Shown piece after piece: positions 1-64,000 of a stretch of 64,000 nt of DNA; positions within the stretch are counted from its first letter, which is position 1; each line of letters opens with the position of its first letter. The DNA lies in assembly GCF_037201975.1 (NCBI RefSeq), contig NZ_CP147520.1:992001-1056000 (forward strand), in the 5' to 3' direction. The notes beneath the pieces were generated by a model. It was not told the DNA's origin and did not search any database. It saw only the letters and a list, made by a program, of their open reading frames with translations. The position numbers and the translations under genes were made by a program. The stretch is from Streptomyces sp. TG1A-60 (GTDB lineage Bacteria > Actinomycetota > Actinomycetes > Streptomycetales > Streptomycetaceae).

Positions 1-1
1 C

Positions 2-852
2 GCCGAGGCCATCGAGGTCTTCGAGGACAAGGGGACCGCGTACGAGGCGGTCCAGGCGTACGGCATTCCGGTGCCGCCGTGGTTCCGGGTGACGAACGCC
101 GACGAACTCCTCGCCGCTGTCGAGGAGTTGGAGGCCGACGGGCACAGGGCGTGCTTCAAGCCGGCGTCCGGGGCGGGCGGTGTGGGCTTCCGCGTCGTCA
201 CGCGCGCCCCTTCTCTCTCACTCAGCTCAGCGGGTTTCCGACGCCGTACGTGCAGCTGGACATGGTCGTCGAGGCCGTGCGGGCGGCCGGGGAGCCCGTC
301 GACTGGATGGTGATGCCGCGCCTCGAACAGCCGGAGGTGTCCGTCGACTGCCTCACCGGCCCCGACGGACGGATCCGCATGGCGGTGGGCCGCACCAAGA
401 ACGGGCGGCGTCGGGGGTTCTCCCTCAACCCGCCGTGGATCGATCCGGCGCGACGGATCGCCGAGTCCTTCGCGCTCCACTATCTGACGAACATTCAGTT
501 CCGGATGTACGGCGACGAGCCGGTCCTCATGGACGTCAACACGCGTCCGGCGGGCGGGCTGCACCAGCTCGCCCTGTGCGGGATCAACGCCCCTTGGGCG
601 GCGGTGCGGTTGGCACTGGGCGAGGACCCGGGTGATGTCGTGCCGACGCGGCTGGGCCAGGACTACGCGGTGGTTTCGGGGGCGCGGCCGGTGCGGACCG
701 TGACTCTGCCGCACCAGCCGGAGGCCCTGGCCGCCCCGGCGGTCGCCGCGGAGCCCGCGGAGGCGCGGCTCCTCGCCGTCGCGTCCCCGGACGCCCCGGC
801 CTCCGGCCCGGTCGTGTGCAAGCCGTCCGCCGACCGCCCCCTGGCGGTCTGA
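2..852 (+). pseudogene. ATP-grasp domain protein, 5' truncated by window edge and frameshifted
   Basis: The coding sequence enters from the left edge in the frame starting at base 2 (AEAIEVFEDKGTAYEAV...) and gives a typical ATP-grasp middle with the glycine-rich FKPASGAGGVGFRV loop near 155-195. At the C run 207-210 the family sequence jumps to the frame of base 211 (FSLTQLSGFPTPYV) and continues to the stop at 852. It includes EPVDWMVMPRLEQPEVSVDC and the metal-binding DVNTRPAGGLHQ segment. One base is missing at the junction. Members of this family ligate a carboxylate to an amine or thiol with ATP; the substrate cannot be read from the sequence. The upstream start lies outside the window. 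The frameshift could be a real mutation or a homopolymer sequencing error; both halves look well conserved, which favours an error or a recent event. Confidence 0.7.
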
Positions 853-969
853 CTGTCGCGGGAGCCGCGTCCCCGCCGGGGATTTCGGCGTCCTCGACGT
901 TGCCTTCGCTCCGTGCCCGGCACGGACATGGCAGATGGAGGACCCGGCAGGGCGCGGAGGCGCAGCGGG

Positions 970-1177
970 TCAGTCGGGGGAGCCCCAGGCCCCGGCCAGT
1001 TCCCTCAGGCGCGGTGGCAGGTCGGCGGTGGTGCCGGCCTGGCTGGCCGGATGGATGCGACCGGACTTGATGGTGGTGGACCAGTCGCCGAGTTGGGGGC
1101 GGAAGGTGCCGTGGTCCTGGGTGCCGTAGGTCGCGGCGGGCGGTGCACCCGCCGCGACCAGCTGATGTACCGCTTCC
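970..1177 (-). other. Coding-like tail without a start, between two genes
   Basis: In this 325-base gap one minus-strand frame stays open just beyond the mannosidase stop. It reads IKEAVHQLVAAGAPPAAT, then DHGTFRPQLGDWSTTIKSG, and ends in RELAGAWGSPD with a TGA at 970-972. The composition looks protein-like rather than like a shadow frame, but no start codon or ribosome site precedes it and I do not recognise the family. It may be the 3' remnant of a deleted gene. The rest of 853-969 shows nothing I can call. Confidence 0.2.
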
Positions 1178-4100
1178 TTAATTCTTGATGGGAAGGACTG
1201 CCAGCCGCAGCGTCTGCACCTCGAACGGGCGCAGCGTCACCGGGACGCCGTTCCCCTCCGTGGCCGCCTCCGCGAGCGGGCGCTCCAGCAGGTCGGCGAG
1301 CTGGGCCCCGGCGAGCGGGAAACCGGTGTGCAGGACGCCCCGGGCCCGGCCGCCGCGGGACTCGTAGAGCCGGACCACGACGTCGCCGGAGGCGTCGTCG
1401 GCGAGCTTGACCGCCTCGACGGTCACGCCCTCGCCGGTGACGGACACGACCGGTTCCGGGGCGCCCGCCGCGTCGGCGACGCGCAGCGGCAGGTTGAGGG
1501 CGTACCCCTCGGCGACCGCGTCGTCGATGCTCGCGCCGGGCAGGAGCGCGTAGGTGAGGCGGTGGCGGCCCTGGTCGGCCTCGGGGTCCGGGATGCGCGG
1601 GGCGCGGACCAGGCTGAGGCGGACGGTGGTGGTCGTACCGCCGTCCTCGCGGACCGTGCGGGAGACGTCGTGGCCGTACGTCGAGTCGTTGATGACCGCG
1701 ACGCCGTAGCCGGGTTCGGCGATGTGCACCCAGCGGTGGCCCGAGACCTCGAAGCGGGCCGCCTCCCAGCTGGTGTTGGTGTGGGTGGGACGCTGGATGT
1801 GGCCGAACTGGATCTCGGCGGAGGAGTGCGGGGCGCGGACGTCCACCGGGAAGGCCGCCTTGAGGAACTTCTCGGCCTCGTGCCAGTCGATGTCCGTCTC
1901 GAAGTCGATCCGGGGGCTGCCGGCGCGCAGGGTGATCGTCTGGGTGATCCGTGAGCCCTTGCCGAACGATCGCTCCACGCGGATCGCGCCGAGAAGGGGG
2001 TCCGCCTCGACGACCGTGACGGACTCGGCGTCCAGCAGATCCGTGTAGCGGTTCCTGTAGTGCTTGTCGACGTCCCAGGCGTCCCAGTAGTTGGGGAGGT
2101 CGGTGTGCAGGCGCAGCAGGTTGCCCTTGTCGCCGAGAACCTCGCGGTCGGCGCGCAGGTCGCGGACGGAGGCGAGGGTGCCGTCCTCGGCCACCTCGAC
2201 GCGGACGAGGCCGTTGTCGAGAACGCGGCCGGAGGCGGTGACGGGGTGCGGGAGCCCGGCGGGGGTGAGCGGCGCGCTGCCGTTGGCCGGTGCCTTCACG
2301 TACACCGGTGAACCCCCGGGCGTACGGACCACCTCGGCACGGTCGCGCGGACTGGTGTTGAAGACACGCGCGTCGCCGCCGCCGAGAGCCGCGACCGCCT
2401 CCCGTGTCAGCTCCTCCAGCTCCTTCGCCACCCTCGCGTACTCCGCCTCCGCCTCTCGGTGCACCCACGCGATCGACGATCCCGGCAGGATGTCGTGGAA
2501 CTGGTGGAGGAGGACCGTCTTCCAGAGGCGGTCGAGCTTTTCGTGCGGGTACGTGTACTCCGGCGCGTGGAGCGCGGCTGTCGTCGCCCACAGCTCGGCC
2601 TCGCGCAGGAGGTGTTCGCAGCGGCGGTTGCCCTGCTTGGTGCGGGCCTGGGAGGTGTACGTGGCGCGGTGGAGCTCCAGGTACAGCTCTCCGTTCCAGA
2701 CGGGGGCGTCCTCGTACTCGGCGCGGGCCTTGGCGAAGAACTCGTCGGGGTGTTCGACGACGACCTTCGGTGAGCCTTCCAGGTCGGCCAGGCGGCGGGC
2801 CCGTTCCATGATCTCGCGGGTGGGACCGCCGCCGCCGTCGCCCCAGCCGAAGGGGGCGAGGGAACGCGTGCCGGCGCCCTTCTCCCGGTAGTTGCGGACG
2901 GCGCGGTCCATCTCCGCGCCGCTGAAGCGGGCGTTGTAGGTGTCGACCGGCGGGAAGTGGGTGAAGATGCGGGTGCCGTCGATGCCCTCCCACCAGAAGG
3001 TGTGGTGGGGGAACTTGTTGGTCTGGTTCCAGGAGATCTTCTGGGTGAGGAACCACTCGTTGCCGGCGAGCTTGGCGAGCTGCGGGTAGGAGGCGTTGTA
3101 GCCGAAGGAGTCCGGCAGCCAGACGCCCTTGGTCTCGACGCCGAAGTGCTCCATGAAGAACCGCTTGCCGTGGATCAGCTGGCGGGCGATGGCCTCACCG
3201 CCGGGCAGGTTGCCGTCGGACTCCACCCACATGCCGCCGACGGGCACCCACTGGCCCTTCTCGACGGACTTCTTGATGCGCTCCCAGACGTGCGGGTAGT
3301 TGTCGCGCACCCACTCGTACTGCTGGGCCTGGGAGCAGGCGAAGACGAAGTCCTCGTACTCGTCGGCCAGGGCGGTGACGTTGGAGAAGGTGCGGGACGT
3401 CTTCCGCTTGGTCTCGCGGATGGGCCACAGCCAGGCCGAGTCGATGTGGGCGTGGCCGACGCCGGAGATGGTGTGGGCGCTGGCGTGGGCGGGCTTGGCG
3501 AGGACGGGGGTGAGGACCTCGCGGACGGCGGTGGCGCTGCCGGAGACGTCGTCGAGGTCGACGGCGTCCATGGCCCGGTCCAGGGCATGCAGGATCTCGT
3601 GGCGGCGGGGTTCGTGCTCGCCGAGGTGGACCATGAGTTCGCGCAGCACCTGTAGGTCCAGGTCGAGGTGGAAGACCTCCTCGTCGAGAACGGCGATGTC
3701 GGCGCGCCGGAAGACGTACAGCGGCTTGTCGCCGGCGGTGAGGATGTCGCCCAGCGGCGTGATCTTCGAGAAGTCGTCGGCGAGGATGTCGGGGTTGGAG
3801 GCCGCCTCGACCAGGTAGTCGACGGTCTCGCCGCCGCTGACGGGGTTACCGATCGGGACGTACTGGTTGAGCGGGTTGACCGCCTTCAGCGGGGTGCCGT
3901 CGGTGAGGTGGACCAGGGCCTCGGCCTGGTTGCCGGGCCAGCCGCCGACGAAGCCGAGGTCGATGACCGCCTCGACGCGGCGGCCCGCCCACACTGCGGG
4001 TACCTCTCCGCGCATCCGGAACCATGTCGTGCCCCAGGGCGGGCCCCACGGGGTGTCCATGGCGAAGGGTGTGTACGAGGCGGCTGCGGCCTCCTCGAAG

Positions 4101-4231
4101 GGGACGGGCTCGCCCGCCGCCTGCCAGGCCTCGACCTCGAAGGGCACGGAGGCCGCGTAGAGGGCGGGCTTGATGCGCTGGGTGTGGACGCGCTCGACGC
4201 GTTCCTCGATGCGGCGGCGTTCGTCATGCAT
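1178..4231 (-). CDS. Alpha-mannosidase, glycoside hydrolase family 38
   Basis: A 1017-residue cytoplasmic protein without a signal peptide, of usual length for bacterial GH38. The N-terminal 250 residues are the family's beta domain. The catalytic core begins at GVGHAHIDSAWLWP, which supplies the His and Asp zinc ligands, and continues through LPDSFGYNASYPQL, the region of the Asp nucleophile. Two C-terminal beta-sandwich domains follow. The enzyme should release alpha-mannosyl residues from oligosaccharides with retention. It lies 57 bases behind the GH4 gene on the same strand, so the two are probably one operon for taking up and breaking down mannose- or glucose-containing glycans. The ATG at 4231 is followed by a normal family N-terminus (MHDERRRIEERVERV). 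A long open frame over 1005-3056 on the same strand is only a GC-rich shadow. Confidence 0.93.
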   Translation of the reverse strand: MHDERRRIEERVERVHTQRIKPALYAASVPFEVEAWQAAGEPVPFEEAAAASYTPFAMDTPWGPPWGTTWFRMRGEVPAVWAGRRVEAVIDLGFVGGWPGNQAEALVHLTDGTPLKAVNPLNQYVPIGNPVSGGETVDYLVEAASNPDILADDFSKITPLGDILTAGDKPLYVFRRADIAVLDEEVFHLDLDLQVLRELMVHLGEHEPRRHEILHALDRAMDAVDLDDVSGSATAVREVLTPVLAKPAHASAHTISGVGHAHIDSAWLWPIRETKRKTSRTFSNVTALADEYEDFVFACSQAQQYEWVRDNYPHVWERIKKSVEKGQWVPVGGMWVESDGNLPGGEAIARQLIHGKRFFMEHFGVETKGVWLPDSFGYNASYPQLAKLAGNEWFLTQKISWNQTNKFPHHTFWWEGIDGTRIFTHFPPVDTYNARFSGAEMDRAVRNYREKGAGTRSLAPFGWGDGGGGPTREIMERARRLADLEGSPKVVVEHPDEFFAKARAEYEDAPVWNGELYLELHRATYTSQARTKQGNRRCEHLLREAELWATTAALHAPEYTYPHEKLDRLWKTVLLHQFHDILPGSSIAWVHREAEAEYARVAKELEELTREAVAALGGGDARVFNTSPRDRAEVVRTPGGSPVYVKAPANGSAPLTPAGLPHPVTASGRVLDNGLVRVEVAEDGTLASVRDLRADREVLGDKGNLLRLHTDLPNYWDAWDVDKHYRNRYTDLLDAESVTVVEADPLLGAIRVERSFGKGSRITQTITLRAGSPRIDFETDIDWHEAEKFLKAAFPVDVRAPHSSAEIQFGHIQRPTHTNTSWEAARFEVSGHRWVHIAEPGYGVAVINDSTYGHDVSRTVREDGGTTTTVRLSLVRAPRIPDPEADQGRHRLTYALLPGASIDDAVAEGYALNLPLRVADAAGAPEPVVSVTGEGVTVEAVKLADDASGDVVVRLYESRGGRARGVLHTGFPLAGAQLADLLERPLAEAATEGNGVPVTLRPFEVQTLRLAVLPIKN

Positions 4232-4288
4232 GGCCGTACGTCTCCTCGCGGGTGCGGCTGGGGATGAGCAGGGGGAAGCTTCCCAGGG

Positions 4289-5629
4289 TCACTTCAGGTA
4301 TCCGAGGCCGGGGTGGACGGCCGTGTAACCCTCGACCAGACGGCGGGCGACGTTCACGGAGTCCACGAGCGGGTGCAGCGCGAAGGCCTTCACCGCGGTG
4401 GCGCGGGAGCCGGCCTCGGCGGCGGCCAGGATCTCGCGTTCGACGGCCTTGACCGCGCTGACCAGGCCGGTGGCGTGGTCGGGCAGGGGGGCGACGGCGA
4501 CGGGGTGGGCGCCGTTGGCGTCGACCAGGCAGGGCACCTCGATGACGGCCTCGGTGTCGAGGGACGAGAGGGTGGCCTTGTTGCGGACGTTGAGGATGAG
4601 GGTGGTGCGCTCGTCGCGGGCGATGGCCCGCATCAGGGCGAGGGCGACCTTCTCGTAGCCGCCGGAGAGGTCGTCGGCGTCGCGTTCGCCGGCGCCCGCC
4701 GTCTCGCGGTTCTCCGACATGTAGGTGGCCTCGCGTTCGGCGCGGGTGCGGTCCCAGGCCTTGAGTGCGTGGGCGTCGGGGCGCCGCATCTCCTCGTAGA
4801 AGCGGGCCTGTTGGTCTTTCAGGAAGGCGCCGCGGGTCTTCTCGGCCGCCTGGTAGGCGCGTACGGCCTCGCGGTTGAAGTAGTAGTAGTGCAGGTACTC
4901 GTTCGGGATCGCGCCGAGGGACCGGACCCAGTCGACGCCGAAGAGCCTGCCCTCCTCGAAGGAGCCGAGGAGGGCTCGGTCGGCGAGGAGGCGCGGGAGT
5001 TCGTCGCGGCCGGCGACGCGCAGGCCGCGGACCCAGCCGAGGTGGTTGAGGCCGGCGTAGTCGATCCAGGCCTCCTCGGGGTTCTCGACGCCGAGGACGC
5101 GGGCGATGCGCCGGCCGAGGCCCACGGGTGAGTCACAGATGCCGATGACGCGGTCGCCGAGGTGGCGGGACATCGCCTCGGTGACCAGGCCGGCCGGGTT
5201 GGTGAAGTTGATGAGCCAGGCGTCGGGGGCGAGGCGGGCCACCCGCCGGGCGATGTCGACGGCGACGGGGACCGTGCGCAGGCCGTAGGCGATGCCGCCG
5301 GCGCCGACGGTCTCCTGGCCGAGGACGCCTTCCGCGAGCGCCACCCGCTCGTCGTTCGCACGGCCTTCCAGGCCGCCGACGCGGATCGCGGAGAAGATGA
5401 AGTCGGCGCCGCGCAGGGCCTCGTCGAGGTCGGTGGTGGCGGTCACCTCGGGGGCGCCGGGGACGTCGGCGGCCTGCTCGGCGAGCACGCGGGTGACGGC
5501 GGAGAGCCGCTCGGCGTCCAGGTCGTGCAGGACGACATGGGTGACCCGGTCCTCGCCGCGGTCCCCGAGGAGCGCCCCGTGGACGAGGGGCACCCGGAAT
5601 CCTCCGCCGCCCAGAATCGTCAGCCTCAC
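4289..5629 (-). CDS. 6-phospho-beta-glucosidase-like, glycoside hydrolase family 4
   Basis: I place the start at the GTG at 5629 (VRLTILGGGGFRVPL), preceded by AAGGTGG at good spacing, giving 446 residues, the normal GH4 length. The open frame runs further upstream but without family sequence. The N-terminus is a Rossmann NAD-binding fold (TILGGGG). VINFTNPAGLV, GICDSPVG and LNHLGWV carry the Asn, Cys and His expected to bind substrate and the divalent metal, and NEYLHYYYF holds the conserved tyrosines. GH4 enzymes cleave by NAD-dependent oxidation, elimination and reduction. Phospho-sugar specificity is inferred from similarity; no PTS gene is nearby, so a non-phosphorylated substrate is possible. 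It is the first gene of an operon with the GH38 mannosidase. Confidence 0.88.
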   Translation of the reverse strand: MRLTILGGGGFRVPLVHGALLGDRGEDRVTHVVLHDLDAERLSAVTRVLAEQAADVPGAPEVTATTDLDEALRGADFIFSAIRVGGLEGRANDERVALAEGVLGQETVGAGGIAYGLRTVPVAVDIARRVARLAPDAWLINFTNPAGLVTEAMSRHLGDRVIGICDSPVGLGRRIARVLGVENPEEAWIDYAGLNHLGWVRGLRVAGRDELPRLLADRALLGSFEEGRLFGVDWVRSLGAIPNEYLHYYYFNREAVRAYQAAEKTRGAFLKDQQARFYEEMRRPDAHALKAWDRTRAEREATYMSENRETAGAGERDADDLSGGYEKVALALMRAIARDERTTLILNVRNKATLSSLDTEAVIEVPCLVDANGAHPVAVAPLPDHATGLVSAVKAVEREILAAAEAGSRATAVKAFALHPLVDSVNVARRLVEGYTAVHPGLGYLK

Positions 5630-5650
5630 GCAATTACCACCTTCATCGAT

Positions 5651-5664
5651 CGTACACACGTACG
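5651..5664. promoter_or_regulatory. Short inverted repeat upstream of the GH4/GH38 operon
   Basis: CGTAC-ACAC-GTACG lies 22 bases ahead of the GH4 start, between that gene and the oppositely directed VOC gene. Its place suits an operator or promoter element for the sugar operon. No dedicated regulator gene sits beside it. The remaining intergenic DNA up to 5810 shows no other clear element. Confidence 0.3.
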
Positions 5665-5810
5665 GAGATCGTCGTCCGACACGTGTCACCCCGTCCCACG
5701 GCTCAAGGTCCCGCTCATCGCCAAGAGTCGGCCGCGCCCGCCACAACCTAGTGTCGCGGCAGGCGCGGGCCCGTGGAGACGACGAAAGACCCCGCTTCTA
5801 GGATGGACCG

Positions 5811-6245
5811 ATGGCGTCGATCAAGCAGGTCCAAGTCACCTTCGACTGCGCAGAACCTGAGCGCGTCGCTCGTTTCTGGTGTGAGGTGTTGGGGTACGTC
5901 GTACCGCCGCCACCGGAGGGGTTCGCCACGTGGGGCGATTTCGATCGCGCGCTGCCGCCTGAGCGTCAGGGTGCGGCGTTCGCATGCATTGATCCCTCGG
6001 GCGTGGGCCCGCGCCTGTTCTTCCAGCGCGTTCCCGAAGGCAAGGTCGTCAAGAATCGGCTGCATCTTGACGTGCGGGTCGGCACCGGGCTCGTGGGCGA
6101 AGAGCGTCTGGCCGCACTTGAGGCCGAATGCGCGCGACTGGTCGCGCTCGGCGCGGTACGCGAGCGACTACTGCGTGCCGATGGCGTCAACGAGTCGTGC
6201 CTCGTGATGCAGGACATCGAGGGCAACGAGTTCTGTCTGGACTGA
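5811..6245 (+). CDS. VOC (glyoxalase-like) domain protein
   Basis: A 144-residue protein made of one glyoxalase/dioxygenase-like beta-alpha-beta-beta-beta unit pair. It opens with the family pattern QVTFDCAEPERVARFWCEVLGY, followed by RLFFQRVPEGKVVKNRLHLD and ending QDIEGNEFCLD. In this superfamily such residues form a metal site or a small-molecule binding pocket. The subfamily (Glyoxalase_6-like) is common in Streptomyces and mostly uncharacterised; some members bind drugs or modify small metabolites. It stands alone, diverging from the GH4 operon and closed by a strong hairpin at 6489. Confidence 0.85.
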   Translation: MASIKQVQVTFDCAEPERVARFWCEVLGYVVPPPPEGFATWGDFDRALPPERQGAAFACIDPSGVGPRLFFQRVPEGKVVKNRLHLDVRVGTGLVGEERLAALEAECARLVALGAVRERLLRADGVNESCLVMQDIEGNEFCLD

Positions 6246-6488
6246 GTGGCCGCGAACCTGGCACCTTCGCCAGTCACTGGTGCGGTTTCGCCCTCCCGAG
6301 GGTCGCCGTCCCGTCGATCAGTTCGCGCCTGAGTTCGGCTGTGATCTCGTACGGGTGGACGATTCGGTGGAAGGCAGGAGTGAAGTTTCCCCTGATCTTG
6401 GACAGCGGGTGCTTACGCCGCGGGGGTGAAGTCCTGTCGCAGCCTGGCTCAAGTGGACCACGGGCCGCTGCGGCTGATCCGGACGCCC

Positions 6489-6524
6489 GTGGGGCGGAGC
6501 ACCCCGAGGGGTGCTCCGCCCCAC
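6489..6524. terminator. Bidirectional terminator hairpin
   Basis: A perfect 17-bp inverted repeat (GTGGGGCGGAGCACCCC and its complement) with a 2-base centre. It sits between the VOC gene (plus) and the MaoC gene (minus), which converge on it. No U-run follows, as usual for Streptomyces. The stretch 6246-6488 ahead of it contains no supportable gene. Confidence 0.8.
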
Positions 6525-6558
6525 GACGGTTTCAGGGCTTTACGGCGCTCAGGCCTGC

Positions 6559-7014
6559 TCAGGCGTAGAACCGGGACAGGCTCTGCAGCACGGCCGCCGG
6601 CTTCGGCGCGCCCTCGATCTCGATCGTGCCGTCAACGGTGATCTGCACGCCGCCCGGTACGTCCTCGACCGAGGCCAGCCTGCCGACCAGACGGATCTTG
6701 GAGCCGACCTTCACCGGCGAGGGGAACCGCACCTTGTTGAGGCCGTAGTTGACCTTCGTCGACACACCCTCGACATCCAGCAGTTCTGTGAAGAGCGGGA
6801 TGAACAGCGACAGGGTCAGGTAGCCGTGGGCGATCGGCGTCCCGAAGGGGCCATCGGCCGCCTTCTCCGGGTCGACGTGGATCCACTGGTGGTCCCCGGT
6901 CGCGTCGGCGAACGTGTTGATGCGTTCCTGCGTGACCTCGATCCACTCACTGGCGCCGAGGTCACTGCCGGCGAGCTTCTTGAGTTCGTCGATGCCGTTC
7001 ACGGTGATGCTCAT
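6559..7014 (-). CDS. MaoC-family enoyl-CoA hydratase
   Basis: A 151-residue single hot-dog-fold protein. The hydratase 2 motif is clear: FADATGDHQWIHVDPEKA supplies the catalytic Asp and His, and TPIAHGYLTLSL the following helix. It should add water across the double bond of an enoyl-CoA. It is the last gene of a minus-strand operon with an SDR dehydrogenase, an amidohydrolase and a CoA ligase, 31 bases behind the ligase stop. In that context it would hydrate the cinnamoyl-CoA-type intermediate made by the ligase, a role comparable with CouO of the Rhodococcus hydroxycinnamate pathway. That assignment is by context. Confidence 0.88.
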   Translation of the reverse strand: MSITVNGIDELKKLAGSDLGASEWIEVTQERINTFADATGDHQWIHVDPEKAADGPFGTPIAHGYLTLSLFIPLFTELLDVEGVSTKVNYGLNKVRFPSPVKVGSKIRLVGRLASVEDVPGGVQITVDGTIEIEGAPKPAAVLQSLSRFYA

Positions 7015-7045
7015 GGTGCCTGCTTTCCAGAAGAATGGCGGTGAG

Positions 7046-8546
7046 TCAGCTGTTTCCGTAGCGCTTGCGCACCCGGGCCTTCAGGAGCTTCCCGGAGGCC
7101 GTGCGCGGCAACTCCTCGGCGATCACGACCGACTTGGGGATCTTGTACTTGGCCAGCCGCCCGGCGAGGGAGGCCAGCACCTCGTCGGCGTCCAGGTCGG
7201 AGCCCGCGCGCGGTACGACGACCGCACGCGGCACCTCGCCCCACTTGTCGTCCGGTACGCCGATGACCGCGCACTCGACGATGTCGGGGTGGGCGAGGAG
7301 CTGGTCCTCGATCTCGGCCGGGTAGATGTTCTCCCCCGGAGATGATCATGTCCTTGATGCGGTCGACGATGAAGACATAGCCGTCCTCGTCGACCCGGGC
7401 GGCGTCCCCGCTGCGGAACCAGCCGTCGGCGAAGACCGCGGCCGTCTCCTCGGGCAGCCCCCAGTAGCCGGGCATGACGTGCGGCCCGCGGACCACGACC
7501 TCGCCGGGCTCGTCGACGTCGGCCGGTGTCATGTCCGGCCGTACGACCCGCACATCGCTGAAGAAGTGCGGCACGCCCGCCGAACCGGCCTTGCTCACGG
7601 CGTGCTCCGCGTCGAGGAAGAGCGTGCCGGGGGCCGCTTCCGTCATCCCGTAGCCCTGGAGGAAGGTGAGCCCGCGCTTTTGGAATGTCGCGATGAGCGG
7701 GGTCGGCACCGGGGAGCCGCCGCAGGACAGCACCCGCAGCGACGACAGGTCGGCGTCGGCCCAGCGCGGATGCCGGGCCAACTGGTCGAACATGGTCGGC
7801 ACGCCGAACATGAAGGTGATCCCGTGCCGTTCGATCAGGTCGAAGGTGGCCTCCGGGACGAAGGCCTCGACCAGGACGCAGGTGCCGCCCTTGAGCAACA
7901 CGGGCAGCGTGAGCATGTTCAGCCCGGCCGTGTGGAACAACGGGGCGGAGACCAGGGCGCGCTCGTCGGTGACGATGTCCTGGTCGACGAGTACGTTGAC
8001 GGCGTTCCAGATGATGTTGCCGTGCGTGAGCATCGCGCCCTTGGGCCGGCCGGTCGTCCCCGAGGTGTACATGATGATGCAGGTGTCGTCGGCGGTGACG
8101 GGCTGGTCGATCGGCTCGGCCCCGGCCCCGGCGAGCAGCGCCTCGTACTCCGTGCCGGTCTCCACGAACGTACGGACGTCGGTGTCGCCGGGCAGTCCCG
8201 CGACGAGCCCGGTGAAACCGGACGCGTACACCAGCGCCTTGGCTCCGGAGTCCGCCAGCTGGTAGGCGATCTCGGGGCCCGCGAGACGGGTGTTGAGCGG
8301 GACGAAGACCGCGCCGAGGGTGCCGGCGGCGAACAGTGTCTCCAGGTACGAGGGGTGGTTGGGTCCCAGATAGGCGATGCGGTCGCCCCTGCGTACGCCG
8401 GAGGCGCGCAGGGCGTGGGCGAGGCGCGTGGTGCGCTCGTACAGCTCCGCGTAGGTGATGCTCCTGTCGCCGTGGACCAGGGCGGTACGCCCGGGGGTCT
8501 TGCGGGCCCGGCGTGCGGGCCACGACCCCAGTCCCTCATTGCGCAT
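7046..8546 (-). pseudogene. Acyl/aryl-CoA ligase (AMP-binding), frameshifted near the hinge
   Basis: From the ATG at 8546 (MRNEGLGSWPARRAR, preceded by AGGGG) the protein is a normal ANL adenylate-forming enzyme. It has the phosphate loop MYTSGTTGRPKGAMLTH, the GYGMTEAAPG motif and the WFRSGDAARVDEDGYV motif. At 7333-7340 the expected MIISGGENIYPAE becomes SGGEHLPGR. The remaining C-terminal domain continues in another frame (VPRAVVVPRAG...PRTASGKLLKARV, holding the catalytic Lys) to the TGA at 7046. Two bases are missing (or one extra) next to a run of five Gs. If real, the frameshifted product ends at 7011 and lacks the C-terminal catalytic lysine. The intact protein would charge a fatty or hydroxycinnamic acid with CoA. 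Neighbours and MarR control favour an aromatic acid. Confidence 0.8.
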
Positions 8547-8586
8547 GTCTGATCCCCTGTCCGTCATTGCACATGGGGTGTGTCCC

Positions 8587-9474
8587 TCACGGTTTCGTCA
8601 GGCCGAGCAGACGGGCGGCGTTCTCCTTGAGGATCTTCGGTTTGACCTCGTCCTTGATCGACAGCTTCTCGAAGTCGGCGAGCCAGCGGTCGGGCGTGAG
8701 GACGGGATAGTCGGAGCCGAAGAGCACCTTGTCCTTGAGGAGGGTGTTCGCGTACTGCACGAGCTGCGGCGGGAAGTACTTCGGCGACCACCCGGACAGG
8801 TCGATGTACACGCCGGGCTTGTGCGTGGCCACGGCGAGGGCCTCGTCCTGCCAGGGGAAGGACGGGTGCGCCAGGATGATCTTGAGGTGCGGGAAGTCGG
8901 CGGCCACGTCGTCCACGTGCAGCGGGTTGGAGTACTTGAGGCGGATGCCGCCTCCGCCGGGCACTCCGGCGCCGATGCCCGTCTGGCCGGTGTGGAAGAG
9001 GGCGATCGCGCCCGTCTCCTCGATGACCTCGTACAGGTCGTACGCCACCGAGCGGTCGTTGGGGAAGAAGCCCTGGACGCTGGGGTGGAACTTGAAGCCC
9101 TTCACCCCGTACTCCTCGACCAGGCGGCGGGCCCGCTTCACGCCCGCCTTGCCGCGGAAGGGGTCGATGGAGGCGAAGGGGATCAGCACGTCCGCGTTGG
9201 CGGCGGCGGCCTCGGCGACCTCCTCGTTCGGGACGGGCTCGGTGCCGGTCGCGGACTCGGCGTCCACCGTGAAGATCACGGCGGCCATCTTCCGCTCGCG
9301 GTAGTAGGCGGCCGTCTCCTCCAGGGTCGGCTTCCGCTTGCCCTCGACCTTGAAGTAGGCGGAGGAGGCGTCATGCAGCTCGTCGTCCAGGGAGGACGCG
9401 CCCTTGGAGGAGACCTCGGCGTGCGTGTGGACGTCGATCGCGACCAGTTCGTCCACGTTCATGACGGGGTCCAT
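8587..9474 (-). CDS. Amidohydrolase-family (TIM-barrel) hydrolase
   Basis: A 295-residue amidohydrolase 2 protein. IDVHTHAE supplies the first metal-binding His pair, KGFKFHPSVQGF and LAHPSFPW further His residues, and FGSDYPVLTP the conserved Asp. The family hydrolyses or decarboxylates cyclic and acyl compounds. Next to a CoA ligase, a MaoC hydratase and an SDR it matches the CouN position, an amidohydrolase proposed to cleave beta-ketoacyl-CoA hydrolytically rather than by thiolase. The start ATG at 9474 overlaps the stop of the SDR gene (TGATG); a GTG lies one codon upstream. The gap to the ligase is about 40 bases. Confidence 0.85.
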   Translation of the reverse strand: MDPVMNVDELVAIDVHTHAEVSSKGASSLDDELHDASSAYFKVEGKRKPTLEETAAYYRERKMAAVIFTVDAESATGTEPVPNEEVAEAAAANADVLIPFASIDPFRGKAGVKRARRLVEEYGVKGFKFHPSVQGFFPNDRSVAYDLYEVIEETGAIALFHTGQTGIGAGVPGGGGIRLKYSNPLHVDDVAADFPHLKIILAHPSFPWQDEALAVATHKPGVYIDLSGWSPKYFPPQLVQYANTLLKDKVLFGSDYPVLTPDRWLADFEKLSIKDEVKPKILKENAARLLGLTKP

Positions 9475-10391
9475 CACGCCTCCGGGAACTTCGGGGCGGG
9501 GACGCCCACGGTCTGCGGCTCGGCGCCCAGCGAGGTCGGCCAGACGTCGGCGAGGGCCTCGGGGGTCCAGCCGCCGTTCGCGTACGCCGTCTTGATCTCC
9601 TGCGGATGCGACCAGAGTGCCACCTTGTCGCCGCCGATGCCGATGGCCTGGCCGGTGACACCGCGCGCGGCCTCGGAGGCGAGGAACGGGATCAGGGCCG
9701 CGCAGTCCTCGGGGGTGCCGAAGCCCTCGCCCTTGCGCAGGAAGTCAGGGAACGGCTTGCCCTCGCGCAGGGCCTCCACGTACGGGGCGAAGACCGGGAT
9801 GGTCTCGGTCATCGCGGTGGCGGCGACCGGGATGACCGCGTTGACCGTGATGTTCGCGCGGCCCAGCTCCATCGCCCAGGTGCGGGCGAAGGCGGCGATG
9901 CCGGCCTTGGCGGCGGCGTAGTTCGTCTGGCCGAAGTTGCCGCGCTGGCCGGCCGGGGAGCCGACGAGGATCAGGGTGCCGCCCTCGCCCTGTTCGCGCA
10001 TACGGACCGCGGCGGCGCGGGCGCAGGTGAAGGTGCCCTTGAGGTGGGTGGTGATCACCGCGTCGAAGTCGTCGTCGGACATCTTCCACAGCACCTTGTC
10101 ACGCAGGATGCCCGCGTTGGTGACGAGGATGTCGAGCCGCCCGAACTCCTCCACCGCGCGGCCCACCAGCCGGTCGGCGGCCTCGGTCGTACCGACCGGG
10201 ACGACCTCGGCCACGGCCTTGCCGCCCGCCTCGGTGATGGACTTCACGGCCGCTTCGGCCACGGCCTCGTCGATGTCGTTGACGACGACGGAGGCGCCGG
10301 CGGCGGCGAGGGCCTGTGCGTAGGCGAGGCCGAGGCCACGGCCACTGCCCGTGACGACGGCGACCTTGCCGGTGAGATCGATGCTGGGCAC
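9474..10391 (-). CDS. Short-chain dehydrogenase (3-hydroxyacyl-CoA type)
   Basis: A 305-residue classical SDR. VVTGSGRGLGLAYAQ is the dinucleotide-binding TGxxxGxG loop, ILVTNAGILRD the NAG motif, a Ser precedes in LVGSPAG, and YAAAKAG is the catalytic YxxxK. The C-terminus runs about 50 residues beyond the usual SDR, as in dehydrogenases related to peroxisomal multifunctional enzyme. It should oxidise the 3-hydroxyacyl-CoA formed by the MaoC hydratase. The start is GTG at 10391 after GAAGGGA. It is the first gene of a minus-strand operon facing a MarR regulator. Confidence 0.88.
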   Translation of the reverse strand: MPSIDLTGKVAVVTGSGRGLGLAYAQALAAAGASVVVNDIDEAVAEAAVKSITEAGGKAVAEVVPVGTTEAADRLVGRAVEEFGRLDILVTNAGILRDKVLWKMSDDDFDAVITTHLKGTFTCARAAAVRMREQGEGGTLILVGSPAGQRGNFGQTNYAAAKAGIAAFARTWAMELGRANITVNAVIPVAATAMTETIPVFAPYVEALREGKPFPDFLRKGEGFGTPEDCAALIPFLASEAARGVTGQAIGIGGDKVALWSHPQEIKTAYANGGWTPEALADVWPTSLGAEPQTVGVPAPKFPEA

Positions 10392-10430
10392 GAGTGGGGT
10401 CCCTTCGGTGGCTGTGCGGCGTCGAGATCG

Positions 10431-10468
10431 AAGTTAAGAGCAATAGTTGTTGACGTCAATAGTTGTTG
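10431..10468 (-). promoter_or_regulatory. Operon promoter with repeated MarR-type operator
   Basis: CAATAGTTGTTG occurs twice as a direct repeat (10441-10452 and 10457-10468), starts 16 bases apart, around a palindromic TTGACGTCAA (10450-10459). On the minus strand TTGACG (10459-10454), a 17-base spacer and TAACTT (10436-10431) form a good promoter for the SDR operon, so the repeats cover its -35 box. This is where a repressor such as the divergent MarR protein would bind. Confidence 0.6.
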
Positions 10469-10530
10469 TTCCCTGAGCGTTGCGTCATGCTGAGTGCAGT
10501 ACGCAAAGCGCCGCCCCGTCCGGGGCCTCG

Positions 10531-11025
10531 ATGAGGGAGCCCGCCATCGCCGGCCAGCAGACGCAGAACCCCGCCTCGATCGACGCGCACGAGCCGTGGA
10601 TGCGCGGACTGCACGCGGACACTGGCTATCTGCTCTACCGCCTGGGTCTGCGGTCCGGGCAGCTGTTCAACTCCTCCCTCCAGGAGTCGGGCCTGCGACT
10701 GCGCCACTACGCGCTGCTGCGCTTCCTCGCCACGTCGCCGGGCGCGCTCCAGCGGGAGCTGAGCGCGTCCCTCGGTTACGACCCGAGTGCGATCGTCGGC
10801 CTGGTGGACGACCTGGAGCAGCTGGGCTTCGCCGAGCGGCGCCCCTCCCCCGACGACCGCCGCAGCCGGATCATCGTCCTCACCGAGGACGGCCGGTCCT
10901 TCCTCCGCGACACCGACGAGGCCGGTCAGCGCGTCACGAACGAGCTGCTGGAGCCCCTCGACACCGCCGAGCGCGATGCGCTCCACGTACTGCTGCAGAA
11001 GGTCGCCGAAGCCGGACTGGGGTGA
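10531..11025 (+). CDS. MarR-family transcriptional regulator
   Basis: About 164 residues from the ATG at 10531; the frame is open from a TTG at 10480, so the start is uncertain. The winged helix-turn-helix is plain: LRHYALLRFLATSPGALQRELSASLGYDPSAIVGLVDDLEQLGFAERRPSPDDRR, with the DxRxxR wing typical of MarR. These are dimeric repressors released by small ligands. It diverges from the SDR/amidohydrolase/ligase/hydratase operon, with a repeated operator-like site between them. By analogy with CouR, the inducer may be an aryl-CoA ester made by the operon's own ligase. An IclR gene follows 10 bases downstream. Confidence 0.85.
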   Translation: MREPAIAGQQTQNPASIDAHEPWMRGLHADTGYLLYRLGLRSGQLFNSSLQESGLRLRHYALLRFLATSPGALQRELSASLGYDPSAIVGLVDDLEQLGFAERRPSPDDRRSRIIVLTEDGRSFLRDTDEAGQRVTNELLEPLDTAERDALHVLLQKVAEAGLG

Positions 11026-11035
11026 CGCCACGCCG

Positions 11036-11917
11036 ATGAGCACCGACGCGCGCCGGTCGCCGGGGACCGCCTCCGGGCCCACTCCGCCGCCGGGGACCGC
11101 GCCCCGGCCGGCCGCACCGCCCGGTACCGCCCGCTCGGCGCCCGACCGGCTGCTCGCCGTGCTGGCCGCCTTCGACCACGACCATCCGGCGCTCTCCCTG
11201 ACCGACATCAGCCGCCGCGCCGGGCTGACGCTCAGCACGGCCCACCGGCTGGTGGGCGCGCTCACCGAATGGGGTGCCCTGGAGCGGGACGACACCGGCG
11301 TCTACCACGTCGGGCTCAGGCTCTGGGAGGTCGCGGCCCTCGCCCCGCGCGGCCTCGCCCTGCGGCAGATCGCGCTGCCGTACCTGGAGGACCTCTACGA
11401 GGCGACGCACGAGAACGTGCAGCTGGCCGTGCGCGACGGCGACGAGGTCGTCTATATCGAGTGGCTCTCCGGGCGCTCGGCCGTCGGCGTCCACATCCGG
11501 GTGGGCGCACGCTGGCCCCTGCATGCCACGGGCGTGGGCCTGGCGCTCCTCGCGTACGGCGATGCGGCGTCCCAAGACGGCTACTGCCGAGAGTCGTTGA
11601 CCTCCTTCACGCCGTACACCATCACCGACGGGCCCCGGTTGCGGCGCGTCCTCGCCGAAGTCCGGCGTACGGGTGTGGCGGTGAGCAGCCGCCAGATCAC
11701 CGAGGACGCGCTGTCGGTCGCCGCACCGATACGCGGTCCGGGCGGGGCCGTGGTCGCCGCGGTGTCGGTCGTGGTGCCCCAGGCGGGCGCCCAGGTACCG
11801 GTGTTGACGCCCGCCGTACGGGTGGCGGCACGTGGGATCTCCCGGGCCCTGGGCTGGCAGCCGGACGAACCCCGGCGCGGGTCGCTGATACCGGGCCGGG
11901 GCACAGGGCCTTCCTGA
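11036..11917 (+). CDS. IclR-family transcriptional regulator
   Basis: A 293-residue protein starting at ATG 11036. A proline-rich leader of about 35 residues precedes the IclR winged helix (DRLLAVLAAFDHDHPALSLTDISRRAGLTLSTAHRLVGAL). The C-terminal ligand-binding domain follows (LEDLYEATHENVQLAVRDGD, ARWPLHATGVGLALLAY, and ITEDALSVAAPIRG). IclR proteins often control aromatic-acid or short-acid catabolism. It is probably cotranscribed with the MarR gene and may regulate the same operon or a distant one. The 325 bases behind it hold no gene but carry the palindrome for the GH16 gene. Confidence 0.87.
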   Translation: MSTDARRSPGTASGPTPPPGTAPRPAAPPGTARSAPDRLLAVLAAFDHDHPALSLTDISRRAGLTLSTAHRLVGALTEWGALERDDTGVYHVGLRLWEVAALAPRGLALRQIALPYLEDLYEATHENVQLAVRDGDEVVYIEWLSGRSAVGVHIRVGARWPLHATGVGLALLAYGDAASQDGYCRESLTSFTPYTITDGPRLRRVLAEVRRTGVAVSSRQITEDALSVAAPIRGPGGAVVAAVSVVVPQAGAQVPVLTPAVRVAARGISRALGWQPDEPRRGSLIPGRGTGPS

Positions 11918-12162
11918 CCGGCGGCCGGCCCCCGGGTTCCTACTGGCCGACCGACGCCTGTGCGGACCGACCCTCCGCCTCCGCCGCCGGAGACCGACCG
12001 TCGCGGCACCGGGAATGACGGGCCGTCACCTCAGTCTGCTCTTGGCCGGGACCTCCGACGACGGCCGATGTTCCTATGGTGAACTCGCCCCTCCCCCAGG
12101 GACTTTCTCCGCTTTGACTCTTGACGACCGCAGCGTGGGAGCGCACATTGACCGCACGCTGC

Positions 12163-12182
12163 TTCTGAGAGCGCTCTCAGAA
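12163..12182. promoter_or_regulatory. Perfect 20-bp LacI-type operator palindrome
   Basis: TTCTGAGAGCGCTCTCAGAA is a perfect palindrome with the central GAGCGCTC core seen in LacI-family operators of Streptomyces sugar genes such as the CebR box (TGGGAGCGCTCCCA). It lies 60 bases before the GH16 start. This is the expected place for substrate-dependent repression of the glucanase. The nearest LacI gene in the window is 18 kb away (30036), so the cognate repressor is unknown. Confidence 0.75.
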
Positions 12183-12242
12183 CGGGCTCCGCAGAGTGCT
12201 CCCCACCCGCGCATTTCACTCCGTACACCCGAAGAGGCCGCT

Positions 12243-13631
12243 ATGAGTGAAACCTCCGGCACACCCGTCAGACGTCGCCGCCCGCTCCGGCGCGTACTGC
12301 TCGCCACGGCAGGCGCGCTGGCGCTGGCGACGGCCTGGGCGACGACCGCGCAGGGGGCGGCACCCACACCGCCCGCCGGCTGGACGCAGGTCTTCGTCGA
12401 CGACTTCAACGGCACGGCCGGCACCGGCGTGAACACCTCCCACTGGCAGTACGCGACCGGGACTTCCTATCCCGGCGGCCCCGCCGACTGGGGCACCGGC
12501 GAGGTCGAGACGATGACGAACAGCACCGACAACGTCTCGCTCGACGGCAACGGCAATCTGCGCATCACCCCGCTGCGCGACACCGCGGGCAACTGGACCT
12601 CCGGCCGCATCGAGACCAACCGCGCCGACTTCCGGCCCCCGGCGGGCGGCAAGCTGCGCGTCGAGTCGCGCATCCAGATGCCGAACGTCACCGGTACGGC
12701 GGCCGAGGGCTACTGGCCCGCCTTCTGGATGCTGGGCGCGCCGTACCGGGGCAACTACCAGAACTGGCCGAGCGTAGGCGAGCTGGACATCATGGAGAAC
12801 GTCCAGGGCCGCAACCAGGTCTGGGCCACGATGCACTGTGGCACCAACCCGGGCGGCCCCTGCAACGAGACGACCGGCATCGGGAACTCCACCGCGTGCC
12901 CGAACACGACCTGCCAGTCCGGCTTCCACACCTACACGATGGAGTGGGACCGCTCGGTGACCCCCGAGACGATCCGCTTCTTCGTCGACGACGTCAACTT
13001 CCACACGGTCAACGCGAACCAGGTCGACGCGACGACCTGGAACAGCGCCACGAACCACGGCTTCTTCATCATCCTGAACGTGGCGATGGGCGGCGCCTTC
13101 CCGGACGCGTTCGGCGGCGGACTGGACGGCGACACCCGGCCCGGTGTACCCATGGTCGTCGACTACGTGCAGGTGCTGTCGGCCGGTGGGGGCACCACCA
13201 CCCCGCCGCCGTCGGGCTCCCGTGACGCGTACAGCGCCATCCAGGCCGAGTCGTACAACGGCCAGAGCGGGGTCAGCACCGAGTCCACGGCGGACACCGG
13301 CGGCGGCCAGAACATCGGCTCCCTCGCCAACGGCGACTGGGCACTCTTCCGAAACGTCGACTTCGGCTCCACAGCCGCCACCCAGTTCGTCGCCAGGGTC
13401 GCCAGCGGGGCGAACCCGGGTGTGAGCGGCCTGGTCGAGGTCCGGCTCGACAGCCGTACGAGCACACCGGTCGGCAGCTTCTCCATCGCCGGCACCGGGG
13501 GCTGGCAGTCCTGGCGGACGGTGCCCGCCAACATGAGCCGAGTCACCGGCACCCACGACGTCTACCTGACGTTCACGAGCGGTCAGCCACAGGACTTCGT
13601 GAACGTGAACTGGTTCAACTTCGGCCGCTGA
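12243..13631 (+). CDS. Secreted endo-1,3-beta-glucanase-like GH16 with CBM6
   Basis: A 462-residue exported protein from ATG 12243 (GAAGAGG upstream). A twin-Arg-like start (RRRRPLRRVLL), a hydrophobic stretch and an AQGAA cleavage region form the signal peptide. Residues about 40-320 are a GH16 beta-jelly roll whose active site is GELDIMENVQG (ExDxxE nucleophile and acid). After a short Thr/Pro linker, residues about 330-462 are a family 6 carbohydrate-binding module (AIQAESYNGQSGV, GDWALFRNVDFG). It should cut beta-1,3-glucans such as laminarin or fungal wall glucan outside the cell. A LacI-type palindrome sits upstream and a hairpin terminator follows. Confidence 0.93.
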   Translation: MSETSGTPVRRRRPLRRVLLATAGALALATAWATTAQGAAPTPPAGWTQVFVDDFNGTAGTGVNTSHWQYATGTSYPGGPADWGTGEVETMTNSTDNVSLDGNGNLRITPLRDTAGNWTSGRIETNRADFRPPAGGKLRVESRIQMPNVTGTAAEGYWPAFWMLGAPYRGNYQNWPSVGELDIMENVQGRNQVWATMHCGTNPGGPCNETTGIGNSTACPNTTCQSGFHTYTMEWDRSVTPETIRFFVDDVNFHTVNANQVDATTWNSATNHGFFIILNVAMGGAFPDAFGGGLDGDTRPGVPMVVDYVQVLSAGGGTTTPPPSGSRDAYSAIQAESYNGQSGVSTESTADTGGGQNIGSLANGDWALFRNVDFGSTAATQFVARVASGANPGVSGLVEVRLDSRTSTPVGSFSIAGTGGWQSWRTVPANMSRVTGTHDVYLTFTSGQPQDFVNVNWFNFGR

Positions 13632-13656
13632 GCGGCTTGTCGGCACCGTGTCACAG

Positions 13657-13682
13657 GGGCTTCGCGCACTCGCGCGAAGCCC
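13657..13682 (+). terminator. Terminator hairpin of the GH16 gene
   Basis: GGGCTTCGCGC, a 4-base loop, then the exact complement. It begins 25 bases behind the GH16 stop and directly abuts the zwf remnant. Confidence 0.75.
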
Positions 13683-14096
13683 TTCGTCACGGAGATCGCG
13701 GTCGTCCTCCAGCGCGCCCCGCACTCCCCGTTCGACTCCACGGCCACCGACGGAGCCGGGACAGAACGCGATCGTCATCCGGGTGCAGCCGGACGAGGGA
13801 ACGACCGTGCGCTTCGGTTCGGAGGCACCGGGTACCTTGATGGACTTCGCGTACGGCGAGTCGTTCTCCGGCTCCAGCCCGGAGGCGTACGAACGGCTGA
13901 TCCTGGACGTGCCGCTCGGCGACGCCAACCTCTTCCCCCGCCATCAGGAGGTGGAGGAGTCCTGGAGGATCCTCGACCCGGTCGAGGAATACTGGGCGGG
14001 TCACGGCAGGCCCCGCGGTACGCCTCGGGCAGTTGGGGACCCGAGGAAGCGGACGAGATGCTCGCACGAGACGGACGGAGCTGGCGCAGGCCATGA
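13683..14096 (+). pseudogene. zwf: Glucose-6-phosphate dehydrogenase remnant (C-terminal part only)
   Basis: Only the last quarter of Zwf survives, in three frames. First PFVTEIAVVLQRAPHSPFDS at 13680-13740. Then, shifted, EPGQNAIVIRVQPDEGTTV up to MDFAYGESF, with a few family residues missing before it. This frame continues SPEAYERLILDVPLGDANLF to PVEEYW. A third frame from about 14010 gives GSWGPEEADEMLARDGRSW and ends RRP, stop at 14096. The NADP-binding and substrate-binding halves are absent, so no enzyme can be made. The final TGA overlaps the opcA ATG (ATGA), the normal zwf-opcA join. The upstream part of the usual pentose-phosphate cluster (tkt, tal) is not seen; a glucanase sits there instead. 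Confidence 0.85.
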
Positions 14097-15031
14097 AATT
14101 CGACCTGACGGACACCACGGCAAGCAAGATCAACAAGGCCCTGGTGCGGGGCCGCCGGGCCATCGGCACGCCCGCGGTGGGCATGGTCCTCACGATGGTG
14201 ATCGTGACGGACGAGGAGAACGCGTACGACTCGATGAGGGCGGCCGAGGAGGCCTCGCACGAGCACCCCTCGCGCACCCTGGTCGTCATCAGGCGGCACG
14301 CCCGCACGCCGAAGGACCGTACGAAGTCACATCTGGACGCCGAGGTGCGGGTCGGCGCCGACGCGGCCTCCGGCGAGACGGTCGTGCTGCGGACGTACGG
14401 CGAGGTGTCCGACCACGCCGACTCCGTGGTCCTGCCGCTGCTGCTGCCGGACGCGCCGGTGGTGGTGTGGTGGCCGGTGGACGCGCCGGAGAACCCGGCG
14501 AAGGACCCGCTGGGCGCGCTCGCGCAGCGCCGGATCACCGACATGTACGCCGTGGAGACCCCGCTCGCCGCCCTGGAGCAGCGGGTCGCGTCCTACACCC
14601 CCGGGGACACCGACCTGGCATGGACCCGGCTGACGCCGTGGCGTTCGATGCTGGCGGCCGCCCTCGACCAGGCCGTGGCGACCATCACCTCGGCCTCGGT
14701 GGAGAGCGAGGCCGACAACCCGAGCGCCGAGCTGCTGGCCCGCTGGCTGGAGGCCCGTCTCGGTGTGTCCGTCGAGCGGGTGCTGACCGCCGGGCCGGTC
14801 GTGACGGGCGTGCGCCTGGGCACCGAGAAGGGCGAGATCGTCATCGACCGCCCCGAGGGCCCGCTCGCCACGCTCACCCTGCCGGGCCAGCCGTCCCGCA
14901 CACTCGCCCTGAAGGTGCGTCCCACCTCCGAACTGATCGCCGAGGAGCTGCGGCGCCTCGACGCTGACGACATGTACGCCATCGCCCTGCGCGGCGGCGA
15001 GGTCGACCGGGGGGTGAGCGCCCGTGACTGA
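14093..15031 (+). CDS. opcA: Glucose-6-phosphate dehydrogenase assembly protein OpcA
   Basis: A 312-residue intact OpcA homologue (MKFDLTDTTASKINKALV...). The family pattern is visible in MVLTMVIVTDEENAYDSM, HPSRTLVVIRRHA, PVVVWWPVDAPENPAKDPLG and DTDLAWTRLTPWRSMLAAAL. OpcA binds and activates Zwf in actinobacteria and cyanobacteria. Here its partner gene just upstream is a remnant, so OpcA must serve a zwf elsewhere in the genome or be idle. Its ATG overlaps the remnant's stop. The gene has no visible damage, which suggests it is still selected or that the zwf loss is recent. Confidence 0.92.
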   Translation: MKFDLTDTTASKINKALVRGRRAIGTPAVGMVLTMVIVTDEENAYDSMRAAEEASHEHPSRTLVVIRRHARTPKDRTKSHLDAEVRVGADAASGETVVLRTYGEVSDHADSVVLPLLLPDAPVVVWWPVDAPENPAKDPLGALAQRRITDMYAVETPLAALEQRVASYTPGDTDLAWTRLTPWRSMLAAALDQAVATITSASVESEADNPSAELLARWLEARLGVSVERVLTAGPVVTGVRLGTEKGEIVIDRPEGPLATLTLPGQPSRTLALKVRPTSELIAEELRRLDADDMYAIALRGGEVDRGVSARD

Positions 15032-15164
15032 CCCGTACCGGCTCGACCGGCGCCCCGGGCGGGCCGAACGGACCGTCGTACCCACGGTGGCCGCGTACCG
15101 CACGCCTCGGAACGCCCACGTCCGCTCCCCCACCACTCATGACGCTCGGAAGAAGTGAACTGAC

Positions 15165-16055
15165 TTGACAGCGATGCAGCTGGGCCTCATCGGTCTCGGC
15201 AAGATGGGCGGCAACATGCGCGAGCGGATCCGCCGCGCCGGCCACACCGTCATCGGCTACGACCGCGATCCCGGCCTCTCCGACGTGGGCAGCCTGGCCG
15301 AACTGGTCGAGCGTCTCGACGGCCCGCGCGCGGTGTGGGTGATGGTGCCCGCCGGTGGCCCCACGCAGTCCGTCGTCGACGAGCTGGCGGAACTGCTGTC
15401 GCCCGGCGACACGGTCGTCGACGGCGGCAACTCCCGCTGGACGGACGACGAGAAGCACGCGGCCGAACTGGGCGCGAAGGACATCGGCTTCGTCGACGCG
15501 GGCGTCTCCGGTGGCGTGTGGGGCCTGGAAGACGGCTATGCCCTGATGGTCGGCGGCGACCCCGAGCACGTCGAGCGGCTCCGGCCGGTCTTCGAAGCGC
15601 TCAAGCCGGAAGGGCCGTACGGCTATGTCCACGCCGGCAGGGTCGGCGCCGGTCACTTCTCCAAGATGGTCCACAACGGCATCGAGTACGCCTTGATGCA
15701 GGCGTACGCCGAGGGCTGGGAGCTGCTGGAGAAGGCCGACTCGGTGACGGACGTGCGCGAGGTCTTCCGCTCCTGGCAGGAGGGGACCGTCATCCGCTCC
15801 TGGCTGCTCGACCTCGCCGTCAACGCGCTCGACGAGGACGAGCACCTGGGGGAGCTGCGCGGTTACGCCGAGGACTCGGGCGAGGGGCGGTGGACGGTCG
15901 AGGCCGCCATCGACCACGCGGTGCCGCTCCCCGCCATCACCGCCTCGCTCTTCGCCCGCTTCGCCTCGCGCCAGGACGACTCCCCGCAGATGAAGATGGT
16001 CGCCGCGCTCCGGAACCAGTTCGGGGGCCACGCGGTCGAGTCCTCGCAGGAGTGA
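15165..16055 (+). CDS. gnd: 6-phosphogluconate dehydrogenase, decarboxylating (short GntZ type)
   Basis: A 296-residue NAD(P)-linked enzyme starting at TTG 15165, with GGAAGAAG at good spacing; an ATG lies three codons in. The Rossmann loop is LGLIGLGKMGGNM. DGGNSRWTDDEK, DAGVSGGVWGLEDGYALMVGG and the catalytic GHFSKMVHNGIEYALMQ follow. The short form fits the NAD-dependent family rather than the 470-residue enzyme. It oxidises 6-phosphogluconate to ribulose 5-phosphate and CO2. It belongs with opcA and the lost zwf as an oxidative pentose-phosphate set. The 130 bases after opcA contain no clear gene. Confidence 0.93.
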   Translation: MTAMQLGLIGLGKMGGNMRERIRRAGHTVIGYDRDPGLSDVGSLAELVERLDGPRAVWVMVPAGGPTQSVVDELAELLSPGDTVVDGGNSRWTDDEKHAAELGAKDIGFVDAGVSGGVWGLEDGYALMVGGDPEHVERLRPVFEALKPEGPYGYVHAGRVGAGHFSKMVHNGIEYALMQAYAEGWELLEKADSVTDVREVFRSWQEGTVIRSWLLDLAVNALDEDEHLGELRGYAEDSGEGRWTVEAAIDHAVPLPAITASLFARFASRQDDSPQMKMVAALRNQFGGHAVESSQE

Positions 16056-16166
16056 CCCGGTCGGCCTGCGGTGGCAGCCGGGGGCGGAAGCCGGGATCCG
16101 GCCAGCAACGCGAGGCCGGATCGCGGCAGTTGACAGGTACAAGCGTGCCCGGTGAGAGTCCCGGTG

Positions 16167-17627
16167 ATGATGATCAATGATCTGACGGCGACCGAGCGGC
16201 GGGTGTGGGACGCCTTTCCGCTGGGCGTGGCGGTGGACTTCACGGTCCCGGGTGCCGAGGACGAGGACGAGGACGCCGGGTGGGGCCCGGAGCGGACCGT
16301 ACGGGCCCGGGTGCTGCGGGCGTTGCTGCTCACCGCACCCCAGGAGGAAGGTGAGGTCGCCGCCCTCAAGATCGCGGGGGCCCGGATCACCGGCGGACTG
16401 GACCTGAAGTACGCGACGGTCGACAGCGTCGTACGGCTGAGCGACTGCCGTTTCGACGAGGTCCCCGACTTCTCGGGCGCGCAGCTAAGCTACCTCAATC
16501 TGACCAAGTCCCGGCTCCCCGGCCTGCGTTCGGCACGGGTGCGGGTCGACGGCGGACTGCGGTTGACGGACTGCCGGTTCCGGGGGCCGGTGAAGCTGAC
16601 CGGCGCGCAGATCGCCGGAACCCTCTTCATGGAACGGGCCGAGTTCACCGCGCCGGCCGACGAGCCCGCACTGTGGCTCAACCAGGCGGAGGTCGGAGAG
16701 GAGTTGTGCGCTCCCGGGCTGCGTGCGGACGGCGAGGTCAGGCTCGGCGGCGCCCATGTCGCCGGCGCGGTCGACCTGCGGCACGCCCGGCTGCACCGGC
16801 CCGGCGGCACCGTTCTCAGCGCGGAGGCACTGGTCACCGAATCCGACGCCGTGCTGCGGCGCGCGCGGGTACAAGGCCGGGTCGAGCTGCGCGGTGCCCG
16901 CCTGGGTGGCCGGCTGGACCTGTCGTACGTGCGCCTGTCGAACCCCGGTGGTACGGCCTTGCGGGTGAGCAGTTGCGTCATCAGCGAGCTGTGGCTGCGC
17001 AACGGCCCTCCGGTGGAGGGCGCCCTCAATATGCGCCGCGCCCAGATAGAAGTGCTGTTCGTGGAGCCGGACATGCTGCCGGACAAGGTTCTCCTGAACA
17101 GCCTCACCTACACCTCGCTCATCCCGCACGAGCCCGCCGAGCGCCGGCTGCCCATGCTGGAGCGAGACGGGGAGGCGTATCTGCCGTACTCCTACGAGCA
17201 GTTGACCGCGGCGTACCGCAGGATCGGTGACGAGGACGCCGCCCGGCGCGTCCAACTCGCCAAGCAGCGCCGCCATCACGCCACACTCCGCTGGCACGGA
17301 CGGCTCTGGGGCTACGCCCAGGACGCCGCCGTCGGCTACGGCTTCCGCCCGCTGCGCGCGGCCGTCTGGCTGCTGTCGCTGATGGCGGTGGGCTCCGTGA
17401 CCTACGCGGTGCAGCCGCCGAGCCCGCTCAAGGCGGACGAGGCCCCGGCGTTCAACCCGGTCGTCTACACCCTCGACCTGCTCCTCCCGATCATCGACTT
17501 CGGCCAGGAGCGGGCGTACGCACCCGAAGGCTGGGGGCAGTGGCTGTCGTACGTGCTCGTCATCACCGGCTGGATCCTGGCGACGACGGTGATCACGGGT
17601 GTGACGCGTACGGTCAGCCGCCAGTAG
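16167..17627 (+). CDS. Membrane-anchored beta-helix repeat protein, function unknown
   Basis: About 486 residues; starts at 16152 (GTG), 16167 or 16170 are all possible. The N-terminal two thirds consist of irregular five-residue-type repeats (ALKIAGARITGGLDLKYATV, VRLSDCRF, LNLTKSRL, GLRLTDCRF, VDLRHARL, VELRGARLGGRLDLSYVRL), which should fold as a right-handed beta helix. A linker with SYEQLTAAYRRIGDEDAARRV leads to two or three C-terminal membrane segments (AAVWLLSLMAVGSVTYAV and WLSYVLVITGWILATTVITGV). Streptomyces homologues are often labelled membrane-associated oxidoreductase, but no cofactor motif is visible and I do not assign an activity. The repeats probably lie in the cytoplasm. 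Confidence 0.75.
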   Translation: MMINDLTATERRVWDAFPLGVAVDFTVPGAEDEDEDAGWGPERTVRARVLRALLLTAPQEEGEVAALKIAGARITGGLDLKYATVDSVVRLSDCRFDEVPDFSGAQLSYLNLTKSRLPGLRSARVRVDGGLRLTDCRFRGPVKLTGAQIAGTLFMERAEFTAPADEPALWLNQAEVGEELCAPGLRADGEVRLGGAHVAGAVDLRHARLHRPGGTVLSAEALVTESDAVLRRARVQGRVELRGARLGGRLDLSYVRLSNPGGTALRVSSCVISELWLRNGPPVEGALNMRRAQIEVLFVEPDMLPDKVLLNSLTYTSLIPHEPAERRLPMLERDGEAYLPYSYEQLTAAYRRIGDEDAARRVQLAKQRRHHATLRWHGRLWGYAQDAAVGYGFRPLRAAVWLLSLMAVGSVTYAVQPPSPLKADEAPAFNPVVYTLDLLLPIIDFGQERAYAPEGWGQWLSYVLVITGWILATTVITGVTRTVSRQ

Positions 17628-17848
17628 GAGCCGTACGCCCCCGACCGGACACCATGCACCCGGGTGTCCCACCCCGCCGCGAAGGGCCCGGCAGCGCGGA
17701 GGCATGATGGCCGCACCGCGATGGTGTGGCGCGTGGCTGAGGGGGACGGACGAAGCGCGGTGAGGACCCTCGCCGAGCCACCCCGCGCCCGTGGGAGGGG
17801 TGGCCCTCGGCCCGGACCGGGCGGCGGCGCTGGAGGATCGCCCTGCTC

Positions 17849-18313
17849 GTGCCGCTCATCGGCGTGGCGGGGTGCGGGCTGGTCGTCGCACTGCCGGCGG
17901 GGGCGCTGGTTCTGATGTTCGTCGTGGGGCGGATGTCGGTCCCCGCCCCCGAGGGGGAGCCCCTGGCCATCAACGCGACCGAGGTCACGGGCACCTGGGT
18001 CGACGAACAGGGCGGACGTCTGGTGCTGAAGGGGGACGGCACGTTCGCCTCGGACGGGGTCTGCGGCGACTTCGACGACGACCAGCTCAACGACGTCTCC
18101 GCGCCGGACCCGGGCGCGGGCACCTGGGAACACGACACCTGGGACGACTTGGACACGGACTCGCCGGTGTCCAAGGTCCACCTGACGTTCGCGCCCAGCG
18201 GAGTGTGGACCGGGTACGAGGCTCGGGGCACCTCGAAGGCGCCCCTCCTGTGGACGTACGCCGGAGACCCCGACAGCGGCGATCTCTGCGTACCGGGGAA
18301 GGCAGCGAAGTAG
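17849..18313 (+). CDS. Small membrane-anchored protein, unknown
   Basis: The 154-residue frame starts at GTG 17849 with GGAGG 12 bases upstream. One hydrophobic helix (LIGVAGCGLVVALPAGALVLMFVV) is followed by an extracytoplasmic domain. That domain has a beta-strand pattern typical of Streptomyces small exported proteins (VTGTWVDEQGGRLVLKGDGTF, DFDDDQLND). The frame continues upstream as RRRWRIALL without a start, so a non-standard start or a slightly longer N-terminus is possible. VAGC resembles a lipobox but is too close to the start to be convincing. Function is unknown. The next 237 bases hold no gene. Confidence 0.6.
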   Translation: MPLIGVAGCGLVVALPAGALVLMFVVGRMSVPAPEGEPLAINATEVTGTWVDEQGGRLVLKGDGTFASDGVCGDFDDDQLNDVSAPDPGAGTWEHDTWDDLDTDSPVSKVHLTFAPSGVWTGYEARGTSKAPLLWTYAGDPDSGDLCVPGKAAK

Positions 18314-18550
18314 CGCGTCGCCGCACCCCCGCCCTCGATGCCGCGTGTCGGTGGCGGTCCACCACGCTCATGCCCCTCGGCACGGGTCCCGCGCTGCTGC
18401 TCCTGGCCGCCGTGGCCGCGCTCGGTGCGCCGCTCGCCGTGCGAATGCCCCGACCCGCCCGTCCCGCGAGGGATGGAACGCGATCAGTACGGAACGATGA
18501 AGGCAAGGATGAACGCGAGCCGAAACCCGGGCAACCGGAGGAGAACCACC

Positions 18551-19777
18551 ATGGAACGACTGCGCCAAGAGGTCGAGCCGCGCGAGGCCGGCCTCGACCC
18601 GAAGACCCTGGCCCGACTGGAGGAGTACCTCGCCCTCCAGGTCGACGAGGGCCGACTGCCCGGCTATCTGCTGTCCCTCGCCCGCGGCGGCCGTGTCGCC
18701 CGTCTCGCGACGTACGGACAGCGTGACCGCGAGGCCGGACTCCCGGTGGAGACGGACACGTTGTGGCGGGTCTACTCCATGACGAAACCCGTCACGTCGG
18801 TCGCCGCACTGATACTGGTCGAGGAGGGACGGCTGTCGCTCACGGACCCGGTCTCCCGCTACCTCCCGGAGTTCGCCGAGCCGCGCGTGTACGAGTCCGG
18901 GGAGGGCGCCGGGACCCGGACCCGCCCGGCCGAGCAGCCGATCCTCGTCCGTCACCTGATGACCCACACCTCCGGCCTGACCTTCGGCTTCTACTACGAC
19001 CACCCCGTCGACGCGCTCTACCGCGACGCGGGTCTGGAGACCTCCGTCCGGCCGGGCGCCGACCTGGCACAGACGTGCGCCCAGTACGCGGGCCTTCCCC
19101 TGCAGTTCGAGCCGGGTTCTCAGTGGAACTACTCGGTCGCCACCAATGTCCTCGGGCGGATCATCGAGGTGGTGTCGGGGCAGGCCCTCGACCGGTTCTT
19201 CGCCGAGAGGATCCTCGGCCCGCTCGGGATGACGGACGCCGGCTTCCAGGTCACGCCCGAACAGACGGACCGGCTGGCCGAGTTGTACGGCGAGCAGGAG
19301 GACGGCTCGATCGCGCCCGTCCCCGGCCTGCCCCTGCGCGGCCGTCCGCGCTTCCTGTCCGGCAGCGGTGGCATGGTCGCCACCGCCCGGGACTACCACC
19401 GCTTCACCGAGTTCCTGCGCCGCCGCGGCGAACTCGACGGCGTACGGCTCCTGTCGCCCGCGTCCGTCGACACGATGGCCACCAACCAGCTGCCCTCAGG
19501 CGCCGACATCCACACCCACGGCAGCCCCTTCCACCGGCAGCCCGGCAACGTGGGCGTCGGCTTCGGCCTCGGCGTCTCCGTGGTGATCGACCCCGACGTC
19601 ACCCAATGCCCCTCCTCCCTGGGAACGTTCGGCTGGACCGGCGCCGCCACCACGATCTTCTGGGTCGACCCGCGCCGCGACCTCACGGTCCAGTTCATGA
19701 CCCAGGTACGGCGACGGTCGTCCTTCTCCGTCTATCCGGAGCTGAAGCGACTGGTGCACGAGGCCGTCGTAGGCTGA
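18551..19777 (+). CDS. Serine hydrolase of the beta-lactamase/PBP class C fold
   Basis: A 408-residue protein from ATG 18551, which follows GGAGGAG at ideal spacing; the longer open frame upstream is not needed. SMTKPVTS holds the SxxK nucleophile pair, NYSVATNVLG the tyrosine of the second motif, and FGWTGAATT the third (K/H-T-G-like) motif. There is no signal peptide, so it acts inside the cell, as an esterase or lactamase/aminopeptidase-like enzyme rather than a wall enzyme. It ends 22 bases from the convergent saccharopine reductase gene. Confidence 0.87.
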   Translation: MERLRQEVEPREAGLDPKTLARLEEYLALQVDEGRLPGYLLSLARGGRVARLATYGQRDREAGLPVETDTLWRVYSMTKPVTSVAALILVEEGRLSLTDPVSRYLPEFAEPRVYESGEGAGTRTRPAEQPILVRHLMTHTSGLTFGFYYDHPVDALYRDAGLETSVRPGADLAQTCAQYAGLPLQFEPGSQWNYSVATNVLGRIIEVVSGQALDRFFAERILGPLGMTDAGFQVTPEQTDRLAELYGEQEDGSIAPVPGLPLRGRPRFLSGSGGMVATARDYHRFTEFLRRRGELDGVRLLSPASVDTMATNQLPSGADIHTHGSPFHRQPGNVGVGFGLGVSVVIDPDVTQCPSSLGTFGWTGAATTIFWVDPRRDLTVQFMTQVRRRSSFSVYPELKRLVHEAVVG

Positions 19778-19799
19778 GATCCCGTGTCCGCCGGACCGC

Positions 19800-20951
19800 T
19801 CAGTCGATCCGCAGACCGAACTCCACACCGTCCTCGGCGAGTTCGCGGAGCCACGCCTCCGACCGTTCCCCCGTCTCCGCCGCCCGGCTCAGCCCCGCCG
19901 GCAGCGAACCGTCGAGGATGTGGCCGACGCCGAGGGCCAGGGGGCGGGACACCAGGCGGGCCATGGCGCTCTCCTCGGGCGTGCCGGTCAGGTCGAGGAG
20001 GTAGCGGCCGGACCAGTGGCCGCCGGAATCGGTGTGGACGGCGAGGGAGACGGCGAGGACGACGCGGTCCCGGTCGGCCTCGGTGGTCGGGTAGCGGGCT
20101 GCCAGCTCGCGGGCCAGCGCGGCGACGCGCTGGTCGTCGTCGCGTTCGAGTTCCGCGAAGACGGGTGCCCAGGCGGTCAGCCAGCCGTCGAGGCGGAGGG
20201 TGCCGCGGACGAAGGTCTGCGGTTTCCAGGCTCGCGGGAGGCCGTACTGGGCCACGAAGGGGACGCTGTCCCGGTTGGGGTAGGCCTCGAAGGTCTCGCC
20301 GTCGATGACGAGGGGGCGGGTGGCCGTCCAGGGGCGGCCGACCGTCGTCTCGGCGCCGTCCTCGATGTAACGGGCCGGTGCGCGCAGAGCGTTGAGCACT
20401 CCGGCCGGTGCCCAGCTGAAGCGGTACCTGAACTCGTTGGGGACCGCCGGGACGCCGCCGCAGTACGAGGTGAGGCGGTATGAGGCGGCGGTCTCCGCTC
20501 CGATCGCCTCACTCGCCCGGGCGATCAGGCTGTGCGCGAAGAGATGGTCGATGCCCGGGTCCAGGCCGGTCTCGGTGAGGACGGTGACACCCGCCGCCCC
20601 GGCCGCCGGTACCAGCTCCAGGACCGCTTCCGAGACATAGCTGGAGCAGGCGAAGTGGGCCCGCGCCCCGACACACGCCCCGAGCAGCGGGGCATGGTCC
20701 GGTGCCGGAAGCATCGAGACCACCACGTCTCCCGGGGCCAGCTCGGCGACGAGCGCCGAGGGCGTGTACGCGCGGGGCTCGGCACGGCCCGTCAGGCCCA
20801 GTGCGGCCAGGGCCCGCTCGGCGCGCTCCTCGGTGCGGTGCCACAGCCGGACGCGGGCGGCGGTGTCGCACAGCGCCGCCAGACCGCTGCCCGTGGACAG
20901 GCCGGCACCGACCCAGTGGACGGTGCCGCTCGCGGGGACCACTTCAGTCAT
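19800..20951 (-). CDS. Saccharopine dehydrogenase/reductase family (glutamate-forming type)
   Basis: A 383-residue protein with an N-terminal NAD(P) fold (TVHWVGAGLSTGSGLAAL, DVVVSMLPAPDHAPLL), the SSYVSEAVLEL and ETGLDPGIDHLFAH segments, and CGGVPAVPNEFRYRFSW, all characteristic of LYS9-type saccharopine dehydrogenases. The enzyme would split saccharopine to glutamate and alpha-aminoadipate semialdehyde, or act on a related adduct. It follows a LYS1-like gene by 7 bases on the same strand, so the pair could catalyse the complete saccharopine route of lysine breakdown. Both lie beside the GTP-cyclohydrolase cluster, which may or may not use them. Confidence 0.85.
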   Translation of the reverse strand: MTEVVPASGTVHWVGAGLSTGSGLAALCDTAARVRLWHRTEERAERALAALGLTGRAEPRAYTPSALVAELAPGDVVVSMLPAPDHAPLLGACVGARAHFACSSYVSEAVLELVPAAGAAGVTVLTETGLDPGIDHLFAHSLIARASEAIGAETAASYRLTSYCGGVPAVPNEFRYRFSWAPAGVLNALRAPARYIEDGAETTVGRPWTATRPLVIDGETFEAYPNRDSVPFVAQYGLPRAWKPQTFVRGTLRLDGWLTAWAPVFAELERDDDQRVAALARELAARYPTTEADRDRVVLAVSLAVHTDSGGHWSGRYLLDLTGTPEESAMARLVSRPLALGVGHILDGSLPAGLSRAAETGERSEAWLRELAEDGVEFGLRID

Positions 20952-20958
20952 CGGACAA

Positions 20959-21999
20959 CTACCTTTCCGTGACGCCGAGTACGTCGCTCACCTGACGGAA
21001 CCGGTCCAGGCAGCGGCCCCACGCCCCGCCCGTCCCGAAGTCCAGCAGCTGCGGCAGCAGCGCGGCCGAGAAGTCGGTGCTCGCCTCACGGGGCAGCAGC
21101 GAGGGGAGGTTGTCGATGGCGATGAGGTCGAGCGGGGGATGTTCGCGCAGCCGCCGAACGGGGCGGTCCCATTCCGTGGTCGTGTCGTAGAAGGGCAGGA
21201 CGTTCATGGGTGAGCCGACGTCGACGGTGACGTCGGAGACCGTCCTGAGCCGGCGGTCCGGTCCGTCGAGGTCCTTGTCCGTCAGGAAGGGCGGGACGGG
21301 GGTGGTCGTCAGGACGGTGTTGACCATCAACTCGTGGGCGAGCAGGGCCGGTCGGTCCAGGTCGCGGGTCTCGGCCAGGTCCCAGCAGGTCGGCTCGACG
21401 CCGGCCTCGCCGAGCGCCGCGCGCGCACCCCGGCCGCTGCGCCCGAGGGCGCCGATGACCAGGGCGGTCACGTCACCGGTGGACGCGCGGAGCCGGGCCT
21501 CCATCGCCTCCTTCGAGGTGGGCTGGAGCGGTGCCTCCAGGGCACCCCGGTGGTGGAGTACGGCGAGGGCCGCGCCCAGGTAACCGGCCCAGAAGCCGAA
21601 GGCGGCGAGCCTGCGGCCCTGGTCGTCCACCAGATACTCCAGGTCGAGCAGCGCACCGCCCCCGGCCGTGAACCTGCGGAGCAGGGCCTCGGCGCCGGGC
21701 TGCCCCTTGTAGGCGTGACCGAAGAAGACATGGCGATGGGTCAATTCGGCTGGCTGGTCGGGGAGTTCCTTGAGGCCGACGATCACCGCGTGCGGCGGTG
21801 CCGACACCCATGAGCCGGGGGCGGCGATCTGACACCCTGCCTCCTCGTACTCCTCGGCGGGGAAGATCCGCTGCGGGGAGTCCTCGACGGTGATCCTCGC
21901 CCCGCTCTCGACGAGCCGCCGTGCGTCGGACGGCACGATCGGGGTACGGCGTTCGGTGGTACGGGTCTCGTGGCGGAGCCACGAGTGGAGATCGTTCAT
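20959..21999 (-). CDS. Saccharopine dehydrogenase, lysine-forming type (AlaDH/PNT fold)
   Basis: A 346-residue protein. The N-terminus (WLRHETRTTERRTPIVPSDA, SGARITVEDSPQRIFPAEEY) is the alanine dehydrogenase/transhydrogenase N-terminal domain used by LYS1-type enzymes. VIVGLKELPD and HRHVFFGHAYKGQPG follow, and ALVIGALGRSGRGAR is the NAD-binding loop. In LYS1 enzymes this links lysine and 2-oxoglutarate through saccharopine. The 223 bases upstream of it hold the hairpin that ends the ribA-like gene, so the two saccharopine genes probably have their own promoter there. Confidence 0.85.
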   Translation of the reverse strand: MNDLHSWLRHETRTTERRTPIVPSDARRLVESGARITVEDSPQRIFPAEEYEEAGCQIAAPGSWVSAPPHAVIVGLKELPDQPAELTHRHVFFGHAYKGQPGAEALLRRFTAGGGALLDLEYLVDDQGRRLAAFGFWAGYLGAALAVLHHRGALEAPLQPTSKEAMEARLRASTGDVTALVIGALGRSGRGARAALGEAGVEPTCWDLAETRDLDRPALLAHELMVNTVLTTTPVPPFLTDKDLDGPDRRLRTVSDVTVDVGSPMNVLPFYDTTTEWDRPVRRLREHPPLDLIAIDNLPSLLPREASTDFSAALLPQLLDFGTGGAWGRCLDRFRQVSDVLGVTER

Positions 22000-22080
22000 A
22001 CGAGGTTGGCCTCCGGGCGCAGGGAGCGGCCGTGAACCGGTCGACGCTCAGCGGGCTGATGTCGACGAAGGGTACGCGCC

Positions 22081-22149
22081 CCTCTCGGTGTGCCGGCCGG
22101 AAGTCCTCGTACTGGACGTACTCGGACTTCCGGCCGGTGCGGCGAGAGG
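22081..22149 (-). terminator. Large hairpin behind the ribA-like gene
   Basis: A perfect 14-bp inverted repeat (CCGGCCGGAAGTCC at 22093-22106 and its complement at 22124-22137), enclosed by a second 7-bp pair (CCTCTCG and CGAGAGG) after short mismatched arms. It starts about 75 bases behind the ribA-like stop, where a terminator is expected. Its 17-base loop contains a further GTAC pair, more structure than a simple terminator needs. Confidence 0.6.
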
Positions 22150-22222
22150 GCGTGCCTGGCGTCGCGACGGGGCGAACGTCGCCTGCCGCGGCCCTGGACG
22201 GCCGCCGCGCGAGCCCCGGCGC

Positions 22223-22882
22223 TCAGGACGAGCGGACCACCGCGTCCAGATGCGGCAGGTAGTGGTCGAGCCGCTCGCGCTTGGTGCGCAGGTACGTGAT
22301 GTTGTCCTCGCACGGCGTGATCAGCAGGGGCACCTGCTCGGAGACCTTGATGCCGTGGCGCAGCAGCGCCTCCCGCTTGCGCGGGTTGTTCGACATCAGC
22401 CGGACCGACCGGACGCCGAGGTCGTGCAGCATCTCGGCCGCCACCCGGTAGTCGCGGGCGTCCACGGGCAGGCCGAGGGCGAGGTTCGCCTCGACCGTGT
22501 CCAGGCCCTCCGCCTGGAGCTTCATCGCCTGCAGCTTGGCGAGCAGGCCGATGCCGCGCCCCTCGTGGCCGCGCAGGTAGACGAGGATGCCGCGACCCTC
22601 CGCGACTATGGCCCGCAGCGCGCTGTCGAGCTGCTCGCCGCACTCGCAGTGCTGGGAACCGAACGCGTCGCCGGTCAGGCACTCCGAGTGCAGCCGGATG
22701 AGAATTTCCTCACCGCCGCTGATGTCGCCGTACACCAGTGCCACTTGTTCCTCGCCGCGGTCCTGGTCGAGATAGCCTACGGCCTCGAAGTCGCCATAGG
22801 TCGTGGGCAGGGGGGCGTTCACCACGCGTACGGCGCCGGAGGACTGGGCATTCGTGCCGAGTACACCAACATTTTCTGTCAT
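22223..22882 (-). CDS. GTP cyclohydrolase II paralogue with Met120 (FAPy-forming type)
   Basis: A 219-residue stand-alone GCH II. Zinc ligands are Cys68, Cys79 and Cys81 (SECLTGDAFGSQHCECGEQL), and GILVYLRGHEGRGIGLL is the nucleotide-binding segment. The residue equal to Tyr105 of E. coli RibA is Met120 (AKLQAMKLQAEG). In S. coelicolor the paralogue with this same substitution (SCO6655, from memory) stops after ring opening and gives the formamidopyrimidine nucleotide (FAPy) rather than the riboflavin precursor. So this copy is probably not for riboflavin but the entry enzyme of the neighbouring cluster. It diverges from a creatininase-family gene whose archaeal relative ArfB deformylates FAPy. 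Confidence 0.92.
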   Translation of the reverse strand: MTENVGVLGTNAQSSGAVRVVNAPLPTTYGDFEAVGYLDQDRGEEQVALVYGDISGGEEILIRLHSECLTGDAFGSQHCECGEQLDSALRAIVAEGRGILVYLRGHEGRGIGLLAKLQAMKLQAEGLDTVEANLALGLPVDARDYRVAAEMLHDLGVRSVRLMSNNPRKREALLRHGIKVSEQVPLLITPCEDNITYLRTKRERLDHYLPHLDAVVRSS

Positions 22883-22957
22883 GATCTGGTTCCTATCTGG
22901 TAAGCCCTGGCGTCATGGGGAAATGACGGAGCATCAGAAGATGAGAGGCCGTGAAAG

Positions 22958-23744
22958 ATGAGCAGTTCGGGATCCACGTCCGATGCGCGGTCCGGGGGAC
23001 GAGGGCCGCAGCCGACGGTAGCCGGTCTGCTGCCCGCCGACAGCACCGCGGACGTCCGCGCGCGGGGAGGGCGGCGGGCGGCAGGTCGCCGTGCTTCCCG
23101 TGGGCAGCTACGAGCAGCACGGGCCGTATCTGCCGCTGGCCACCGACACGCTCGTGGCCTGCGCGATAGCCCGGGAGATAGCCGCCGCGTACCCGGTGCA
23201 CCTGTTGCCGCCCGTGACCATCGCCTGCTCGCACGAGCACGCGGCCTGGCCGGGCACCGTCAGCATTTCCGCGACGACCCTCCACGCGATGGTCCGTGAC
23301 ATCGCCGCTTCCCTGCGCCGGTCGGGCGTCGAGGCGCTGGTGGTGGTCAACGGACACGGCGGGAACTACGTTCTGGGCAATGCCGTCCAGGAATCCACCG
23401 CGGAGGGACATCGAATGGCGCTTTTCCCGGCCATGGAGGACTGGGACGCCTCGCGCGAACGGGCCGGCGTACAGACCTCGTTGCTCAGTGATATGCATGC
23501 CGGAGAAATAGAGACCTCCATACTTCTGCATTGCCACCCCGAATTGGTCCGGCCCGGTCACGAGACCACCGACTTCCTTGCCGACGACCGCCGTCATCTC
23601 CTCTCCCTCGGTATGTCGGCCTACACCGATTCCGGTGTCATCGGCCGTCCGTCCCTGGCATCCGCCGCGAAGGGGAAGGAGTTGCTGGCGGGGTTCGTCC
23701 ATTCCTTCGGGGCGTACTTCTCGCTGGTCACGTCGGACACCTGA
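22958..23744 (+). pseudogene. Creatininase-family amidohydrolase, apparent frameshift near the N-terminus
   Basis: The body (from 23091) is a typical creatininase fold. VLPVGSYEQHGPYLPLATDT holds the Glu, His and Asp metal ligands, ACSHEHAAWPGTVSISA and VVNGHGGNYV follow, and MHAGEIETSILL carries the second Glu. The start helix that should precede it is in another frame (MSSSGSTSD...TVAGLLPADSTADVRARG from ATG 22958, after GAGAGG). Removing one G in the run 23064-23071 joins them smoothly. In the given sequence only a GTG at 23091 inside the first strand could restart translation. The family includes creatinine amidohydrolase, MftE and the archaeal FAPy deformylase ArfB; the last fits the divergent FAPy-forming enzyme. 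The last 124 bases overlap the end of the convergent membrane-protein gene. Confidence 0.75.
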
Positions 23745-25273
23745 CGACGCGCGCGCAGGGAGCCGTACCAGCGGCCGACGAGGACGAGGACCCCCGGCAG
23801 GCTGGCCACGAAGCTCAGCACCCCGTAGACGACGGCCACGGTCAGCCCCTGGGAGGCGCCCAGTCCTGCGACGCCGAAGGACCACGCGGTGACGCCTTCC
23901 CGGGGGCCCCAGCCGCCGACGTTCAGCGGCAGACTCATGGCTATCAGGGCCAGCAGCGCGAGGGGCAGCACCTGCAGCGGGGTCGCGGCGGACCCGGCGA
24001 CGCGTGCGGCGAGCAGGAACATCGCCACGTATCCGGCGAGCACCGCCAGGGACGAGATCAGCACGGCCGGCCCGCTGTCGCGGTTCAGCAGCGCGCCGCG
24101 CGCCTCGGTGAGGGCGGCCCGGATCCGGCGGCCCCGGCCGCCGTCCGCGTTCGGCCTGCGGCCCCTCCGGAACGCCGCCCGGATCGCCAGCACGCCCGGC
24201 ACGGCGAGCACCGTCACACCCGCCGCGTAGCGGGTCTGCTCCAGCACCGGGGAGGGCAGTACCAGCAGGACCGTTACGCCCACGACGGCCAGCACCAACT
24301 GGCCCGCGGTCCGCTCGATCACCACCGCCCGCACACCGCGCCCCATGTCCCCGGAGCTCTGTCCGTGCCGCACCGCCCGGTGCACATCGCCGAGGACACC
24401 GCCGGGCAGGGCCGCGTTGAGGAACAGCGCGCGGTAGTAGTCCGCGACGGCCGGCCCGAGTGGCAGCCCGATTCCCAGCGCGCGCGTCACCGCGCACCAG
24501 CGCCACGCGCTGAACACCGTGGTCAGCACGCCGATCCCGACTGCCGCCACCAGCGTCCCGCCGTCGATCCGCCGCAGCCCGTCGACGAACACGCCGGTGC
24601 CCGTCCGCCAGAGGACGACGGCCAGGATGACCGTTCCGGCAAGCGTGCCGAAGTGGGTGCGCAGGGCGCGGGTGAACCTGGCGGCGAGGCGGGACCCGCC
24701 GGGGGCCGCCGCCGACGTGCCGCTCGCCGCCGCACCGGCCACGCCTCCGCTCACCCGGGGCGCCGCCGCGTGCGACACCGCGCCGGCCTCGGCACGGTGT
24801 CCGACAGCCGGCTCCGCTGGGGTGTCCGTCCGGACGTCCGGACGGACGCCCGTCGCGGCCGTAGAGGAGTCGAGCGGGTCCGGGGATCCACCGGAAGCCG
24901 CGCCGTAGGTGGGCCTTGCCGGGGCCGTACGGCCGTCGGACACGCCCAGGCATCCGCCGGAAGCGCCGGAAGCCGCGTCCAGGGCCGCCCCCGTGGAGGC
25001 CGTACGGTGGCCCGGCGCGTCCGGAGGGCCGGCGGGAGCCTGGTCCGACGTTGTCCCGCGCGGTCTCGTGCTCGGTACGGCCACGGCGGCCGGGGGCGTC
25101 GCCGACGCGGCGGGGGACAGCGGGCCCGTGGTCGGGGCGGTCGCGCGCATCCGTGCCCGGGGGGCGGACGTGCTCGACTTCACGCGGGCGCGGACTCCCC
25201 GTGAACGTACCCGTACGCGGTGCCCCGTCGGTGATGGATGTGCCTCGACCGCCTCCTCCACCGGCGCCGTCAC
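23621..25273 (-). CDS. Flippase-like membrane protein (lysyl-PG synthase TM domain, UPF0104)
   Basis: About 550 residues if it starts at GTG 25273, which overlaps the methyltransferase stop (GTGA). The first 220 residues are Ala/Pro/Gly-rich and disordered. Then come about eight membrane helices of the YbhN/LPG-synthase integral type (WRWCAVTRALG, FLNAALPGGVLGDVHRAVRHG, GRGVRAVVIERTAGQLVL, and LPLNVGGWGPREGVTAWSF). The family includes lipid flippases and transporters. It may carry a lipid-linked product of the adjacent glycosyltransferase and methyltransferase across the membrane. Its last 124 bases run into the creatininase gene from the other side. A later start such as the Met near 25150 would shorten the disordered region. 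Confidence 0.8.
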   Translation of the reverse strand: MTAPVEEAVEAHPSPTGHRVRVRSRGVRARVKSSTSAPRARMRATAPTTGPLSPAASATPPAAVAVPSTRPRGTTSDQAPAGPPDAPGHRTASTGAALDAASGASGGCLGVSDGRTAPARPTYGAASGGSPDPLDSSTAATGVRPDVRTDTPAEPAVGHRAEAGAVSHAAAPRVSGGVAGAAASGTSAAAPGGSRLAARFTRALRTHFGTLAGTVILAVVLWRTGTGVFVDGLRRIDGGTLVAAVGIGVLTTVFSAWRWCAVTRALGIGLPLGPAVADYYRALFLNAALPGGVLGDVHRAVRHGQSSGDMGRGVRAVVIERTAGQLVLAVVGVTVLLVLPSPVLEQTRYAAGVTVLAVPGVLAIRAAFRRGRRPNADGGRGRRIRAALTEARGALLNRDSGPAVLISSLAVLAGYVAMFLLAARVAGSAATPLQVLPLALLALIAMSLPLNVGGWGPREGVTAWSFGVAGLGASQGLTVAVVYGVLSFVASLPGVLVLVGRWYGSLRARRQVSDVTSEKYAPKEWTNPASNSFPFAADARDGRPMTPESV

Positions 25274-26253
25274 GAGGCTCCGCCCGTCGGCCGGGGCAGG
25301 GCCAGCAGGTCGCTGTGGTGGACGACGGCGTGGAGTTCGCCGGCCGCGTTGGCGCGGAGGCGGTCGCGGAGGTAGACGTCGGCGCGCTCGGTGAGTTCGG
25401 GGCGCTGTGCGCAGGCGGCGCCGACCCAGCCGCGCAGCCACTCCTCGATGAGAGCCGTGTGCCGTCTGTCGAGCTGCCAGGGACTCGGGTGGACGCGGAC
25501 CGTGGCACCCTGCTGGGCGAAGGCCTCGCAGGCCACGGTGATCGCGTCGGGGCCGAGCAGATCGCCGGCGCGCTGGTGGGCGTCGAACGCCTCGGCGATC
25601 TCCGCGTCCATGGGGTGGGCCGGGGCGAGGTCCACTCGGCCCACGACCGAGAGGGTCAGCAGGGCGGGGGCGCCGGCGCCCGCACAGGCCACCGCGAGCG
25701 CCTCGATCTCCTCGCGGGTGAGGACGTCGAGCAGCGCTGACGCGGTGACCAGCGAGGCACCCGACAGGTCGTCCGCCGTCAGCCGCCCGATGTCGCCGCG
25801 CCGCGTGGTGACCGTGACGGGGCTGCCGTCGGCGGCGGCGCGGGGCGCCCGCGCGGTGGCCAGCCGCAGGAGACCGGGGTCCTGGTCGTGCAGCACCCAC
25901 TGCTGGGCGCCGTCCAGCCGGGGCGCGAGCCAGCGGCCCATCGAACCGGTGCCGCAGCCGAGGTCGTGGACGGTCAGCCCGGTGGCCCGCCCCGGCAGGT
26001 TCGCGAGGCGGATCCGCAGCGGGTCGAGCAGGTCCACCGCGCGGGCGTCGGCGTCGGCGCTCTCGCGCAACTCCAGCCACTGCGGGGCGTACTGGTGCCC
26101 CTCCGGCGCCGGCGTGTCGCCCCCGCGCCCCGCCATGCTCAGCGCCGTGCCGGACGCGGAGGCCGCCGCACCGGAGGCGGAGGCCCCGGCCGAGGCCGCC
26201 GCGCCCGAAGCGGTCGCGTCGGCAGCCGTGGCCCTTTCGGCAGAAGTGGTCAT
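25270..26253 (-). CDS. SAM-dependent class I methyltransferase
   Basis: A 327-residue protein whose ATG (26253) overlaps the glycosyltransferase stop by ATGA. After a 45-residue Ala/Ser-rich leader comes a Rossmann methyltransferase. VHDLGCGTGSMGRWLAPRL is the SAM-binding motif I, WVLHDQDPGLL motif II, and ASLVTASALLDVLTREE the post-II region. The acceptor is unknown. Position between a glycosyltransferase and a flippase-like protein, with strict translational coupling, says it works on the same intermediate. The frame stays open far upstream on the same strand, but that part is the shadow of the glycosyltransferase. Confidence 0.87.
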   Translation of the reverse strand: MTTSAERATAADATASGAAASAGASASGAAASASGTALSMAGRGGDTPAPEGHQYAPQWLELRESADADARAVDLLDPLRIRLANLPGRATGLTVHDLGCGTGSMGRWLAPRLDGAQQWVLHDQDPGLLRLATARAPRAAADGSPVTVTTRRGDIGRLTADDLSGASLVTASALLDVLTREEIEALAVACAGAGAPALLTLSVVGRVDLAPAHPMDAEIAEAFDAHQRAGDLLGPDAITVACEAFAQQGATVRVHPSPWQLDRRHTALIEEWLRGWVGAACAQRPELTERADVYLRDRLRANAAGELHAVVHHSDLLALPRPTGGAS

Positions 26254-27473
26254 GCCACCCTCCGAGGTTCTTGCCGCAGTCGGCCCAGTACATGGGCGAG
26301 GCTGCGGGCCGTGGTCGCCCAGCCGTCCAGCGCGGCCCGGCGCCCGCGCGCCGCGGCCTTCAGCCGGCGCCGCACGTCGGCCTCCCCGAACCAGCCGCGC
26401 AGCTCCGCCGCGATGGCCGCGGGGTTCTCCGGCGGGACGAGGATGCCGGGCACCCCGCCGTCGGGGGCGCGGCCGACGGCCTCGGGGACTCCGCCGACGT
26501 CGGTGGCCAGCACGGGGATGCCGCGGGCGAGGGCTTCGGTGACCGCCATGCCGTACGTCTCGGCGTACGAGGTGAGAACCATGAGGTCGGCGGCGGCGTA
26601 ACTCGCGTCGAGTTCCGCGCCCGCCTGCGGTCCCGCCAGGTGGAACCGGTCCTCCAGACCGAACTTCGCGATCAGCGCCCGGATGTGCTCGACGTACTCG
26701 GGCTCCTGGTCGAGGCCGCCCACCAGCACACAGCTCCAGGGCAGTTCGGTGACGGTCGCCAGAGCCTCGACCAGCCGGTGCTGCCCCTTGCGCGGGGTGA
26801 CCGCGGCCACGCACAGCAGCCGGGAGACGCCGTCGGTGCCGGAGGCGAGGGGCGCGATGTCGGCGCCGGGGGCGGCGACGTGGACCCGCTCGGGGGCGAG
26901 CCCGTGATGTGACACGAGTCGCCGGACCGCCCACTCACTGGTCGCGATCACGGCGGACACGCCCCGCAGGGTCGTGCGTTCGTCGGCGTCGAGTTCGGCC
27001 GCGAGGTCGGGCTCCAGGCCCGTCTCGTCGGCGAGCGGCAGGTGCACCAGCACGGCCAGGCAGAGCCGTTGGGCCTCGGGGAGGATGACCTCCGGGACAC
27101 CGCAGGCGACCAGACCGTCGAGCAGGACGACCGTGCCGTCGGGGAACTCACGCAGCGTTCGGGCGAGTTCGGCGCGTGCCGCCTGACTCGGGCGCGGCCA
27201 GCTGCCGTCGATCGCGTGCTTGTGCACCTGCCAGCCGAAGCCAGGCAGATCGAGGCAGATCCGGCGGTCGTAGGCGTTGCCGCCGCTGGGCCGGGCCAGG
27301 TCGTCGACGCCGCCCGGCATCACGAAGTGCGCGGAGCGGAGCGACATGGGGACGATCGCGGTGTGCTTCAGTGCCGCGTTCTGCACGGGCACATAGCCGA
27401 GCCTGACTTGCTCTTCCCCGTCCGCCGGGGCGGCGGTGCCGATGACCGTCCGGTCGATGGTCACGTCGGTCAC
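26250..27473 (-). CDS. Glycosyltransferase, GT4-like GT-B fold
   Basis: A 407-residue cytoplasmic protein starting at GTG 27473, which overlaps the PTPS-like stop (GTGA). The C-terminal half is a clear GT-B nucleotide-sugar domain: [41 protein letters not shown] (the EX7E motif) and [14 protein letters not shown]. The N-terminal half has [19 protein letters not shown] and [15 protein letters not shown]. It transfers a sugar with retention from a nucleotide donor. The acceptor is unknown, possibly the pyrimidine- or pterin-like product of the ribA/creatininase/PTPS set. It has no membrane segment. Confidence 0.9.
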
Positions 27474-27868
27474 AGGGCACGCTCGTAACTCGCCCAGGCG
27501 ATGTGCGACTCGTGCAGGGTGACCGTGATGCCGGCGATCCCCTTGGCGTTCTCCCCGAGGGCGCCCTTGTGGATCCTCTCGGCCAGACGGTCGGCGACCA
27601 CCTTGGCCAGGAACTCCGTCGAGGTGTTGGTGTGGGCGAAGTCCGGCTCGTTGTCGAGGTTGCGGTAGTTCAACTCGCTCACCACCGCTCCGAGCTCCTG
27701 CGTGGCCAGCCCGATGTCTACGACGATGTTGTCGTCGTCCAGCTCGGCGCGCCGGAAGGTGGCGTCCACGAGGAACGTGGCGCCGTGCAGGCGCTGCGCG
27801 GGTCCGAAGACCTCCCCGCGGAAGCTGTGGGCGATCATGATGTGATCGCGGACGGTGATGCTGAACAA
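27470..27868 (-). CDS. 6-pyruvoyltetrahydropterin synthase/QueD homologue with altered active site
   Basis: A 132-residue T-fold protein. The start is TTG 27868, seven bases after GGAGGG. The family pattern is present ([21 protein letters not shown], then [28 protein letters not shown] and [14 protein letters not shown]). Two expected features are missing. The catalytic Cys ahead of the HGH motif is absent (GPAQRLHG), and HGH has become HGA, removing one zinc ligand. A similar S. coelicolor homologue (SCO6650) has been crystallised, as I recall, in connection with the same cluster. It is therefore unlikely to make pyruvoyl-tetrahydropterin or carboxy-deazaguanine precursor and may use the fold on a FAPy-derived substrate. 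It leads a four-gene coupled run. Confidence 0.88.
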
Positions 27869-28046
27869 CGGACGACCCTCCAGTGCGGTACGTCTGCCCC
27901 GGGTCGGGGCATGCCGTGTAGTACGGCTGCTCCCTACCCGTTGTTCAGCCGAGTTTGCCGGTTTCTTCGGAGGTCAGCGTTCCGTTCGGACAGTTCATCC
28001 GGGCGGTTCAGAAACGGGTGGGGCGACTGCGCGGACTCTCCGTGAG

Positions 28047-29027
28047 TCACGCGGCGTCGTAGCGCACCCTGTGGCACATCCCCGGCAGCTCTCCGCTCGC
28101 GAGCTTCGGCAGGATGTCCGGGAGGTCCTCGAAGGCGCACTCTCCGGTGACGAGCGCGTCGAAGCGGGCGTCGGCGAGGAGTTCGAGGGCGAGCGCCAGC
28201 CGGTCGGCGTAGGTGCGGCCGGGGCGCCCGGCCGGGGAGACGGTGCCGACCTGGCTGCTGCGGACGGTGAGCCGGCGTGAGTGGAAGGCCTCGCCGAGCG
28301 GCAGGGCGACGCGGCGGTCGCCGTACCAGCTCAGCTCGATCACCGTGCCCTCGGCGGCGAGGAGTTCGAGTGACCGGACGAGGCCCTGCTCGTTGGCGCT
28401 GGCGTGCACGACGAGGTCGCACTCCCCCCGCGCGTCGCCGGGCAGCGCGAAGTCGGCGCCGAGCGCGCGGGCGATGTCGGCGCGCGCAGGGTCGGCGTCG
28501 ACGAGTTGGACCCGCACCCCCGGGTAGCGGGCCAGCAGGGCGGCGACCGAACAGCCGACCATGCCGCCGCCCACGACGGCGATCCGGTCGCCGATGAGGG
28601 GAGCCGCGTCCCACAGGGCGTTGACGGCGGTCTCCACCGTCCCGGCGAGTACGGCACGCTCGGCGGGCACGGAGTCCGGTACGACGGTGACGGCGCTCAC
28701 CGGAACGACGTAGCGGCTCTGGTGCGGATACAGGCAGAAGACGGTTCGCCCGACGAGTGCGTCCGGCCCCTCCTCCACCCGACCGACGCTGAGATAGCCA
28801 TACTTCACGGGAGCGGGGAACTCGCCCTCCTGGAAGGGAGCGCGCATCGTCGCGTACTGGTTCTCGGGCACGTGACCTCGGAACACGAGGGTCTCGGTTC
28901 CCCGGCTGACCCCTGAGTACAGGGCCCGTACGAGCACCTCGTCCTCGGCGGGCGCGGTGAGGGTCTCCGCACGGATCTCCCCCTGTCCGGGAGAGCGAAG
29001 CCAGAAGGCGTCGGCTGTCGGTTTCAT
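28047..29027 (-). CDS. Zinc-type alcohol dehydrogenase-like oxidoreductase (MDR)
   Basis: A 326-residue MDR protein from ATG 29027 after GGAGA. It shows VLVRALYSGVSRGTE and APVKYGYLSVGRVEEG in the GroES-like half, and IAVVGGGMVGCSVAALLA as the NAD(P)-binding loop. The usual zinc-ligand set (GHE) is not obvious, as in the bacteriochlorophyllide-type dehydrogenases, so it may be metal-free. It lies 178 bases upstream of the PTPS-like gene on the same strand and faces the CDP-alcohol phosphatidyltransferase. It probably supplies an oxidation or reduction in the same pathway; the substrate is unknown. Confidence 0.85.
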   Translation of the reverse strand: MKPTADAFWLRSPGQGEIRAETLTAPAEDEVLVRALYSGVSRGTETLVFRGHVPENQYATMRAPFQEGEFPAPVKYGYLSVGRVEEGPDALVGRTVFCLYPHQSRYVVPVSAVTVVPDSVPAERAVLAGTVETAVNALWDAAPLIGDRIAVVGGGMVGCSVAALLARYPGVRVQLVDADPARADIARALGADFALPGDARGECDLVVHASANEQGLVRSLELLAAEGTVIELSWYGDRRVALPLGEAFHSRRLTVRSSQVGTVSPAGRPGRTYADRLALALELLADARFDALVTGECAFEDLPDILPKLASGELPGMCHRVRYDAA

Positions 29028-29135
29028 GTGCGTCTCCGTGAACGGTCGAGCGGTGCGCCACGTACGCAGCGGTGGGAGTCGCGGACACGGTACGCGGCGG
29101 TGATCCACTTGTCACACACGTTCGGAAGGTATGCG

Positions 29136-29948
29136 GTGGCCCTGATCAACACGTACGACGGCCGGCTGTTGCTCTCGGAGACGACGGTGGGCGCGGGCGC
29201 CCAGGTGCTGCTCCTCGCCTTCCTGGGCACGGCGATCGGACTGGGCCCGGCGGGCTGGCTGACCGGGCTGGCCTTCGGGCTCGCCACCTGGGCCGTCCTC
29301 AACCGCGCCCTCCTGCGCACCCGGACGCGCACCTTCGGCCCCGCCAACCGCGTCACCCTGGGCCGCGCGATACTAGTCGGCGCCGTCACCGCCCTGGTCG
29401 CCGACTCCTTCCAGAGCTCGCCGCCCGTCTCGCTCTTCGTCGGCCTGACCGCCGTGGCCCTGATCCTCGACGGTGTCGACGGCAAGGTGGCCCGGCGCAC
29501 GAACACCTCGACGGCGCTGGGCGCCCGCTTCGACATGGAGGTCGACGCGTTCCTGATCCTCGTGCTGAGCGTGTACGTCTCGATGTCGCTCGGCCCGTGG
29601 GTGCTGCTGATCGGTCTCATGCGGTACGTCTTCGTCGCCGCCGCCAAGGTCATGCCGTGGCTGAACGGCTCCCTCCCGCACAGCATGGGCCGCAAGACGG
29701 TCGCCGCGGTCCAGGGCGTCTTCCTGCTGGCCGCCGCCTCCGGCCTGCTGCCGTACGCGGCGGGATTCAGCCTGGTCGCCCTTGCGCTGGGCTCGCTGCT
29801 CTGGTCGTTCGGGCGGGACATCACCTGGCTGTTCCGCCACCGGGAGGGCCGGGAGAAGCCGACGGCCACGGCGGCCGTGGCAGAGACGGTGACCGTGACC
29901 GTGGAGGCCCCCGCCGATCGCCGGGCGGCCGAGCTCGTCACGAGCTGA
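29136..29948 (+). CDS. CDP-alcohol phosphatidyltransferase family protein
   Basis: I choose GTG 29136 (VALINTYDGRLLL), six bases after GGAAGG, giving 270 residues; the open frame begins at 29028. The family signature DGxxARx8Gx3Dx3D is intact in ILDGVDGKVARRTNTSTALG followed by ARFDMEVDAF. About six membrane helices surround it. The C-terminus is a charged tail (AVAETVTVTVEAPAD). Such enzymes swap CMP on a CDP-activated alcohol for a second alcohol to make a phospholipid or phosphodiester. Placed opposite the dehydrogenase and near a flippase-like protein, it suggests that the cluster's product becomes lipid-linked. Confidence 0.88.
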   Translation: MALINTYDGRLLLSETTVGAGAQVLLLAFLGTAIGLGPAGWLTGLAFGLATWAVLNRALLRTRTRTFGPANRVTLGRAILVGAVTALVADSFQSSPPVSLFVGLTAVALILDGVDGKVARRTNTSTALGARFDMEVDAFLILVLSVYVSMSLGPWVLLIGLMRYVFVAAAKVMPWLNGSLPHSMGRKTVAAVQGVFLLAAASGLLPYAAGFSLVALALGSLLWSFGRDITWLFRHREGREKPTATAAVAETVTVTVEAPADRRAAELVTS

Positions 29949-30035
29949 CCGGCGGGCTCACCGCGAGACGCTCTCGTGCCGGGCCCGGGTCAGGTGCCCC
30001 CGCACGAAGGGAGCGGGGTAGGGGAATCGCTTCGG

Positions 30036-31070
30036 CTACCCGGCGACGGCCCCCGGCGGCATGTTGTACGGCGTCACCACCTGGATCGCCGACGGGATGA
30101 ACGGGCTCTCCTCGGGGAGGGCGTGGTGGGCGCGCATGATGGTCTGGCAGGCGCGGCGCACGTCCTGGCGGAGGTCGTGGTGGAGCACGGCGGAGAGCCG
30201 GTGTTCGCGCAGGAGTCTGGTGTTGTCGTGGTCGAGGTCGTGGGCGACGAAGACATGCGGCTGTCGGCCGAGCGCGGCGAATGCGTCGAGCGTCGCGGTG
30301 TTGCCGCCGCCGATCGAGTAGACGGCGCCGATGCCCGGCTCCCTCCTCAGCGCGTCGAGGACGAGGTCCCGCTGGGTGGCGTCGAGTCCGTCGCTGTCGG
30401 TGACCTCGACGAGTGCCCGCCTCGGCTCGACGGCCCGCATCACGCTCCGGAACCCCATCTCGCGCTCCTCCTCGTTGCGGTAGAAGCTGCGGCTGATCGT
30501 CACCAGTACGGCACCGGGCCGGTCGCCGAGCCACTGCCGGAGCAGATACGCGGCGGTCGCCCCGGCGGCCCGGTTGTCTATGCCGACGTACGCTCCGCGC
30601 GGGCTGCCGGGCAGGTCCGTCACGAAGGTGACCACGGGGACCCCGGCCGCGACCAGCCGTTCGACGGCGGCGGTGACCTCCGGGACGTCCGGCGCCTTGA
30701 GGATCACGCCCTGCGAGCCGCGCCGACCGATCCGGTCGAGCACCCTCACCATCTCCGAGGCGGACCCGGTCTCCCGGAAGTGGAAGCGGGACCGCACCAC
30801 GGCCGGGTGAAGCGACGGCAGCTCGGCCTCCAACGCCTCCCGGACCGCCGTGGAGAACCGGTCCGGGGTCTGCATCACGATGTCGACCATGAACGTACGG
30901 CCTCCGATGCGCACCTGCGTCCGCTGCCGGTCCAGGTCCTTGACGGCCTGGTGGACCTCGCGGGCGGTGCTCTCGCGCACCCCGCCCCGGTCGTTGAGGA
31001 CCCGGTCGACGGTGGCCTGGCTCAGCCCGGCCTGACGGGCTATCTCACGGATCGTGTAGGGGTGTGCCAT
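30036..31070 (-). CDS. LacI-family transcriptional regulator
   Basis: A 344-residue regulator. The DNA-binding headpiece is at the start (YTIREIARQAGLSQATVDRVLNDRGGVRESTAREV). A periplasmic-binding-protein-like sugar domain follows (VDIVMQTPDRFSTAVREAL, GVILKAPDVPEVTAAVERLV, GIDNRAAGATAAYLL, IGAVYSIGGGNTATLDAF). It reads leftwards while the inositol-dehydrogenase-like gene lies to the right, so it probably controls that gene and the now broken SDR gene between them. The sugar could be inositol or a related polyol. The open frame continues far upstream but the family sequence starts at ATG 31070. Confidence 0.9.
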   Translation of the reverse strand: MAHPYTIREIARQAGLSQATVDRVLNDRGGVRESTAREVHQAVKDLDRQRTQVRIGGRTFMVDIVMQTPDRFSTAVREALEAELPSLHPAVVRSRFHFRETGSASEMVRVLDRIGRRGSQGVILKAPDVPEVTAAVERLVAAGVPVVTFVTDLPGSPRGAYVGIDNRAAGATAAYLLRQWLGDRPGAVLVTISRSFYRNEEEREMGFRSVMRAVEPRRALVEVTDSDGLDATQRDLVLDALRREPGIGAVYSIGGGNTATLDAFAALGRQPHVFVAHDLDHDNTRLLREHRLSAVLHHDLRQDVRRACQTIMRAHHALPEESPFIPSAIQVVTPYNMPPGAVAG

Positions 31071-31269
31071 GGCGGTGCGTCCTGGTATCTCGGCGGTGGT
31101 CCGGCGGTGGACCGGATGATGGGTTTTTGATGGTCTTCTGCGGGTTGTACGAGGGGCCCCGCGCCCCAAGACTGACAGAGGCGAAGGCGCTGGGAAAGGC
31201 TGTACGGCCAGGACCGTGCCAGGCCCCGGGCATGGCCCGCCGGAGCCGATCGAAAGGACACTCCCGCAC

Positions 31270-31590
31270 ATGGCACTACTGGAGGACAAGGTCGTCCTCG
31301 TCGACGGCGGCGGCCAGGGCGTCGGCGCGGGCATCGTCCGGGCGGCCCTGCGCGAGGGCGCGACCGGCGCGTTCACGGGCCGCCGCGCCGAGATCGGCCG
31401 GCAGCCGGCGGCGGACACCGGTGCCACGTTCGTACGGGTGGACCCGACCCGGCGCAGGTGCGCGGCGCCGTGGGACAGGTGATCGCGGCCCGCGGCCGGG
31501 GCGACAGCCTCGTCCCCGCGGCCGGCCCGACCTCCCGCGGCTCGCTCCCCGACACCGGTGACCGGCTCGGTGAACGACTGGGACCAACGT
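31270..31590 (+). pseudogene. Short-chain dehydrogenase remnant
   Basis: ATG 31270 begins a normal SDR N-terminus (LLEDKVVLVDGGGQGVGAGI). Near 31445 the family sequence shifts frame (PAQVRGAVGQVIAARGRG, then SLVPAAGPTSRGSLPDT, where NAAG has become PAAG) and fades out by about 31590. The catalytic Ser, Tyr and Lys part is gone. It was probably a polyol dehydrogenase between the LacI regulator and the oxidoreductase. The rest up to 31717 holds no gene. Confidence 0.7.
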
Positions 31591-31717
31591 CCTGTGCGCC
31601 TCTGACTGACGACCACCCCCCTGACCTGCTCCTCTCCCCCTGTCGACTCCTCCTCATCTCTGTCCGCACCTCTCCGCCGCACATCCGCACTCCGCACATC
31701 TGAAAGGGACACCGGTC

Positions 31718-32728
31718 ATGCGCATTGGCATCCTGGGGCTCGGCCGTATCGGCGCCTTCCACGCCGGAACTCTCGCCGGGCTCGACGTCGTGGAGCAGCT
31801 GGTGGTCTCCGACCCGCTGGCCGCGGCCGCCGCCTCCGCCGCCGAGAAGTTCGGCGCCACGGTGGCCGGCTCGCCCGAGGCCGTGTTCGCCTCCGGGATC
31901 GACGGCGTCGTGGTGACCGCGGCGACGGACGCGCACCCGGGGCTGATCCTGGCCGCCGTCGCGGCGGGCATCCCGGTGTTCTGCGAGAAGCCGGTGGCCA
32001 AGACGATCGAGGAGAGCCTCGACGTGCTGCGGGCCGTCCAGGACAGCGACGTGGAGGTCCAGATCGGCTTCAACCGCCGCTTCGACGCGGGATGTGTGAC
32101 CGCCCGCGAGGCCTTCCTTAACGGCGAACTCGGCCGGCTGCACACCGTACGCTCGACGACCCTGGACCCGGCACCGCCGCCGGCCGGGTACGTGGCCTCC
32201 TCGGGCGGCATCTTCCGGGACTGCGCGGTGCACGACTTCGACGTCGTCCGCTGGGTGACAGGCCGGGAGGTCGTGGAGGTCTACGCGACCGGCGGCAACC
32301 GCGGCGCCGACTACATCAAGGAGGCCGGCGACGTCGACACCGCCTCCGCCCTCCTCACCTTCGACGACGGCACCATCGGCGTCATTTCCAACTCCCGCCA
32401 CAACGCCCGCGGTTACGATGTCCGCCTGGAGCTGCACGGCATGAAGGACAGCATCGCAGCCGGCCTCGACACCCAGCTCCCCCTCCGCTCCGCCGAGCCG
32501 GGCGTCACCTTCCCCTCCGGTCCCCCGCACAACTTCTTCATGGACCGCTTCGCCCCCGCCTACCGCGCCGAACTCATCGCCTTCACCGAGGTCGTCACCG
32601 GCACCCGCACCTCCCCCTGCACGGTCGCCGACGCCATCGAGGCCGGCTGGATCGCCGAGGCCGCGACCCTGTCGGTGGCGGAACACCGGCCGGTGCGGCT
32701 GGACGAGGTGCGCGAGGAAACCGCCTGA
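31718..32728 (+). CDS. Gfo/Idh/MocA oxidoreductase, inositol 2-dehydrogenase-like
   Basis: A 336-residue protein with GILGLGRIGAFHAGTL as the NAD-binding loop, PVFCEKPVAKTIEESL as the family EKP motif, and GGIFRDCAVHDFDVVRWVTG with the catalytic Asp-His pair. The overall pattern is IolG-like (IGFNRRFDAG). It should oxidise myo-inositol or a similar cyclic polyol to the ketone. AAGGGAC precedes the ATG. It is regulated, by inference, by the LacI protein behind it. The SDR that once stood between them is broken, so only this step of the route is intact here. Confidence 0.88.
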   Translation: MRIGILGLGRIGAFHAGTLAGLDVVEQLVVSDPLAAAAASAAEKFGATVAGSPEAVFASGIDGVVVTAATDAHPGLILAAVAAGIPVFCEKPVAKTIEESLDVLRAVQDSDVEVQIGFNRRFDAGCVTAREAFLNGELGRLHTVRSTTLDPAPPPAGYVASSGGIFRDCAVHDFDVVRWVTGREVVEVYATGGNRGADYIKEAGDVDTASALLTFDDGTIGVISNSRHNARGYDVRLELHGMKDSIAAGLDTQLPLRSAEPGVTFPSGPPHNFFMDRFAPAYRAELIAFTEVVTGTRTSPCTVADAIEAGWIAEAATLSVAEHRPVRLDEVREETA

Positions 32729-32767
32729 CCGTCCGCACCGCCCGAGCCGAACACACTCCGCGCGGGC

Positions 32768-32786
32768 GACCGCCCCCTCGGCGGTC
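32768..32786. terminator. Hairpin between convergent genes
   Basis: GACCGCC, 5-base loop, GGCGGTC. It lies between the Gfo/Idh/MocA gene and the NlpC/P60 gene, which end toward each other; weaker pairing continues outside the arms. Confidence 0.5.
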
Positions 32787-32802
32787 ACCGGCGCGAGTGG
32801 TG

Positions 32803-33717
32803 TCATGGCGTGGGCACTGTCGCGGTGCGGGACTCGTCACGGTGCGGGCTCTCGTTGCAGTCGGGCACGCCCTCCAGCCAGACCGCTCCCTTGATGTAGA
32901 TGTTGGTGACCCAGGCCCTGTAGTCCGGCAGGTAGGACCAGACGTCGTTCTCGTAGCCCTCCGAGGAGACCTTCTCCGCGTGCTTCTGGCACTGGACGCG
33001 GATGATGGTGGAGTGGGGGAAGGCGTAGACACGGGCGGCCGCGAGGCGGGGCTCGGCCTTGGTCCAGACGCCGGTGCCCCAGGTCTGGTGGATGTGGCCG
33101 GTGACCTGGCCGGTGTTGACGCGGACCGCGCCGAAGTAGCTGCCGCTCAGACGGACGTCGCTCACCATCAGCCTGGTGCCGGACTGCTTGGCCTCGACCA
33201 TCTTGCCCGCGCCGAGGTAGATGGCGATGTGGTGCAGGTTCTGCGAGGTGCCGTAGGCCAGGAGGTCGCCCGGGAGGAGCGGGGCGAGGCCCTGGGCGGC
33301 GGCGAAGCGGGCGGCGGCGCGGTGCGTGTAGTACTGCTGGCCGGCGACGCCGTCGAGGATGTCGGAGCCGGCGGCCTGGGCGTAGGCGTACCGGACCAGG
33401 CCGGAGCAGTCGAAACCGTGCCGCTCGGGGTCGTGTTCACTGGCCGGGTCGGTGGGGTCCACCTGCCCGTACGTGGGGCCGGGCCGGGCGCCGTGGCCTC
33501 CGCCCCAGGTGTACCAGGTGCCGGCCGCGACCTCGGCGCAGGCAGCGGCGATCGCCCGCTCGGCTGCCGCCGAGGCGCCCGGCGCGAGGACGCGGCACTC
33601 GTCGGCGGCGGCAGCGGCCGGTGCCGCCTGCGCGGTGGCGGCCATGGAGACCGGCGCCGAGAAGAGGACGGCCAGGAGCGTGATCAGTGTGCGGATGAGA
33701 CCGGTCCGGCTCACCAT
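32803..33717 (-). CDS. Secreted NlpC/P60 cell-wall hydrolase
   Basis: A 304-residue exported protein from ATG 33717. The signal peptide is MVSRTGLIRTLITLLAVLFS up to AQAAP. The NlpC/P60 domain shows WYTWGGGHGARPGPTYG, GFDCSGLVRYAY with the catalytic Cys, and NLHHIAIYLGAGKMVEA with the catalytic His. A C-terminal beta domain (SYLPDYRAWVTNIYIKGAV) with two Cys may be SH3-like. It should cut peptide bonds in peptidoglycan or an amide polymer outside the cell. Upstream, paired GGGAAAC boxes (33847-33864) resemble those ahead of the I36 inhibitor gene. Confidence 0.88.
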   Translation of the reverse strand: MVSRTGLIRTLITLLAVLFSAPVSMAATAQAAPAAAAADECRVLAPGASAAAERAIAAACAEVAAGTWYTWGGGHGARPGPTYGQVDPTDPASEHDPERHGFDCSGLVRYAYAQAAGSDILDGVAGQQYYTHRAAARFAAAQGLAPLLPGDLLAYGTSQNLHHIAIYLGAGKMVEAKQSGTRLMVSDVRLSGSYFGAVRVNTGQVTGHIHQTWGTGVWTKAEPRLAAARVYAFPHSTIIRVQCQKHAEKVSSEGYENDVWSYLPDYRAWVTNIYIKGAVWLEGVPDCNESPHRDESRTATVPTP

Positions 33718-33846
33718 GCCGGGACCCCCGTTTCCTGTGGACGTGGTTGAAGCAGTCGGGACGTGCGTGGTGTGGTCGTCAGCAGCCTGCCGGCGGTGCG
33801 GCCCGCCCGTCGAGGTCCGTGTGTCGCCCCACCCGATCGGGCAACG

Positions 33847-33864
33847 GGGAAACACCTGGGAAAC
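33847..33864 (-). promoter_or_regulatory. Paired GTTTCCC boxes upstream of the NlpC/P60 gene
   Basis: Two GGGAAAC heptamers (GTTTCCC on the gene's strand) start exactly 11 bases apart, one helical turn, about 130 bases ahead of the NlpC/P60 start. The same words recur ahead of the I36 inhibitor gene at 38447-38473. An activator or response-regulator site is plausible. Confidence 0.35.
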
Positions 33865-33906
33865 CCCTTCCGAGCAGGGCGGTCTGCCCTCGGCGGATCA
33901 TCGCCC

Positions 33907-36900
33907 TCAGGTGCGAGCGCAGGCCGGTTCCGCAGACACCGGGACCCCCGGCAGGAGACTGTCTCGTTCGTCGGGGCTTATTCCGGCGCTCAGTCGGCAG
34001 ATCTCCGCCAGCCTCACGCCGGGGTCGAGGTCCCACAGCCGGACCGTGCCGTCGGTGCTGCTGCTGGCCACCGTCCGTCCGTCGGGCGCGAAGTCCACGC
34101 CCCACACGGCGTTGGTGTGGCCGGTCAGCGTCGCCCACGGCCGCCGCGCGTCGACGTCCCACAGCCGGACCGTACGGTCGTTGCCGCTGCTGGCGAGCAT
34201 CCGGCCGTCAGGCGAGAAGGCGAGCCCGCGGGCGGAGCCGGTGTGCCCGGTCAGGGCGGCCTCGAAACGGCGCGTGCGGACGTCCCACAGGCGTACGGTG
34301 CCGTCGTTGCCGCTGCTGGCGAGGGTGCGGCCGTCGGGGCTGAAGGCGACGCCCCGTACCGCGCCCGTGTGGCCGGTGAGTTCGGCCAGGGGGCGGTGCG
34401 AGGTGATGTCCCAGAGCCGCACGGTCAGGTCGTCGCCGGCGCTCGCCAGGGTGCGGCCGTCGGGGCTGAAGGCGACGTCGTTGGCATAGTCCTCGTGCCC
34501 CTCGAAGGTGGCGACGCCCCGCCGCGAGGCCATGTCCCAGAGACGGACCGTGCGGTCGGCGCCGGCCGAGGCCAGGGTCTTGCCGTCCGGCGCGAAGGAC
34601 ACCGAGAAGACCTCACCGGTGTGGCCGGTCAGCGTCGCCAGGTGCTTGCGTCCGGCCACGTCCCACAGCCGGATCGTGCCGTCGGAACCCGCCGAGGCCA
34701 GGGTCTTGCCGTCGGGTGAGAAGGCCACCGAGAAGACCGTCTCGGTGTGGCCCGTGAGCCGTTTCAGGAGCCGGTGACCGCGTACGTCCCACAGCCGCAC
34801 GGTGTGGTCGGTGTCGGCGGTGGCCAGCAGTCTCCCGTCGGGGCTGTACACCGCCTGCCAGACCTCCGTGAACGGACGCGCCGTCAGCACCGGGCCGCCG
34901 AGGTCCCAGAGGACGACGGACTGGTCGAAGCCGGCCGTGGCCAGCAGGGCACCGTCGGAGGCCATGGCGACGCCCATGACGTAGTCGGTGTGTCCGGCGA
35001 GCACGGCCGTCTGCCGGCCGCTGCGCACGTCCCACAGCCGGGTCGCGCCGTCGCCGACCGCGCCGACCACCGTGGCGCCGTCGGGCGTGTAGGCGACGGC
35101 GTTGATGTCGTCGCTGCTCCCGGTGAACGTCGCGGTCGCCCGGCCGGACCGTACGTCCCACAGTCGTACGGTCCGGTCGATGCCGCCGGAGACCACCTGC
35201 CGCCCGTCCGGGGAGAACGCGGCGCCCAGCACCTCGTCGGTGTGGCCTTCGAGCACGTCGAGTCGCCGGGCGCGGTCGGTGTCCCACAGGCGTACGGTCC
35301 GGTCGGCGCCGGCGGAGACGAGCGTCTTGCCGTCGGGGGCGTACGCCAGCGCGTTGAGCGTGCCTTCGTGACCGGTGAGCGAGGCGGTGCGCCGGGGTGT
35401 GCGCCCGGCGTCCCAGAGCTGGACCGTTCCGTCGACGGCCGCGACGGCGAGCGCTGCGCCGCGCGGGTCGAAGGCCACCGCCCGGGCGCCCTTCGTGTTC
35501 GCGGAGAGGACGGCCGTCCGGCGGCGGTCGGAGATGTCCCAGAGGGTCACGGGGCCGTTCGTCGAGGTGGCCGCGAGGGTGCGGCCGTCGCGGCTGAAGG
35601 CGACCGAGCGGACGCGGCCGGGGACGGTGAAGGTGGCGAGCGTCCGGTGGGCGCCGCCCGTGCCGCGCAGGGTGACGGTGCCGTCGGAGCTGGCCGTCGC
35701 CAGCGTCCGGTCGTCCGGCGCGAAGGCCACCGCGTTGACCGGCCCCCGGTGGCCGCCGAGCCGGGCGCTGAAGGGCTGGGACTGGGTACTGAGGAGGGCG
35801 CCGCGTGCCTCGGCGGTGGTGTCGGCCCGGTAGGCCGCTTCCGCGAGCAGCATCGACGCCTCCGGCTGGCCCCCGGCGAGGGACGCGGAGCGCACGGCGA
35901 GCGCCTGGGAGCGGGCGAGGCGCTCCTGACCGAGGGCGCCCTCCCGCTGCTGGTGGGCGAGGCCGCCCGCGGTCACGGCGAGGCCCAGCAGGACGACGAG
36001 CGTGGCGAGCATGAACTGCCGCAGCCGTACCTGCCGTCCGGCCTGTCTGCGGCGGCCGTCCTCCTCGGCCTGGCTCGCCCTCAGGAATGCCTCCTCGCCG
36101 GGACCGAGCCGGCTCCAGCCGTCCGACTCGTCGGCCCAGGCCCGTACGGTGTCCAGCCGTGTGCCCCGGTAGAGCGCTGACGGGTCGCGGTCCTCGCGCT
36201 CCCATTCGGCGGCCGCGTGGGCGAGTTGCTGGTGGAGGAGGAGTCCGGCCCGGTCGGCGTGGATCCAGTCGCGCAGCCGGGGCCAGGCGTGCAGCAGGGC
36301 CTCGTGGGTGATCTGGACCGTGTCGCTGTCCATGGTGATGAGCCGGGCCCGTACGAAGGCGTCGAGTGCGGCGTCCGCGCCCTCCGCGTCGCCGAGCTGT
36401 TCCATCAGGGCGGCCCCGCTCATCCGGCGCCGGGTCGCTCCGGCACCGTCCGCGACGAGGACCAGTCGGGACAGGATGCGGCGGATCGTCTTCTGCTCGG
36501 CCGGGTACAGCCGGGCGAACACGTTCTCGGCGGTGCGGGCGATGGCTCCCCGGATGCCGCCGGCCCGTTCGTACCCGTCGACGGTCAGCGCGGAGTCCGT
36601 GCGTCGCTGCCAGGTGGCGAGCAGCGCGTGGGAGACCAGCGGGAGGGCGCCGGACGGCGTCTCGTCGGCACCGATCACGGTGGCCGGCGGGGCGCTCTCG
36701 AGTGCCGTCTGCGGGTCGTCGCGCAGTCCGGCGTCACGCAGGAGGAGGGGGACGAGGCCGGGTTCGAGGGTGACGCCGGCGAGTTCGGCGGGGCGGGTGA
36801 TCGACTCCCGCAGTTCCGCCACGGACATCGGCGCCAGGACGAACAGCCCGTCGGTCAGGACCGGGGTCAGTTCGGGCAGCCCCAGACAGCTGCCCGTGAA

Positions 36901-37812
36901 GTCGGCGCGTACGCCGAGCACCACGACTGCCGGGGTGTGCGTGTCCCGCGTCGGCCCGGAGGTCGCCAGGGCGCGGAGCACCCGGACGTAGGCACGCCGT
37001 TCCCCGTCGTCGGAGCAGAGAGTGAACAGTTCCTCGAACTGGTCCACGATCAGGACGAGTCGAGGGGGCGGGGGTCTGCGGTCCCCGTGGGCGGCCGGCG
37101 GTTCGTCCGACTTCGCGCGGACGGCGTCGATCAGGGCGGCGGGGTTCTGCCGCACCTCGTCCACGGTGACGCCGAGGTCCCCGCCGACCGCTTTGGCGGT
37201 GCGCTCCAGCAGTTCGTCCAGCGGGCGCGAGGTGGGAGTGAGCAGCACCACCGGCCAGCGGTCGGCGCCCGGCATCGGGAAGTCCCCGCGCCGCAGCGCG
37301 GGGACCAGACCGGCGTTGAGGAGGGACGACTTGCCCGCGCCCGAGGGAGCGACCAGCATCAGCGGTCCGCTGCCGACCTGTTCGAAGATCCGTTCCACCA
37401 GTGCGGCCGTCGCGCGTTCCTGACCGAAGAACCATTCCGCGTCCTGCGGGGTGAACGCCGACAGACCGCGGTAGGGACACGCCCCGGCCGGCTGCCGCGA
37501 CCCGGCGTCGGCCTCGGGTTCGCGGTCGCCGTGGCGGGGCGGGGCATGCTGCACCAGCCGCAGCAACTCGCCCTCGGCGCGCAGGACCTGGTCGCAGAGG
37601 CGGGCGACGTCGACGGTGACGCGTTTCGTACCGGTCTCGATCTTGCTGAGGTAGCCCTTGCTGTAGTGGGTCTGCCGGGCCAGGTCGGTGAGCGACAGTC
37701 CGCGTTCCCGCCGCAGTCGTCTCAGTTGTTCGGGGAAGGACCGCGTGGTCAGCGCGGTCCCGTCCCGGTCGTTTCGGTGGTCTGGGTCATCTCCGAGCTG
37801 CGGGTCCCCCAA
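33907..37812 (-). CDS. XRE HTH - STAND NTPase - transmembrane - WD40 repeat protein
   Basis: About 1301 residues from TTG 37812 (GGGGGA upstream); another TTG lies four codons earlier. Order: an XRE helix-turn-helix (about 26-85, LSLTDLARQTHYSKGYLSKI); a novel STAND NTPase with Walker A APSGAGKSSLLNAG near 155 and Walker B LVLIVDQFEELF near 250; one membrane helix (FMLATLVVLLGLAVTAGGLA) near 600; and 14 WD40 repeats, enough for two seven-bladed propellers. Repeats carry the usual GH...SPDG...VRLWD pattern. STAND proteins switch on nucleotide binding after sensing a partner. A DNA-binding-like head and an outside-facing propeller across a membrane helix imply signalling, but target and ligand are unknown. 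The frame is open further upstream, but that part overlaps the inhibitor gene. Confidence 0.9.
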   Translation of the reverse strand: MGDPQLGDDPDHRNDRDGTALTTRSFPEQLRRLRRERGLSLTDLARQTHYSKGYLSKIETGTKRVTVDVARLCDQVLRAEGELLRLVQHAPPRHGDREPEADAGSRQPAGACPYRGLSAFTPQDAEWFFGQERATAALVERIFEQVGSGPLMLVAPSGAGKSSLLNAGLVPALRRGDFPMPGADRWPVVLLTPTSRPLDELLERTAKAVGGDLGVTVDEVRQNPAALIDAVRAKSDEPPAAHGDRRPPPPRLVLIVDQFEELFTLCSDDGERRAYVRVLRALATSGPTRDTHTPAVVVLGVRADFTGSCLGLPELTPVLTDGLFVLAPMSVAELRESITRPAELAGVTLEPGLVPLLLRDAGLRDDPQTALESAPPATVIGADETPSGALPLVSHALLATWQRRTDSALTVDGYERAGGIRGAIARTAENVFARLYPAEQKTIRRILSRLVLVADGAGATRRRMSGAALMEQLGDAEGADAALDAFVRARLITMDSDTVQITHEALLHAWPRLRDWIHADRAGLLLHQQLAHAAAEWEREDRDPSALYRGTRLDTVRAWADESDGWSRLGPGEEAFLRASQAEEDGRRRQAGRQVRLRQFMLATLVVLLGLAVTAGGLAHQQREGALGQERLARSQALAVRSASLAGGQPEASMLLAEAAYRADTTAEARGALLSTQSQPFSARLGGHRGPVNAVAFAPDDRTLATASSDGTVTLRGTGGAHRTLATFTVPGRVRSVAFSRDGRTLAATSTNGPVTLWDISDRRRTAVLSANTKGARAVAFDPRGAALAVAAVDGTVQLWDAGRTPRRTASLTGHEGTLNALAYAPDGKTLVSAGADRTVRLWDTDRARRLDVLEGHTDEVLGAAFSPDGRQVVSGGIDRTVRLWDVRSGRATATFTGSSDDINAVAYTPDGATVVGAVGDGATRLWDVRSGRQTAVLAGHTDYVMGVAMASDGALLATAGFDQSVVLWDLGGPVLTARPFTEVWQAVYSPDGRLLATADTDHTVRLWDVRGHRLLKRLTGHTETVFSVAFSPDGKTLASAGSDGTIRLWDVAGRKHLATLTGHTGEVFSVSFAPDGKTLASAGADRTVRLWDMASRRGVATFEGHEDYANDVAFSPDGRTLASAGDDLTVRLWDITSHRPLAELTGHTGAVRGVAFSPDGRTLASSGNDGTVRLWDVRTRRFEAALTGHTGSARGLAFSPDGRMLASSGNDRTVRLWDVDARRPWATLTGHTNAVWGVDFAPDGRTVASSSTDGTVRLWDLDPGVRLAEICRLSAGISPDERDSLLPGVPVSAEPACART

Positions 37813-37910
37813 GGTGTCCCCCAAGGCAGTACGGGCCGTGAGACGGCGGATGCCCAGGCTACTGTCGGGGCGGTGAGGGCGGCCAAGCCTTTCACCCGTA
37901 GTGGCGAAAA

Positions 37911-37951
37911 CCCGAACGTCCGGAACCGCGGGGCGGTTCCGGACGTTCGGG
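37911..37951 (-). terminator. Strong terminator of the I36 inhibitor gene
   Basis: A perfect 19-bp inverted repeat (CCCGAACGTCCGGAACCGC) with a GGG loop, followed on the minus strand by TTTTCG. It is one of the few hairpins here with a T-run. Confidence 0.85.
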
Positions 37952-37970
37952 CGGGGTGCTGTCACCGGGG

Positions 37971-38342
37971 CTACTGCCCCACGACGACCGAGTTGATCGG
38001 CGTCATGTTCCTGTCGATGTAGGTGTTGGGGTACAGGTACCCCTCGCAGCCCACGCCGTTGTACCCGGTGCAGGTGCGGAACCACGCGTTGCCGGTCTGG
38101 TTGTTGAAGATGCGGTACGTACCGGTCACGTTGTTCAGGTTGTAGGTGCCGTACCGGTAGTAGGTGAGGGTCGGGCGGTCGTTGTTCCAGCCGGCGCCCG
38201 GGTACAGGCAGACGTACCCCGTGGCACAGCCGTGGACGGTGGCCTGCGGAGCCGCCTGGGCCTGGCTCGCGCCCACCGCGGTCATCGTGCCGACCGCCAG
38301 TGCCAGTGCCGCCGCGGTCCGCATCGCCTTGAGCTTGCGCAT
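37971..38342 (-). CDS. Secreted peptidase inhibitor, family I36
   Basis: A 123-residue exported protein from ATG 38342 after GGGAGAA. The signal peptide (MRKLKAMRTAAALALAVG, ending ASQAQAAP) is followed by an 85-residue beta-gamma-crystallin-like domain with four Cys (GCATGYVCLYPGAGW, TYRIFNNQTGNAWFRTC, GVGCEGYLYPN). This matches the Streptomyces metalloproteinase inhibitor family. It would inhibit extracellular proteases. GGGAAAC boxes lie about 105-131 bases upstream and a strong terminator follows. Confidence 0.88.
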   Translation of the reverse strand: MRKLKAMRTAAALALAVGTMTAVGASQAQAAPQATVHGCATGYVCLYPGAGWNNDRPTLTYYRYGTYNLNNVTGTYRIFNNQTGNAWFRTCTGYNGVGCEGYLYPNTYIDRNMTPINSVVVGQ

Positions 38343-38446
38343 CGTTCTCCCTTGGTCGTGGGTCTTGCCGCATGCTGTCGACATCAGATTTGCCCCGCTG
38401 CTCACCGGGATCGACGGGTTTCCTGTTGCCCGCCTGTGAGCTGTCC

Positions 38447-38473
38447 GGGAAACCCTTCATGACCTGGGGAAAC
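38447..38473 (-). promoter_or_regulatory. Paired GTTTCCC boxes upstream of the I36 gene
   Basis: GGGAAACCCTT (38447) and CTGGGGAAACAC (ending 38474) hold two heptamers 20 bases apart, about two helical turns. The same two words occur ahead of the NlpC/P60 gene in the other order. Both genes encode secreted proteins on the same strand. Confidence 0.35.
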
Positions 38474-38550
38474 ACTCGACCGGAGGCAACGCGGGAGGCC
38501 TGGGCGGAGGGTAAGCGGAATCCCGTCGCGCACAATCCGTGCGCGATCCA

Positions 38551-38579
38551 TTGACGCCTACATGCCCCCCTCTTATCTT
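38551..38579 (+). promoter_or_regulatory. Likely promoter of the GH43 gene
   Basis: TTGACG, a 17-base spacer, then TATCTT, a good vegetative promoter about 77 bases before the gene. ATGT-ACG-ACAT (38599-38609) just downstream is a small inverted repeat where a repressor could block transcription. The rest of the 313-base gap (38343-38655) holds the GTTTCCC boxes and no gene. Confidence 0.55.
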
Positions 38580-38655
38580 CTGACCGAAGTTCCGCACGAT
38601 GTACGACATATCGAACAAAACAACATCCTCACGCCTCAGGGCAGTTCACGCAGAA

Positions 38656-40038
38656 ATGAGACGAGCGTTGAACAGAACCCTCAGGGCGGTCCTCGCCCTC
38701 CTCACCTCGGTGGCCGCCCTCCTGGGGCTCACCACCGCCCTCGGCGGCACGGCCGGAGCCGCGGCCCCGCCCGCCGGACAGGCGACGCGGTACACCATGA
38801 CCGCGTTCACCAACAGCAGCGAGTCGAACATGTACGTCTACGACTCGCCGGACGCCACCGGGTTCACCCTCCAGAAGGGCCCGGCGTACACCCCGCCCTC
38901 CGGCCTGATCCGCGACCCCAGCATCTTCAAGCACACGGACGGCTACTACTACCTCACCTACACCACCCGCACCTGGTCGGCGCTGTCCACCACCATCGGA
39001 TTCGCCCGCTCCACCGACCGCCTCAACTGGACCTTCCTGTACGACCACACGGTCCCGATCAACGGTCTGCAGCGCTCCTGGGCGCCGGAGTGGTTCGTCG
39101 ACAGCGACGGCAGCGTCAACATCATCCTGTCGGCGTCCGTGGCGGCCGACGGCGAGTGGACCTTCAAGCCGTACAAGCTGACGGCCACCAACTCCGCGCT
39201 CACCGCCTGGTCCACGCCCACCGTGCTGTCGGGTCTCGGCCCGAACTACATCGACACCTTCATCGTCAAGACCGGCTCCACCTACCACGCGTTCACCAAG
39301 AACGAGACGACGAAGTACATCGAGTACGCCACCGCCTCCAGCCTCACCGGCCCGTACACCTTCAAGAAGACCGGCAACTGGACCGGCTTCGGCTCCTACG
39401 TCGAGGGCCCGGCGCTCGTACCGCTCGACAACGGTGGCTGGCGGATCTTCTACGACGCCTACTCGGCCAAGAAGTACTGGTACAGCGACAGCTACGACAA
39501 CTTCGCCACCTGGTCGACCCCGACCGAGCTGCCGGGCCTCTCCGGATTCGCACGGCACCTGACCGTGCTGAAGGAGACCGTCTCCGGCGGCGTCACTCTG
39601 CCGACCGACACCACCCGGTCCCTCCGGTCCGTCAACTTCACCGGCCGCTACGCCCTGGCCCGCTCCGACAGCCTCGGCTATCTCGACCCGGTGACCTCCT
39701 CCAGCACCACCGCCGTCAAGCAGAGCGCGACCCTCACGATCGTGCCCGGCCTCGCGGACGCCAACTGCTACTCCTTCCGCGACTCCGCCGGCCGCTATCT
39801 GCGGCACTGGGACTTCCGGGTCCGCTTCGACACGGACAACGGCACGACCGTGTTCGACAAGGACGCCACGTACTGCGCCCGGCCGGGCACGGCCTCCGGC
39901 TCGGTCCGTCTGGAGTCGTACAACTATCCGGGCCGCTACCTCCGGCACTACAACTACGAGCTGCGGGTGGACCAGTACCAGGCCACGGACACGTTCCGCG
40001 CCGACAGCTCCTTCACGGTGGTGAGCCCCTGGGCCTGA
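38656..40038 (+). CDS. Secreted GH43 arabinanase/arabinofuranosidase with CBM42 (AbfB)
   Basis: About 460 residues from ATG 38656 (TTG 38668 is an alternative). The signal peptide is NRTLRAVLALLTSVAALLGL up to GAAAPP. The GH43 five-bladed propeller has IRDPSIFKHTDGYYYLTYT (Asp base), PNYIDTFIVK (second Asp) and GSYVEGPALVPL (Glu acid). The last 135 residues are an AbfB arabinose-binding module (VNFTGRYALARSDSLGYLDPV, FRDSAGRYLRHWDFRVRF, YPGRYLRHYNYELRV). It should cut arabinose-containing plant polymers outside the cell. It ends at a strong hairpin. Confidence 0.9.
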   Translation: MRRALNRTLRAVLALLTSVAALLGLTTALGGTAGAAAPPAGQATRYTMTAFTNSSESNMYVYDSPDATGFTLQKGPAYTPPSGLIRDPSIFKHTDGYYYLTYTTRTWSALSTTIGFARSTDRLNWTFLYDHTVPINGLQRSWAPEWFVDSDGSVNIILSASVAADGEWTFKPYKLTATNSALTAWSTPTVLSGLGPNYIDTFIVKTGSTYHAFTKNETTKYIEYATASSLTGPYTFKKTGNWTGFGSYVEGPALVPLDNGGWRIFYDAYSAKKYWYSDSYDNFATWSTPTELPGLSGFARHLTVLKETVSGGVTLPTDTTRSLRSVNFTGRYALARSDSLGYLDPVTSSSTTAVKQSATLTIVPGLADANCYSFRDSAGRYLRHWDFRVRFDTDNGTTVFDKDATYCARPGTASGSVRLESYNYPGRYLRHYNYELRVDQYQATDTFRADSSFTVVSPWA

Positions 40039-40069
40039 CCGGAATCAGATCCTCCGGCCCATGGACGAC

Positions 40070-40106
40070 GACGGTGTCGCCCGTGCCGAGCACGGGCGGC
40101 ACCGTC
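40070..40106. terminator. Hairpin terminator behind the GH43 gene
   Basis: GACGGTGTCGCCCGTGC, 3-base loop, and its complement with one G-U pair (17 bp). It separates the GH43 gene from the EF-G remnant and YihY gene that converge on it. Confidence 0.7.
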
Positions 40107-40114
40107 GCGTTCTC

Positions 40115-40355
40115 CTACCGGTCGCCGGCCACCGCCACCGGTGCCGGGGTGTACCCGGCGGGCCGGGTGGTGAATGTGCCCCGACCCTGGGTGCGGCTGC
40201 GCAGGCGGGTCGCGTAGCCGAACAGTTCGGCCAGCGGCACGGTGGCGGTGACGACCACCGAGCCCGCCCGGGGCACGGAGTCCGAGACCCGGCCGCGGCG
40301 CGCCGCGAGGTCGCCGAGCACCCCGCCCACGGCGTCCCCGGGCACGGTGACCGTC
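40115..40355 (-). pseudogene. Elongation factor G-type C-terminal remnant
   Basis: About 75 codons of an EF-G domain V: LRGLTVTVPGDAVGGVLGDL, then AARRGRVSDS, VPLAELFGYATRLRSRTQG and RGTFTTRPAGYTPAP. This corresponds to the C-terminal end of EF-G or a Tet-type ribosome-protection relative. The GTPase domain and everything upstream are gone; the YihY gene begins to read into this point from the same strand. No start codon precedes it. Confidence 0.7.
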
Positions 40356-40386
40356 AGCCCACGGAGAACCCAGGTGAGGCAGGCCC

Positions 40387-41520
40387 TCAGTGCTTCCGGG
40401 AGCGGCGGTGGGGATGCGGAATGTGGTGCGGTTCGTGGAGGTACCAATAGCGGCCGACGAGGGCGCCGCCGAAGACGACGAAGCCGACCCCGATGAGCCA
40501 GGACGTCACGATCAGGACGGTGCCGACCGAACCGTACGAGACCGCGTTGCTCACGATGAGCGGGGAGAAGACCAGGGTGGAGAACAGGCGCAGGCCGCCC
40601 AGACCCACCATCGTGGCGATGGCGCCCGGCAGGAGGGCGCGCCAGGAGATCCGGCCGCCGAGCAGGAAACGCTGTCCCCACCAGAAGAAGAGCACGCCGA
40701 GCAGCGCGGACAGCACGAGCCGGGCCCATGAGCTCAGGGTCCCCGATCCCAGGAGGGCGCCGCTCTGCGCTTCGGCGAAGAGGTAGGCCGTCAGGGCGAC
40801 AAGCCACACGGCGCGTCGCCACACGGTGTGCCAGCGCCCGGCCGACAGGTCCCAGACCTTCTCGTAACCGGTCTGGACACTGCCCGCGAACGTCACGCCG
40901 AAGACCGCGAGCAGTATCAGGCTCAGGACACTGATCGTGCTCAGGACCTCGCGGGGAGCGGAGAAGAGGTCCTGCACGGCGTCGGCGGAGCGCCCGGACA
41001 GCCCCATACCGTCCACGATCCACAGCGCGAAGCCGCGTTCCTGGAGGGGGCCGGCCGCCGCGACCACGATCAGCAGCGGGGCGAACGTCACCAGTCCCAG
41101 CGCCGCGAAGCCCATGGCCCGGTGCATCAGCTCCACTTCCCTGCCGCGCCGCCATACGCGCGTGCCCCTGACGTGGAGGAAGCGGCGCAGTGTCATCGAG
41201 CGGTGCCCGCGACCGCGCAGGCGGTTCCTGTTCCCGCGCCTGCCGGGCCGGCCGTCATCCGGGGGACCCGGAGCATCAGGCGACCCGGAAGAATGCGGAA
41301 CACCCGATGAACCGGACGGCTCAGACCGGCCCGGCGGTCCGACGGGTTCCATGGGTTCCGCCACGGGCTCTACAGGTCCGACGGCCCGACGGGGCGGACA
41401 GGCCGGGCAGGACTGCCGCTCCGCTCCTGGTCGAGAGGGCCGCGACAAGCCCGCCGCAGTGGTGGCACCACCCCATGGCGCATGCGTGGTCACCTCGTCC
41501 TGTTTCCCCTGCACCGGCAT
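40387..41520 (-). CDS. YihY/BrkB-family inner membrane protein
   Basis: A 377-residue protein. The first 100 residues are Pro/Gly/Ser-rich and probably disordered. The YihY core follows with about six helices (MGFAALGLVTFAPLLIVVAA, VLSTISVLSLILLAVFGVTF, AVWLVALTAYLFAEAQSG, LLGVLFFWWGQRFLLGG and VLIVTSWLIGVGFVVFGGAL). Members were once called ribonuclease BN by mistake; transport or membrane-remodelling roles are suspected. GGGGA precedes the ATG at 41520. It stands alone; the EF-G remnant is just behind it. Confidence 0.8.
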   Translation of the reverse strand: MPVQGKQDEVTTHAPWGGATTAAGLSRPSRPGAERQSCPACPPRRAVGPVEPVAEPMEPVGPPGRSEPSGSSGVPHSSGSPDAPGPPDDGRPGRRGNRNRLRGRGHRSMTLRRFLHVRGTRVWRRGREVELMHRAMGFAALGLVTFAPLLIVVAAAGPLQERGFALWIVDGMGLSGRSADAVQDLFSAPREVLSTISVLSLILLAVFGVTFAGSVQTGYEKVWDLSAGRWHTVWRRAVWLVALTAYLFAEAQSGALLGSGTLSSWARLVLSALLGVLFFWWGQRFLLGGRISWRALLPGAIATMVGLGGLRLFSTLVFSPLIVSNAVSYGSVGTVLIVTSWLIGVGFVVFGGALVGRYWYLHEPHHIPHPHRRSRKH

Positions 41521-42066
41521 GGGGTCTCATCCCCGCACCGGGCCCGCCCGTACGTCACGAGTGGCTGCTTCCAGCGTGCCCCGCCGACTCCAGATGTGCG
41601 ACCGGCTCAGCGGCCCCGGCAACTGGGGGAAGGGAGCAGACCCCCACCTCAGCCCCTCAGCCCGGTGCAGTTGGTGGATGCTTGCTCGGGCGCCCGGCCT
41701 CGGTCGTTCGTTCCTGCGCATCACGTGCACCAGCGCACGCCGATCACAGAGTGTGACGCCGCACCGGTTCTCGGTGACGCCACCTCCGCTGCCGGGCGTG
41801 GGCGGCTCACGTGTGGCGGCGGTCGGCAAGGCGACGGTGCAGGCGCGGCCGACCGACCGCACGCATCGGCCCCACTGCACGTACATGACCGCGGAAGTGG
41901 CCGACGGGCGACCGAGTGAGATCCGTCCGCACCGCCGGTGAACCGCATCAGCCACGTCGTGTCACAATTCCGCCCGACATCCGCAACCGTGGTGGAAAAT
42001 GGCGCGTCTTCGACCCTGTTGGCCGAGCGTGCGGCCCTGCGAAGCGGATAAAAAGGGGGACCTACG
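41521..42066. other. Intergenic stretch, nothing identified
   Basis: 545 bases between the YihY start and the lipoprotein start. Open frames exist on both strands (for example 41527-41955 minus), but none has a family-like sequence or ribosome site. It should contain the promoters of both divergent genes; I see no clear boxes. Confidence 0.5.
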
Positions 42067-42801
42067 GTGAATCGAACCCGGAGCTGGATGAGACGGGGAA
42101 CGTTGCTGACTGCCGCCCTCACATTGGCGTCGGCCGCGGTGGGATGCCAGGACACGGGGAAGGGCGGGGAAAGCCCGACCTCGAAGCCCTCAAAGCCCTC
42201 AAAGCCCTCAAAGCCAGCCGATTCTCCCAAGACACCAGACAGTAACTCGGTCAAGGACGACGGTAAGGAATCGGCCAAGCCGTCGCCGGACACTTCGAAG
42301 AAGCCGGGCAACAGCGGCTCAGCAGGTGCGCTGACCTGCGATCAGCTGCGGAACGCCGAGCTGCAGAACTCCTCCATGCGGCTGCCCGACGCCCCTGAGG
42401 GGACCGTCGCCTTCACGGACGGACGGTGGGAAGGCGACGGTGTGGTGATCGAGCTGCAGCCGCAGTGCGGCATTGGGGACATGACAGGAGACCCGGCGGC
42501 GGACGCCGTGGGCGCCATCAAGGTCACCACAGGGGGCACGGGCAAGTTCTACGGCCTCGTCACATGGCGCAACGACGCCGGAACCCCGGTACCGGCCGCT
42601 GCCGTCTCACTCGGCGACCGTACGCCGGTGGTTTCGATCAACATCTCCTCGGGGCCTGAGAAGCAGGCGACGGTCGTCTACCTCACCCGCGGTGACTCCG
42701 ATCCGACGGCCGTGGTGACGCTCAGACGAACCGCCGTCTACCAGGTGACGGAGCCTGCCATGATCGAACTCCACCACAGCGACGCCCCGTACACGCCGTG
42801 A
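42067..42801 (+). CDS. Secreted lipoprotein with KPS repeat linker, unknown
   Basis: A 244-residue protein from GTG 42067, closely behind AAAGGGGGA. The signal (RTRSWMRRGTLLTAALTL) ends in the lipobox SAAVGC, so the mature protein is lipid-anchored at Cys27. A Ser/Pro/Lys linker of about 60 residues contains SKP repeated in tandem. The last 155 residues form a beta-rich domain (RNAELQNSSMRLPDAPEG, VVIELQPQCGIG, TGKFYGLVTWRNDAG, TAVYQVTEPAMIELH). Function is unknown. The expanded codon repeat probably varies in number between strains. Confidence 0.8.
   Translation: MNRTRSWMRRGTLLTAALTLASAAVGCQDTGKGGESPTSKPSKPSKPSKPADSPKTPDSNSVKDDGKESAKPSPDTSKKPGNSGSAGALTCDQLRNAELQNSSMRLPDAPEGTVAFTDGRWEGDGVVIELQPQCGIGDMTGDPAADAVGAIKVTTGGTGKFYGLVTWRNDAGTPVPAAAVSLGDRTPVVSINISSGPEKQATVVYLTRGDSDPTAVVTLRRTAVYQVTEPAMIELHHSDAPYTP
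42184..42215 (+). repeat. 9-bp tandem repeat in the lipoprotein linker
   Basis: AAGCCCTCA occurs three full times plus a five-base start, encoding Lys-Pro-Ser units. It lies in frame, so slippage changes linker length in steps of three residues. Confidence 0.9.
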
Positions 42802-43021
42802 GACAGGGCAGTCCCAGGTGGCGCCGTAATTCCGTACGCCCGGCGCCCTTCCCAGGCAGGCACCTGGAGGCCTCGGTACGGTGATCAGCTGCACCGGTTC
42901 ACCGGCGTCCCCCAACCGCGCATGGAGGCGGCTCGACGTGAGCTCACGGGGCTCAGACCCATGAAAAAGAGGATGGTGCCGACCGAGAACCGGCCGACAC
43001 CATCCATGCGCCTACCAGACG

Positions 43022-43106
43022 TGTCCGAGGGGGGACTTGAACCCCCACGCCCGTTAAAGGGCACTAGCACCTCAAGCTAGCGCGTCTGCCATTCCGCCAC
43101 CCGGAC
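43022..43106 (-). tRNA. tRNA-Leu (GAG)
   Basis: An 85-base class II tRNA on the minus strand. The acceptor pairs GTCCGGG with CTCGGAC (one G-U), followed by discriminator A at 43022; CCA is not encoded. The D arm (TGGCGGAATGGCAGACGCG), an anticodon stem GCTAG/CTAGT around loop CTTGAGG (anticodon GAG at 43073-43071), a long variable arm (TGCCCTTTAACGGGCGT) and T arm GGGGGTTCAAGTCCCCC are all present. It should read CUC and CUU codons. No integrase or direct repeat marks it as an occupied attachment site. Confidence 0.95.
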
Positions 43107-43280
43107 GAGGTGTCTGTCGCCTGGCCGGGGGTGCTCCCGGCGGCGACACGGACAACAATACCAAGGTTTCGGAGCGCCCTTCACCTGCGTATCCGGGCTC
43201 CGGACGGGCCGTGCGGGGTCCGGTGAGGAGGTCCCGCACGGCTTCACCAGGGGTGAGCGGACGAACACCGATCGGCCGTT

Positions 43281-44831
43281 TCAGGACACGGACGGCATGA
43301 GGTGGTACTCGGGGAAGTTGCCGGGCAGCCGCTCCCCCGCCGGGCCGCATGTGACGGCCTTGACGAGCAGCTCACCGCCGACGAAGGCGCCCCGCCAGGA
43401 CGCGCCGAAGCCGCCGAAGAGCTCCTCGCGGTCGCCGCGGGAGCGGGGTGTGCCGTGGCCGACCTTGAACGCCCGGATCTGGGGTGCCAGCCGTTCGTAC
43501 GTCTCCCTGTCATCGGTGGACAGGGTGGCGACGAGCGCGCCGTTCGAGGCGTTCATGGCTGCGAGCAGTTCGGCCTCGGTGTCGACCAGGACGATCGTGT
43601 CGACCGGGCCGAAGGGTTCCGCGTGGTGGAGCGGGGAGGACGTGGGCGGGTTCAGGAGGGTGACGGGCTGGACATACGCGCCGGTGTCCTGGCCGGGCAG
43701 GAAGCGGGCGTCGGCGAGCTTGCCCCGGTGCAGCGGGACGGCGCCCCGGTCGACGGCCTCGGCGACCTGGTCGGTCAGTTCCTTGGCCTTGGCCGCGTTG
43801 ATGACGGGCCCGAAGTCGAGTGTGGGGTACGGGTCGTCGGGGTGCTCCACGGCCAGCGGGTGGCCGACCCTGAGGGTGCGGACCGCCGGGAGGTACGCCG
43901 CGAGGAACTCGTCGAACAGCTCGCGTTGGACGACGAAGCGCGGGTACGCCGTGCAGCGCTGTTTGCCGTAGTCGAAGAGTCTGGGGATGACGGCGGCGAG
44001 GGTGTCCCAGTCGGTGTGGTTCCAGATGCCCCAGGTGTTCAGTCCCTCCTGTTCGAGGACGTGTCGTTTGCCGAGGTCGGCGACGGCGGCGGCCACGGCG
44101 GCGCCGGTGTCGCGGCCACCGACGAAGGAGACGCAGCCGATCTCGGGGGCGCGGACCAGCGCCTCCGACAGCTCGCCTCCGCTGCCGCTGACGAGGGTGA
44201 CGGGTATCCCCTCGCGGGCGGCGAGCGCACCGGCCAGGGTGAGGCAGGCGACGCCGCCGTCGGTCGGGGTCTTGGCGATGACCGCGTTGCCCGCCAGTGC
44301 CTGGACCAGCATCGCGTGGACGAGCACGCTCATCGGGTAGTTCCAGCTGGCGATGTTGGAGACCGGGCCGTCGAGCGGGACGCGCCCTTCGACCATGGGG
44401 TCGATGCCGTCGACGTACCGGCGGACGCCGTCGATGGCCCGGTCCACGTCGGCCTGGGCGAGCCGCCAGGGTTTGCCGATCTCCCAGACGAGGAGCAGGG
44501 CGAGCAGTTCGCGGTGCCGGGCGAGGGCGTCGAGCGTGGCGCCGACCCGGGCGCGGCGTTCGTCGAGGGGGACGTGGCGCCAGGCGCGGTGCTGGTCGAG
44601 GGAGGCCCGTACCGCCTGGTGCGCGGTGGCACCGTCCAGGCGGGGCGGGCCGGCGACGGGGCTGCCGTCGACGGGGCTGGCGGCCGGGAGCACCTGGCCG
44701 TCGGCCTGCCAGGAGCAGTTCCAGAGGTTGAGGACCCGGTCGTCCCGGAAGGCCTCGGGGGCGACGGCGAGACAGCGCCGCCAGGCGTCCGCCCAGGAGG
44801 TGCCGGTCTTGGTGGTGAGGGTGGGTGGCAT
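43281..44831 (-). CDS. Aldehyde dehydrogenase family protein (atypical Glu motif)
   Basis: A 516-residue ALDH. VSNIASWNYPMSVLVHAMLVQ and AGNAVIAKTPTDGG lie in the coenzyme domain, SFVGGRDTGAAV is the NAD loop, and DYGKQRCTAYPRFVVQ carries the catalytic Cys. The motif normally LELGGK reads VLEQEGLN; the Glu is kept but the Gly pair is altered, so the class is unusual. EPFGPVDTIVLV is typical near the C-terminus. Next to oxalate and formate genes it might oxidise glyoxylate or another short aldehyde, but the substrate cannot be told. It reads away from the oxalate genes, behind the sucCD remnant. Confidence 0.85.
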   Translation of the reverse strand: MPPTLTTKTGTSWADAWRRCLAVAPEAFRDDRVLNLWNCSWQADGQVLPAASPVDGSPVAGPPRLDGATAHQAVRASLDQHRAWRHVPLDERRARVGATLDALARHRELLALLLVWEIGKPWRLAQADVDRAIDGVRRYVDGIDPMVEGRVPLDGPVSNIASWNYPMSVLVHAMLVQALAGNAVIAKTPTDGGVACLTLAGALAAREGIPVTLVSGSGGELSEALVRAPEIGCVSFVGGRDTGAAVAAAVADLGKRHVLEQEGLNTWGIWNHTDWDTLAAVIPRLFDYGKQRCTAYPRFVVQRELFDEFLAAYLPAVRTLRVGHPLAVEHPDDPYPTLDFGPVINAAKAKELTDQVAEAVDRGAVPLHRGKLADARFLPGQDTGAYVQPVTLLNPPTSSPLHHAEPFGPVDTIVLVDTEAELLAAMNASNGALVATLSTDDRETYERLAPQIRAFKVGHGTPRSRGDREELFGGFGASWRGAFVGGELLVKAVTCGPAGERLPGNFPEYHLMPSVS

Positions 44832-44892
44832 GGGTTGCTCCGCTCTCGGTGCACAGTCGGGGGCGGGGGTGGTGCGTCGCCTACGGGTGAGG

Positions 44893-45454
<562 letters not shown>

Positions 45455-45523
45455 TCCGGCTCCTGACTCCAAAGTGCCGTACGCCCCCTGGACACCACCC
45501 ACCGGATGCGGGATAACAAGTTT

Positions 45524-45547
45524 CATACAGTATTCGTCGACTGTATG
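45524..45547 (+). promoter_or_regulatory. Candidate GntR operator, site 1 (oxalyl-CoA operon)
   Basis: CATACAG, 10 bases, CTGTATG: a perfect inverted repeat 50 bases ahead of the TPP-enzyme start. It includes CATACAG followed by TTCGTCGACTG (45533-45543). The same pair of words occurs at 53320-53346 and 56090-56117. Confidence 0.6.
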
Positions 45548-45597
45548 CAATCAACCGCGAGAGCGTTCCAACCCCTACGAAGGGACAGGACTTCGCC

Positions 45598-47283
45598 ATG
45601 CCCGACGGCAACAGCCAGGACCTCATCTCCGGTGGTCATCTCGTCGCCAAGGCACTCAAAGCGGAGGGTGTGGACGTCATCTACACCTTGTGCGGCGGCC
45701 ACATCATCGACATCTACGACGGCTGCGTCGACGAGGGCATCGAGGTCGTCGACGTACGCCACGAGCAGGTCGCCGCCCACGCCGCCGACGGCTACGCCCG
45801 CATCACCGGCAAGCCCGGCTGCGCGGTCGTCACCGCCGGCCCCGGTACGACCGACGCCGTGACCGGTGTCGCCAACGCCTTCCGCGCGGAGTCCCCGATG
45901 CTGCTGATCGGCGGCCAGGGCGCGCACACCCAGCACAAGATGGGGTCCCTGCAGGACCTTCCGCACGTCGACATGATGACGCCGGTCACCAAGTTCGCGG
46001 CGACCGTGCCGGACACGGCCCGCGCCGCGGACATGGTGTCCATGGCGTTCCGCGAGTGCTACCACGGCGCCCCCGGCCCCTCCTTCCTGGAGATCCCGCG
46101 CGACGTGCTGGACGCCAAGGTGCCCGTGGAGAAGGCGCGCGTGCCGAAGGCGGGCGCCTACCGTGCCTCGACCCGCTCGGCCGGTGACCCCGAGGCGATC
46201 GAGAAGCTCGCCGACCTGCTGGTGCACGCCGAGAGGCCCGCGATCCTGCTGGGCAGCCAGGTGTGGACGACCCGGGGGACCGAGTCCGCCATCGAGCTGG
46301 TGCGGACGCTGAACATCCCGGCGTACATGAACGGCGCGGGGCGCGGCACCCTGCCGCCCGGCGACCCGCACCACTTCCAGCTCTCCCGCCGGTACGCCTT
46401 CTCCCACGCCGACGTCATCGTCATCGTCGGTACGCCCTTCGACTTCCGTATGGGCTACGGCAAGCGGCTGTCGCCGGACGCGACCGTCGTGCAGATCGAC
46501 CTCGACTACCGGACCGTCGGCAGGAACCGCGACATCGACCTCGGGATCGTCGGCGACGCCGGACTCATCCTGAAGTCGGTGACCGAGGCGGCCTCCGGAC
46601 GCCTCAACGGGGGCGCGTCGAAGCGGAAGGAGTGGCTCGACGAGCTGCGCGCCGCCGAGCAGACCGCCATCGAGAAGCGGCTGCCCAGCCTGAAATCCGA
46701 CGCCTCTCCCATCCACCCCTACCGGCTGGTCAGCGAGATCAACGACTTCCTCACCGAGGACTCCGTCTACATCGGCGACGGCGGCGACATCGTCACCTTC
46801 TCCGGTCAGGTCGTGCAGCCCAAGTCTCCCGGGCACTGGATGGACCCGGGCCCCCTCGGCACGCTCGGCGTCGGCGTCCCCTTCGTGCTCGCCGCCAAGA
46901 AGGCGCGGCCCGACAAGGAGGTGGTGGCCCTCTTCGGTGACGGCGCCTTCTCCCTCACCGGCTGGGACTTCGAGACCCTCGTCCGCTACGACCTCCCCTT
47001 CGTCGGGATCATCGGCAACAACTCCTCGATGAACCAGATCCGTTACGGCCAGAAGGCCAAGTACGGCGAGGAACGCGAGCGGGTCGGCAACACCCTCGGC
47101 GACGTCCACTACGACAAGTTCGCCCAGATGCTCGGCGGTCACGGCGAGGAGGTCCGCGACCCCGCCGACATCGGCCCCGCTCTCCGGCGTGCTCGTGAGT
47201 CGGGCAAGCCGTCGCTCATCAACGTCTGGGTCGACCCGGACGCGTACGCCCCCGGAACCATGAACCAGACGATGTACAAGTGA
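45598..47283 (+). CDS. Oxalyl-CoA decarboxylase / 2-hydroxyacyl-CoA lyase-like TPP enzyme
   Basis: A 561-residue three-domain thiamine diphosphate enzyme. The catalytic Glu lies in [20 protein letters not shown], and [20 protein letters not shown] with [11 protein letters not shown] is the TPP/Mg motif. [16 protein letters not shown] is also typical. Automatic names for such proteins vary between acetolactate synthase, oxalyl-CoA decarboxylase and 2-hydroxyacyl-CoA lyase. The following formyl-CoA transferase gene, ADP-forming CoA synthetase, OFA carriers and a formate dehydrogenase in the neighbourhood argue for oxalyl-CoA to formyl-CoA plus CO2. The acetolactate synthase name would not fit these neighbours. 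It is the first gene of a plus-strand operon, under the operator-like repeat at 45524. Confidence 0.85.
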
Positions 47284-47293
47284 GGTGCCCCCG

Positions 47294-48571
47294 GTGACCA
47301 CCGAGACCGCCACAACGTCGCAGTCCACGCGCCCCTCGCCGCCCGGCAAGGCGCTCGCGGGCATCCGCGTCCTCGACATGACGCACGTCCAGTCCGGCCC
47401 GTCCGCCACCCAGCTGCTCGCATGGCTCGGCGCGGACGTGGTGAAGCTGGAGGCGCCGAGCGGGGACATCACGCGCAAGCAGCTGCGTGACCTCCCGGAC
47501 GTCGACTCCCTCTACTTCACGATGCTCAACTGCAACAAGCGGAGTATCACCCTCAACACCAAGACCGAGCGCGGCAAGGAGATCCTCACCGAGCTGATCC
47601 GGCGCTCCGACGTCATGGTGGAGAACTTCGGCCCCGGCGCGGTCGACCGCATGGGCTTCACCTGGGACCGCGTCCAGGAGATCAATCCGCGTATCGTCTA
47701 CGCCTCCATCAAGGGGTTCGGCGAGGGTCCGTACACGGACCTCAAGGCGTACGAGGTCGTCGCGCAGGCCATGGGCGGGTCGATGTCGACCACCGGCTTC
47801 GAGGACGGGCCGCCGCTGGCGACGGGGGCCCAGATCGGGGACTCGGGCACGGGCATCCACGCCGTGGCGGGAATTCTCGCGGCGCTGTACCAGCGGGAGA
47901 ACACCGGGCGCGGTCAGCGGGTCAATGTGGCCATGCAGCACGCCGTCCTCAACCTCTGCCGGGTGAAGCTGAGGGACCAGCAGCGGCTGGCACACGGCCC
48001 GCTCCGTGAATATCCCAACGAGGACTTCGGCGTGGAGGTTCCCAGGTCCGGGAACGCGTCCGGCGGGGGGCAGCCCGGCTGGGCGGTCAAGTGCGCGCCG
48101 GGCGGCCCGAACGACTACGTGTACGTCATCGTGCAGCCCGTCGGCTGGCAGCCGATGAGCGAACTCATCGGCCGGCCCGAACTGGCGGACGACCCCGAGT
48201 GGGCGACGCCGGAGGCCCGGCTGCCCAAGCTCAACAAGATGTTCCAGCTCATCGAGGAGTGGTCGTCCACCCTGCCCAAGTGGGAGGTGCTGGAGCGGCT
48301 CAACGCCCACAACATCCCGTGCGGGCCGATCCTCTCCACCAGGGAGATCATCGAGGACGAGTCCCTGGTCTCCAACGAGATGGTCGTCACCGTGCCGCAC
48401 CCCGAGCGCGGCGACTTCGTGACCGTCGGCAGCCCGCTGAAGCTGTCCGACTCCCCCGTGGACGTGATCAGTTCACCGCTCCTCGGAGAGCACAACGAAG
48501 AGGTCTACGTCGGCGAGCTCGGGCTCGGCGACGAGGAACTGCGCCTGCTCAAGTCGGACGGAGTGATCTGA
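47294..48571 (+). CDS. frc: Formyl-CoA:oxalate CoA-transferase-like (CaiB/BaiF family)
   Basis: About 425 residues from GTG 47294 (GAGG at good spacing; GTG 47285 also possible), 10 bases after the TPP enzyme. The class III CoA-transferase pattern is complete: [33 protein letters not shown], and [20 protein letters not shown] with the catalytic Asp. A glycine loop [14 protein letters not shown] corresponds to the GGGGQ lid of Frc, and [10 protein letters not shown] follows near the C-terminus. It would move CoA from formyl-CoA to oxalate, releasing formate. Together with the decarboxylase it forms a cycle that breaks down oxalate. Confidence 0.88.
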
Positions 48572-48574
48572 TTG

Positions 48575-50719
48575 ATGGCCGAAGACCGGGTGCTGAGGGT
48601 GCGCACGCTCCTCGACACCGTACGGGCCGAGGGCCGGAGCGCGCTGACGGCGCCCGAGGGCAAGGTGATCGCCGACGCGTACGGGATCGCCGTACCCGGC
48701 GAGGAGTTGGCACGGGACGTCGACGAGGCGGTGGCGGACGCGGCGCGCTTCGGCGGGCCGGTCGTCATGAAGATCGTCTCGCCGGACATCCTCCACAAGA
48801 CCGATGCGGGCGGTGTGATCGTCGGGGTGGAGGGCGCCGGTGACGTACGGGCCGCCTTCTGCAAGATCATCGAAAACGCCAAGGCGTACGACCCTCAGGC
48901 GCGCGTCGAGGGCGTCCAGGTGCAGGAGCTGCTGCCGAAGGGCCAGGAGGTCATCGTCGGCGCGGTGACGGACCCGACGTTCGGGAAGGTCGTCGCGTTC
49001 GGGCTCGGCGGGGTGCTGGTGGAGGTCCTCAAGGACGTGACGTTCCGGCTCGCGCCGGTCGACGCGGACGAGGCGCTCTCCATGCTGGACTCGATCCGCG
49101 CGGCCGAGATCCTGCGCGGGGTGCGCGGGGCGGCCCCCGTGGACCGGTGGGCGATCGCCGAGCAGATCCGCCGGGTGTCCGAACTCGTCGCGGACTTCCC
49201 GGAGATCGCCGAGGTGGACCTCAATCCGGTGATCGCCACCCCGGAGGGCGCGGTCGCGGCGGACATCCGGGTGATCCTGGCGGAGTCGGTGCCGAAGCCC
49301 CGGCGCACGTACACGCGCGAGGAGATCCTCGCGTCGATGCGCCGGCTGATGCAGCCCTCGTCGGTCGCGGTGATCGGGGCCTCCAACGAACAAGGCAAGA
49401 TCGGCAACTCGGTGATGCGCAACCTCGTCGACGGCGGTTTCTCCGGCGAGATCCATCCGGTGAACCCCAGAGCCGATGACATTCTGGGCCGCAAGGCGTA
49501 CAAGAGTGTCACGGACGTCCCGGGTGAGGTGGATGTGGCGGTCTTCGCGATCCCCGCCAGGTTCGTGGCCTCGGCGCTGGAGGAGGTGGGTCGCAAGGGC
49601 ATCCCCAACGCCGTGCTGATCCCCTCCGGGTTCGCGGAGACCGGCGAGCACGGACTCCAGGACGAGATCGTGGCGATCGCCGAGCGGCACGGCGTCCGGC
49701 TGCTCGGGCCGAACATCTACGGCTACTACTCCACGTGGCAGGACCTGTGTGCCACGTTCTGCACGCCGTACGACGTCAAGGGCGGGGTGGCGCTGACCTC
49801 GCAGTCCGGCGGTATCGGGATGGCCATCCTGGGCTTCGCCCGCACCACGAAGACGGGTGTCTCCGCGATCGTCGGGCTCGGCAACAAGTCGGACCTGGAC
49901 GAGGACGACCTGCTGACCTGGTTCGGCGAGGACCCGCACACCGAGTGCATCGCCATGCACCTGGAGGACCTCAAGGACGGGCGGGCCTTCGTGGATGCCG
50001 CGCGGGCGACCGTCCCCAGGAAGCCGGTCGTGGTCCTGAAGGCGGGCCGTACGGCGGCCGGGGCGAAGGCGGCGGGCTCGCACACGGGCGCGTTGGCGGG
50101 CGACGACGCCGTGTACGACGACATCCTGAAGCAGGCCGGTGTCATCAGGGCGCCCGGGCTGAACGAGATGCTGGAGTACGCGCGCGCGTTGCCGGTGCTT
50201 CCGGCTCCCCGGGGCGACAACGTCGTGATCATCACGGGCGCGGGCGGCAGCGGTGTGCTGCTGTCGGACGCGGTGACCGACAACGGGCTGACCCTGATGG
50301 AGATCCCGCCGGATCTGGACGCGTCCTTCCGGAAGTTCATCCCACCGTTCGGGGCCGCCGGCAACCCGGTCGACATCACCGGGGGCGAGCCTCCGTCGAC
50401 GTACGAGGCGACGATCCGGCTGGGTCTGGAGGACCCGCGCATCCACGCGCTCGTCCTCGGCTACTGGCACACGATCGTCACCCCGCCCATGGTGTTCGCC
50501 GAGCTCACCGCGCGCGTGGTGGCCGAGTTCCGCGAACGGGGCGTCGAGAAGCCGGTCGTGGCGTCGCTCGCGGGTGATGTCGAGGTGGAGGAGGCCTGCC
50601 AGTACCTCTTCGAGCGTGGGGTCGTGGCCTACCCGTACACGACCGAGAAGCCGGTGGCCGTGCTGGGCGCGAAGTACCGCTGGGCGCGGGCGGCGGGCCT
50701 GTTGGGGGGCGGTCGATGA
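48575..50719 (+). CDS. ADP-forming acyl-CoA synthetase (acetate-CoA ligase family, beta-alpha fusion)
   Basis: A 714-residue fused enzyme, three bases behind frc. The N-terminal 230 residues are an ATP-grasp (VVMKIVSPDILHKTDAGGVI, FGLGGVLVEVLKDVTFRLAP, IAEVDLNPVIATPEG). Then a CoA-binding domain (SSVAVIGASNEQGKIGN, IHPVNPRADDILG) and a succinyl-CoA-ligase-like domain (GVALTSQSGGIGMAILG, AGSHTGALAGDDAVYDD with the phospho-His). Order is beta then alpha. It makes or uses an acyl-CoA with ATP/ADP. In this operon it may charge oxalate or formate, or recover ATP from a CoA ester; the neighbouring sucCD pair that could have done this is deleted. Confidence 0.87.
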   Translation: MAEDRVLRVRTLLDTVRAEGRSALTAPEGKVIADAYGIAVPGEELARDVDEAVADAARFGGPVVMKIVSPDILHKTDAGGVIVGVEGAGDVRAAFCKIIENAKAYDPQARVEGVQVQELLPKGQEVIVGAVTDPTFGKVVAFGLGGVLVEVLKDVTFRLAPVDADEALSMLDSIRAAEILRGVRGAAPVDRWAIAEQIRRVSELVADFPEIAEVDLNPVIATPEGAVAADIRVILAESVPKPRRTYTREEILASMRRLMQPSSVAVIGASNEQGKIGNSVMRNLVDGGFSGEIHPVNPRADDILGRKAYKSVTDVPGEVDVAVFAIPARFVASALEEVGRKGIPNAVLIPSGFAETGEHGLQDEIVAIAERHGVRLLGPNIYGYYSTWQDLCATFCTPYDVKGGVALTSQSGGIGMAILGFARTTKTGVSAIVGLGNKSDLDEDDLLTWFGEDPHTECIAMHLEDLKDGRAFVDAARATVPRKPVVVLKAGRTAAGAKAAGSHTGALAGDDAVYDDILKQAGVIRAPGLNEMLEYARALPVLPAPRGDNVVIITGAGGSGVLLSDAVTDNGLTLMEIPPDLDASFRKFIPPFGAAGNPVDITGGEPPSTYEATIRLGLEDPRIHALVLGYWHTIVTPPMVFAELTARVVAEFRERGVEKPVVASLAGDVEVEEACQYLFERGVVAYPYTTEKPVAVLGAKYRWARAAGLLGGGR

Positions 50720-50837
50720 GCTGAGCGACGGCTCGAACCACGGGGCCCGCGGAGACCGCTCACCGCGGGCCCCGGCGCAGAGAAGCACGGACAGGGGGCG
50801 CTGGCCAGACTTCTTCCACGCGGAGGGTTCGATCGAC

Positions 50838-52226
50838 ATGGCAACAACAGACATCTCCACAGCCGTCCCCTACAGGGAGGTGACGGACGCCAACGGCCGG
50901 ATGTACCGGATCGGCGAGTCCGACCTCGACATCATGGGGCGCAAACGCAAGTGGATGGTCATCCTGCCGTGGGTGGGCATGATGGGCATCAGCTCGGCGG
51001 AGTACGCGTTCGCGTCCGCCGAGGAGACCCTGCACGCGGCGCACAGCTGGAGCAACCAGCACATCTTCTGGATGCTGGGCGTGTGGGTGTTCTTCCAGGC
51101 CGCGGTGGCCTTCCCCGCCGGGAAGCTCCGCGAGAGCGGCAGACTGCCCGCCCGCTGGGCGATGATGCTGGGCGCCGTCGGCACCCTGCTCGGTTATGTG
51201 TCCCTCGCGTTCGCACCGCACGTCGTCGTCGCCTACGTCGGTTTCGGCATGTTCAGCGGTATGGGCGCGGGCATGGTCTACGCGACCTGCGTGAACATGG
51301 TCGGCAAGTGGTACCCGGAGCGCAAGGGCGGCAAGACCGGATTCGTCAACGGCGGCTTCGCCTACGGTTCGGTGCCGTTCGTGTTCATCTTCACCGGGTT
51401 CATGGACCTGACGAACTTCCGCTGGGTACTCGTCGCCGTCGGGGTGTTCCTCGCGGCGGTGGTCGCCGTGGCCGGCTACTTCTTCCAGGACCCGCCGAAG
51501 AACTGGTGGCCGGCCGAGGTCGACCCGCTGCGGAAGCCGGACGACCCGCGCGCGCGGCGCGCGCTGGAGAAGAACCCGCCGGCCGTGAAGCAGTACACGC
51601 CGAGTGAGGCCTGGCGGACCGGCCGGGTCGCGCTGATGTGGTTCTGTCTGCTGTGCACCTCGGGTGTGAACATCTTCGGTATCGCCTTCCAGGTGCCGTT
51701 CGGCAACGAGGCCGGCTTCGCGGGCGGGATCGTGGCCACGGCCATGTCCCTGAAGGCGATCGTCAACGGCACGGGCCGCGGTGTCATCGGCTGGCTCTCC
51801 GACCGCTACGGCCGCAAGCAGTGCCTGATCTTCGTCTGCATCGTGCTGGGCCTGTCCCAGTACGGCATCCTCTGGTCCGGCAACATCGGCAACCTTCCAC
51901 TCTTCCTGGTGTTCTCCAGCGTCTCCGGGTTCGGCGGCGGGGCGATCTTCCCGATGTTCGCGGCGATGACCGCGGACTACTTCGGCGAGAACAACAACGC
52001 CTCCAACTACGGGCTCGTCTACAGCTCGAAGCTGGTGTCCGGTCTGCTCGGCTCCGGCATGGGCATCGTGGTCGTGGGTGCCTGGGACTACTCGGGTGCC
52101 TTCGTGCTCGCCGGCTCCATCTCGCTGTTCGCCGGGTTCGTGGCCGTCTTCCTGCACCCGCCGGGACGGCCGCGCAGCCGGCACATCGCTCCCAACCCGC
52201 GTCCGCTCGGAGACGAGGTGGCCTGA
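50838..52226 (+). CDS. MFS transporter, oxalate/formate antiporter-like
   Basis: A 462-residue, 12-helix MFS protein from ATG 50838 after GGAGGG. Typical family stretches are LPWVGMMGISSAEYAFASA, FGMFSGMGAGMVYATCVNMV, GKWYPERKGGKTGFVNGGFA and GWLSDRYGRKQCLIFVCIV. These fit the OFA branch (oxalate:formate exchange and relatives). As the last gene of the oxalyl-CoA operon it should bring oxalate in, perhaps in exchange for formate. A long hairpin terminator follows. Confidence 0.85.
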   Translation: MATTDISTAVPYREVTDANGRMYRIGESDLDIMGRKRKWMVILPWVGMMGISSAEYAFASAEETLHAAHSWSNQHIFWMLGVWVFFQAAVAFPAGKLRESGRLPARWAMMLGAVGTLLGYVSLAFAPHVVVAYVGFGMFSGMGAGMVYATCVNMVGKWYPERKGGKTGFVNGGFAYGSVPFVFIFTGFMDLTNFRWVLVAVGVFLAAVVAVAGYFFQDPPKNWWPAEVDPLRKPDDPRARRALEKNPPAVKQYTPSEAWRTGRVALMWFCLLCTSGVNIFGIAFQVPFGNEAGFAGGIVATAMSLKAIVNGTGRGVIGWLSDRYGRKQCLIFVCIVLGLSQYGILWSGNIGNLPLFLVFSSVSGFGGGAIFPMFAAMTADYFGENNNASNYGLVYSSKLVSGLLGSGMGIVVVGAWDYSGAFVLAGSISLFAGFVAVFLHPPGRPRSRHIAPNPRPLGDEVA

Positions 52227-52243
52227 CGCTCCGGCGTACGGCG

Positions 52244-52288
52244 GCAGGCGCCCGCCCCGTGGCCTGGCACCCCGGGGCGGGCGCCTGC
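52244..52288 (+). terminator. Terminator of the oxalyl-CoA operon
   Basis: A 15-bp perfect inverted repeat (GCAGGCGCCCGCCCC and its complement) around a 15-base loop, 18 bases behind the MFS stop. The remaining gap to 52551 holds only the tiny frame at 52312. Confidence 0.75.
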
Positions 52289-52311
52289 GGCCGTTTGTCC
52301 ACCCGCTTCGG

Positions 52312-52404
52312 TCAGCACTTCTCGCGCAGCGAGCGCAGGTGCTCGCCGGAGAGGCGGGCGAAGGTGAAGTCACGCGTCGACTGCCGCCGGCCTTCTCCAC
52401 TCAC
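52312..52404 (-). CDS. Possible 30-residue peptide, doubtful
   Basis: GTG 52404 opens a frame ending in FTFARLSGEHLRSLREKC and a TGA. The sequence looks more protein-like than its surroundings, but there is no convincing ribosome site. It could be a short C-terminal remnant of a longer gene. Function unknown. Confidence 0.2.
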   Translation of the reverse strand: MSGEGRRQSTRDFTFARLSGEHLRSLREKC

Positions 52405-52551
52405 CAGGACATGGAGCGGCCTGGAATCGAGCGGGGCGGCGGTGGCTCCGGAGGGCGTACTACGACGGGAGGACGGGCGGAGGCGACGACCGGGGCGGAC
52501 GACCAGCGACAGAGGACCGCCCCGCAGGGGGGCGCCGTTCGGGAGCCGCGG

Positions 52552-53226
52552 TTACTTCTCGCGCTCGTGGTAGGTCTTGCGCGTGTGCTCTGTGTGTTCC
52601 CGCATGATCTCCGTCGCGCGCCGTTCGTCACGGGCGGAGATCGCGGCGATGAGGGCGCGGTGTTCGAGCCAGGACCGGTGGCCGCGTCGGCGGGCGACGG
52701 GGGTGTAGTACCAGCGGACTCGGCGGTCGACCTGGGCGGCGAGTCCGGCGAGGACGCTGTTGCCGGCCAGGTCCATGACCTTCGCGTGGAAGCGGGCGTT
52801 CACGGTGACCGCGGCGTCGACGTCGTCGGCGTCCACGGCGCGTTCGCCCTCCGCGCAGAGTTCCTCGAGGGCCGCGATGCCGGCCGTGCCGGCGTTGGCC
52901 GCGGCGAGGCGGGCCGCCTCGGCCTCCAACAGGGTGCGGACGGTGAGGAGTTGGTCGGCCTCCTCCTCCGTCGGCTCGTGGACGAAGGCCCCTTGGGCAG
53001 GCCGCAGGTCGACCCAGCCCTCGGTGTTGAGGCGTTGCAGGGCCTCCCGGACGGGCTGCCGGGACACCCCCAGGTGCCCGGCGAGTTCACTTTCGACAAG
53101 GTGCTGGCCGGGGCGCAGCGCGCGCGTGGTGATGAGTTCGAGCAGAGCCTCGTAGACGCGGTCACGCAGCGGGCCGGGACGTTCGAGCTTGGGCACCGCC
53201 CCTTGCGGAAGTCCGGTCGACAGCAT
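52552..53226 (-). CDS. GntR-family regulator, FCD type
   Basis: A 224-residue regulator from ATG 53226 (GGAAGGGA upstream; the frame begins earlier). The winged helix is LRDRVYEALLELITTRALRP with SELAGHLGVSRQPVREALQR. The FCD ligand domain has RTLLEAEAARLAA, NARFHAKVMDLAGNSVL and the H-containing EHRALIAAISARDERRA, which in relatives binds metal and an organic acid. It stands between the oxalyl-CoA operon and the KAS III gene. The motif at 53320 overlaps its own upstream region and recurs ahead of the oxalyl-CoA and formate dehydrogenase units, so autoregulation and control of both operons are likely. Confidence 0.87.
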   Translation of the reverse strand: MLSTGLPQGAVPKLERPGPLRDRVYEALLELITTRALRPGQHLVESELAGHLGVSRQPVREALQRLNTEGWVDLRPAQGAFVHEPTEEEADQLLTVRTLLEAEAARLAAANAGTAGIAALEELCAEGERAVDADDVDAAVTVNARFHAKVMDLAGNSVLAGLAAQVDRRVRWYYTPVARRRGHRSWLEHRALIAAISARDERRATEIMREHTEHTRKTYHEREK

Positions 53227-53319
53227 CGCGGGTCCCTTCCAGAGCACCACCGCCGGGCAGGCACCGCGAACGCGGCGAGCGCAGACGGAAAGCCAAAGGC
53301 CTCGCATGACAGCCGAAGC

Positions 53320-53346
53320 CAGTATGGATTGTCTTTCGTCTACAGT
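53320..53346 (-). promoter_or_regulatory. Candidate GntR operator, site 2 (ahead of the gntR gene)
   Basis: CAGTATG (the inverse of CATACTG), then ATTGTC and TTCGTCTACAG (53335-53345), about 95 bases before the gntR start. GTCT recurs at seven-base intervals (53331, 53338, 53345). It shares both words with sites 1 and 3. Confidence 0.5.
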
Positions 53347-53365
53347 CTACGGCTCACCACGGCAG

Positions 53366-53385
53366 GCCCGGCGGTGGGGCCGGGC
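53366..53385 (-). terminator. Small hairpin behind the KAS III gene
   Basis: GCCCGGC, 6-base loop, GCCGGGC, about 28 bases behind the KAS III stop on the minus strand. It is short and without a U-run. Confidence 0.4.
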
Positions 53386-53412
53386 TCGTCGCATCACCTT
53401 CGAAGGCGCTGC

Positions 53413-54351
53413 TCAGGGGCAGCGGACGACCTGACCCGCGTACGACAGATTGCCGCCGAAGCCGAACAGCAGGACGGGGTCGCCGGTGGTGATCTCGCCG
53501 CGTTCGACGAGCTTGGAGAAGGCGAGGGGGATGCTCGCGGCCGAGGTGTTGCCGGACTCGACGACGTCCCGCGCGACCACGGCGTTGACGGCGCCGATCT
53601 TCCGGGCGAGGGGCTCGATGATGCGCAGGTTGGCCTGGTGGAGGACGACCGCGGCGAGGTCCGCGGGCGCGAGCCCGGCCTTCTCGCAGGCGGCGCGGGC
53701 GATGGGCGGCAGCTTGGTGGTGGCCCAGCGGTAGACGCTCTGCCCCTCCTGCGCGAAGCGCGCGGGGGTTCCCTCGATCCGTACCGCGTGTCCCATCTCG
53801 GGCATCGATCCCCACAGCACCGGTCCGATGCCGGGTTCGTCGGCGGCCTCGACGACGGCCGCGCCCGCCCCGTCGCCGACGAGGACGCAGGTGGTGCGGT
53901 CGGTCCAGTCCGTGACCTCGGACATCTTGTCGGCGCCGATGACGAGCGCCCGGGTCGCGCCGCCCGCGCGCACGGCGTGGTCGGCGGTGGCGAGGGCGTG
54001 GGTGAAGCCGGCGCAGACGACGTTGACGTCCATGGCGGCCGGGTTCGGGAGGGAGAGCCGGTGCGCGACCCGGGCAGCCATGTTCGGGGAGCGGTCGACG
54101 GCGGTGGAGGTGGCGACCACGACCAGGTCGATGGCCTCCGGGCCGAGGCCGGCCGCGGCGAGCGCCTTGGCGGCGGCGTGGCCGGCCAGCTCGTCGACGG
54201 GTTCGTCGGGGCCGGCGATGTGCCGGGTGCGGATGCCCACTCGGCTCGTGATCCACTCGTCACTGGTGTCGACCATGCCCGCCAGGTCCTCGTTGGTGAG
54301 CACCTTGGCGGGCTGGTAGTGACCGACGGCGGCGATCCGCGAGCCGTTCAT
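53413..54351 (-). CDS. 3-oxoacyl-ACP synthase III (KAS III/FabH-like)
   Basis: A 312-residue thiolase-fold enzyme from ATG 54351 after GAGGGGAA. The catalytic triad is visible as Cys in NVVCAGFTHALATADHAV, His in VVLHQANLRIIEPLA and Asn in ESGNTSAASIPLAFS. The end is GDPVLLFGFGGNLSYAGQVV. It condenses an acyl-CoA with malonyl-ACP or a similar partner. No other fatty-acid or polyketide gene is beside it, so it may be an extra FabH for starter units or a member of a different acyltransferase subclass. It lies between the GntR gene and the second MFS carrier. Confidence 0.88.
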   Translation of the reverse strand: MNGSRIAAVGHYQPAKVLTNEDLAGMVDTSDEWITSRVGIRTRHIAGPDEPVDELAGHAAAKALAAAGLGPEAIDLVVVATSTAVDRSPNMAARVAHRLSLPNPAAMDVNVVCAGFTHALATADHAVRAGGATRALVIGADKMSEVTDWTDRTTCVLVGDGAGAAVVEAADEPGIGPVLWGSMPEMGHAVRIEGTPARFAQEGQSVYRWATTKLPPIARAACEKAGLAPADLAAVVLHQANLRIIEPLARKIGAVNAVVARDVVESGNTSAASIPLAFSKLVERGEITTGDPVLLFGFGGNLSYAGQVVRCP

Positions 54352-54489
54352 GGGTGGTTCCCCTCGTTGCCTGTGGTCAGCGGGATCCACCAGTCTGATC
54401 AGTGACTCACGGGTACGAGGGCGAGTGAGGCGACAGTAATGCGTGGCCCGGGTTGTGGGCTTCTGTCAGACCTCTGGGCGTCCGAGTAC

Positions 54490-54627
54490 TCACCCGGTGA
54501 ACAATTGCGTGGCCTTTCGTACGAGTTCGTACAGTCCGTAACCGAGCGGCACCCCCACCCACACCCAGGCGAAGAGGATCAACGGTCGCCGGTCAGGCGG
54601 ATTCGGGCTGCTGTCGCTCGACGACAT
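54490..54627 (-). CDS. MFS transporter small partner protein, 45 residues
   Basis: Not long enough for ordinary gene finding. ATG 54627 lies inside the last codons of the OFA carrier gene in another frame, overlapping it by 35 bases. It reads MSSSDSSPNPPDRR, then one membrane helix (LILFAWVWVGVPLGYGLYEL) and VRKATQLFTG. Small single-helix proteins of this kind, with a PL-YG-Y pattern, are found behind OFA-type MFS genes and annotated as MFS transporter small subunit. The overlap implies translational coupling and a role in assembly or activity of the carrier. The first OFA carrier (50838) has no such partner. Confidence 0.75.
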   Translation of the reverse strand: MSSSDSSPNPPDRRPLILFAWVWVGVPLGYGLYELVRKATQLFTG

Positions 54628-55927
54628 CGGTTGCCTTTCTCGGGGCGGGGATGTGGAAGCGGGGGTGGACGGGCCGGACCAGTTCGTTGGCGACGAAACC
54701 GATCACGAGCAGCCCGATCATGATGAAGAAGGACAGGCCGTAGAGGTCGGGGCCGGACCTGCCCGCCTCCTCCTGCCGGTCCGCGATCCAGTTGACGATC
54801 AGCGGACCGAGGACACCGGCGGTGGACCAGGCGGTGAGCAGCCGGCCGTGGATGGCGCCGACCTGGTGGGTGCCGAAGAGGTCCTTCAGATAGGCGGGGA
54901 TCGTGGCGAAGCCGCCGCCGTAGAAGGACAGGATCACCAGGGCGCAGACGACGAACAGCGGCTTGGAGGCGTCCCCGAACTGGGCGATCAGCAGGTACAT
55001 CAGCGCGCCCACGCCCAGGTAGACGCGGTAGATGTTCTTGCGTCCGATCAGGTCGGACGTCGACGACCAGGTGATACGGCCCGCCATGTTGGCCGCGGAG
55101 AGCAGCGCGACGAAGCCGGCGGCCGCGGTGACGGAGACCGGGGTGGAGGAGTCGGCGAAGAAGTCCGTGATCATCGGGGCGGCCTTCTCCAGGATGCCGA
55201 TACCCGCGGAGACGTTCATGCAGAGGATGACCCACAGGCACCAGAACTGCGGGGTGCGGACGGCGTCGCGGGCGGAGACCTGCGGGCCCTCCAGGACGCT
55301 CGGTCCGCTGTCGACCGGCTTCGTCGAACGCGGCACCCGGACGAGCAGCACGCCCAGCAGCATGAACACGGCGTACGCCAGCCCGTGCACCAGGAAGGCG
55401 AGGGCGATGCCGGAGGAGTCGGCACCGAAGGACTCCAGCATCTGGGCGGACCACGGCGAGGCGATCAGCGCGCCGCCTCCGAAGCCCATGATCGCGATGC
55501 CGGTGGCCATGCCGGGCCGGTCGGGGAACCACTTGATCAGGGTGGAGACGGGTGAGATGTAGCCGATGCCGAGGCCGATGCCGCCGACGAAGCCGTAGCC
55601 GAAGACGATCAGCCAGTACTGCTCGGTGGCCGCGCCGAGCGAGGAGAGCAGGAAGCCGGAGGAGAAGCAGATCAGCGCCACGGTCATCGCCCAGCGCGGT
55701 CCGTTGCGCTCGACGAGCGTCCCGCCGAACGCGGCGGACAGGCCGAGCATGACGATGCCGAGTTGGAAGGGCAGCGCGCTCTGCGTGCCGCTGAGGCCCA
55801 GCGCGGATTCGAGCGGAGGCTTGAAGACGCTCCAGGCGTAGGCCTGCCCGATGGAGAGATGTACGGAGAGTGCTGCCGGGGGAACGAGCCAGCGGCTCCA
55901 GCCCGGGGGTGCGACGGGGGGACTCAT
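54593..55927 (-). CDS. MFS transporter, OFA (oxalate/formate antiporter) family
   Basis: A 444-residue, 12-helix protein. AALSVHLSIGQAYAWSVFKP is the typical OFA first helix; GLGIGYISPVSTLIKWFPDR, GRITWSSTSDLIGRKNIY and FYGGGFATIPAYLKDLFG follow. It is more clearly of the OFA family than the other MFS gene in the window and probably moves formate, oxalate or another small carboxylate. It diverges from the formate dehydrogenase unit across a shared regulatory region with operator site 3, and a 45-residue partner overlaps its 3' end. No strong ribosome site precedes the ATG at 55927. Confidence 0.87.
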   Translation of the reverse strand: MSPPVAPPGWSRWLVPPAALSVHLSIGQAYAWSVFKPPLESALGLSGTQSALPFQLGIVMLGLSAAFGGTLVERNGPRWAMTVALICFSSGFLLSSLGAATEQYWLIVFGYGFVGGIGLGIGYISPVSTLIKWFPDRPGMATGIAIMGFGGGALIASPWSAQMLESFGADSSGIALAFLVHGLAYAVFMLLGVLLVRVPRSTKPVDSGPSVLEGPQVSARDAVRTPQFWCLWVILCMNVSAGIGILEKAAPMITDFFADSSTPVSVTAAAGFVALLSAANMAGRITWSSTSDLIGRKNIYRVYLGVGALMYLLIAQFGDASKPLFVVCALVILSFYGGGFATIPAYLKDLFGTHQVGAIHGRLLTAWSTAGVLGPLIVNWIADRQEEAGRSGPDLYGLSFFIMIGLLVIGFVANELVRPVHPRFHIPAPRKATDVVERQQPESA

Positions 55928-56073
55928 GATCCCGGACGGTAGGGAGCGGCAGTCGAGTTGAGAAAGCGGCCCGTCGGCCGTATGCGGTGAGCGGTATCCC
56001 CCGAGCGCCGAACGGTCGCTCCTCGGCCGACTTCATGCCCGCGTAATGCCTTGTTCGGCCGCTGCGCGAACCC

Positions 56074-56117
56074 TTGCCGGGCTTATTTCCATACTGTAGA
56101 CAATATTTCGTCGACAG
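56074..56117 (+). promoter_or_regulatory. Formate dehydrogenase promoter with GntR operator, site 3
   Basis: TTGCCG (56074-56079), a 17-base spacer and TAGACA (56097-56102) form a promoter toward the formate dehydrogenase genes. CATACTG (56090-56096), the palindromic TGTAGACA and TTCGTCGACAG (56107-56117) overlap its -10 box, as expected for repression. The same words mark sites 1 and 2. Confidence 0.6.
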
Positions 56118-56163
56118 AGTTCAGCAGTTCCTCGGTACCCTCGACGAACGGAGCTCCCTCGCC

Positions 56164-56533
56164 ATGAAAGTCGCAGTTCTCGGCGCCGGTGCGATCGGTG
56201 CCTATGTCGGCGCCGCGCTCCACCGCGCGGGCGCGGACGTGCATCTCGTCGCCCGTGGACCGCATCTGGCGGCCACGAGGCGGGACGGGGTGCGTCTGCT
56301 CAGCTCGCGCGGGGACTTCACCGCCCGCGCCCAAACGGCGGATGACCGCCGCCGAACGCGTCGGCGACCACCGCACCTCCACACTCCAGGACCTGGAGCG
56401 CGGCAAGCCGCTGGAACTCGACGTCCTGCTCGCGGCGGTCGTCGAGCTGGCGGACGTCACCGGCGTCGAGGTGCCCACCCTGCGCACCGTCCACGCCATC
56501 TCGGACCTGCTCGCCCTGAGGAGCGCCGCATGA
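56164..56533 (+). pseudogene. 2-dehydropantoate 2-reductase remnant with internal deletion
   Basis: ATG 56164 starts a normal PanE N-terminus (KVAVLGAGAIGAYVGAALHR, then ADVHLVARGPHLAAT) up to about 56332. It then joins, in another frame, to the PanE C-terminus (RMTAAERVGDHRTSTLQDLE, RGKPLELDVLLAAVVELADV, TLRTVHAISDLLAL), stop at 56533. About 180 central residues are missing. The stop overlaps the formate dehydrogenase ATG (ATGA), and the C-terminal frame is open from 56189, so translation of the remnant could still hand ribosomes to the next gene. Confidence 0.8.
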
Positions 56534-58449
56534 GGAAACGGCAACCGAAGACCTACACCAGGCTCACCCACCCGCTGGTACGCGACTCCCGCGACGAGCC
56601 CTTCCGGCAGGCGACCTGGGAGGAGGCGCTGGACCGAGCCGCCCGCGGCATCGAACGCAATCGCGGTGCGTTCGGGATGTTCTCCTGCGCCCGCGCCACC
56701 AACGAGATGAACTACGTGGCGCAGAAGTTCGCGCGCGTCGTCATGGGCACCAACAACGTCGACTCCTGCAACCGCACCTGTCACGCGCCGAGCGTCGCCG
56801 GCCTCTCGGCCGCGTTCGGCTCGGGCGGCGGCACCTCCTCGTACGAGGAGATCGAGCACACCGACGTCATCGTGATGTGGGGCTCCAACGCCCGCTTCGC
56901 CCACCCGATCTTCTTCCAGCACGTGCTGAAGGGGATACGGAACGGCGCCCGGATGTACGCGGTCGACCCCAGGCGGACCTCCACCGCCGAGTGGGCGGAG
57001 AGCTGGCTCGGCCTGAACGTCGGCACCGACATCCCGATGGCACACGCGATCGGCCGCGAGATCATCCACGCCGGCCTCGCCAACGAGGCGTTCGTCGAGC
57101 GGGCGACCACCGGCTTCGAGGAGTACAAGGCACTCGTGGAGCCGTGGACGCTGTCGCTCGCCGAGAAGGTGACGGGCGTACCGGCCGCCGCCATACGGCA
57201 GTTGGCGCACGCCTACGCCCGTGCCGAGCGCGCCCAGCTCTGCTGGACCCTCGGCATCACCGAGCACCACAACGGCACGGACAACGTCCGCGCGCTCATC
57301 AACCTGTCGCTGCTGACCGGCCATGTGGGCCGCTACGCCTCCGGGTTGCAGCCCCTGCGCGGCCAGAACAACGTCCAGGGCGGCGGCGACATGGGCGCCA
57401 TCCCCAACCGGCTGCCCGGCTTCCAGGACATCCTCGACCCGGCGTCCCGGCTGAAGTTCGAGTCGGCGTGGGACACCGTCATCCGGCCGCACCACGGGCT
57501 GAACCTGACGGAGATGTTCGAGGCCATGGAAGAGGGCTCGCTGACGGCCGTGTACTGCATCGGGGAGAACCCCGCGCAGTCGGAGGCGGACAGCGGGCAG
57601 GCCGTACGGCGTCTGTCGGGGCTCGACTTCCTCGTCGTCCAGGACATCTTCCTGACCAGGACCGCCGAGTTGGCGGACGTCGTGCTGCCCGCGACCGCCG
57701 GGTGGGCGGAGACGGAGGGGACTACCACCAACAGCGAACGGCGGGTCCAGCGCGTGCGCAGGGCGGTCACGCCGCCCGGTGAGGCCCGCGAGGACATCGA
57801 CATCATCTGCGACCTGGCCGGGCGACTGGGACACGAGTGGAAGTACGCCGACGCCGAGGCCGTCTGGAACGAGCTGCGGTCGGTGTCGCCGGACCACTAC
57901 GGGATGACGTACGACCGCCTGGAGGAGCACCAGGGCATCCAATGGCCCTGCCCGGACCCGGACAAGCTCGAACCGACCTACCTGCACGGCCGGTTGTGGG
58001 AGACGGACCCGGCCAGGCGGGGCAGGCTCGCGCCCTTCGGGATCGTCCGGCACGATCCGCCGGTGGACCTGACGGACGAGCGGTTCCCGATTCGGCTCAC
58101 CACCGGGCGGCGGCTCGACTCGTACAACACCGGGGTGCAGAGCGGCGGTTTCGCCTCGCCGCTGCGGCGCGGGGAGTACGTCGAGCTGTGCCCGGAGGAC
58201 GCGGAGCGCTACGGCGTCGTGGTGGGCGAGGAGGTCCAGGTGTCCTCGCGGCGCGGGTCCGTGGTGGCGCCGGTGTGGATCGACCCAGCGCTGCGGCCCG
58301 GCCTCGCCTTCATGACCATGCACTTTCCCGACGAGGTCGACACCAACCAGCTGACGATCGAGGCGAACTGCCCGATCGCGGGGACGGCGGAGTTCAAGGC
58401 GTCGGCGATCCGGATCGAGAAGCTGCCCGTCACAGCCGTGAGGAGCTGA
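56530..58449 (+). CDS. Formate dehydrogenase catalytic subunit, molybdopterin part only
   Basis: A 639-residue molybdopterin oxidoreductase. It starts with RLTHPLVRDSRDEPFRQATW, exactly where full-length FdsA/FdhA leaves its iron-sulfur domains. The catalytic site is NVDSCNRTCHAPSVAGL with Cys84-His85; there is no selenocysteine codon. QPLRGQNNVQGGGDMGAIPN and AELADVVLPATAGWAETEGT bind the cofactor, and FPIRLTTGRRLDSYNTGVQ begins the C-terminal MGD domain. The N-terminal 2Fe-2S, 4Fe-4S and mopterin-type 4Fe-4S modules are encoded by a separate gene two places downstream (60287). It oxidises formate to CO2 and passes electrons to the NuoEF-like subunit. Confidence 0.9.
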   Translation: MRKRQPKTYTRLTHPLVRDSRDEPFRQATWEEALDRAARGIERNRGAFGMFSCARATNEMNYVAQKFARVVMGTNNVDSCNRTCHAPSVAGLSAAFGSGGGTSSYEEIEHTDVIVMWGSNARFAHPIFFQHVLKGIRNGARMYAVDPRRTSTAEWAESWLGLNVGTDIPMAHAIGREIIHAGLANEAFVERATTGFEEYKALVEPWTLSLAEKVTGVPAAAIRQLAHAYARAERAQLCWTLGITEHHNGTDNVRALINLSLLTGHVGRYASGLQPLRGQNNVQGGGDMGAIPNRLPGFQDILDPASRLKFESAWDTVIRPHHGLNLTEMFEAMEEGSLTAVYCIGENPAQSEADSGQAVRRLSGLDFLVVQDIFLTRTAELADVVLPATAGWAETEGTTTNSERRVQRVRRAVTPPGEAREDIDIICDLAGRLGHEWKYADAEAVWNELRSVSPDHYGMTYDRLEEHQGIQWPCPDPDKLEPTYLHGRLWETDPARRGRLAPFGIVRHDPPVDLTDERFPIRLTTGRRLDSYNTGVQSGGFASPLRRGEYVELCPEDAERYGVVVGEEVQVSSRRGSVVAPVWIDPALRPGLAFMTMHFPDEVDTNQLTIEANCPIAGTAEFKASAIRIEKLPVTAVRS

Positions 58450-58457
58450 GACAGGAC

Positions 58458-60290
58458 ATGGATCTGCACTTCGGTGACAGCAAGCCCACGGACGAGGAGA
58501 GGGCGGCCGTCGACGCGCTGCTCGGGCCGCCCGAGTCCTCCTGGGAGGGCGCTGCCCGCGATGAGACGAGGGCCGCCGATCTGCGGTGGGCGCGAGGTGG
58601 CCGGGAGGCTCGGGAGCGCCGTGACCTGCTGTTACCGGGGCTGCACGCGGTCAACGACCGGATCGGCTGGATCAGCGGGGGCGCGCTTGACTATCTGTGC
58701 CGGCGGCTGACGGTGCCGCCGGCCGAGGCGTACGGCGTCGCCACGTTCTACGCGATGTTCTCGGTCCGGCCGCGTCCCGCCACCGTGCTGCACGTGTGCA
58801 CGGACCTGGCGTGCGCGGCGGCAGGGTCGGCGGACCTGTGCGCGGGGGTCGAGGCGCGGCTGGGGATCGGGAGTGGGGTGAGAGTGGAGCGGAGTCCGTG
58901 TCTCGGGCTCTGCGAGCGGGCCCCGGCCGCCCTCGCGATCAAGGCCGGGGATCCGGTGCGTACGGCCGTGGCGGCGCCGGCGACCGTCGAGGCGGCCGTG
59001 CTCGCCGCGAGCGCGCCCGACTCGGCGGACGAGGAGCCCCCGGCTGCCATGGCGGTCCCGCAGGCGGGAGAACCCGGGCTCATCCTCCTCTCCCGCACGG
59101 GCGTCGTCGACCCGGCCTCCCTCGACGACTACCGCGCACACGGCGGCTACACGGCCCTCCGCCGCGCCTTCGCGCTCGGCCCCGCCGGGGTCATCCGGGA
59201 GGTCACCGACTCGGGCCTCGTCGGGCGCGGCGGCGCCGCCTTCCCCGCCGGCCGGAAATGGCAGGCCACGGCGTCCCGGCCCGACCATCCGCACTACGTC
59301 GTCTGCAACGCGGACGAATCCGAGCCGGGCACCTTCAAGGACCGCGTGATCATGGAGGGCGACCCGTTCGCCCTGGTCGAGGCGATGACGATCGCGGCAT
59401 ACGCGACCGGCGCGCACGAGGGCTACCTCTATCTGCGGGGCGAGTATCCACGAGCCCTGCACCGCCTGGAACACGCCATGGCCCAGGCCCGCGACCGCGG
59501 ACTGCTCGGCGACGACGTCCTCGGCCAGGGCTACGCCTTCGACATCGAGATCCGCCGGGGAGCGGGCGCCTACGTCTGCGGCGAGGAGACGGCCCTCTTC
59601 AACTCCATCGAGGGATACCGGGGCGAGCCGCGCTCGAAGCCGCCGTTCCCCGTGGAGAAGGGCCTGTTCGGCAAGCCGACGGTGGAGAACAACGTCGAGA
59701 CGCTGGTGAATGTCCTGCCGATCCTGACGATGGGCGCCCCGGCGTACGCCGCGATCGGCACGGCGAAGTCCACCGGACCGAAGCTGTTCTGTGTGTCGGG
59801 CAGCGTGGACCGGCCCGGCGTCTACGAGGTGCCCTTCGGGGCGACGCTCGGCGGTCTGCTGACACTCGCCGGCGTACGCGACGGTCTGCGGGCCGTCCTC
59901 CTCGGCGGCGCGGCCGGCGGCTTCGTACGCCCCGACGAACTGGACGTGCCCCTCACCTTCGAGGGGACACGGGCGGCGGGCACGACGCTCGGTTCGGGGG
60001 TGGTGATGGCCTTCGACGACACGGTTCCGCTGCCCCGGCTGCTGCTGCGGATCGCGGAGTTCTTCCGGGACGAGTCCTGCGGGCAGTGCGTGCCGTGCCG
60101 GGTGGGGACCGTGCGGCAGGAGGAGGCGCTGCACCGGCTCGTCGAGCGGTCGGGCGCGGCGGCGGCCGGTGACATCGCGCTGCTCAGGGAGGTCGGCCGC
60201 GCCATGCGGGACGCCTCGATCTGCGGTCTCGGGCAGACCGCGTGGAACGCCGTGGAATCCGCCATCGACCGTCTGGGGGCGTACGAATGA
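58458..60290 (+). CDS. NuoE-NuoF fusion, NADH-reducing subunit of formate dehydrogenase
   Basis: A 610-residue protein from ATG 58458, 8 bases behind the catalytic subunit. Residues about 1-170 are a NuoE/FdsG thioredoxin-like domain with a 2Fe-2S site (VCTDLACAAAG and SPCLGLCERAPA). Residues about 190-610 are NuoF/FdsB: GLVGRGGAAFPAGRKW and CNADESEPGTFKDRVI for FMN and NAD, RGAGAYVCGEETALFNSIEG, and the 4Fe-4S ligands ESCGQCVPCRVGT with SICGLG. It takes electrons from formate oxidation and reduces NAD. The fusion replaces two genes of the usual FdsGB pair. Confidence 0.92.
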   Translation: MDLHFGDSKPTDEERAAVDALLGPPESSWEGAARDETRAADLRWARGGREARERRDLLLPGLHAVNDRIGWISGGALDYLCRRLTVPPAEAYGVATFYAMFSVRPRPATVLHVCTDLACAAAGSADLCAGVEARLGIGSGVRVERSPCLGLCERAPAALAIKAGDPVRTAVAAPATVEAAVLAASAPDSADEEPPAAMAVPQAGEPGLILLSRTGVVDPASLDDYRAHGGYTALRRAFALGPAGVIREVTDSGLVGRGGAAFPAGRKWQATASRPDHPHYVVCNADESEPGTFKDRVIMEGDPFALVEAMTIAAYATGAHEGYLYLRGEYPRALHRLEHAMAQARDRGLLGDDVLGQGYAFDIEIRRGAGAYVCGEETALFNSIEGYRGEPRSKPPFPVEKGLFGKPTVENNVETLVNVLPILTMGAPAYAAIGTAKSTGPKLFCVSGSVDRPGVYEVPFGATLGGLLTLAGVRDGLRAVLLGGAAGGFVRPDELDVPLTFEGTRAAGTTLGSGVVMAFDDTVPLPRLLLRIAEFFRDESCGQCVPCRVGTVRQEEALHRLVERSGAAAAGDIALLREVGRAMRDASICGLGQTAWNAVESAIDRLGAYE

Positions 60291-61147
60291 CCGTGATCCC
60301 GCTCGGAGTGCCGCGTCGCCTCCTGGAGTTCACCCTCGACGGGCAGCCGGCGCGAGCCCCCGAGGGCTCGACGATCCTCGACGCGTGCCGGGCCGCCGGC
60401 AAGGACGTCCCCACCCTCTGCCAGGGCGACACGCTCACCCCGAAGAACGCCTGCCGGGTCTGTGTCGTCGAGGTCGAGGGGGCCCGGGCCCTCGTCCCGG
60501 CCTGCTCCCGCGAGGCCGAGCCCGGTATGGAGGTGAGGACGGACACCGAGCGCGCCCGGCACAGCCGCAGGATCGTCCTCGAACTCCTCGCGTCGTCGGT
60601 CGACCTGGCCACGACCCCGCGGGCCGCCGAGTGGATCAAGGAGTACGAGGCGAAGCCGGACCGGTTCGGCCCGGACGCGGCCCGGCTGAACGAGGAACCC
60701 AGGATCGACAACGAGCTGTATGTGCGGGACTACGACAAGTGCATCCTGTGTTACAAATGCGTGGACGCCTGCGGGGACCAGTGGCAGAACACGTTCGCGA
60801 TCTCCGTCGCGGGCCGTGGCTTCGACGCCCGGATCGCCGTCGAGCACGACGCGCCGCTCACCGACTCGGCGTGCGTGTACTGCGGAAACTGCATCGAGGT
60901 CTGCCCGACGGGCGCGCTGTCCTTCAAGTCGGAGTTCGACATGCGGGCGGCGGGCAGCTGGGACGAGTCGGCGCAGACGGAGACGACGACGGTGTGCGCG
61001 TACTGCGGTGTGGGCTGCAACCTCACACTCCACGTGCAGGACAATGAGATCGTGAAGGTCACCTCGCCGCACGACAACCCGGTGACCCACGGCAACCTCT
61101 GCATCAAGGGCCGCTTCGGCTACCAGCACGTACAGAACCGGGACTGA
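60287..61147 (+). CDS. Iron-sulfur subunit of formate dehydrogenase (detached N-terminal part of FdsA)
   Basis: A 286-residue protein whose ATG overlaps the preceding stop (ATGA). It carries a 2Fe-2S ferredoxin domain ([20 protein letters not shown]), a His/Cys NuoG-type stretch, two 4Fe-4S sets ([17 protein letters not shown] and [18 protein letters not shown]), and the 4Fe-4S domain that normally begins a molybdopterin enzyme ([37 protein letters not shown]). It stops where the molybdopterin domain should begin; that domain is the gene at 56530. The two together equal one FdsA chain, so they should dock to let electrons reach the cofactor. Confidence 0.9.
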
Positions 61148-61155
61148 GACACGAC

Positions 61156-62019
61156 ATGGGACGAGTCACGGAACGACGCAAGGTGATCCGCGTCCGGGAC
61201 GGTGTGGTCTCCACCCGCCCGGACACGCTCGTCGCCGAGGAGCCCCTGGAGATCCGGCTGAACGGCAAGCCGCTCGCGATCACCATGCGCACGCCCGGGG
61301 ACGACTTCGCGCTGGCGGCCGGCTTCCTGGTGAGCGAGGGCGTACTCGCCGAGCAAGCCGACCTGCGGAACATCGTCTACTGCGCGGGGGCGACGGCGGA
61401 CGGGTCGAACACGTACAACGTGGTCGACGTGAAGACGGCCCCCGGGGTCGTCGTCCCCGACATCACGCTCGAACGGAACGTGTACACGACGTCGTCCTGC
61501 GGGCTGTGCGGCAAGGCGTCACTGGACGCCGTCCGTACGACCGCGCGGTGGCCCGTCGACGACACGCACGGCGGTGACGCTCCTCCGGTCCGCCTCGCAC
61601 CCGAACTCCTCGCGAGCCTCCCCGACCGGCTCCGCGCGGCCCAGCGGGTGTTCGACCGGACCGGGGGGCTGCACGCGGCGGCCCTGTTCAGCGAGGAGGG
61701 CGAGCTGCTGGACGTACGGGAGGACGTGGGGCGGCACAACGCGGTGGACAAGCTGGTGGGGCGTGCCGTGCAGAGCGGGTCGCTGCCCCTGTCGCGGGCG
61801 GTGCTGCTGGTGTCGGGGCGGGCCTCCTTCGAGCTGGCGCAGAAGGCGGTGATGGCGGGGATCCCGGTGCTGGCGGCGGTGTCGGCGCCGTCGTCGCTGG
61901 CGGTCGACCTGGCGGCGGAGACCGGGCTGACCCTGGTGGGGTTCCTGCGGGGCGCCTCCATGAACGTGTACGCGGGTGAGCACCGCATCGCCCTGCGGGC
62001 CGCGGCCGCCCAGGGCTGA
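61156..62019 (+). CDS. fdhD: Formate dehydrogenase accessory sulfurtransferase FdhD
   Basis: A 287-residue Fdh[21 protein letters not shown] and [16 protein letters not shown] start it; [12 protein letters not shown] holds the CxxC pair that carries sulfur; [16 protein letters not shown] and [20 protein letters not shown] complete the pattern. FdhD delivers sulfur to the molybdenum cofactor, which formate dehydrogenases need. It lies 8 bases behind the iron-sulfur subunit and closes the operon, before a terminator hairpin. Confidence 0.95.
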
Positions 62020-62021
62020 CC

Positions 62022-62068
62022 GGCGCTCCCCGCGACACGGCGGCGGGGCCCCACCGGCGGGGAGCGCC
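62022..62068 (+). terminator. Terminator of the formate dehydrogenase operon
   Basis: A 12-bp perfect stem (GGCGCTCCCCGC and its complement) with a 23-base loop that itself contains GGGGCCCC, directly behind fdhD. The rest of the gap up to 62296 holds no gene. Confidence 0.7.
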
Positions 62069-62296
62069 CCCTGCGCCGGCGGGCTCCGCCGGTCGACCGC
62101 CGGGTACGGGCCGTTGGTCCACCGGTCGCGTTGCCGAGCGCGGGTGGGCAACCACGCACGACACGCACCCGCCGACGAACCCGAACGCCCCAGACTCTCT
62201 CGCGAGACACGCCCCGACCGACGCGGGGTTCCCGCGAGCCCCTGAACCTGTGTCTGCCCATGGACCGGGTGGGCGCAGGCCACTAACGTCCCTCCC

Positions 62297-63538
62297 GTGC
62301 CCGACGACGCAGGAGCACGACAGCGGACGGGGGCCGGACCGGTCCTGATCCTGGCCCTGGTCCTGGCCCTCGCCGCCGTGCTGCTCGTCGCCCTCCCGGA
62401 CGACGACCGGGAGGGCGGCGCCACCTGCACGGCCCGTACGGTCCGGGGCTGGGACCCGGACGCGTCCCTGACCGGCGAGTTCACCCGGTACGGCGACGAC
62501 GCGACCCGCACCGACGACTGGACCGGCGGTGACGGCACCCATTCGGTGCGCCTCCCGGACGGACGGGTGCTGTGGCTGTTCTCGGACACCTATCTGGGCC
62601 AGGTGCACGCCCCGCCCAACCCGGTCGGCGAATCCGTGGCCTGGCGGGACGTGTCGACCCCTCTGGTGCGCAACTCGGCCGTGGTGATGTCCCGTTCGGG
62701 CCGTCTGGAGTCCACGCTCCCGGCGCCGGTCTTCCCGGACCCGGCACCGCAGCAGTGGCGCTGGCCGGTGGCCGCCCGGGTCGAGCCGCGTTCCCCCGGC
62801 TCCTCCGAGCAGGTCGTACGGGTGCTGTTGTGGACCCGTACGACGGGGCAGTCACCGTGGATCTACGGGGTGCCGACGGCGACCGAGGTCGCGACGCTGT
62901 CGCTGCCCGATCTGCGGCTGGAGGGGATCACGACGGTGCTGGACCAGGGGTCGGTCGCCGATCCGGCCCGGCGGGTGCTGTTCGGCACGACGGCCGTGGA
63001 CGCGGGCGACTGGACGTACGTCTTCGGCGGCACCGACGCCCAGGCGGCCTCCCGGCCGACCTCCCACGCGTATGTCGCCCGGGTGCCACGCGGCCGGCTC
63101 GGGGAGCCGGGGGCCTGGGAGTACTGGGAGGGTGCGCGGTGGGCGGTGCGGGGGCGGCCGGCGGCGGTGCTGGGGAACGGAGCGGACAAGGGGGTGGGCA
63201 GCGCGTTCACCGTCGTCCGCGACGGTCGTACGTATGTGCTGTTCACCATGGCCGCCGGCGCGGAGGGGCTGACGACCGTCACCGCCTACTGGGCCTGCTC
63301 CCCCACCGGGCCGTGGCACGGGCCCACCAAGGCTTTCCGTCCGCCGTTGCCGGCCGACGCCGACAACGCCGCGGCGTACAATCCGCAGGCGCACAAGGCG
63401 GTCGGCGACGGGCGGCTGGTCCTCAGCTACGACGTCAACTGGCTGGACACCGACGCGGCCTCGGCACAGCTGAACATCACGCGGAACGTGTCCCTGTACC
63501 GGCCGCGGTTCGTATCGCTTCGTCTCGCTGCCCCGTGA
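62297..63538 (+). CDS. Membrane-anchored DUF4185/DUF5005-like secreted protein
   Basis: A 413-residue protein. A single N-terminal helix (GPVLILALVLALAAVLLVAL) is a signal anchor. The rest looks like a five-bladed propeller related to GH43/GH32-like DUF4185 or DUF5005 domains: GTHSVRLPDGRVLWLFSDTY, VRNSAVVMSRSGRLES, WTYVFGGTDAQAA and RTYVLFTMAAGAEGL. Such proteins are thought to bind or cut carbohydrates outside the cell; activity is unproven. Its last 62 bases overlap the end of the convergent transporter gene. Confidence 0.8.
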   Translation: MPDDAGARQRTGAGPVLILALVLALAAVLLVALPDDDREGGATCTARTVRGWDPDASLTGEFTRYGDDATRTDDWTGGDGTHSVRLPDGRVLWLFSDTYLGQVHAPPNPVGESVAWRDVSTPLVRNSAVVMSRSGRLESTLPAPVFPDPAPQQWRWPVAARVEPRSPGSSEQVVRVLLWTRTTGQSPWIYGVPTATEVATLSLPDLRLEGITTVLDQGSVADPARRVLFGTTAVDAGDWTYVFGGTDAQAASRPTSHAYVARVPRGRLGEPGAWEYWEGARWAVRGRPAAVLGNGADKGVGSAFTVVRDGRTYVLFTMAAGAEGLTTVTAYWACSPTGPWHGPTKAFRPPLPADADNAAAYNPQAHKAVGDGRLVLSYDVNWLDTDAASAQLNITRNVSLYRPRFVSLRLAAP

Positions 63539-64000
63539 CCGCCGGCTCCACCGGGTCCTTGGCGCGGCGCTTGGCGATGACCGCGCAGACCATCAGCTGC
63601 ATCTGGTGGAACAGCATCAGCGGCAGCACGGCGAGGGAGGCCTCGGGGCCGAACAGGACGCTCGCCATGGGCAGTCCGGAGGCGAGGGACTTCTTGGAAC
63701 CGGCGAACTGGATGGCGACGCGGTCCGCCCGGTCGAAGCGGAGAGCCTTGGCGCCGTACCAGGTGAGCAGCAGCATCACCGCGAGCAGGACGGCCTCGAC
63801 GACGAGCAGTCCGACGAGTCGCAGCGGGCTGACCTGGCTCCAGATCCCGCGCACCATGCCCTCGCTGAAGGCGACGTAGACGACGAGGAGGATCGAGCCC
63901 CGGTCGACGAGGCCGAGGATCTGCTTGTGCCGGGTGATGAAGCCGCCGATCCAGCGGCGGGTGAGCTGCCCGGCGAGGAACGGCACCAGCAACTGGAGCA
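63477..64000 (-). CDS. Bile acid:sodium symporter-like transporter, 5' part outside the window
   Basis: Only the C-terminal 174 codons are inside; the frame stays open through 64000 (LQLLVPFLAG). The sequence is of the SBF-like YfeH type: LVPFLAGQLTRRWIGGFITR, GSILLVVYVAFSEGMVRGIW, AIQFAGSKKSLASGLPMASV and AVLPLMLFHQMQLMVCAVI. It is an integral membrane carrier for an organic anion, probably sodium-linked. Its end overlaps the convergent secreted-protein gene by 62 bases. Confidence 0.88.
   Translation of the reverse strand, partial: LQLLVPFLAGQLTRRWIGGFITRHKQILGLVDRGSILLVVYVAFSEGMVRGIWSQVSPLRLVGLLVVEAVLLAVMLLLTWYGAKALRFDRADRVAIQFAGSKKSLASGLPMASVLFGPEASLAVLPLMLFHQMQLMVCAVIAKRRAKDPVEPAVTGQRDEAIRTAAGTGTRSA

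Follow-up and report, generated by a model that had tools for sequence, protein, structure and literature searches.

A conserved gene cluster in Streptomyces that may attach a GTP-derived head group to phospholipid

A cluster of eight genes, encoding a GTP cyclohydrolase II (GCH II), a creatininase, a flippase, a methyltransferase (MT), a GT4 glycosyltransferase (GT), a PTPS-fold protein, an MDR dehydrogenase and a CDP-alcohol phosphatidyltransferase (CDPPT), occupies 22223-29948 of the window, the 64,000-nucleotide stretch of the genome of Streptomyces sp. TG1A-60 analysed here (Table 1). Every gene named in the original prediction is present, and the prediction was also correct that four of them are translationally coupled, as three 4-bp stop/start overlaps (GTGA, ATGA and GTGA) join the PTPS, GT, MT and flippase genes. 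The GT and MT matches share one frame, with no stop between them, in 16 loci. The flippase-like protein has a long, low-complexity N-terminus, and its gene is syntenic in relatives. The creatininase gene lies on the opposite strand to the flippase gene, with which it converges (the 3' ends share 124 bp), and diverges from the GCH II gene. A promoter and terminator scan of 22000-30100 found none.

Table 1. Genes of the cluster and its neighbours, in window coordinates.
Feature	Coordinates	Strand	Remarks
Serine hydrolase	18338-19777		near GCH II
Two saccharopine-dehydrogenase-family genes	19800-20951, 20959-21999		adjoin GCH II
GTP cyclohydrolase II	22223-22882	-	PF00925, 224 bits
Creatininase-family amidohydrolase	22958-23744 (conserved body 23022-23744)	+	PF02633, 217.8 bits
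Flippase-like multi-pass membrane protein (LPG_synthase_TM)	23621-25273	-	PF03706, 110.9 bits
SAM-dependent methyltransferase	25270-26253	-	PF13649, 33 bits
GT4 glycosyltransferase	26250-27473	-	PF00534, 104 bits
PTPS-fold protein	27470-27868	-	PF01242, 80 bits; SCO6650 orthologue
MDR dehydrogenase, BchC-like	28047-29027	-	conserved region after internal ATG
CDP-alcohol phosphatidyltransferase (CDPPT), divergent	29028-29948	+	PF01066, 58.8 bits

The interval originally proposed, 19800-29948, holds for this core but also takes in the saccharopine-dehydrogenase-like pair, an optional Streptomyces neighbour. The window and five of the 13 further own-genus clusters fetched (L040, L160, L161, L165 and L167) have the pair adjoining GCH II, but not one of the loci L060-L139, a set of 80 made up of the best of 578 confirmed matches, has it; it was therefore rejected as core. 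In the window, the serine hydrolase gene lies close to GCH II, as it does in nine of the same 13 clusters (L040, L041, L044 and L160-L165) and in L132. It was excluded because it is absent from the fuller clusters L042 and L043, but it may be an accessory gene.

The GCH II scores 235.6 bits against TIGR00505, above the cut-off of 205.85, and its switch residue is not Tyr but Met120 (Tyr105 in E. coli numbering), the FAPy type. Met120 is also present in the GCH II of all 13 other own-genus clusters fetched, and Tyr occupies this position in both of the remaining GCH IIs that the genome encodes. In SCO6655, which uses GTP, Met120 reportedly makes the reaction stop at FAPy, a finding attributed to Spoonamore et al. 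in 2006. That the window enzyme likewise stops at FAPy, as had been proposed, is what its Met120 predicts, and as far as sequence tells it does not make the normal riboflavin intermediate. The proposal does not extend to the pathway at large: among the 47 loci whose linked GCH II can be read at the switch position, 39 have Tyr (as do 41 of 50 aligned rows, window included and two loci counted twice), and FAPy as a universal starting point was rejected. Cys54, Cys65, Cys67, Asp126 and Arg128 (E. coli numbering) are kept in all 50 rows. SCO6655 is listed as GTP cyclohydrolase II (PMC2853524), and together with SCO6650 (PDB 3d7j) it anchors the matching S. coelicolor set named in the original prediction, around SCO6648-SCO6655.

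The creatininase far exceeds the PF02633 cut-off of 31.3, and all 40 aligned sequences, that of the window among them, keep the metal ligands E31, H33, D42, H112 and E164. Its start is likely the ATG at 22958; in the window genome the N-terminal stretch read from this ATG and the conserved body lie in different frames, the change sitting in a G-rich stretch at about 23060-23085, and in L040, L044, L128 and L132 the two share one frame. The protein falls below the cut-offs of both the FAPy deformylase ArfB (NF033501; 40.6 against 180) and the mycofactocin protein MftE (TIGR03964; 142.6 against 172). A role as FAPy deformylase fits Actinobacteria, but in the other phyla the enzyme accompanies a Tyr-type GCH II (22 of 29 loci outside Actinobacteria), with which a FAPy deformylase should be unneeded, and a universal role of this kind is therefore unsupported.

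Enzymes of the PTPS/QueD type carry three zinc histidines (HGH) and a catalytic Asp-His dyad, and a conserved glutamate of the fold grips the 2-amino-4-oxo-pyrimidine edge. The window protein has HGA in place of HGH and lacks the dyad. Of the 100 rows, window included, that can be read at the third zinc His, 85 carry Ala there and 15 have HGH. The dyad is missing in 99 of 101 rows; the two exceptions, L129 and L134, have neither MDR nor GT beside the PTPS gene. The glutamate is retained in all 101 rows. The protein scores 35.2 against the QueD equivalog, below the cut-off of 89.25, and does not reach the 6PTHBS cut-off; profile A1 matches the orthologue structure 3d7j at 1.1e-57. These residues bear out the earlier expectation that the normal catalytic residues are absent, and on their evidence the protein presumably cannot carry out normal PTPS chemistry. 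The MDR gene lies in a GTG-initiated ORF that extends to 29108, and conservation begins only after the internal ATG. Its AF2 model (pLDDT 94) has the MDR fold, with polyol dehydrogenases and TarJ among the fold matches, and when compared with the catalytic zinc ligand motif of MDR enzymes it apparently lacks the ligands. Neither protein yields a firm chemical prediction.

To assess conservation, the PTPS-fold protein alone was used to fetch 80 loci from named genomes. This set, the best of 578 confirmed matches, includes many Halomonas relatives, and its gene labels are tblastn matches at 1e-5. Within these best 80 of 578, which span six phyla, MDR lies directly upstream of PTPS in 77 loci, and 77 have GT4 no more than 9 kb away; also recurrent are the RibD_C reductase (59), CDPPT (47), GCH II (39), flippase (38) and creatininase (34). 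Gene order and strand are kept between phyla, and the grouping exceeds chance; the joint conservation named beforehand as a check on the original prediction thus holds. FolB is adjacent in Rubrobacter-like loci. OpgH lies near the PTPS gene in 22 of the best 80 of 578 loci, all phyla counted, and in none of the actinobacterial ones; with no association with the phosphotransferase described below (p = 0.3, 47 genomes), OpgG/OpgH was dropped as a defining part.

Two further enzymes, missed by the original prediction, strengthen the lipid-linked reading beyond its "perhaps", and the product it envisaged (nucleoside-, pyrimidine- or pterin-derived, glycosylated, methylated) is partly supported. 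The RibD_C reductase is unlinked to the cluster in the window genome, where the copy adjoining the second GCH II at 4.38 Mb is the best candidate for the pathway reductase; this unlinked type also occurs in cluster-free genomes (two of seven within the genus and 59 of 101 overall). RibD_C proteins pass the Pfam cut-off in L053, L049, L055 and L074, and fall below that of ArfC (TIGR01508, 186.45) in L053 (140.7), L074 (112.8), L043 (104.8) and L144 (121.5); against TIGR00227 (150.15) L053 reaches 185.4, and L074, L043 and L144 score 140.8, 126.2 and 111. Both RibD_C and PTPS are under most specific NCBIfam cut-offs. The second enzyme is a membrane phosphotransferase, also unlinked in the window genome, present in 17 of 18 PTPS-positive and none of 83 PTPS-negative Streptomycetaceae (Fisher tests of co-occurrence are uncorrected for shared ancestry). 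Its single sequence had no match in the PDB, and the best profile match, a Listeria lipoteichoic acid primase (E 0.3), lay among chance matches; the folds were therefore compared, and they proved to be of the LtaS/EptA type. The LtaS/EptA nucleophile is Thr; here there is no Thr nucleophile, and Ser304 is invariant in 22 of 22 rows.

The CDPPT of the window retains the catalytic motif of CDP-alcohol phosphatidyltransferases, D..DG..AR........G...D...D (DGVDGKVARRTNTSTALGARFDMEVD). The search for the phosphotransferase across phyla scored at most three candidates per genome, and 47 genomes drawn from the best 80 of 578 loci entered the search with profile A2, a profile that itself draws on 22 of these loci. 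In this set, CDPPT is missing from the fetched locus in 19 of 47 genomes and the phosphotransferase from 22 of 47, and the lipid steps of the pathway proposed below are therefore not universal. L081, L087, L117 and L130 have CDPPT and no phosphotransferase, L069 shows the reverse, and in G030 the 20 kb fetched contain PTPS and MDR as the sole cluster genes, and the phosphotransferase is absent.

From the observed linkage, co-occurrence, family membership, residues and folds we infer a pathway, including its every substrate, step order and product. With about even confidence, we regard the cluster as the version found in Streptomyces of an old, widely shared pathway that carries a GTP-derived head group onto a phospholipid and to the cell surface. 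In Streptomyces, GCH II would open GTP to FAPy and the creatininase would deformylate it; in other bacteria, a GCH II of the Tyr type would give the diaminopyrimidine directly. The RibD_C reductase could then turn the ribosyl into a ribityl chain, and MDR with the PTPS-fold protein might remodel side chain and ring, giving an aminopyrimidine or pterin head group that GT4 and the methyltransferase would decorate. CDPPT would couple this head group to diacylglycerol phosphate, the flippase-like protein would carry the lipid over the membrane, and the unlinked LtaS/EptA-like enzyme would hand the phospho-head group to a glycan at the surface, a part that periplasmic glucans may play in Proteobacteria. 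More tentatively, and on balance doubtfully, the system may represent a class of membrane lipids and surface decorations that has so far gone unrecognised in several phyla, with a glycosylated, methylated GTP-derived heterocycle as phospholipid head group that is passed to envelope glycans. A pterin formed independently of GTP cyclohydrolase I is an improbable identity for the heterocycle; in that case, RibD_C would reduce the ribosyl C1', MDR would oxidise the adjacent C2' hydroxyl, and the resulting ketone would close on the 5-amino group within the PTPS-fold protein.

The same genes could instead make a secondary metabolite of the nucleoside or pterin type (an antibiotic or signal) that is soluble and exported, with the CDPPT and flippase families aiding only resistance or export. 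The patchy presence of PTPS (18 of 101 Streptomycetaceae) would suit such a product, as would the finding that SCO6655 and SCO2687 of S. coelicolor are among 15 genes whose expression is anticorrelated with predicted flux, most of them upregulated in stationary phase and possibly antibiotic genes (PMC2853524). However, the spread over several phyla in near-fixed order, the intact CDPPT motif and the close co-occurrence with the LtaS/EptA-like enzyme make this unlikely. Another candidate product is a pterin cofactor or glycoside in soluble form, made independently of GTP cyclohydrolase I with accessory lipid genes. It would agree with the FolB adjacent in Rubrobacter-like loci and with loci of Roseibium, Azorhizobium, Amorphus and a Rubrobacter relative, where MDR-PTPS-GT-MT, whether or not RibD_C and GCH II are present, occur without a locus CDPPT or a genome phosphotransferase. 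It would leave the coupling between CDPPT and phosphotransferase unexplained, however, and OpgH beside the cluster in several of these loci points to the envelope, so that we consider it a long shot.

Alternatively, the product could be a surface glycolipid or glycan substituent whose head group is no GTP-derived heterocycle, the riboflavin- and pterin-like enzymes having been recruited to other chemistry. The missing PTPS dyad, the polyol dehydrogenases and TarJ among the MDR fold matches, and RibD_C and PTPS scores under several equivalog cut-offs would be in keeping with this. Yet GCH II, RibD_C, PTPS and, in Rubrobacter-like loci, FolB must then all have switched, whereas the GCH II residues listed above and the PTPS glutamate are kept in every row and SCO6655 uses GTP; such wholesale recruitment seems distinctly unlikely.

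The phospholipid head-group reading gives an orphan Streptomyces cluster a definite pathway that can be put to the test, with some ten genes common to several phyla. Its PTPS-like protein was previously studied singly, as SCO6650 (PDB 3d7j), and its GCH II presumably likewise, as SCO6655. Open-licence PMC literature yielded no account of a pathway or product for the locus tags or the gene combination. If true, the pathway would add a new head group to bacterial lipids, explain why these Streptomyces retain a third, FAPy-type GCH II, give a role to a PTPS family without catalytic residues and a last step to the unlinked phosphotransferase, and, through OpgH near PTPS (22 of the best 80 of 578 loci), tie GTP/pterin chemistry to the envelope glucans of Proteobacteria.

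Among known systems, the archaeal-type early riboflavin pathway, in which ArfA/GCH III takes GTP to FAPy, the creatininase-family enzyme ArfB deformylates it and ArfC acts as a RibD_C-type reductase, has three reaction types also represented here, whose counterparts are the Met-type GCH II, the creatininase-family amidohydrolase and the RibD_C reductase. The GCH II is presumably not homologous to ArfA, and the creatininase stays far below the ArfB cut-off. In the cluster, GT, MT, CDPPT and flippase follow, and neither lumazine synthase nor riboflavin synthase is among the recurrent neighbours that were annotated. The PTPS-fold protein belongs to the same family as PTPS and QueD, PF01242, but differs in its third zinc ligand, its lost dyad and its scores below their cut-offs. 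The MDR finds its best NCBIfam match in BchC (3-hydroxyethyl bacteriochlorophyllide dehydrogenase), at 54.6 bits far under the cut-off of 291. Finally, the phosphoglycerol transferases LtaS, LtaP and GacH and the phosphoethanolamine transferases EptA and MCR are the closest known counterparts of the proposed last step, including the substitution of periplasmic glucans from phospholipids; the cluster-associated enzyme differs from them in its invariant Ser and in its tie to a cluster that would build its own head group and encodes a CDPPT.

The cluster is real and conserved, and its linkage, co-occurrence, protein families, residues and folds are matters of direct observation. With the PTPS-fold protein as the sole bait for the conservation searches, matches were found in 18 of 101 Streptomycetaceae genomes and in 25 of 396 genomes across the phylum (1e-12), and a scan of named genomes gave at least 578 confirmed matches, of which the best 80 were kept as loci. 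By title, these best 80 of at least 578 come from Actinomycetota, Pseudomonadota, Gemmatimonadota, Acidobacteriota, Myxococcota (Polyangium) and Chloroflexota. Among them, the genes lying no further than 9 kb from PTPS encode an MDR dehydrogenase (77), a glycosyltransferase (GT; 77), a methyltransferase (MT; 63), a riboflavin-type reductase (RibD_C; 59), a CDP-alcohol phosphatidyltransferase (CDPPT; 47), GTP cyclohydrolase II (GCH II; 39), a flippase-like protein (38), a creatininase (34), an FkbM methyltransferase (28), the periplasmic-glucan protein OpgH (22) and an LtaS/EptA-like membrane phosphotransferase (22). The genes stay together elsewhere, as the original prediction supposed. In the best 80 of at least 578 loci, MDR lies directly upstream of PTPS in 77 (median gap 44 bp) and GT directly downstream in 72, always on the same strand, and this single strand and single spacing are not expected by chance. 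The GT and MT matches share one frame with no intervening stop in 16 loci, as do those of CDPPT and the phosphotransferase in three (L068, L092 and L118; L numbers denote loci fetched from genomes). Two reduced loci, L048 and L050, hold MDR and PTPS and little else of the cluster.

The window comes from a genome of one 7.83 Mb contig, which the closest PTPS relatives place in Streptomyces, and its eight cluster genes span 22223-29948. The four genes thought to be translationally coupled, PTPS-GT-MT-flippase, are indeed joined by 4-bp stop/start overlaps. The MDR start is probably the ATG at 29027, placed there because sequence conservation begins at that point, and MDR would thus abut the divergent CDPPT ORF. 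RibD_C sits between the flippase and creatininase genes in L042, L043 and L128 and is absent from the window cluster, where these two genes meet and their 3' ends overlap by 124 bp (23621-23744), as if RibD_C had been lost at this junction. The N-terminal stretch and the body of the window creatininase lie in different frames, a real feature or a sequencing error, and in a single frame in L040, L044, L128 and L132. Two adjacent saccharopine-dehydrogenase/AlaDH-N family genes (19800-21999) adjoin the cluster, and the pair recurs in 5 of 13 other own-genus clusters (L040, L160, L161, L165, L167); a serine hydrolase gene (18338-19777) lies near GCH II, likewise in most own-genus clusters (L040, L041, L044, L160-L165) and in L132.

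Genes of the cluster in the window, in cluster order
Gene	Order	Coordinates	Strand
GCH II	first	from 22223	-
Creatininase	second	22958-23744	+
Flippase-like LPG_synthase_TM protein	third		-
Methyltransferase	fourth		-
GT4 glycosyltransferase	fifth		-
PTPS-fold protein	sixth		-
MDR dehydrogenase	seventh		-
CDPPT	eighth, divergent	up to 29948	+

All 100 readable rows of the PTPS-fold protein keep the first two zinc histidines; at the third position 85 have Ala and 15 have His. The Asp-His dyad is absent from 99 of 101 rows, in agreement with the predicted lack of the normal catalytic residues; the two exceptions, the Chloroflexi loci L129 and L134, keep all three zinc histidines, have no adjoining MDR or GT, and are a useful internal control. 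The remaining 13 three-histidine rows come from Rubrobacter-like, Sphaerobacter and Thermomicrobiales loci. In the Rubrobacter-like variant (L052-L059, L061, L062) the PTPS is of the HGH type, and RibD_C-MDR-PTPS-GT-MT is flanked, in divergent orientation, by FolB and a PlsC-like acyltransferase. A glutamate near the C-terminus is kept in 101 of 101 rows; in the PTPS fold this glutamate anchors the 2-amino-4-oxo-pyrimidine edge. PDB entry 3d7j is the Streptomyces protein SCO6650, for which the authors of the structure reportedly described the absence of both zinc and triad, along with a pterin-like pocket.

The original prediction had the pathway start from a GCH II that stops at formamidopyrimidine (FAPy). 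Residue 120 of the window GCH II is Met, aligned with E. coli Tyr105, and the two other GCH IIs of the genome (6.93 Mb, 4.38 Mb) have Tyr there; SCO6655 is said, from the work of Spoonamore and colleagues in 2006, to carry Met120 and to make FAPy, the Met120Tyr change bringing back the normal product. Among 50 GCH II rows, which take in the window and count L068 and L110 twice each, the switch residue is Tyr in 41, Met in 8 and His in 1; by locus the figures are 39, 7 and 1, the Met-type loci being Streptomyces and the His-type one Nocardiopsis, and Met recurs in 8 of 8 further own-genus clusters. Since Tyr prevails in other loci and Met is confined to those of Streptomyces, the FAPy-type enzyme looks like a local variation on a cluster whose GCH II is elsewhere the normal one. 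The main idea of the original prediction stands, but its FAPy start is too narrow. The Halomonas-type cluster GCH II (L131:14379-15479) is extended at its N-terminus by some 165 residues that match no Pfam family (PRK08815-like, below cut-off).

The creatininase had been tied to FAPy through the archaeal deformylase ArfB. In actinobacterial loci the creatininase (CREATININASE) accompanies Met/His GCH II in 8 of 8 cases, in 8 of 8 further own-genus clusters and in the window, but lies beside a Tyr-type enzyme in 0 of 10 (L051 and L090 being on short contigs), as would be expected of a FAPy deformylase. Residues E31, H33, D42, H112 and E164 are kept in all 40 sequences aligned, the window's included. 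However, the creatininase is present in 22 of 29 Tyr-type loci outside Actinobacteria, and it scores under both the ArfB and the MftE cut-offs. On balance, we lean slightly towards a FAPy deformylase in Streptomyces.

Two parts of the pathway, RibD_C and the phosphotransferase, lay out of sight of the original prediction. The RibD_C check covered all 14 PTPS-positive own-genus genomes (window, L040-L044, L160-L167). Twelve of the clusters are without RibD_C, and all 12 genomes have an unlinked type (1e-40); the two with RibD_C inside the cluster (L042 and L043, panel genomes G076 and G080) lack the unlinked type. Of the 7 PTPS-negative genomes of the genus, however, 2 carry the unlinked type, as do 59 of 101 genomes overall, and it is therefore not reserved for this pathway. 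At 4.38 Mb in the own genome, RibD_C (55% identity to that of the L049 cluster) adjoins the second, Tyr-type GCH II (L144:6840-8979), which resembles the cluster enzymes of L049 and L057; we take this pair to be, perhaps, the SCO2687 locus. In one study, SCO6655 (r = -0.61) and SCO2687 (r = -0.52) are among 15 listed S. coelicolor genes whose expression is anticorrelated with predicted flux, and most of the 15, these two unnamed in that statement, rise in stationary phase in phosphate-exhausting culture (PMC2853524).

The guess of a lipid-linked product was better than the original prediction could know. The window CDPPT has the full catalytic motif, and the phosphotransferase tracks CDPPT. 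In 47 genomes examined from the best 80 of at least 578 loci, 24 have both, 4 CDPPT alone, 1 the phosphotransferase alone and 18 neither; 12 of the 25 phosphotransferases lie outside the fetched locus. Among Streptomycetaceae, 17 of the 18 PTPS-positive genomes carry the phosphotransferase and none of the 83 PTPS-negative ones does (Fisher 2e-18, uncorrected for ancestry); the lone exception is G030, where MDR and PTPS are the sole cluster genes in the fetched 20 kb. The phosphotransferase adjoins CDPPT in L042, L043 and L049 and is unlinked to the cluster in 15 of the 17 carriers, as in the own genome (open frame 1678845-1680902 on the contig). Phylum-wide, it occurs in 8 of 396 genomes, all 8 PTPS-positive, and is absent from 17 PTPS-positive ones, mostly of the Rubrobacter-like family. 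Two copies lie adjacent on opposite strands at G040:C8:169569-172807, and two are also present in G033, G048, G083, G089 and G095. Near the PTPS gene in the best 80 of at least 578 loci, OpgH occurs in 22 and OpgG in 6, from Halomonas, Roseibium, Azorhizobium, Amorphus, a Xanthobacteraceae MAG and Gemmatimonadota among others; the three OpgH tested pass the NCBIfam MdoH cut-off, and OpgH has no association with the phosphotransferase (p = 0.3). OpgH lies beside the cluster in the Proteobacteria/Gemmatimonadota loci L073, L078, L088, L110, L120, L133 and L137, with OpgG too in Halomonas and Gemmatimonadota.

A literature search found no description of the pathway, and its substrates, step order and product are what we infer. 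Read together, the GTP/pterin-type enzymes, sugar and methyl transferases, phosphatidyl transferase, flippase-like protein and head-group transferase fit one logic, in which GTP would be converted to an unusual head group, decorated with sugar and methyl groups, placed on a phospholipid and flipped, and the phospho-head group then passed from lipid to glycan. The boldest reading would have RibD_C reduce C1' and MDR oxidise C2', giving a ketone that would close to a dihydropterin. As RibD_C is linked more often than GCH II (59 against 39 of the best 80 of at least 578 loci), our view is that the ordinary diaminopyrimidine, present in any riboflavin-making cell, serves as the committed precursor.
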